A stretch of DNA of 24,616 bases from a virus. Below, piece after piece: positions 1 through 24,616 of the stretch. The position numbers were made by a program, and so were the translations under genes. A model generated the notes under the pieces. It had not been told where the DNA came from. It saw nothing but the letters and a program-made list of their open reading frames with translations, and searched no databases. The stretch covers positions 1-24,616 of IMG/VR virus record IMGVR_UViG_3300033571_005804; one strand, written 5' to 3'. Each line of letters begins with the position of its first letter. The first letter of the stretch is position 1.

Positions 1-1
1 C

Positions 2-3000
2 AGAGATCTTCAACAATCTGGTGTAAAATTTGACGACTCTAGACTTCTACTATTAAGACAACAGCTTGATTTATTTAAACAACAAAGAACAGAGTTTAAC
101 AAACAAGCAGAAGTACAAGAAAGTATTTTAAGAGTTCAAGACTCTATAAGAAAAACTTTTTCTTCACAAATCAATGCATTAAATAATATAACTGGGTTAG
201 TAGATGCATCTGGTAAATTAGCTACTGATGATTTAGAAGTAAAAAGAAATCAGCTAGATATTTTAAAAGAGACAGCTGCAGCAGGTGATCAGCTAAGAAA
301 GTCAATTCCTATTCCAGAAGGAGAAACTTTAGAGAGTACTTTTAATGGTGTTGAACAGACAATATTAAAAGCTTCAGATTCAGCAAAATCAGCTCTAGCT
401 GGTTCTATTCTTGAGAGTATTAAAAAAGCTGCTGAACTTACTAAAGAATATGAAAAACAAACTATAGAACTTCAAAAACAAGCTTTAACTACTCGTATTA
501 ATATACAAAAAGAAGACCTTCAGCTTCAACAACAAATTAATGAAAAACAAAAAGAATTAAATACATTAATAATACAAAATCAAATTAATGCCATTGCCAG
601 ACAACAGAGAGTGAATGAGCTTTCTGCTGAACGCATTGATATACTTAGAAAAGGTCGCGAAGAAGAAGCTAAGTCTATTACTTCTGGAGTACTAGGTCCT
701 TTATTTACCGATCAGCAAAAACGTTTAATAGAGATTAGATTTAAAGAAGAAGAACTAAACGATTTAAAACGTGCTTTAGGTGCACAAGTAGCTTCTGCTA
801 AGCAAACTCTCGACGCCGAGGTTAGATTAGCTAGGGAAAACTCAACAAGAGAAGATCAGAGACTAACAATACAAAGAAGTATATTAGAACTTGATGCTAC
901 TCAAAAAGCTACAGATATAGGTTTTAGAATTGAAGAAACTAAAAGACAACAAGAAATTTTTGTTAAACAGTCTCAAGCAATTCAAGAACAGATTAAAGCT
1001 TTCCTTGATCATCCTAGAGAACTAGCTAAAGTACTATCTCAAAATGTAAGAGATCTAATAGAAGTCTATAAAGTTAATAATCCCGAAAGAGCCGGTGCCT
1101 TAGTCGGAGTTGAACAAAATATAACTCAGAGAGAGAACTTAATCAATGAGCAGCTTAAAAAACAAATAGAAGATATTAATAGATCTTTGACTAATGGCAT
1201 AGAGTCCGTTACTAACGCTACTAGAAATAATTTAATCGCTCTTCAAGAACAAGAAAAGGCTTTAGGTAGAACAGTAGAAGGTCAGAGACAACAGCTATCT
1301 TTAGAAAAACAAATTTCTGATACTAGAACTAATGAAGCTGTCACAGCAGCTCAAGCTAGATATAATGCTGTTGTACTTGAGACTGGTAACAGACTATTAG
1401 CTGCCCAACAATCTCTTGATATTCTCAAGAGAGAGGCGGAGCGTGCCGGTAACTCTTTCATTATAGTAGCCGTAAGATTTGCAGAGTCTGTCAGTTCTAA
1501 CCTTGAAAAAGGTATAAACTCTCTTGTAGATGCTATAGCTAATGGCACTCTTACGCTTAACAACTTTAAGCAAGGATTTAAGCAGTTTATTATAAGCATA
1601 TTATCAGACGTCACAAAAGCTATTCTAAATGAATTAATCACTAAACCTATTAAAGAACTAGTATTTGGTTTTACTAGAGACTTAATATCCGGTCTAAGCG
1701 GTTCTACTATTTCTGAGACTTTAGCCAAAAATATAACCCCAGCTATATCTTCTAGTTTAACTTCAAGCTTAGGAGAAAATATAACTAAATCTATAACAGG
1801 GTTAAAAGACATAGGAATAACCCCCGTTTATGTTACTAATATGGCTGAGTTTTGTGCCTGTGCTTCTGGAGGCGCTGCTGCTCAAGGAGGGGCAGGAGCT
1901 GCTTCTACTTTAGCACAAGGCGGTGCAGGTAGACTGATGTACGATCGTCCTATCGGACCTATGCAACCACCAACTATTGCACAAAGAACTGCTGGTACTA
2001 TTACACAAGGAGGAGCTGGTACTGTTACACAAGCAGGGTCTAGCGCTATTGTACAAGCAGGTGCTCAAAATGTAGTATCTAGAGGATTAGGAGGAAGACC
2101 TGCAGATGCACCAACAGGAACACCTACCGACCCTACATCGGTAGTAATTGATAATCCTGAAGCCCTTACTAAATCTTTAAGTGTTCCTATACTTTCATCT
2201 GCTGGAAATCTTGGAGCTACTGGAGCTACTGGAGCTGCTGGAGCTATTGGAACAGAAGCAGCTAATTATGGTGCTTTAAATGTCACAAGAAGTGCTACTC
2301 AACCGTTATTAAGTCAGCCACTTGCTGGAGCTCAGTTAACTAGCCCAGCTATTTTAGGATCTACAGGAATTAATACAAATATGGGTCCTGCAGGTTTCCA
2401 AAGTACCTTTGGAGTTGCGGGTTCTTATGCTGGTAATGGTATGATAACTAACAAAGATTTTAATACTGTTACAGGTACTTACGGTATGTCTGAAGTTGCT
2501 TCACCTCTTTCAAATATTAATACAGGTTTTCAACCACCAACACGAGGGGTTGCTTTTGGAGATACTAGTGTAGCTCCAGGATTTGATAAAGGGTTAACAG
2601 ATACTAAAGTAATAGAAGACTTTAGTTCTAAACTAGAAGAAGTAAACCCTAAACTAGGTGACTTTAGTGGAAATTTTGATAATTTAAACCCATCTATGAT
2701 AAAATGGGGAGAGAATACTTCTGCAGCTACTGGAAACCTTGATCAATTATCTAATTCAGCTAATGGCTTAACTAATAGTACAGAATCTATGATACCACAA
2801 TTAGATATGTTTGGTACTGCTACTGGCATGGTGACGAGCGCTCAGACAGCAGGTCAAGCGGCGACTGTAGCTCAAACTACTGCTATAGGTACTAATACAA
2901 TAGCTACTCAACAAAATACCATAGCTGAAAATGCGAACACTGGCGCTAGTGGTGGAGGTGGTGGGGGATTCTTTAGCTGGATTGGTAGCTTATTTGGCTT

Positions 3001-3355
3001 TGGTCAGGCTTCTGGTGGTTTAGTAATGAATAATGGAGCTATATCACGTTTCGCCGCAGGCGGCGGAGTAATGATGCGCGACCGTGTTCCTTCTCTATTA
3101 GAGCCTGGTGAATTCGTAATGAAGAAAACATCTGTTGATGCAATCGGAAAGGGTAACCTTGAGCGTATGAATGCTACTGGTAAGTCTTCTGGTGGTCCAA
3201 CTAACATTAAGGTACAGATCGAGAATAAAGGCTCTGAAAAAGAAGCACAGCAGGGTGAGACTCAAATGGATGGTGAAACAGCTATCGTAAAACTAATACT
3301 AAAAGACCTAAATTCAAATGGTCCAATAAGAAGATCAATTAGAGGGAATATGTAA
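2..3355 (+). CDS. Tail tape measure protein (5' end outside window)
   Basis: The reading frame is open from base 2 to the stop at 3353-3355, so about 1117 C-terminal residues are present and the true start lies upstream. The GTG at 611 is internal and not a credible start. The first half is Gln/Lys/Glu-rich helical coiled coil, as expected for the rod that sets tail length. Around 1480-1680 is a lambda-H-type segment of amphipathic and hydrophobic helices (motifs such as NFKQGFKQFI). The middle is Ala/Gly/Gln-rich with short repeats (QGGAG, QAGS) and a brief Gly-X-Y run near 2212-2252. The C-terminus has a six-glycine stretch, a hydrophobic FFSWIGSLFGFG segment and the common tape-measure ending VPSLLEPGEFVMKK, typical of many siphophage tape measures. 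The family is clear; how much of the N-terminus is missing cannot be judged. Its stop overlaps the next start (TAATG). Confidence 0.9.
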   Translation, partial: RDLQQSGVKFDDSRLLLLRQQLDLFKQQRTEFNKQAEVQESILRVQDSIRKTFSSQINALNNITGLVDASGKLATDDLEVKRNQLDILKETAAAGDQLRKSIPIPEGETLESTFNGVEQTILKASDSAKSALAGSILESIKKAAELTKEYEKQTIELQKQALTTRINIQKEDLQLQQQINEKQKELNTLIIQNQINAIARQQRVNELSAERIDILRKGREEEAKSITSGVLGPLFTDQQKRLIEIRFKEEELNDLKRALGAQVASAKQTLDAEVRLARENSTREDQRLTIQRSILELDATQKATDIGFRIEETKRQQEIFVKQSQAIQEQIKAFLDHPRELAKVLSQNVRDLIEVYKVNNPERAGALVGVEQNITQRENLINEQLKKQIEDINRSLTNGIESVTNATRNNLIALQEQEKALGRTVEGQRQQLSLEKQISDTRTNEAVTAAQARYNAVVLETGNRLLAAQQSLDILKREAERAGNSFIIVAVRFAESVSSNLEKGINSLVDAIANGTLTLNNFKQGFKQFIISILSDVTKAILNELITKPIKELVFGFTRDLISGLSGSTISETLAKNITPAISSSLTSSLGENITKSITGLKDIGITPVYVTNMAEFCACASGGAAAQGGAGAASTLAQGGAGRLMYDRPIGPMQPPTIAQRTAGTITQGGAGTVTQAGSSAIVQAGAQNVVSRGLGGRPADAPTGTPTDPTSVVIDNPEALTKSLSVPILSSAGNLGATGATGAAGAIGTEAANYGALNVTRSATQPLLSQPLAGAQLTSPAILGSTGINTNMGPAGFQSTFGVAGSYAGNGMITNKDFNTVTGTYGMSEVASPLSNINTGFQPPTRGVAFGDTSVAPGFDKGLTDTKVIEDFSSKLEEVNPKLGDFSGNFDNLNPSMIKWGENTSAATGNLDQLSNSANGLTNSTESMIPQLDMFGTATGMVTSAQTAGQAATVAQTTAIGTNTIATQQNTIAENANTGASGGGGGGFFSWIGSLFGFGQASGGLVMNNGAISRFAAGGGVMMRDRVPSLLEPGEFVMKKTSVDAIGKGNLERMNATGKSSGGPTNIKVQIENKGSEKEAQQGETQMDGETAIVKLILKDLNSNGPIRRSIRGNM

Positions 3356-4338
3356 TGGCTATATATCCAGATGACGCAGTAGTCTCTGCTACAGCGTTTG
3401 CAACAATAACTAGCGGAGAAGCTACTTTTACAAATACAGGGGCTGCAATAGATTTTAATCTACCTGTTAGTGTATCTTACCCAGCAGAAGTCTTTGTAAC
3501 TATAGGTGGTATAGTACAAGACGTTACGTCTTATTATTTATCAAACAATAATGCTACTCTATCTTTTTATAACCCTCCTGACGCAGATTCTATGGTAGTT
3601 AAATGCGTGGATCTTCCAGCTAGATATAGAAAGATTAGAAGCTCTCCTAATTTAGTTGTTAGCCATGTTAAATATTCAAACACAGCTTTTACTATAATTG
3701 ATAGTAATGCTTATATTTTAAATGGAGTACGAACATCTTTTTCTCTACCTACCGCAGCACTAGGAACTGGGCCTACCGCTAATTCAATATTTGTTATGTT
3801 ATCGGGTGTTGTGCAGAATAATGATGCTTATACCTATCCAAGCGCTACTTTAGGTATTAATGGAATTGATTTAGATACAGCTCCTGCAGCTTTTGGAGCT
3901 AGTGGTAACTTTGCTAATACTACTTTAGAAATTAGAACTTTTGTTACTGAGTCTAGTTATGTGAGTCGTTTTTCAGATATGAGAGATAGAAAACCTAATA
4001 ATGGTTACTCAATGCAAGACCAGTTTAATGTGTCTAAGTATCTTACTCAATCTGGTTATGAAAAAAGAAGATTATTATCTCGTAGACCTAAGCGCACCTT
4101 CTCTATAATATACTCAAACATTTCTGGAGTAGAAAAAGAAGCTATTGAAAACTTTTACTATGCACGTAGCGGAGAGTATGAAACTTTTACTTTTGACTTG
4201 ACTCATATTAATGATACTGGTACAGTAAGAACAAGATTTAATGGACCTTTAGAGATTCAACAAGTAATTTCAGCTGGATCTAAGTTAACTGAAAATTTCT
4301 ATAATATAAGACTAAATCTTCAGGAAGATTTTAATTAA
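3355..4338 (+). CDS. Lambda M-like minor tail protein with duplicated N-terminal beta module
   Basis: 327 residues, far longer than lambda gpM (about 110). The C-terminal part, about residues 235-327, has the gpM-like layout: GYEKRR, then a hydrophobic strand, an acidic helix, FYYARSGEYETFTFD, and a final NIRLNLQED strand. That domain helps join the tape-measure complex to the tail tip. The N-terminal two thirds hold two copies of a beta-rich module (about residues 46-85 and 143-196) with the pattern V-V-x-G-x-V-Q...Y, seen in appendage proteins and again in other genes here. The start overlaps the tape measure stop by one base (TAATG), and the stop overlaps the next gene in the same way, so translation is probably coupled. 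The M assignment rests on C-terminal motifs and gene order; a DUF2460-type tail protein is an alternative reading. Confidence 0.72.
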   Translation: MAIYPDDAVVSATAFATITSGEATFTNTGAAIDFNLPVSVSYPAEVFVTIGGIVQDVTSYYLSNNNATLSFYNPPDADSMVVKCVDLPARYRKIRSSPNLVVSHVKYSNTAFTIIDSNAYILNGVRTSFSLPTAALGTGPTANSIFVMLSGVVQNNDAYTYPSATLGINGIDLDTAPAAFGASGNFANTTLEIRTFVTESSYVSRFSDMRDRKPNNGYSMQDQFNVSKYLTQSGYEKRRLLSRRPKRTFSIIYSNISGVEKEAIENFYYARSGEYETFTFDLTHINDTGTVRTRFNGPLEIQQVISAGSKLTENFYNIRLNLQEDFN

Positions 4339-6071
4339 TGACAACTCGTTTATACGATTATATTATTACAGTATCAAATGCAGCTCCTTTTAAAAACGGT
4401 AATAATTTTATCGGTTTAAGCTCTAATACTTTTGGTTATGTTGCTAATGTAAATACCCTTACTAATAATATAAAAGTAAAAGTTAACAATGTATATCAAG
4501 AGTTTATAGTCGGAGAGTCTGTTGTAAGTACTCACTATAAAATATCTAACGTATCAACTTCTCAAAGTTTTACCCCTGCTAATGAAAATGTAGTACGCTT
4601 TACTCTTACTGGTAATACGGTTCCGGCTTCTGCTGGAGAACTAAGTGTTTATGTAGCTGGTCAATATCAGTCTAGAGCTAACTGGGAGTATGAAGAGTCT
4701 AACACTGCAATACACTTTTTTGAGTTTGCTAAGCCAGGATCTAATACAGTAATTGTCAGAAGAGATACTGGTAATACAGAAGCCCCTAGTTTTGCTGCTT
4801 CTAATTTGTCTCTTGGTAATGCTCAAAATTCTAGTTCTACTGTAATAACTGCTATAAACAATAGTCCTTTTATTAGAAGTAAGAATGCTTTTATACAGCC
4901 TCCTGTAGTAAGACTACTAACTTTTTATTACCCAGGAGAATGGTATCCTCCTAATGAAAAGGGAAATCCTAGCGGCTCCGGTGCCGGGCTATCTTGGCCT
5001 GCTGATATTCCATGGAGAATAGCAGAGGTAATAGGTGATATTCATTCGGATCTAAACTATAATGTTACCTTTGGAACTGAGTCTTATATGCCATATCCCA
5101 TGGAAACAGATGGTATAGGCACATCCTCAGATGGAACTATTGATAGAGTAACTGTTAGAGTATCAAACTATGATAATATAGTTACAAACTTTGTAGAAAA
5201 TCCATATTTAGTGGGTAATGTTGCTGCTCCTCATTCTGTATCAGGATATGTTAATGGAGAGCTAGTACAAGGATTAGACCCTAATACTGTTGTAGGAAGT
5301 TCTAGTTATGATCAATCTGTAGTAGATTCATATTACGGTGGTAAAACAAACGTCGCTTGGAGCTACGATAGAGCTATTGCACAAGGAAAAACTTGGAAAA
5401 ATTTAAAATATGATAGTAGAGATTTCTTAGGAGGCGTTGTAGAAATAAAATCTACTTTTGCTAGTCATTTACAGTATTGGCCAGAGTATTCTAAGATAAG
5501 AGATATAAATAGCAGTAATCTAGTTCAAGTTTACAATAGCGCTCCTTATAGAATAGGAGATAGTGTTACAACTCCTACATCTAACACTACAGTAAGAGTA
5601 GTTTCTATTCTTGACGAAGAGTTTTTGCTATTAGATAATCCTCTATCTAACGCTTCTGTAGATCAAAGTTTATTTGTTCTGAACCAAGAGCATGATCCAG
5701 AAGCTTATATTAAAGATGTTTTTAAAGTCACAGAGTTATCTGCTCTAAATGAAAACTTTGCTGAGTTCATTCTTACAAGCTGGTTACAGTATTTTAAGCT
5801 TCAACTTCCAAAGCGTAAATTCTATAAAAATACTTGTCAGTGGGAATATAGAGGTTCAGAGTGCCAATATCCTGGCCCCAATGGAGGCGCTATACCTGGA
5901 ACTTTTCCTGTATTGAATGCCAATACTAATCCTATAACCACTAGTAATGAGGTAGGTATATCAGCAGACGAAGATGAGTGTGCAAAATCTTATGAAGCCT
6001 GCAAAATCCGAAACAATACTATTCATTTCGGAGCTTTCCCAGGCACAGGAAGACAGGTTCCAAAACAATAA
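4338..6071 (+). CDS. Lambda L-like tail tip protein with C-terminal Fe-S cluster motif
   Basis: 577 residues. The C-terminus matches the lambda gpL signature: C500 and C509 flank a YRGSECQY-type segment, and C548 and C555 lie in DECAKSYEACK, followed by FGAFPG. In lambda these four cysteines hold a [4Fe-4S] cluster in the tail tip. Just before them is the LQYFKLQLPKRKFY strand region expected for L. The N-terminal part is expanded relative to lambda gpL (about 230 residues) and contains one copy of the beta module found in the preceding protein, about residues 101-141 (LSVYVAGQYQ...). About residues 195-215 are Pro/Gly-rich (YYPGEWYPPNEKGNPSGSG). One-base overlaps with both neighbours (TAATG) indicate coupled translation. 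The L assignment is confident from the cysteine pattern and its position directly after the M-like gene. Confidence 0.85.
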   Translation: MTTRLYDYIITVSNAAPFKNGNNFIGLSSNTFGYVANVNTLTNNIKVKVNNVYQEFIVGESVVSTHYKISNVSTSQSFTPANENVVRFTLTGNTVPASAGELSVYVAGQYQSRANWEYEESNTAIHFFEFAKPGSNTVIVRRDTGNTEAPSFAASNLSLGNAQNSSSTVITAINNSPFIRSKNAFIQPPVVRLLTFYYPGEWYPPNEKGNPSGSGAGLSWPADIPWRIAEVIGDIHSDLNYNVTFGTESYMPYPMETDGIGTSSDGTIDRVTVRVSNYDNIVTNFVENPYLVGNVAAPHSVSGYVNGELVQGLDPNTVVGSSSYDQSVVDSYYGGKTNVAWSYDRAIAQGKTWKNLKYDSRDFLGGVVEIKSTFASHLQYWPEYSKIRDINSSNLVQVYNSAPYRIGDSVTTPTSNTTVRVVSILDEEFLLLDNPLSNASVDQSLFVLNQEHDPEAYIKDVFKVTELSALNENFAEFILTSWLQYFKLQLPKRKFYKNTCQWEYRGSECQYPGPNGGAIPGTFPVLNANTNPITTSNEVGISADEDECAKSYEACKIRNNTIHFGAFPGTGRQVPKQ

Positions 6072-7255
6072 TGGCTATTAAAGGTTGCATTTTACCTTGG
6101 GTTCACATACACGGTGATTTAAAAGGTAGATATAGAGCTTGCTGTTTTTCTGATCAAGCTGATAAAGATCCTTATATTCTAGGCTCTAGTGTACAACCAT
6201 TACTAGAAGTTTGGAATGGTGATGCTTATATAAACCTAAGAAAACAATTTTTAGAAGATAAAATACCTGAACAATGTAAAAAAGCTTGTTATGATAAAGA
6301 AAGTTTAGGGGTTGAGCAAAACCCTAGACATAATGCTAATAATAAATGGGCTTCTTATTCCCATCTACAAAATTCTTTAACACCACCCCCACCAGTATTT
6401 ATAGATATAAGATTCGGTAATATTTGTAATTTTAGATGTAGAACTTGCGGACCTATGGCAAGCACATCTTGGATTAAAGAAAGTAAGAATCTATTTAAAA
6501 ACAAATATGCAAGATTATTAGATAACTGGACTAATAATGAAGAGTTATGGAAAGCTTTAGAAGAAATATATCCTACAATTGATACTATATATTTTGCAGG
6601 TGGTGAACCATTTGTATTAGATGGTCATTATAAGTTATTAGAGTTTTTAATATCTAAAAACAAAACAGATATAACTATCAATTACAACACTAATCTTTCT
6701 ATATTAAAATATAAAAACTATGATTTACCTTCTCTATGGGAGAAGTTTAAAATTGTAAATCTATGGGTAAGTTGTGATGGATATGGTCAGGTAGCTGAAT
6801 ATATAAGAAAAGAATTAGAATGGGAACAGTTTGAGACTAATGTTGATAAGGTTAGACCATACATTAGAACAATTAGTTCTGTGATATATACAATGAGTAT
6901 ATACTCTATGACAGATTTAATATTGTGGGCTAATTCTAGAAAAATTACTGTATTTGGTACAACATTAGTTAATCCTGACTATCTCTCTTGTCAAATTCTT
7001 CCAAAAGAAGAAAAGCATAAAATATTAATTCATTATAGAAATTTTTTAAATACATATAGAGAAGATCTATCTACTGATCAAATTAATAATATATTAGATT
7101 GGTTGAGATTTTTAAAAGGTGAAGTTAATAATAGAGAAGAGTTAGAAATTAAATTTAAAAAGGTTACGTCTACTTTAGATAGAAATAGGAACGAAAATTT
7201 TACCTATACAGTTCCTGAATTAGCAGATTGGTATGAATCAATCAAAATATCTTAA
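6071..7255 (+). CDS. Radical SAM enzyme with N-terminal twitch/SPASM-like cysteine domain
   Basis: 394 residues. The radical SAM core has the CxxxCxxC motif at C119, C123 and C126 (FGNICNFRCRTC) for the SAM-binding [4Fe-4S] cluster, followed by IYFAGGEPF (the GGEP motif) near residue 178. Unusually, the auxiliary-cluster cysteines precede the core: C6, C24-C25, then C69xxxC73, around PWVHIHGDLKGRYRACC. This corresponds to an N-terminal twitch architecture known to me from phage proteins annotated 'twitch domain-containing radical SAM protein'. The substrate is unknown. The gene sits between L-like and NlpC/P60 genes, where lambda has none, and starts on the L-like stop (TAATG). Its coding sequence is visibly richer in A/T and in Lys, Asn and Ile than the tail genes before it, suggesting later acquisition. 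Enzyme class is confident; a role in modifying tail proteins is inference from position. Confidence 0.85.
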   Translation: MAIKGCILPWVHIHGDLKGRYRACCFSDQADKDPYILGSSVQPLLEVWNGDAYINLRKQFLEDKIPEQCKKACYDKESLGVEQNPRHNANNKWASYSHLQNSLTPPPPVFIDIRFGNICNFRCRTCGPMASTSWIKESKNLFKNKYARLLDNWTNNEELWKALEEIYPTIDTIYFAGGEPFVLDGHYKLLEFLISKNKTDITINYNTNLSILKYKNYDLPSLWEKFKIVNLWVSCDGYGQVAEYIRKELEWEQFETNVDKVRPYIRTISSVIYTMSIYSMTDLILWANSRKITVFGTTLVNPDYLSCQILPKEEKHKILIHYRNFLNTYREDLSTDQINNILDWLRFLKGEVNNREELEIKFKKVTSTLDRNRNENFTYTVPELADWYESIKIS

Positions 7256-7646
7256 ATATCTAAATAAAAAACATGATTATTTAGAAAATAATTGTATTAC
7301 TTTAATAAATGAGATATATAAAAATGAACTTAACTCCAACGCTTTTGATAAGTTATGGGTATACTTAGACATGCCTGACGGTAAACCACAAGATGGGAAA
7401 GCTTGGATGAAGAGATTTTCTATACAAGATATAGAATATGGGGCTTCTTTAGTTGCTAAAAAAGTTGACTTGACAGATTTACAAGAATATGATGTAATAC
7501 TATTTAAGTCAAAAAGATTATTACCAATTCATTTCGGTATGTATGTAGGATATAACAAATTTATACATTTAGAAGAGGGGCGTTTTTCCAAAATTGATGT
7601 TTTAAACGACAATTGGAGAAACATGATAGCTAGTATATGGAGATAA
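7233..7646 (+). CDS. NlpC/P60-like tail cysteine peptidase, copy 1
   Basis: 137 residues. The NlpC/P60 pattern is present but diverged: candidate nucleophile C21 (ENNCITLINEIY), then IHFGMYVGYNKFIHLEEG with catalytic-position H100 and a second polar residue H112. The usual Asp before the Cys is Asn here. In lambda-type phages the NlpC/P60 domain is the C-terminal half of gpK, a tail-tip protein thought to cut peptidoglycan peptides. Here it is a separate small protein. The start overlaps the end of the radical SAM gene by 23 nt and the stop overlaps the next gene by 10 nt, so it belongs to the same translation-coupled series. A lineage partner, copy 2, follows directly. It could be an active enzyme or a structural remnant. 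Confidence 0.72.
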   Translation: MNQSKYLKYLNKKHDYLENNCITLINEIYKNELNSNAFDKLWVYLDMPDGKPQDGKAWMKRFSIQDIEYGASLVAKKVDLTDLQEYDVILFKSKRLLPIHFGMYVGYNKFIHLEEGRFSKIDVLNDNWRNMIASIWR

Positions 7647-8071
7647 ACTGGGAAAAATACGTAGGAATACCATATAAGCATTTAGGTCTTACACCTGAGA
7701 CTGGTATTGATTGTTTTAACCTTATAAAATATATTTATAAAAATGAATTAAATATAGACTTACCTTATACAACAAGAAATTTTTGTAATATTATTGATGA
7801 TAACTGGTACGGCAGAACTCATGAAAGATTAATTGATAATGTCAGTAATAATTCAGAATATGGTTGGGAAAAAATTTCTAATCCAGAGCTTTATAGTGTT
7901 ATAACTATGGTAATGGGTACGTCAAGCATAACTAATCACTGTGCTTTATATATAGGTAATAATAGAATAATTCATACAATACAGAACCACAAATCACATA
8001 TAGCCGTATACGGTTCATATTATAAACAATATACGATGGGGGTATATAAATGGGTAGGTATGAAGACTTAA
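7637..8071 (+). CDS. NlpC/P60 family tail cysteine peptidase, copy 2
   Basis: 144 residues with a clearer NlpC/P60 signature than its upstream neighbour: WEKYVGIPYKHLG, then TGIDC with nucleophile C26, a helix ending in a LPY segment, then NHCALYIGNNRIIHT with H101 and H113. The Cys-to-His distance (75) and His-to-His distance (12) are close to those of the preceding protein (79 and 12), which supports common ancestry. The expected role is local peptidoglycan hydrolysis or tip assembly, as for the NlpC/P60 half of lambda gpK. It overlaps the preceding gene by 10 nt and the following JAB gene by 22 nt. The start ATG at 7637 is chosen because the conserved WxxYVGxPY motif begins right after it. 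Confidence 0.85.
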   Translation: MEINWEKYVGIPYKHLGLTPETGIDCFNLIKYIYKNELNIDLPYTTRNFCNIIDDNWYGRTHERLIDNVSNNSEYGWEKISNPELYSVITMVMGTSSITNHCALYIGNNRIIHTIQNHKSHIAVYGSYYKQYTMGVYKWVGMKT

Positions 8072-8418
8072 TTAAGTCTTTTAAAACACATATGGAGGAG
8101 AATCCAGAATTTGAATGTTGTGGAATTATTACAAAAGATTTTAAATATATTCCTTGTAAAAATATAAGCCCTTCTCCAAAAGATACTTTTATATTAGACC
8201 CAGTAGCTCTTCTTAAACACGGAGAAGAATGCTGGGGTATTTTTCATAGTCATACTCCTTCCCATGAAGAACTACCTAGTGAAAAGGATAAAGATTCCGC
8301 TATATTTTCTCAATATAAATTTATAGTTGGTAATATGAATAATACTTTCTATCAATATTGGTTAGATGATTTAAACTATTTAAGATTCAAAGATTTTACA
8401 GAAGAGAGTTTAGTATAA
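8050..8418 (+). CDS. JAB/MPN (JAMM) domain tail protein
   Basis: 122 residues forming a stand-alone JAB/MPN domain. The zinc-site residues of the JAMM motif are visible: E22 in FECCGII, H66 and H68 in GIFHSHTP, then S77 and D80 in LPSEKD. The spacing between the second His and the Ser is eight residues, one more than the classical seven. In lambda gpK a JAB domain forms the N-terminal half of the protein, ahead of NlpC/P60; here it is a separate gene and lies after the NlpC/P60 genes. It is probably a tail-tip metallopeptidase or assembly factor. The start lies inside the preceding gene (22-nt overlap) with a G-rich stretch just upstream as a possible ribosome site; the stop at 8416-8418 abuts the next start. 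Confidence 0.82.
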   Translation: MGRYEDLIKSFKTHMEENPEFECCGIITKDFKYIPCKNISPSPKDTFILDPVALLKHGEECWGIFHSHTPSHEELPSEKDKDSAIFSQYKFIVGNMNNTFYQYWLDDLNYLRFKDFTEESLV

Positions 8419-9147
8419 ATGTTACTTACTTTACATTTTCATCCGGTCCTTCAACCTATGACAGGAGTAAAATCTCATACTTTTGATGTAGCAAAGCTAT
8501 CAGACATTAAAGATGCTCTAAGTGTTTTATTTCCTAAAATTAGAAAGTATATTAGACAAATCGCAGCTGGTACTCTTAGAGAGAATCTATCTTTAGTTAC
8601 AACAGATGGAAAGATTTTAACAAGAGAAGACTATTTTATTAATAGAGTAACACATAGAGAACTTACTATTGTTCCTATAATAGCAGGATCTGGAAGAGGT
8701 CTAGGCATAATTCTAGGTATACTTTTAATAGGAGCTGCCTTATTCTTAGGTGGTGCTCCTCTAGCTTTAGGCGGTACTGGCGCTGGTTTCGTAGGTTCCA
8801 CTACTGCTCTTGGTGGTTTATTTAGTGCGGGTGGGTTGCTTAAAATGGGTCTAGGACTTGTTTTATCTGGATTGATGCAAATGCTAATGAAACCTCCTGA
8901 TATGAAGGGTCCATCAGATTCTGCGCAACGTAGAAATAATGATATGTTTGATGCTTTAGAAAATAGCACAGATCCTAGTACTCCTGTACCTCTTATATAT
9001 GGTATGCCTAGATGTGCGGGTCAAATGTTAAGTGGCCATGTTGAAACTATAACACATGGAGAGTCTGAAACTATATACGTAGTAGATTTATTATATAAAA
9101 ACAGATCAGAGATTGAGAAAATTGAAGGCGGTAATTCTTCAACTTAA
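8419..9147 (+). CDS. Lambda I-like tail assembly protein
   Basis: 242 residues. The N-terminal 85 or so residues form a ubiquitin-like beta-grasp region (LTLHFHPVLQ..., DIKDALSVLFP), followed by a long hydrophobic Gly/Ala/Leu-rich segment (about residues 92-160) and then the conserved stretch SAQRRNNDMFDALENS...PVPLIYGMPRCAGQML. Lambda gpI homologues end with a similar N-x-x-x-Q-G-x-x-V-P-L-x-Y-G block. The protein is needed to build the tail tip with gpJ. It starts directly after the JAB stop (no spacer) and precedes the J-like gene by 18 nt. The assignment is strong from both motif order and gene order (JAB, I, J). Confidence 0.85.
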   Translation: MLLTLHFHPVLQPMTGVKSHTFDVAKLSDIKDALSVLFPKIRKYIRQIAAGTLRENLSLVTTDGKILTREDYFINRVTHRELTIVPIIAGSGRGLGIILGILLIGAALFLGGAPLALGGTGAGFVGSTTALGGLFSAGGLLKMGLGLVLSGLMQMLMKPPDMKGPSDSAQRRNNDMFDALENSTDPSTPVPLIYGMPRCAGQMLSGHVETITHGESETIYVVDLLYKNRSEIEKIEGGNSST

Positions 9148-9165
9148 AAATGGGGTATTTTTTAA

Positions 9166-12100
9166 ATGACAGTTATTTACATAGATGATGCTGCAGTCCC
9201 TCTTATAGAAGGTGGTGGCGGCGGTTGTTTCTCTAGTGATACACAGATATTAACTGAGTCAGGAACTATTTCAATATCAGATATTGAAGTAGGTGATAGA
9301 GTATGGGCTTTTAATGAGATTGGTCAATTAATTATCTCTGAAGTAACTGAGACTTTTTACCATACAAACGACTTAATTTATAGAGTAACTCATGAAGAAG
9401 GTTATTTAGATATTACACCTAATCATTGGGTTTTAAAAGATGATGGAACTTATCAAGAATTAAGAGATTTTAAAATTGGTGATAAGCTTATTACTGAAAA
9501 TAATTCTTTTTCGAGAATTATTTCAATAGACTTTCTAAAAGAAGATGAAGTTTATAACTTCAAAGTCTCACATTTACACTCTTATATTGCTAATGGTATT
9601 AAAGTCCATAATGGAGGCGGAGGAGGTAAAGGAGGAGGAGGAGGGAAAGAAGATCCTAATTCTTTATTCTCTACTGATGTCTTATTTATAACTTTAGGGT
9701 TAGGAGAAGGTCCTGTATATAGAATTAACCCTAACGGCCCTCAAGATATTGAGTTTAATGAAGGAAACATAGATGACCTATTAACTGATGGATCAGTGAA
9801 TAGTGAAAAGTTTTTTACTATAAATAACACAGGAACTATCTCTCAACAAAGACTACCTCTTTTTGGAGATTATACTTTTGTACCTCAAAGATTACAAGGA
9901 TCTGTAGATCTTAAAAAAGGCAATCTTGATAGTGTTCCTAGAGCCGCTGTTGATAAGCAGAGTACTTCTCCTACAGCTCTAAGTGCTATTAAGCTTTATT
10001 TTATTCTACAAGGGTTACAGAAACAGACAGATAAAGGTGATATTGTTGGAGACTCGTTATCTGTTAAAGCTACGTTATACGATAGATCTGGGGTTAATAT
10101 AATTACAACCCAAGAAAGAGTGATAAAAGGAAAAACAAATACAGCTTACTCTTTTGATTTATTTATGTCTATACCGCCCGATAAACAATCAGACGATGGA
10201 TATAAGTTTACTGTTGAAAAAACTAGCGATGATGCCGACACCGCTAAAAGACAAAACAGTGTAACTTTTCAAGGATGGACTGAAATAATAGAGGAGCCTA
10301 TTGCTTATACTAGAACAGCTACTATAGGATACGCCCTAAAAGCTTTTGCTGAGCACAAAGGCGGTTTACCTGCTATGACCAATATGGTCAAAGGATTGAT
10401 AGTAAAAGTACCTTCAAACTATAATCAGCCTATATTAGAAAACGGTGATATTGATTGGAGACAAATTGAAGTATCAGAATCTGATAGAACTACATACGGT
10501 TATCGCCAACAAAGAACTGGTAGCACTATATTATACAATGCAAACCCTGTAATTTATCAAGGATTATGGGATGGTCAATTTGTATATTCTTGGACACAGA
10601 ACCCAGCATGGATTATCTATGATATGTTAACTAATAAAACATATGGTTTAGGTATACCCGAAGATAATATTGACAAATACTCTTTTTATGATGTAGCTAT
10701 ATATAATGATGCTTGTGATGTTACAAATGGTAGATTTTACGGAGTTGACGCTCAAGCTGATGGAACTTATAGATATAAGCCTAGAACCACTAAAACATCG
10801 GTTGCAGACGTGTTAGTAGGTCTAGACCCAGATGTAGATATTAAAGAGCGTAGATTTATTTTAGATACTGTAGTATCTGATCAAAAACAGGTTATGGATA
10901 TTATTCATATTATGACCTTAACTTTCAGGGGAATGTTGTTTTATACAGGAGGCAAAATAAGCTTATACCAAGATAAGCCTGACAATATGCCTGTTGCTTT
11001 ATTTAATGAGACTAATATACTTGCTGGTACATTTAATATATCCGGCATAGGAGAGGAAGCTTTATTAACTGGAGTAGATGTAACATATAATGATATGACT
11101 AATCATTATAGAAGAGAAGTTTTACGTGTAGATGATCAAAAAGCCTTAACTGAAAGAAATTATATAGAAAATGTAGCAAAGATAGACTTAGTAGGCGTGT
11201 CAAGGAAAAGTCAGGCTCTACGTTTAGCTCAATATATGATCGCGGATACAAAGTATTCTAGAAGAAAAGTTGGATTTAAAACGGGTATTGAAGCCTCTGA
11301 AATATCTCCAGGCTCTGTTATATCTATATCTCAAAGAGCCACTTCTGTAGCTTGGGGCTATGGAGGAATTGTATCTAATACTTCAGCAGCTTCTGGGGCC
11401 ATGATTTACCTAGAGCATATTGGTAATCCTCCTATTATTGCTTCAGTTTTCACTGCTAATACAAAGCCTCTTGCTTTAAGAATAGCAAGTGGAAAGTCAG
11501 GTTTAATAGACACCTATATAATTAGTAATACTACATATTCTTTAAGTAATACTTCTAATGTGAATAGTGGTGCTGAAGTAATCGGTGTTCAAGCTATTAA
11601 AAAATATGATCATCCAACTAAATCATTTCAATCGTTTACTGGTACTTGGGGAGATAATCATGTTCCCAGTAGACAAGATGTTTGGAGTTTAGGAGAAATT
11701 CTAGATCCAACAAATATCTATTCCTCTCTAACTGATAAACTATTTAGAGTTATTAATATAAAAAGAGATAGAGACGAGACTGTATTTATAGAAGCTAAAG
11801 AGTATGTAAATAATGTATATATTGATTCTGATACCATCATTAATTATAACCCTTTAAAGTTTGCTGACTTTTTCAGCCCTCTTAGAGCTCCTCCAGCTCC
11901 TGATTTTACTTTAAGTCCAATTGCCAAAAGAGATTTTGATGGTTCACTTTATACAGATATAGTAATCAGTGCATATACTGATTTAACTGGTTATTCTAAT
12001 GAGATTAAAACTGAGTTTTATCATGCTAAACCCTTATCATCTTATCTCTTGTTATCTAACACCAATCACTCTGCAAGTAGAGATATTCTCTTATGTAAGG

Positions 12101-15100
12101 TAGACGATATTTCTTCTATATCTAACGGAGTTTCTGCAATTATTCAAGGTAAGAATGGTTTTACAACAGAGTTAGGCGTATCAAGACTATTAGTTACAGG
12201 ATTCTCTATAACTGACGTTGATCCTGTGTATAAACCAAACGGAAACATAACTTTTACGGTTCAAGGTTTAAAAGGTCTTATTGATCAGAATTTTGAAAAT
12301 AATACTCACGTTTTAGACGTACTTAATACTTATAACTTTAATGAATTAAAGGGTGTGAATAAACTTACCCTTCCTATAAATCAAAAGACTCTCTCTGGAA
12401 CAGGAGATGCTTTAGGTTATTTAGGATTTGTTGGATCTGATACTACACTAACTAACTATAGCGCTAATGTTGTAGGTTTTAATGCTAATACAGCTACAAT
12501 TAAAATTGATAATGATACCTCTGGCGCTTTTTCTTTGGAAGGTATAATCCCAGATCCTCCTTTCTATATATCTATCCCACAAGTACTAGATCATAGATAT
12601 TTCTCTAATAATACTCTATATATTACTGGAAACTATGTTGAAGTTACTAGAACTAATGTTGCTACTACGAGCAACATTCAAGGAAATAGATTTAAACAGC
12701 CTTTAAGCATGTCAATAAGACATTCTGATTTTGTTAGTGTTTATATTAATGGGGTTGACGATACTAACTATGTATTAGAAAGAGGGTTAGATGGCTTAGC
12801 TAATTCTCAAGTATCTATTACTTTAACAACCTTACCTACTAGTACTTCTAATTTAGATATTAGAGTTACCGCTAATACATATACTGTTCCTTTAATAGAA
12901 GCAGGAGATAATATTAGTTGGAATTCTGGTAATACTTATGGAATTACAGCTACAACTTATGATATCGCATCTCCAACTTATAATGCTTATATGACAGCCA
13001 ATAATATTTATAGAGTAACTCTGTCTGAGCCTATAAGATCAAATATAGCTGTTTCATATGCTACTAATATTACACCTAATCCAATAGGAGTTATAGGAAA
13101 CGTAAACTCTACTAATAAAACATTTACTTTTAATTATCCATCAGATGTATACCCAGGTTTATTAAATATAGGTAATAATGCTGTATATTTAATTAATGCG
13201 CCGGCTTCTGTATATGAGCCAATGAGTTTCGGTGACTCAACTTCTAGAATTATAAGAAGAGCGGAGGTAGGAGTACATTCAGTAAAAGCTAGAACCGTTA
13301 ATAAATATGGAAGAAGAAGCGCTTTCGTAACAAAAAACACAACTGTTTATAATATACCAATTAGAGCTGTTAATAATTTAAACGTAGAAGAAGAGTTATA
13401 TAAAGATTCTACTCTTGGTATTGCTGTGAGAGTGATTATAGTTTTTGATCATATAACAGGTCAAGATGTCACTGATTATGAAATATCTTATAAGATAACA
13501 TCTCTAAATACTTCTTTAAATAGTTCATTTATTACTGTAAAAGCTTCTGCTAATGGTGTAGATTCAGACGGTAAAATAAGATTTAGAATAGATAATATAG
13601 AAAAAGGCATAAATGGTACTAAAAACTCTATCACAGTTAGAGTAACTCCTTTAAATAGGTCTATTAGGGGATCAACTACTACAAAAACTATTGATTTAAT
13701 AGGTAAGTCAGCTAAGCCTAATAATGTAGTTAATTTTGCAGCAGGACAAACAGGAGATAGCTTAGTATTTATTTGGCAGTACATAATCAATCCAGCAACA
13801 GGTGATAATATAGATATTGACTTGCTAGAAGTTAATATTAGAAGACTTGAAGGAGTTCTTTCCGATATTTCTGACTCAAACTTATTAGATTTATGGCCTA
13901 GATCTGATGAAGTAGCCAGAGTAGACGCTAGAACTAACAGAGTAGTTATTGATATTGATCAGTACGGTACCTATACTTATTTAGTAAGAACTAAAGATAC
14001 TTCTGGTAATTTTAGTGAAACTATTGTGGTCTCTGAGTTTACTTCGGCACCTCAAAGCTTTACTAATGTGTTCAAAGCATGGTCAGAAGACGATCCTAGT
14101 GGAGCATATGTACCAGGAGTCATTAATGAGAACTATGGTTCTAATGCTTACCTATCTTACTATAATTCTAATAACTATGGGTTTCCAAGTAATTCTTTTA
14201 ATGCAAGTAGAACAGATAATGCTAATGGAACTTCAGTAGGCTGGAGTGTAATCGGGAGTTCTCCTTCTGATCTAAGAGCTTTGGCAAACGCTATTTATCA
14301 AACAGAGATAAGAGATATAGGTAACGTAATATCAGCATCTTTATCTGTAGATATTGTAGGAGATCAAGCTCTAAAATCTACTTGGTTAGATTATAGCGAC
14401 CAGATAGGAGGAAATCAAGTAACTGAGTCAGCCCCTTCTGGAAGCTTAAGAGATGTTGACTTTTCTGGGTCGTTAGGTATCGGTAATATTTTAGGTTTTG
14501 CTAATGCTTCAGCAGCTACTGTTACTTATGACTCAGAGAATAAAACACTAACTAGCGGAATTCAAGCAACTCACCCTGCAAACGTATATGCTATTATAGC
14601 TAGAGGAAACTTTAATGGAGATGTTGCTAACGCAAATGTTATGAGTTTAATAGCAGGTGTAAGTAACGCAAACACTTTAGTTTTAGGAGAGTCTTGGTAT
14701 GCTAATGGAAAATCTATAGGAAGTAATGGATTTTCTAATTTAACAGTTGCAGGCACCTCCTATAAACTGGTAAACTTAAGGCAGTGGTTAGATTTAAGTG
14801 GTAGTTCTACTTTCTACGGAACTACAGGACTAGTTACTACTAATACTGAATTTAGATTTACAGATTCTAATCCTTATTATGCTAATGGTAGAGTAAACAA
14901 CTCAGTGTTTACTTCTATATCTAATTCTGACGGGTTTACTAACTTCGTTAGTGGAGCAAGAACTTTTAGATATTTTCAGTTTAGATATATAGTTAATAAT
15001 TATGACCCACAACAAGCTGAATTTATACTAGATAAGTTCAGATATAAAGTAAGCTTAAATGAAAAAACATTTACGTCAATAGTAACTATGAATACTGCAT

Positions 15101-15327
15101 CCGTTACTACTTATGTAGATTATGCTAGAATGGCCTTTGTACAGACACCAAAAATAACTGGAGCTTTAGTGTCTTCGAGTTCAAATCAATTAGCAAGGCC
15201 GCAAGTTGTGATTGTAGATAGAGGATTATCAGGAGCAAACATTTCTGTATATTTTTCTAACGGAGTCTCATCTCATAATGTTGGTTCTAGTGTTACAACA
15301 GTAGACTTTTCAGTAACAGGAGTTTAA
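9166..15327 (+). CDS. Lambda J-like central tail tip/host specificity protein with embedded Hint domain
   Basis: 2053 residues, much longer than lambda gpJ (1132). Residues 1-20 end in five glycines; residues 21-149 are a Hint (intein-like) domain, described separately; residues 150-161 are a second Gly/Lys-rich run. The gpJ body then begins (STDVLFITLGLGEGPVYRI). About residues 540-720 are the conserved J core (ERRFILDTVVSD, RGMLFYTGGKISLYQDKP). About 1190-1240 is a beta module shared with the M-like and L-like proteins. Two fibronectin-III-like segments lie at about 1396-1510 and 1512-1625. The last 400 residues are Ser/Asn/Thr-rich and are the likely receptor-contact region. In lambda, gpJ forms the trimeric tip and binds the receptor. 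The start ATG has only a weak GGGG ribosome site 11 nt upstream. The J identity is strong; the order of C-terminal domains is approximate. Confidence 0.9.
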   Translation: MTVIYIDDAAVPLIEGGGGGCFSSDTQILTESGTISISDIEVGDRVWAFNEIGQLIISEVTETFYHTNDLIYRVTHEEGYLDITPNHWVLKDDGTYQELRDFKIGDKLITENNSFSRIISIDFLKEDEVYNFKVSHLHSYIANGIKVHNGGGGGKGGGGGKEDPNSLFSTDVLFITLGLGEGPVYRINPNGPQDIEFNEGNIDDLLTDGSVNSEKFFTINNTGTISQQRLPLFGDYTFVPQRLQGSVDLKKGNLDSVPRAAVDKQSTSPTALSAIKLYFILQGLQKQTDKGDIVGDSLSVKATLYDRSGVNIITTQERVIKGKTNTAYSFDLFMSIPPDKQSDDGYKFTVEKTSDDADTAKRQNSVTFQGWTEIIEEPIAYTRTATIGYALKAFAEHKGGLPAMTNMVKGLIVKVPSNYNQPILENGDIDWRQIEVSESDRTTYGYRQQRTGSTILYNANPVIYQGLWDGQFVYSWTQNPAWIIYDMLTNKTYGLGIPEDNIDKYSFYDVAIYNDACDVTNGRFYGVDAQADGTYRYKPRTTKTSVADVLVGLDPDVDIKERRFILDTVVSDQKQVMDIIHIMTLTFRGMLFYTGGKISLYQDKPDNMPVALFNETNILAGTFNISGIGEEALLTGVDVTYNDMTNHYRREVLRVDDQKALTERNYIENVAKIDLVGVSRKSQALRLAQYMIADTKYSRRKVGFKTGIEASEISPGSVISISQRATSVAWGYGGIVSNTSAASGAMIYLEHIGNPPIIASVFTANTKPLALRIASGKSGLIDTYIISNTTYSLSNTSNVNSGAEVIGVQAIKKYDHPTKSFQSFTGTWGDNHVPSRQDVWSLGEILDPTNIYSSLTDKLFRVINIKRDRDETVFIEAKEYVNNVYIDSDTIINYNPLKFADFFSPLRAPPAPDFTLSPIAKRDFDGSLYTDIVISAYTDLTGYSNEIKTEFYHAKPLSSYLLLSNTNHSASRDILLCKVDDISSISNGVSAIIQGKNGFTTELGVSRLLVTGFSITDVDPVYKPNGNITFTVQGLKGLIDQNFENNTHVLDVLNTYNFNELKGVNKLTLPINQKTLSGTGDALGYLGFVGSDTTLTNYSANVVGFNANTATIKIDNDTSGAFSLEGIIPDPPFYISIPQVLDHRYFSNNTLYITGNYVEVTRTNVATTSNIQGNRFKQPLSMSIRHSDFVSVYINGVDDTNYVLERGLDGLANSQVSITLTTLPTSTSNLDIRVTANTYTVPLIEAGDNISWNSGNTYGITATTYDIASPTYNAYMTANNIYRVTLSEPIRSNIAVSYATNITPNPIGVIGNVNSTNKTFTFNYPSDVYPGLLNIGNNAVYLINAPASVYEPMSFGDSTSRIIRRAEVGVHSVKARTVNKYGRRSAFVTKNTTVYNIPIRAVNNLNVEEELYKDSTLGIAVRVIIVFDHITGQDVTDYEISYKITSLNTSLNSSFITVKASANGVDSDGKIRFRIDNIEKGINGTKNSITVRVTPLNRSIRGSTTTKTIDLIGKSAKPNNVVNFAAGQTGDSLVFIWQYIINPATGDNIDIDLLEVNIRRLEGVLSDISDSNLLDLWPRSDEVARVDARTNRVVIDIDQYGTYTYLVRTKDTSGNFSETIVVSEFTSAPQSFTNVFKAWSEDDPSGAYVPGVINENYGSNAYLSYYNSNNYGFPSNSFNASRTDNANGTSVGWSVIGSSPSDLRALANAIYQTEIRDIGNVISASLSVDIVGDQALKSTWLDYSDQIGGNQVTESAPSGSLRDVDFSGSLGIGNILGFANASAATVTYDSENKTLTSGIQATHPANVYAIIARGNFNGDVANANVMSLIAGVSNANTLVLGESWYANGKSIGSNGFSNLTVAGTSYKLVNLRQWLDLSGSSTFYGTTGLVTTNTEFRFTDSNPYYANGRVNNSVFTSISNSDGFTNFVSGARTFRYFQFRYIVNNYDPQQAEFILDKFRYKVSLNEKTFTSIVTMNTASVTTYVDYARMAFVQTPKITGALVSSSSNQLARPQVVIVDRGLSGANISVYFSNGVSSHNVGSSVTTVDFSVTGV
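9226..9612 (+). other. Hint (bacterial intein-like) domain inside the J-like protein, no endonuclease
   Basis: About 129 residues, C21 to N149 of the J-like protein. It begins with a splice-type Cys (CFSSDTQILTESG), has the block B TxxH (T84-P-N-H87), and ends with the block F/G pattern SYIANGIKVHN (H148, N149). There is no homing endonuclease. The residue after N149 is Gly rather than Cys, Ser or Thr, so classical splicing by transesterification is not supported. That fits intein-like domains that cleave at one or both ends, or that process by another route. Both flanks are polyglycine, so cleavage after N149 would leave a J protein starting with Gly. Domain identity is confident; activity is not shown by sequence. 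Confidence 0.88.
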
Positions 15328-15334
15328 AAATAAA

Positions 15335-16585
15335 ATGCCAGTAGGAAATTCAAATACTTTTGTATTACCCTCACAAGGGTCTTCTATTGCAATTTCAAGA
15401 TCTCAATTTAATAGTAGTTTACGATCTTTATTGCAAAATTTTTATAGTACAGGTATTCCTGGTACAGATAACTTAGTAGATAGTGGAGCAGCTATAGCTT
15501 CTGCTGACTATGATGGAATGCTTTATAGAAGTGCTACTACTGGTATGTTCTATGTTTCTGACACTACTGTGACTGTTGCTTCTGGAAGAACTAATAGACC
15601 TGTTGGTGGGGCTTTTACAAGATTTGGTATTGCTTGGAGACAACAAGGAAGCTTAGCTGCTGCTGCAGCTAATATTTCTACCTTTGACGTAGGTGAGGCA
15701 TTTGTTGTAGTTCAAGACACTGCTGGCTCATCTAATAATAGAATGTATATGAGAGTAGCTACTACTGGAACATTTTCTGTTGATTTCGTAGACGTAGGTC
15801 AACCAGCTCCAGGTCAGGTTACTGCTGCTTCTTTAACTAACTATAGTATTTCTGGAGAAAATCTAGCTAATAGCTTATTCAGAGCTACTGGTCTAACAGT
15901 AACTCCTAGAGTTATAATAGATTCTTTTGCAAATACTCAAAATAGTTCAACTACTTCTGCCTTAGAACTTAAGGGTAGCTCTGTAGCTAACGTCTCTATA
16001 GGATTTACTACAAGTGCTAACTCTAGCATTATTAAGCAAATGTCTTCTAATGCTGGTCTTTATGTGCAGTCTACGAACGGAATTATGGCTCCTATTAGAG
16101 CTAACGTATTTTTACAGTCTACTATTACAGGTGGTACTGGTGAGACTACAGCTCCTTTACTTCCAGCAGGTATTGTAACAGCCTGGGCAGGTGCATCAGC
16201 TCCTGCTGGTTGGCAACTATGTGATGGAACTGCACTAAGTAGAACTACCTATGCCGCTTTATTTGCGGTATGCAGTACTACTTTTGGTGTAGGAGATAAC
16301 TCTACCACATTTAATGTTCCAGATATAAGAGGAAGAGCTATTTACGGAACATCAACTGATATTACAAGAGGTGCTACCTCAACAGCTATTGGATCAGGTT
16401 TCTCAAGCACTTCTTCTTCAGGTGGTCCTACAACACACACAGTAACTACGATTAACTACCAGCAACCTGCTATACCTAAAGACGGAACTTTTAACTCTTT
16501 AGTAACTGGGGTAGGTGCTCACTCTGCTCATACGCATACTATTACACATCCTGGAATTAGTATGAATTATATTATCAAGCTTTAG
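15335..16585 (+). CDS. Tail fibre protein with C-terminal tail-collar domain
   Basis: 416 residues. The N-terminal 270 are Ser/Thr/Asn-rich beta structure without a recognised domain. About residues 276-335 are a phage tail-collar domain (LPAGIVTAWAG..., GWQLCDGTALSR, FNVPDIRGRAIYG). The end contains a His cluster, H396, H399, H401 and H405 (AHSAHTHTITH), of the HxH type that binds metal in trimeric fibre tips of other phages, then MNYIIKL, a common ending for collar proteins. It probably forms a trimeric fibre or tip attachment that binds the host surface. It starts 7 nt after the J-like stop with no strong ribosome site; translation may be coupled to J. Its TAG stop is part of the next gene's ribosome site (taggag). 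Confidence 0.85.
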   Translation: MPVGNSNTFVLPSQGSSIAISRSQFNSSLRSLLQNFYSTGIPGTDNLVDSGAAIASADYDGMLYRSATTGMFYVSDTTVTVASGRTNRPVGGAFTRFGIAWRQQGSLAAAAANISTFDVGEAFVVVQDTAGSSNNRMYMRVATTGTFSVDFVDVGQPAPGQVTAASLTNYSISGENLANSLFRATGLTVTPRVIIDSFANTQNSSTTSALELKGSSVANVSIGFTTSANSSIIKQMSSNAGLYVQSTNGIMAPIRANVFLQSTITGGTGETTAPLLPAGIVTAWAGASAPAGWQLCDGTALSRTTYAALFAVCSTTFGVGDNSTTFNVPDIRGRAIYGTSTDITRGATSTAIGSGFSSTSSSGGPTTHTVTTINYQQPAIPKDGTFNSLVTGVGAHSAHTHTITHPGISMNYIIKL

Positions 16586-16595
16586 GAGATACCAA

Positions 16596-17057
16596 ATGTA
16601 TACAATTAAATTTAATGCTATTGACATTGATGGAAAAATGGTTTATTGTTTCTTTAGAGATACTTCAGAAAATAAAAAAAATCCTGGAGTAGAGAAGCAA
16701 TTTTCTTATGATAGCTTTGTAGAAAAAGAAACAAGATTAAAAGATATGTTAGAAGGAGATATTTTCTCTATTTATTTAGAAGATAACTATACGGAGAAAA
16801 AATCTTTAGACGGTTCTTATGTTTCTTTAACAAAAGATGAGACAGATTATATTACAAGTTTAGTAAAAAGAGCTTGTGTAGATTTAGAATTTGATGTGTT
16901 ATTATCGTCCTCAATTGATGATCAAATTAATAGTTTCATTAAAGAGTTTTTTGACGAAAAATCAGTTGATCAAGTAAAAGCTGTAGAAGCTTCTCCAAAA
17001 GACTTTTTAGCTGAGTTCTTTAAGGATATAGAACAGTCTGAGAGTAAAAAAATATAA
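16596..17057 (+). CDS. Acidic protein of unknown function between fibre genes
   Basis: 153 residues, not recognised. It is rich in Asp, Glu, Lys and Phe, has no signal peptide or membrane segment, and ends in a helical acidic region (KEFFDEKSVDQVKAVEASPKDFLAEFFKD). The N-terminal part reads as beta strands (MYTIKFNAIDIDGKMVYCFF). A clear ribosome site (AGGAG, 16584-16588) sits seven nt before the ATG. The two flanking genes are both tail fibres. Proteins at such positions are often fibre chaperones or attachment adaptors, but nothing in this sequence identifies it as one. The coding call rests on the ribosome site, the tight packing (10-nt gap before, 21-nt gap after) and sustained codon structure. 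Confidence 0.8.
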   Translation: MYTIKFNAIDIDGKMVYCFFRDTSENKKNPGVEKQFSYDSFVEKETRLKDMLEGDIFSIYLEDNYTEKKSLDGSYVSLTKDETDYITSLVKRACVDLEFDVLLSSSIDDQINSFIKEFFDEKSVDQVKAVEASPKDFLAEFFKDIEQSESKKI

Positions 17058-17078
17058 ATTATAGGAAGTGCAGGTTAA

Positions 17079-19520
17079 ATGGCGTTTACTCAAATAACAG
17101 GACAAGTAATATCAGCTAATGCTATTAATTCTACATTATTAGCTAATAATGTTGTTTTGCAAAGACATATTCTAAGCGGAACAATTAGTGCAGATAAGTT
17201 AGCAGCTAATGTTGCTACTGCTGGTGTTGTAGGAACTTCTATTAACTCAGTACAGGATAATCTTTCTGTAGTAAGCTCTAACCTAATACAGTATGCAGCA
17301 AGAGCAAACGCCAATATAGATTTAGTACAATCAAATGCTAGATCTAATGACTTTGTTACTCTCTTAAGTGCTTATTCAAACGATGCTATTACATTACTAA
17401 CTGCCAGAGGCAATGACTTTACTACTTTAACAGTAGCCTACTCTAATGATGGTACAACTCTTGGTCTGGCTTACTCAAATGATGCTTCTACTTTATTAAC
17501 TGCCCGTTCTAATGATTGGTCTACTTTATTAACTGCAAGAGCTAATGATTTTACTACTTTAACAACTGCGTATTCTAATGACGGAGCTACAATACTTTCT
17601 GCTAGAAGTAATGATTTTACTACTTTACAGTCAGCTTATTCTAATGACGGCTCTACCCTTTTAACTGCCCGTTCTAATGATTGGTCTACTTTTCTAGCAG
17701 CTAGCTCAAACGATTATTCTACTTATTTAATGGTTACTGGCGCTTTTATAGCTGCTAATAGTAATATATCTAACCTTCAAGTAGGTATTTCTGGATCTAA
17801 TACTAGAATATCTGGAGCAGAGTCTAATATTATAACCCTCCAAGCTTTTGCTACTAGCGAAAGATCTAATGTTACTAATATTATAACAGGTGCTACACCT
17901 TTTACTGGTAATGTTACTATGCAAAGATCACTAACTATACAAGGTAACTTGATAGTAGTGGGTGCTCAAGTAGATTTAGGTGTGGGAAGCACCTCTATTT
18001 ATGATGCTATCATAACATTAAATGCTAATCTAAGCTCTTCTACACCTCCTCCTGCCGACGCAGGTATACTAATTAATAGAGGTAGTCTAGATAACGTATT
18101 TATAGGTACTGAGACCACAGATCCTCACTTAGAGTTTGTGTATACTGATAGTCCAGGATCTAATACTTCTATAGCCATTAAAGAGTATATTGATCTTGTT
18201 GCTAATGCTTACCATGCAAATGCTAGTTCTCAAACTCAACCTGCTTTTGGTATGTATAATGATCAAAATACTGGTGTGCATTTTCCAAGACCAGATACTA
18301 TTGCTTTAGTAACAGGTGGTGTTATACAAGCTAATGTTACTTCAGAGGGTAATTTAATATTAACTTCTGGGCATGTCTCTTCCTTTGATCTCAAAAACTT
18401 TTTAGATTTAGAAACTACTAGATTAAGTAACTCTATTTCTTTAGGGTCTGTAACAAACATTGCATTATTCTTAGATACTAATAATAATGGAAATGATGAT
18501 TTCTTTGCTATTTATAATGACACTAATGATATGGGTCAGAATGTTGATAGTGCTGTATTTAGCGTTAGAAACCTAGGAACTTTATATACTAAAGGTAACT
18601 TAAATTATATTAGTTCTAACGCGACTACTGATGTTTATTCTGGTAACTCTATTATTTCTACAAGAGTTTTCTCTAGTGGCGTAGAGCTTAGAGCTAATGA
18701 CTATGCTACTTATTTAATAGCATTAGGCGGTTTAACAGGTGCTAATACAAACATAACCAATCTACAAACTGGATTAACAGGTTCTAACGCAAGATTGTCA
18801 GGCGCTGAGGCTAACGTAATAGCTCTTCAAGGCGGTTTAACAGGTTCTAATACTAGAATATCTGGAGCAGAAAGTAATGTAATAGCTCTTCAAGGTGGCT
18901 TAGCTGGTGCTAACACTATTGACGTTAACCAAACTACAGGATTAGTAGGGGCTAATACCAATATTACTAATTTACAAAGCGGATTAACAGGTTCTAATAC
19001 TAGAATAACTGGGGCAGAAAGTAATGTTATTGCTTTACAAGGCGGATTATCTGGAGCAAATGCTAATATATATTTAACATATTTAGCAGCTACTTCAAAT
19101 GACTTTATAACTTTTACTAGATTAAATTCTAACTTAAATACTGTATCTTCTAATACAGATGCTAAGCTACCTTTATCCGGCGGTACTATGTCTGGTAATA
19201 TAGCTATGGGTGCTAAAAATATAAATAACTTAGCAGACCCTGTACAGCTACAAGATGCAGCTACTAGAAATTATGTTTTAAGTGTTATTGGAACTACTCT
19301 TGTCCCAAGAGGAACTACAAATGTTTCAAGTGGTACTTCTAATGTTATAGCTATAACTTTAAATTCTCCTTCCTCTATAGATAGAGTATTAGTTAGTCTA
19401 TCTGGAGTTATTCAAACTCCAACTACGGACTTTATATATAATGCTTCAAATAGCACTATACAATACACAGACGCAACTTTACCAGCTGGTCTGACTACAG
19501 TAATTCAATCGTGGGCATAA
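17079..19520 (+). CDS. Repeat-built tail fibre protein
   Basis: 813 residues. Residues 89-220 are twelve consecutive 11-residue repeats of the form SND-x-x-T-L-x-x-A-x, followed by a coiled-coil-like segment with GSNTRISGAESN. About residues 275-470 are a globular region with fibre motifs (GNLIVVGAQVDLG, DAGILINRGSLDNVF, FGMYNDQNTGV). Residues 551-655 are 14- and 21-residue repeats, that is heptad multiples (GLTGSNTRISGAESNVIALQG). Near the end are the widespread fibre motif LPLSGGTMSGNIAMG...DPVQLQDAATRNYV and a C-terminal copy of the beta module shared with the M-, L- and J-like proteins. It is likely a long trimeric fibre. Its TAA is directly followed by the ATG of a radical SAM gene, with no spacer. 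Confidence 0.85.
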   Translation: MAFTQITGQVISANAINSTLLANNVVLQRHILSGTISADKLAANVATAGVVGTSINSVQDNLSVVSSNLIQYAARANANIDLVQSNARSNDFVTLLSAYSNDAITLLTARGNDFTTLTVAYSNDGTTLGLAYSNDASTLLTARSNDWSTLLTARANDFTTLTTAYSNDGATILSARSNDFTTLQSAYSNDGSTLLTARSNDWSTFLAASSNDYSTYLMVTGAFIAANSNISNLQVGISGSNTRISGAESNIITLQAFATSERSNVTNIITGATPFTGNVTMQRSLTIQGNLIVVGAQVDLGVGSTSIYDAIITLNANLSSSTPPPADAGILINRGSLDNVFIGTETTDPHLEFVYTDSPGSNTSIAIKEYIDLVANAYHANASSQTQPAFGMYNDQNTGVHFPRPDTIALVTGGVIQANVTSEGNLILTSGHVSSFDLKNFLDLETTRLSNSISLGSVTNIALFLDTNNNGNDDFFAIYNDTNDMGQNVDSAVFSVRNLGTLYTKGNLNYISSNATTDVYSGNSIISTRVFSSGVELRANDYATYLIALGGLTGANTNITNLQTGLTGSNARLSGAEANVIALQGGLTGSNTRISGAESNVIALQGGLAGANTIDVNQTTGLVGANTNITNLQSGLTGSNTRITGAESNVIALQGGLSGANANIYLTYLAATSNDFITFTRLNSNLNTVSSNTDAKLPLSGGTMSGNIAMGAKNINNLADPVQLQDAATRNYVLSVIGTTLVPRGTTNVSSGTSNVIAITLNSPSSIDRVLVSLSGVIQTPTTDFIYNASNSTIQYTDATLPAGLTTVIQSWA
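17343..17738 (+). repeat. Twelve tandem 33-nt repeats encoding 11-residue units
   Basis: Twelve in-frame units of exactly 33 nt encode S/G/A-N-D-x-x-T-x-x-x-x-x. Residues 2 and 3 (Asn-Asp) and Thr at position 6 are invariant, with Leu common at position 7. Eleven-residue periodicity suits a hendecad coiled coil or a repetitive beta rod in a trimeric fibre shaft. Some units are nearly identical in DNA: 17496-17527 and 17661-17692 match over 32 nt and are separated by 165 nt, exactly five units, so homologous recombination could change shaft length while keeping frame. Confidence 0.93.
18729..19043 (+). repeat. Tandem 14/21-residue (heptad-multiple) repeats in the fibre
   Basis: Six consecutive in-frame units with lengths 14, 21, 21, 14, 14 and 21 residues. 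The 14-residue type reads GLTGANTNITNLQT; the 21-residue type begins GLTGSN and ends NVIALQG. A separate early copy of the 21-residue type lies at 17784-17846. Unit lengths are multiples of seven, which suggests a coiled-coil shaft segment. Confidence 0.88.
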
Positions 19521-20507
19521 ATGAAAAAATACAAACAAATAACAACTGAATTAACATTTAGATGTAATGCTAAATGTCCTGCTTGTCACAGACAAAAGCC
19601 TTTAAGAATAGATTTAAATGATGCTAAATATACTTTTACACTTGAGTCTTTTCAAAAAGTATTTTATCCTGAGTTTTTAAGTAATCTAGAGTGGTTAGTC
19701 TTTAACGGAAACTTTGGTGATTCCATAATGAATAAGCAATTTAGAGAGATAATAGCTTATGTAAAACAACACAATGTAAGATTAAATATTCATACAAATG
19801 GCGGAATTCATAATAAAGATTATTGGAATGATGTAGGCAATATTCTTGATTCTAAAGATATTATAAATTTTGCTCTAGATGGTTTATCAGATACTCATTC
19901 TACTTATAGAATAAATACTACTTTTGAAAAAGTTTTTGAAAATGCTAAATCTGTTATAGAGACTAAGAGATCCCAAGTTCATTGGAAGTTTATTGTTTTT
20001 GATTATAATCAGCATCAAATAGCAGAGGCTAAAGAGCTTGCAATAAAAGAAGGTTTTACTTCTTTTAATCTAATTAAGACTGGCAGATTCTTTGCTGCTC
20101 CTACTACTGGTGATTATGTTCATACCAAAAAAACAGCAGACTTAACAAAACTACCCAAGAAAATACATTGTAGTTGGGATGATTGGGAAAAATGGTATGT
20201 ATCTCCTGATGGATTAGTTTTTAGATGTTGTTGGACAGGTGCTCACTACTACGATAAGGAAGTGACTAGATTTTATTATCCTACTAACTTTGAGAACATA
20301 TTTAATGCTAATAGTATTCCTATAGAAGAAATAATATCTTCTCAATATTGGGAAAAATTAAGAAGCTATCTTCAAGGTTATGATAGAAGTTTTCCTATTT
20401 GCAAAAGTCAATGTGGAAAAGTAATCAGTAGCAGAGAAAAAATAGAGGAAAACCTATTTACAGGTGAAAAAACTATATTTGAAGCTGGGCAAGGAAGATA
20501 TACTTAA
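19521..20507 (+). CDS. Radical SAM/SPASM domain enzyme adjoining the tail fibre gene
   Basis: 328 residues. The N-terminal radical SAM motif is C15xxxC19xxC22 (TFRCNAKCPACH). The C-terminal SPASM-like auxiliary cysteines are C217, C236-C237, C294 and C298 (CSWDDWEKWYVSPDGLVFRCC, then CKSQC). SPASM proteins commonly modify peptides or proteins using extra Fe-S clusters, but the substrate here is unknown. The ATG at 19521 directly follows the fibre stop and no good ribosome site is visible, so translation probably depends on ribosomes finishing the fibre. An AT-only inverted repeat and a promoter for the next gene follow. The gene is rich in A/T and Lys/Asn codons. Enzyme class is confident. 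A role in modifying the fibre is a positional inference only. Confidence 0.87.
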   Translation: MKKYKQITTELTFRCNAKCPACHRQKPLRIDLNDAKYTFTLESFQKVFYPEFLSNLEWLVFNGNFGDSIMNKQFREIIAYVKQHNVRLNIHTNGGIHNKDYWNDVGNILDSKDIINFALDGLSDTHSTYRINTTFEKVFENAKSVIETKRSQVHWKFIVFDYNQHQIAEAKELAIKEGFTSFNLIKTGRFFAAPTTGDYVHTKKTADLTKLPKKIHCSWDDWEKWYVSPDGLVFRCCWTGAHYYDKEVTRFYYPTNFENIFNANSIPIEEIISSQYWEKLRSYLQGYDRSFPICKSQCGKVISSREKIEENLFTGEKTIFEAGQGRYT

Positions 20508-20531
20508 AAAAATTTAAATTGAAATTTTTTT
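20506..20531 (+). terminator. Possible weak AT-only hairpin terminator
   Basis: An exact 10-bp inverted repeat (AAAAAAATTT / AAATTTTTTT) with a 6-nt loop overlaps the radical SAM stop codon and ends in seven T residues. The stem has no G or C pairs, so it may fold poorly. It overlaps the -35 element of the following promoter. Confidence 0.25.
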
Positions 20532-20547
20532 ATAACAATTGTATACT
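20519..20547 (+). promoter_or_regulatory. Sigma-70-like promoter for the Dps-like gene
   Basis: TTGAAA at 20519-20524 and TATACT at 20542-20547 are separated by 17 nt, with each hexamer matching the consensus at five of six bases. Transcription would start near 20554, giving a very short leader before the AAGGAG ribosome site (20557-20562) and the ATG at 20570. It lies in one of only two sizeable intergenic gaps on the plus strand. Confidence 0.7.
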
Positions 20548-20569
20548 AAGTTAATGAAGGAGACTAATA

Positions 20570-21181
20570 ATGATCACAAAAACTCTTAAAAATATAAAAA
20601 AGCAAGTTATGGAAGATGATTCTGTAGAAGATATTATGGAAGAAATAACAGGTTCTGAACAAGAAATGGAAGAGCCTGAAGAAAATGATGACGACGAAGA
20701 AGAGCAAATGTCTTCTATGTCTCAAGAAGATCCTTCTGTAGATACTCTAATAGCATCTTTAAAAACATATTTAGCAGATTCTTTTTCTGTATATGTAAAA
20801 GCCTCATATTTCCATTGGAATATAGAAGGACCGGACTTTTTTCAGTATCACGAGTTACTAGGAAAAATATACGACGATATACAAGGAACTATAGATCCTA
20901 TTGCCGAAAATATTCGTAAGTTAGGGGGTTATGCTCCTGGATCATTTGGAAGATTCCAAGAACTAACTGCTATTACAGAAGCTTCAAAAATTATACCACC
21001 AGCGATGGTTATGTTTAAAGAGTTACACGACGATCTAGAGAAGTTAATAGCTTCTAATGAGAGATCTTATGAATTAGCAGAGATTAATCATGAGCACGGT
21101 ATTTCTGATTTCCTTGCAGGAAGAGATGGTATGCTTAAGAAGTGGCGTTGGTTTTTACGTTCTACACTAGCTAATAGATAA
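20570..21181 (+). CDS. Dps-like ferritin with acidic N-terminal extension
   Basis: 203 residues. Residues 1-55 are strongly acidic (runs of Glu/Asp, 30-46) and are not part of the fold. Residues 57-203 follow the Dps four-helix pattern: SYFHWNIEGPDF, YHELLGKIYDDI, IDPIAENIRKLGG. Compared with E. coli Dps, the ferroxidase ligands H51, H63, D78 and E82 correspond to H82, H94, D109 and E113 with the same spacing, while the D67 position is Gly98. Dps proteins oxidise and store iron and protect DNA; phage versions are known. With one ligand changed, iron chemistry may be altered, although D102 and D103 are nearby. It has its own promoter and a strong ribosome site, and leads a small late-gene group. 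The role in this phage (protection, packaging aid or virion component) is not clear from sequence. Confidence 0.85.
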   Translation: MITKTLKNIKKQVMEDDSVEDIMEEITGSEQEMEEPEENDDDEEEQMSSMSQEDPSVDTLIASLKTYLADSFSVYVKASYFHWNIEGPDFFQYHELLGKIYDDIQGTIDPIAENIRKLGGYAPGSFGRFQELTAITEASKIIPPAMVMFKELHDDLEKLIASNERSYELAEINHEHGISDFLAGRDGMLKKWRWFLRSTLANR

Positions 21182-21193
21182 GGAGTTAATAAT

Positions 21194-21388
21194 ATGCCGC
21201 TTAAAAAAGGTAAATCTCAAAAAACTATTAGTTCTAATATAAGTGAGTTAATGAAGAAACCTGGAAAAACTAGATCAAAAGGTGTCAAAACATTAGCAAA
21301 GTCACAAGGAATAACTAAAAAAGAAGCACAAAGAAAACAAGCAGTTGCTATTGCTTTATCTTCTGCTGGAAAGTCGAGAAAAATGTAA
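21194..21388 (+). CDS. Small basic phage protein with QAVAIALS motif
   Basis: 64 residues, Lys/Arg-rich. It begins MPLKKGKSQKTISSNISEL and ends RKQAVAIALSSAGKSRKM. Both blocks are typical of very small phage proteins found in many AT-rich and marine phages; the function of that family is unknown to me. In most such proteins I know, the two blocks are close together; here about 25 extra basic residues (KKPGKTRSKGVKTLAKSQGI) separate them. A GGAG ribosome site lies just upstream (21182-21185), and the stop overlaps the next start (TAATG). It could be a nucleic-acid-binding or structural accessory protein. Confidence 0.82.
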   Translation: MPLKKGKSQKTISSNISELMKKPGKTRSKGVKTLAKSQGITKKEAQRKQAVAIALSSAGKSRKM

Positions 21389-21657
21389 TGGAAGGTTATA
21401 TTGGGGAAATAAGATTATTTGCAGGGCATTTTGTTCCTAAAGGTTGGTCATTTTGTAATGGCTATCTTATGCCTATAAATAATTATGCAGCTCTGTTTTC
21501 TATTTTAGGAACAACTTATGGAGGTAATGGAACTACTAACTTTGCTTTACCTGATTTGAGATATAGCGATGATCACGGTAATAAATACATAGGGTATGAA
21601 CAAGGTAAGCCTTCTTATATAGTTTGTATATCAGGTATTTACCCTTCAAGAGACTAA
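21388..21657 (+). CDS. Mini tail-collar (microcystin-dependent-protein-like) protein
   Basis: 89 residues that are almost entirely a tail-collar domain: MEGYIGEIRLFAGHFVPKGW, FCNGYLMPINNYAALFSILG, TTYGGNGTTNFALPDLR. This resembles the N-terminal domain of microcystin-dependent-protein-like (MdpB) collar proteins, which usually continue for another 80-100 residues; this one stops shortly after the domain. It starts on the stop of the preceding gene (TAATG), so translation is coupled. It is probably a short fibre or tip accessory, separate from the main collar fibre at 15335. Confidence 0.82.
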   Translation: MEGYIGEIRLFAGHFVPKGWSFCNGYLMPINNYAALFSILGTTYGGNGTTNFALPDLRYSDDHGNKYIGYEQGKPSYIVCISGIYPSRD

Positions 21658-21674
21658 AAAGTAAAAAATAAGTA

Positions 21675-21703
21675 TTGCTAAATTAGCATCTTAAAGTTAT
21701 AAT
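21675..21703 (+). promoter_or_regulatory. Strong sigma-70-like promoter before the Gly/Pro-rich protein gene
   Basis: TTGCTA at 21675-21680 and a perfect TATAAT at 21698-21703 are separated by 17 nt. The predicted start is near 21710. The -35 element overlaps a short palindrome (GCTAAATTAGC, 21677-21687). The gap 21658-21751 contains no gene. Confidence 0.7.
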
Positions 21704-21712
21704 TTACTATAA

Positions 21713-21729
21713 CTGATTAAAATAATCAG
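21713..21729 (+). promoter_or_regulatory. 5'-terminal mRNA hairpin candidate
   Basis: CTGATTA / TAATCAG form a 7-bp stem with an AAA loop, starting within a few bases of the predicted transcription start and well clear of the AAAGGAG ribosome site before the ATG at 21752. Hairpins at the 5' end are known to stabilise transcripts; that role here is inferred from position. Confidence 0.5.
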
Positions 21730-21751
21730 ATAGTATTAAAGGAGAATTAAC

Positions 21752-22105
21752 ATGGGAGAGATTAGAAGAGATGTTGTTGGTAAAGCCAGTGACTACGCAA
21801 ACCCAGGTAATAACTCTGCAGCCCCAATGGGTGGAACCGATAGAGGACCAAGTACAAAGGGACGTGGAGCACCAAAGGGTAACAAAGTATTAAATGGTGG
21901 TATGGGTTATTTCGATGAAGTTGGTTTAGCTAAGGGTATGCCAGTTCCAGCACCTCAACCAGCAGGTGATTTATCAAAAGGACCAATGAATTCTTCATTA
22001 GGACCAATGGGTTCAACTTTTGGTGGTAATGGAGCCGGTCGTTTTACTGGTAAGGATCAGGAAAAGAATGGTTCTGGACCTGTTATGCCAAACCGCGTAA
22101 AGTAA
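21752..22105 (+). CDS. Gly/Pro/Asn-rich protein of unknown function
   Basis: 117 residues of low complexity, rich in Gly, Pro, Asn, Met and Ser, with recurring GPM, MGG and APQP-like motifs and no hydrophobic segment, so it is probably largely disordered. I do not recognise a family. It has its own consensus promoter, a 5' hairpin and a strong ribosome site (AAAGGAG). It uses CGT/CGC for Arg in half of its Arg codons, whereas the tail genes use mostly AGA. Together these suggest high expression, as for a virion decoration or scaffold-like protein. The next gene follows after 15 nt with an AGGAGG ribosome site. Confidence 0.75.
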   Translation: MGEIRRDVVGKASDYANPGNNSAAPMGGTDRGPSTKGRGAPKGNKVLNGGMGYFDEVGLAKGMPVPAPQPAGDLSKGPMNSSLGPMGSTFGGNGAGRFTGKDQEKNGSGPVMPNRVK

Positions 22106-22120
22106 TAGGAGGCTAGTAAT

Positions 22121-22396
22121 ATGGCAGGAGTATTAGGTAAGGGCGAACGTAGAGTTGTCATGATAGGGGATAACCGTTACGGTATGCCTGAAGAATATGA
22201 TCCTGTTCGTAAGCAAAAGACTATTATGCAATATCGAGAAGGTGATACCATAACTCGTGAAGCAAAAGCAGTTTTTAATGGGACTGGATTAGATCTAAGC
22301 ACTTATCCACAAAGACAGTTTAATTATGGTAAAAGAGTAGTAAAAGATACCGTTGGCGATAAATCTGTAACACCAGTTAACAAGAAAAATCGTTAA
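22121..22396 (+). CDS. Small protein of unknown function
   Basis: 91 residues, charged and moderately basic, with no membrane segment and no family I recognise (MAGVLGKGERRVVMIGDNRYG...). It follows the Gly/Pro-rich gene with a full AGGAGG ribosome site eight nt before the ATG (22108-22113) and probably shares its promoter. Most Arg codons are CGN, as in its upstream partner, suggesting the same high expression. Its TAA overlaps a downstream ATG (TAATG) that opens a 45-codon frame. It could be a small virion protein. Confidence 0.75.
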   Translation: MAGVLGKGERRVVMIGDNRYGMPEEYDPVRKQKTIMQYREGDTITREAKAVFNGTGLDLSTYPQRQFNYGKRVVKDTVGDKSVTPVNKKNR

Positions 22397-22533
22397 TGCA
22401 AATACCAGAATTTTTACAGTCTTCAATGACAAAAATAAAAAAGAAAGCGCACAGCAAGAACAAAAAAAGTTCTAAAGCTGTGCGCTTATCTGTTTCTAAA
22501 AAGAATAAAAAATATCAATCTCCTAAGAAATAA
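22396..22533 (+). CDS. Possible Lys-rich mini-protein overlapping the terminator
   Basis: A 45-residue frame starting on the stop of the preceding gene (TAATG, the overlap style used at several real junctions in this window). It encodes a very basic peptide (MQIPEFLQSSMTKIKKKAHS, then further Lys/Ser-rich sequence to QSPKK). A strong hairpin lies inside it, and its end overlaps the convergent minus-strand gene by 19 nt. The Lys richness may simply reflect the A-rich flanks of a terminator, so coding is uncertain. Confidence 0.4.
   Translation: MQIPEFLQSSMTKIKKKAHSKNKKSSKAVRLSVSKKNKKYQSPKK
22445..22487. terminator. Long hairpin between convergent operons, probable terminator
   Basis: AAGCGCACAGC (22445-22455) pairs perfectly with GCTGTGCGCTT (22477-22487). 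Inside the loop a second stem, AGAAC/GTTCT, encloses seven A residues. Read on the minus strand, the stem is followed by a T-rich run (TTCTTTTTTATTTT) about 30-70 nt past the methyltransferase-like gene stop, a classical terminator layout. On the plus strand the following bases (ATCTGTTTC) are less T-rich, so termination there may be weaker. Confidence 0.8.
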
Positions 22534-23072
22534 TTATCTAACCAAGCAGTTCTACTAGGAGCGCATATAAAAACTTGTGCTTTACTTGTATTTATAATTT
22601 TATTATATATACCGTCTATATTATTAACATCACAACTTATAAAAACTAAGTCCTCATCTTTCAGATTAGAATAATCAAAATCTATTCCATCACAATTAAT
22701 TATTTCTATAGATGAAAACTCACATTTATCAACTATTTGTGAAGCTATTTTTGCACATCTTAAGTCATAATCAATACCAATTTGTTTAATATCTGGAAAT
22801 CTTTTGAATGTATCTATCATACTATAAGGATACATACCACAACCGATCATTATTAGTTTTTCACAAGTTTTAAATAAATTATATTTCTTTTCTAAAACTA
22901 AGGTCTCTTTTATCCAGTTTTTATCAATAGGTAGATACTTTAATTTTTCAAAATCATTTTGTCTAAATAAAGGCTCTACTACCCCAAATTCTGTATGTTT
23001 CAAAGATACTTTCCAAGTTTTTTCTAACTCAAGTAAATTTGCTGATAATTCTCGCACTGTTCGTAGCTCCAT
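22515..23072 (-). CDS. Putative SAM-binding enzyme, methyltransferase/nicotianamine-synthase-like
   Basis: 185 residues with a Rossmann-type SAM site: motif I IMIGCGMYPYS (73-84), a second strand ending in an acidic residue (IGIDYD, D101), then INCDG near 128 and DLVFISCDV (141-149). The form IGCGxxPxS followed by IDYDxxxxxxA resembles nicotianamine synthase and opine-type aminobutyrate transferases as well as ordinary methyltransferases. The N-terminal 70 residues have no recognised domain. The start ATG lies 44 nt inside the end of the glycosyltransferase gene, and no strong ribosome site is visible. A later start would lose part of the N-terminal helix, so the start is uncertain. It is the last gene of the minus-strand group before the shared hairpin terminator. 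The fold class is fairly secure; the substrate is unknown. Confidence 0.68.
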   Translation of the reverse strand: MELRTVRELSANLLELEKTWKVSLKHTEFGVVEPLFRQNDFEKLKYLPIDKNWIKETLVLEKKYNLFKTCEKLIMIGCGMYPYSMIDTFKRFPDIKQIGIDYDLRCAKIASQIVDKCEFSSIEIINCDGIDFDYSNLKDEDLVFISCDVNNIDGIYNKIINTSKAQVFICAPSRTAWLDNYFLGD

Positions 23073-24150
23073 CTAAGTTAATATTTGAATCTTTTGGAAA
23101 ATATTCATACTCTTTTTTTATCTCTTGGAGCATAGTATCAATATTTTTTAAATTTAAATATGAACAGATTTTAAATAAGTTTAAATATTTAAGTTTATAA
23201 CACCTAATTAGTTGTTCTACTTTATTGCCTGACTGTCTAGGAATAATTATAGCTGGTATTTTTGCTTTTATTATGTCAGTAGTGCTATTATAACCTCCAT
23301 ACGTAATAAAAGCAAAGCAATTTTCTAAATGTTTAGATAGATTGGGTATGTAGTTAACTATCTCTACCCTATCACTTGCTCTATCCCCTATTTTATTATG
23401 TAAGCTTTTATCCCCTAAAGCGACTATGAACTTTAGATCTGGATTATTAGGCACTACAGATTTTAAAATTGTATTATAAATTTCAAAACCTTCTTCTTTG
23501 TTTAATCCACAACTTATATAAACATTATTATTCTGTCTATTATGGTTTTTTATATCTGGATTACACACATACCCTGTATAGAAGATTTTATCTCTTATAT
23601 CTTCTATCAGCTCACTCCAATAATAGTTCCTAGTAGCATCAGACATCAAGGGTAGATAATCTCCATCTCCATGTACTAAAACATCACAATCATAGTTTAT
23701 AATTACATGGTTTATTGTTTTTGCTACCCAATCTTGAATAGAATTTTCATGAGGCTCATCCCATGGATAATCTCTAATACTTATTAGTATTTTTATATTT
23801 CTTTTCTTACATTCTTCAAATAAAGAAAAATACTCGTAAGAAAACTGCTGTCTACAAAAAGGAAAACCTTCGCATACTAAAACACTAATATCTTTATGAT
23901 TATCTAGTATCTCTCTAACTTTTGATACTCTTTTTCTAACATTATCACTGTGCATTAAGTATTTATAATCATTGTTAGTTTTCTCAGAAGCTTCTTCTAA
24001 GTAGTAAGAATGTTTTGTGTTATACGATATAGGTGGATTATATAACTGATTAATCATAACAAAAGAATCAGTAGGTAGGCAGTCTGATATGTATTTTATC
24101 CTCATAGCATGGCCTAAGCCTCTATAATACTGAGTTAAAAAAGCAATCAT
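23029..24150 (-). CDS. GT-B fold glycosyltransferase (MurG/GT28-like)
   Basis: 373 residues from the chosen ATG at 24150. The N-terminus has the nucleotide-sugar glycosyltransferase motif YYRGLGHAMR (8-17). The C-terminal half has ISCG near residue 212 and ITYGGYNSTTD (about 282-292), then IPAIIIPRQ and EQ at about 312, the donor-binding pattern of GT28/GT1-like enzymes. A GTG at 24162 extends the frame by four residues, but ATG at 24150 is preferred because it forms an ATGA overlap with the upstream membrane-protein stop and follows AGGTGG. There is no membrane segment. The enzyme could glycosylate a phage protein, phage DNA or a host surface polymer; nothing here decides which. It overlaps the SAM-binding enzyme gene by 44 nt. 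Confidence 0.82.
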   Translation of the reverse strand: MIAFLTQYYRGLGHAMRIKYISDCLPTDSFVMINQLYNPPISYNTKHSYYLEEASEKTNNDYKYLMHSDNVRKRVSKVREILDNHKDISVLVCEGFPFCRQQFSYEYFSLFEECKKRNIKILISIRDYPWDEPHENSIQDWVAKTINHVIINYDCDVLVHGDGDYLPLMSDATRNYYWSELIEDIRDKIFYTGYVCNPDIKNHNRQNNNVYISCGLNKEEGFEIYNTILKSVVPNNPDLKFIVALGDKSLHNKIGDRASDRVEIVNYIPNLSKHLENCFAFITYGGYNSTTDIIKAKIPAIIIPRQSGNKVEQLIRCYKLKYLNLFKICSYLNLKNIDTMLQEIKKEYEYFPKDSNINLDGATNSARIISKFT

Positions 24151-24344
24151 ATACCTAACCACCTTATATATATCTTTAACATATTACTTACTTTATTATT
24201 GATTATATATCCTATAAAAGATATTACAGCTATCCCTACTGATAATAAAAAATGATAAAAAGATGTGTAGTATGAATAATCTAGATAACCAATTACTATA
24301 AGTATTAATGTTATTAGTGTAAGAATTAATGATTTATAAAGCAT
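24147..24344 (-). CDS. Small two-helix membrane protein
   Basis: 65 residues with two predicted hydrophobic helices, about 5-21 and 30-49, separated by a short Tyr-rich turn, and a basic tail (KIYIRW). There is no recognised family. Size and topology would suit a holin or a small membrane anchor, but no endolysin is visible in the window. It lies between the SH3-like gene and the glycosyltransferase, overlapping the latter by four bases (ATGA). No strong ribosome site precedes its ATG, so it is probably translated by coupling. Confidence 0.65.
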   Translation of the reverse strand: MLYKSLILTLITLILIVIGYLDYSYYTSFYHFLLSVGIAVISFIGYIINNKVSNMLKIYIRWLGI

Positions 24345-24345
24345 A

Positions 24346-24615
24346 TTATTTTAATCTTTTTTCTATCAAGGAATCTATACTTTCTCCTTGAGTTATACTA
24401 AATTCCATAGACTCTAACTTGTTATGTCTAAGCCACCCAGATTCATTATTTATTGTTATAACTTTTCTCCAGTTTTCATTTTTTATTTTTTTAACAGTAA
24501 CTACATCACCTTTTTTAACATATATATTAGTTTTATTGTTATCATTTTCATCTTCACATAGGTAACAACCCTCTCTAATAACCCTTTTGCTATTTATTTC
24601 AGCAGCTAGTTTTAT
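24346..24615 (-). CDS. SH3-like domain protein, C-terminal part (start outside window)
   Basis: An open frame runs on the minus strand from the window edge to the TAA at 24346-24348, giving 89 C-terminal residues. About residues 31-69 read as a bacterial SH3-like fold: YVKKGDVVTVKKI, ENWRKVITINN, ESGWLRHNKLE, with the characteristic G-D-x-V, W-x-K-V and G-W-L pattern. Such domains often bind peptidoglycan or peptides. The tail (SITQGESIDSLIEKRLK) is charged and helical. The gene is one base from the following membrane-protein start. The N-terminal part and any catalytic domain lie outside the window. Confidence 0.65.
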   Translation of the reverse strand: MKLAAEINSKRVIREGCYLCEDENDNNKTNIYVKKGDVVTVKKIKNENWRKVITINNESGWLRHNKLESMEFSITQGESIDSLIEKRLK

Positions 24616-24616
24616 C

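Follow-up and report, generated by a model that had tools for sequence, protein, structure and literature searches.

A 24,616-nucleotide stretch of viral DNA (IMG/VR record IMGVR_UViG_3300033571_005804; hereafter, the window) encodes a lambda J-like tail-tip protein that contains an intein-like Hint domain between two runs of glycine. This locus raises the question of what such a domain does to the J protein when the residue after its terminal Asn is not a nucleophile. The J gene and its parts were located as follows.

9166..15327 (+): lambda J-like tail-tip/host-specificity protein bearing the Hint domain, 2053 aa (phrog_31, 1.5e-94; lambda_TipJ, 1.5e-34; FNIII-A_GpJ, 5.4e-13)
9166..9225 (+): N-extein, aa 1-20, MTVIYIDDAAVPLIEGGGGG, the final five residues being Gly (G16-G20), with the VPxI.G motif common to Hint-less J N-termini
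9226..9612 (+): Hint (BIL-like) domain, aa 21-149, 129 aa, without an endonuclease domain, identified by profile and structure matches
9226..9228 (+): Cys1 (C21), predicted nucleophile of the N-S acyl shift (59/59 in the alignment, 34/34 in the J-anchored sample)
9361..9363 (+): H66, invariant (59/59), counterpart of the zinc-binding H48 in the alignment with BUBL BIL2
9415..9426 (+): block B TPNH, T84-H87 (H87 59/59, T84 58/59; TxNH 34/34 in the J-anchored sample)
9607..9612 (+): terminal His148-Asn149, following V147, predicted residues of C-terminal cleavage (J-anchored sample: Asn 34/34; His 26/34, Ser 8/34)
9613..9645 (+): start of the C-extein, GGGGGKGGGGG (G150-G154, K155, G156-G160), with the non-nucleophile Gly150 at +1
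9652..10200 (+): conserved start of canonical J, DPNSLFSTD...GEGPVYRINPNGP, common to Hint+ and Hint-less relatives in the alignment

The homology to J (phrog_31, lambda_TipJ and FNIII-A_GpJ) begins downstream of the Hint domain, and in most of the matches listed the homology to J of cultured phages begins at about residue 162, directly after it.

Residues 21-149 of J constitute a complete HINT superfamily domain, with the HINT fold and blocks A, B, F and G. Both Pfam Hint (6e-8) and PT-HINT (2e-7) matched this segment above their cut-offs, and among the NCBIfam models intein_Cterm reached 20.0 bits on J against a cut-off of 15.6, with intein_Nterm below its cut-off. When the single Hint sequence was searched against the PDB, it matched 2lwy, a bacterial intein-like domain (BIL), at 1.7e-8. 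With a profile of 59 sequences, 2lwy was the best match (5.5e-21) and Tetrahymena BUBL BIL2 the second (2.8e-17), the gp41-1 intein being matched at 3.7e-15; the two BILs obtained 78 and 66 bits compared with 59 for the gp41-1 intein, values that are search scores and not a tree. The AlphaFold2 model of J residues 1-167 had pLDDT values mostly above 90 across the Hint domain, and the TM scores by target obtained from Foldseek with the Hint model were 0.88 for 2lwy, 0.89 for the gp41-1 intein and 0.85 for NpuDnaB. The preliminary description of this locus had placed a Hint domain with C21, TPNH, VHN and five-glycine flanks in the tail-tip J protein, and the sequence, the profiles and the AlphaFold2/Foldseek comparison bear this out.

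We compared the domain with the known classes of HINT domains. As in class 1 inteins, position 1 is Cys or Ser and the terminal residue Asn or Gln (C21 and N149 here, and 34/34 in the J-anchored sample); however, the Cys, Ser or Thr that class 1 inteins carry at +1 is replaced by Gly here and was found in neither the 71 relatives (0/71) nor the J-anchored sample (0/34), and the missing +1 nucleophile noted in the preliminary description extends to all of these relatives. The class 1 mini-inteins gp41-1 and NpuDnaB accordingly share the fold and the motif blocks with the J Hint but not the +1 residue. Class 3 inteins, which have a WCT motif and no Cys or Ser at position 1, differ in that Cys1 is invariant here. 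The C-terminal His-Asn without a +1 nucleophile that characterizes A-type BILs is present (HN followed by G), whereas A-type BILs are described in hypervariable, non-conserved bacterial proteins (PMC7765530) and the J Hint is fixed at one position of a conserved hub protein of the virion. The A-type BIL 2lwy, from Clostridium thermocellum, resembles the J Hint in its fold, Cys1, block B T..H and terminal Asn, and likewise lacks a +1 nucleophile and an endonuclease; the J Hint differs from it in having Gly on both sides and a short N-extein (9-28 aa among Hint+ relatives).

We examined the conservation of these features in 71 distinct Hint domains obtained from IMG/VR and a few MAGs. The +1 residue was Gly in 36, Lys in 27, Ala in 7 and Phe in 1 (L044, outside J), and Gly occupied –1 in 69/71 domains and +2 in 71/71. 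The domain is 129-132 aa long in the relatives and 135 aa in a divergent subclade. In the 59-sequence alignment, 9 of the 129 Hint positions are invariant, including C21, H66, H87, H148 and N149. With TPNHWVL and H[ST][YF]I[AS]NG among the search patterns and HN required by the filter, this procedure favored motif-bearing sequences; conservation was therefore counted again in loci that had been retrieved through the J region alone. In this J-anchored sample of 34 distinct Hint+ proteins, Cys1, TxNH, the terminal Asn and the –1 Gly were each present in 34/34, and +1 was Lys (22) or Gly (12). The recount also revealed an SN-ending subclade that the HN filter had passed over, comprising eight related J proteins (L143, L144, L147, L151, L170, L188, L190 and L192) with Ser in place of the penultimate His and Lys at +1. 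Conservation of the Cys and of the terminal His-Asn had been singled out in advance as a check on the proposal of autoprocessing: Cys1 and Asn hold throughout, whereas the His has become Ser in one subclade, a substitution that does not refute the proposal. Both half reactions retain their full set of residues, namely Cys1 and TxxH for the N-S acyl shift and those required by Asn cyclization; the nucleophile for transesterification alone is missing. Since these features are conserved in relatives, the occurrence of the domain in J is not due to chance, and the conserved catalytic residues of a Hint without a +1 nucleophile make autoprocessing of J, as previously suggested, likely.

A HINT fold can outlast the activity of its domain, and the absence of both the homing endonuclease and the +1 nucleophile would suit a former intein that remains folded in J, as a relic or structural domain, after processing was lost. 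However, the catalytic positions are among the most conserved, no degenerate Hint copy was found in the J-anchored sample (n=34), and the dN/dS of the Hint domain is 0.06-0.25; we thus regard an inert domain as quite improbable.

The first Hint scan of IMG/VR yielded 36 loci, 31 of which encode J with the Hint in the same position. A scan with the Hint profile found relatives encoded at 512 loci, a number that may include ordinary inteins, and the best 80 of the 512 were kept. Among the 71 distinct domains, 70 lie at the same place in J. The exception, in L044 (~4935-5447), is a member of the same Hint subfamily (6e-47) in a different, seemingly tail-related Gly/Lys-rich protein, with the flanks GAK|C...HN|FGGGKAGGG. 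In bacterial and archaeal genomes, six Hint matches were found, and four of these, in records labelled Betaproteobacteria, Oxalobacter, Chloroflexi and Cyanobacteria, are of the J type. We also queried 50,697 annotated phage records, more than 1,500 of which had a J match, with the Hint; among the matches listed, none was annotated or recognized as J, and the matches inspected there were one ordinary helicase intein (HN followed by C) and otherwise Hint domains in non-J proteins. No earlier report of a Hint domain in J was found in the literature searched, which covered few subscription journals. In the J tree (62 rows), the presence or absence of the Hint is explained by one change, with weak support (68/78), and the domain thus appears to be stably inherited without any endonuclease. 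A mobile parasitic intein was rejected in view of the absence of an endonuclease, the fixed site and this single change. On the basis of these sequence comparisons, the Hint in J is real, widespread and conserved, is nucleophile-free, resides in a virion hub protein and is probably active.

We further analyzed the sequence preceding the domain. The J-anchored scan detected nine distinct Hint-less J N-termini in the same clade; homologous J proteins with and without the domain, which the preliminary description had proposed to seek, are thus both available. For example, the Hint-less N-terminus MGKNYSKHHNALVPIISGAKGGKGGGGGGASEDPNSLFSTD equals a Hint+ sequence minus the Hint, its Hint+ counterpart being LLSRQYINQNGKKVPLIYGAKGGG-Hint-KGGGKGGGGTAASGTESPNSLFSTD. 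Among the Hint+ N-exteins, 35/36 carry the motif [VIALMT]P.[IV].G, as do 9/9 of the Hint-less N-termini, compared with 0.04 of 9 expected from shuffles; this contrast is descriptive because the motif was written after these sequences had been viewed. The Hint-less lambda J family (e.g. gene 21 of phage N15) shares the downstream J domains and the L-K-I-J gene order with the locus studied here; its Gly-rich leader is continuous, however, whereas here the leader is interrupted by the Hint. We computed pairwise dN/dS values using Nei-Gojobori counts with the Jukes-Cantor correction, and in three subclades they were 0.10-0.23 for the N-extein, 0.06-0.25 for the Hint and 0.05-0.23 for J, the N-extein value being 0.10 in the YIDD clade. 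The 20-residue N-extein is therefore under purifying selection. Its conservation and the motif common to Hint-less N-termini point to an N-extein that is retained in mature J; neither would be expected if the N-extein were cut away and discarded. The loss of the first 149 residues of J, as originally proposed, accordingly appears less likely. The constraint could also stem in part from Hint catalysis or the needs of translation start. How the N-terminal hairpin packs could not be read from an AlphaFold2 model of a Hint-less J (pLDDT ~55).

We propose, with a confidence that is evenly balanced, that an active BIL-type Hint removes itself from the glycine-rich leader of J, probably by a ligation that uses no side-chain nucleophile. 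In this scheme, Cys21 would attack the Gly20-Cys21 bond to form a Gly thioester, and cyclization of Asn149 would free the amine of Gly150. The unhindered Gly150 amine would then attack the thioester, whereby MTVIYIDDAAVPLIEGGGGG would become joined to GGGGGKGGGGGKEDPN and the Hint would be released; the ligated product would have the same form as the N-terminus of the Hint-less sister J. A Gly amine beside a Gly thioester would be a sterically favorable pair, and processing would presumably occur before or during tip assembly; a timed cut or an ejection switch, as raised in the preliminary description, would be hypothetical. In Dassa's study, too, the freed amine is said to attack the thioester. 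For the 2lwy domain, ligation that needs no nucleophilic side chain was reported (Aranko 2013, as cited in PMC7664689), and both protein splicing and auto-cleavage were reported for BILs that lack a flanking nucleophile (Dassa 2004, as cited in PMC7765530).

If the freed amine did not attack, cleavage alone would result, with cuts at Asn149-Gly150 and Gly20-Cys21, a mature J starting at Gly150, and an N-peptide that is lost or separately used. The outcome suggested in the preliminary description corresponds to the C-terminal cut. The absence of the +1 nucleophile in all 71 Hints agrees with this outcome, as does the start of recognized J homology after the Hint. Moreover, BIL domains are described as yielding mostly cleaved products (PMC7664689), and a review describes A-type BILs as unable to ligate (PMC7765530), both of which count against ligation. 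An I.G.GGG motif flanks the domain on both sides in the two subclades where the Hint is followed by GG[HYF]xRxxP or AGLG; with a complete J-like leader behind the Hint, these would obtain a J-like N-terminus from C-terminal cleavage alone as well, and the processing outcome may thus differ between subclades. However, Cys1 and TxNH are invariant although C-terminal cleavage alone does not need them, and the constrained N-extein matches Hint-less J N-termini. Cleavage alone is the main rival, of substantial but lesser probability: the kept residues, the reported ligation by BILs and the favorable Gly pair lead us to rank ligation that restores the Hint-less form of J first and cleavage without ligation second.

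BIL-type domains, for which no role has been settled, have been described mainly in variable bacterial proteins. The J Hint lies at one site in a conserved hub protein across diverse uncultured phages and keeps the residues that bear the chemistry. Given this fixed site, the kept chemistry and the Hint-less sister alleles, a biological use of nucleophile-free HINT chemistry becomes directly testable, and natural Gly-flanked Hint domains could be useful for protein ligation.

The following tail genes were identified upstream of J.

4338..6071 (+): minor tail protein L homologue (Phage_tail_L, 7.9e-26)
7233..8071 (+): two adjacent NlpC/P60 ORFs, 7233..7646 and 7637..8071, the first matching the C-terminal part of NlpC/P60 only
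8050..8418 (+): JAB-type peptidase, part of the lambda K homologue, as a separate ORF (Prok-JAB, 9e-10)
8419..9147 (+): tail assembly protein I homologue adjoining J (phrog_32, 1.5e-27), syntenic in Hint+ loci

Hint+ loci of this clade show synteny of L, NlpC, JAB, I and J; in more distant Hint+ clades, L and I were found, and NlpC or JAB in many. The phage I family contains a ubiquitin-like domain, and processing by JAB has been proposed for it (PMC1779556). With JAB and NlpC genes just upstream of J, and JAB/NlpC processing after Gly proposed for the I protein (PMC1779556), these peptidases might process the Gly-rich flanks, the Hint merely regulating access. However, Gly-rich J leaders without a Hint occur beside the same kind of tail genes, and several Hint+ loci have no match to the JAB or NlpC of the window, which makes such a role extremely improbable.

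The lambda tip is made of I, J and L, and its lumen is plugged by I (PMC10721106, PMC11101478). Taken together with the ubiquitin-like domain of the I family and its proposed JAB processing, this tip role of I makes a role in conjugation conceivable by analogy. The N-peptide thioester (...GG~Cys21) might be transferred to a Lys or N-terminal amine of J or of its neighbor in the trimer, forming an isopeptide bond. BUBL1 BIL2 (6y75, 6tmm), the second-best PDB profile match, resembles the J Hint in its HINT fold, the GG before position 1 and a His at the position of H66. It ligates by a non-standard route and forms isopeptide bonds (PMC8616854), whereas ligation by the J Hint is a proposal; it joins ubiquitin-like proteins through Lys, whereas the flanks of the J Hint are not ubiquitin-like. 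Lys155 lies nearby, +1 is Lys in 27/71 Hints, and the adjoining I protein, whose family has a ubiquitin-like domain, lies beside a JAB peptidase. However, Hint-less J carries the K-GGG motif equally, which indicates that the Lys is not there for the Hint, and the paired zinc site of BIL2 is not conserved; we consider this transfer very improbable. Zinc regulation as in BIL2 was rejected: H66 matches H48, but the second ligand, H125, aligns with N131, and the zinc site is thus not conserved as a pair. More broadly, the Hint and its glycine-rich flanks might act as a built-in, ATP-free tail-tip ligase that joins the Gly thioester to the N-terminus of Gly150 or to a Lys, which might lie on a second J of the trimer. 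We regard this as unlikely; if true, a covalent joint or cross-link would form as part of tip assembly.

Several further genes of the window were noted. Upstream of L, an ORF (3355..4338, +) has a weak DUF2460 match (1.4e-5, below the cut-off). A Twitch-domain radical SAM protein (6071..7255, +; NCBIfam NF033640, 1.5e-100) is encoded between L and the NlpC/JAB/I/J genes. This gene is found in the tail module of only a subset of Hint+ relatives, and it was rejected as a requirement of the Hint on account of its absence from Hint+ loci with enough upstream sequence (L004, L026 and L056). Downstream of the tail fibre genes, the window encodes a second radical SAM/SPASM-like protein (19521..20507, +) and a ferritin-like protein (20570..21181, +).
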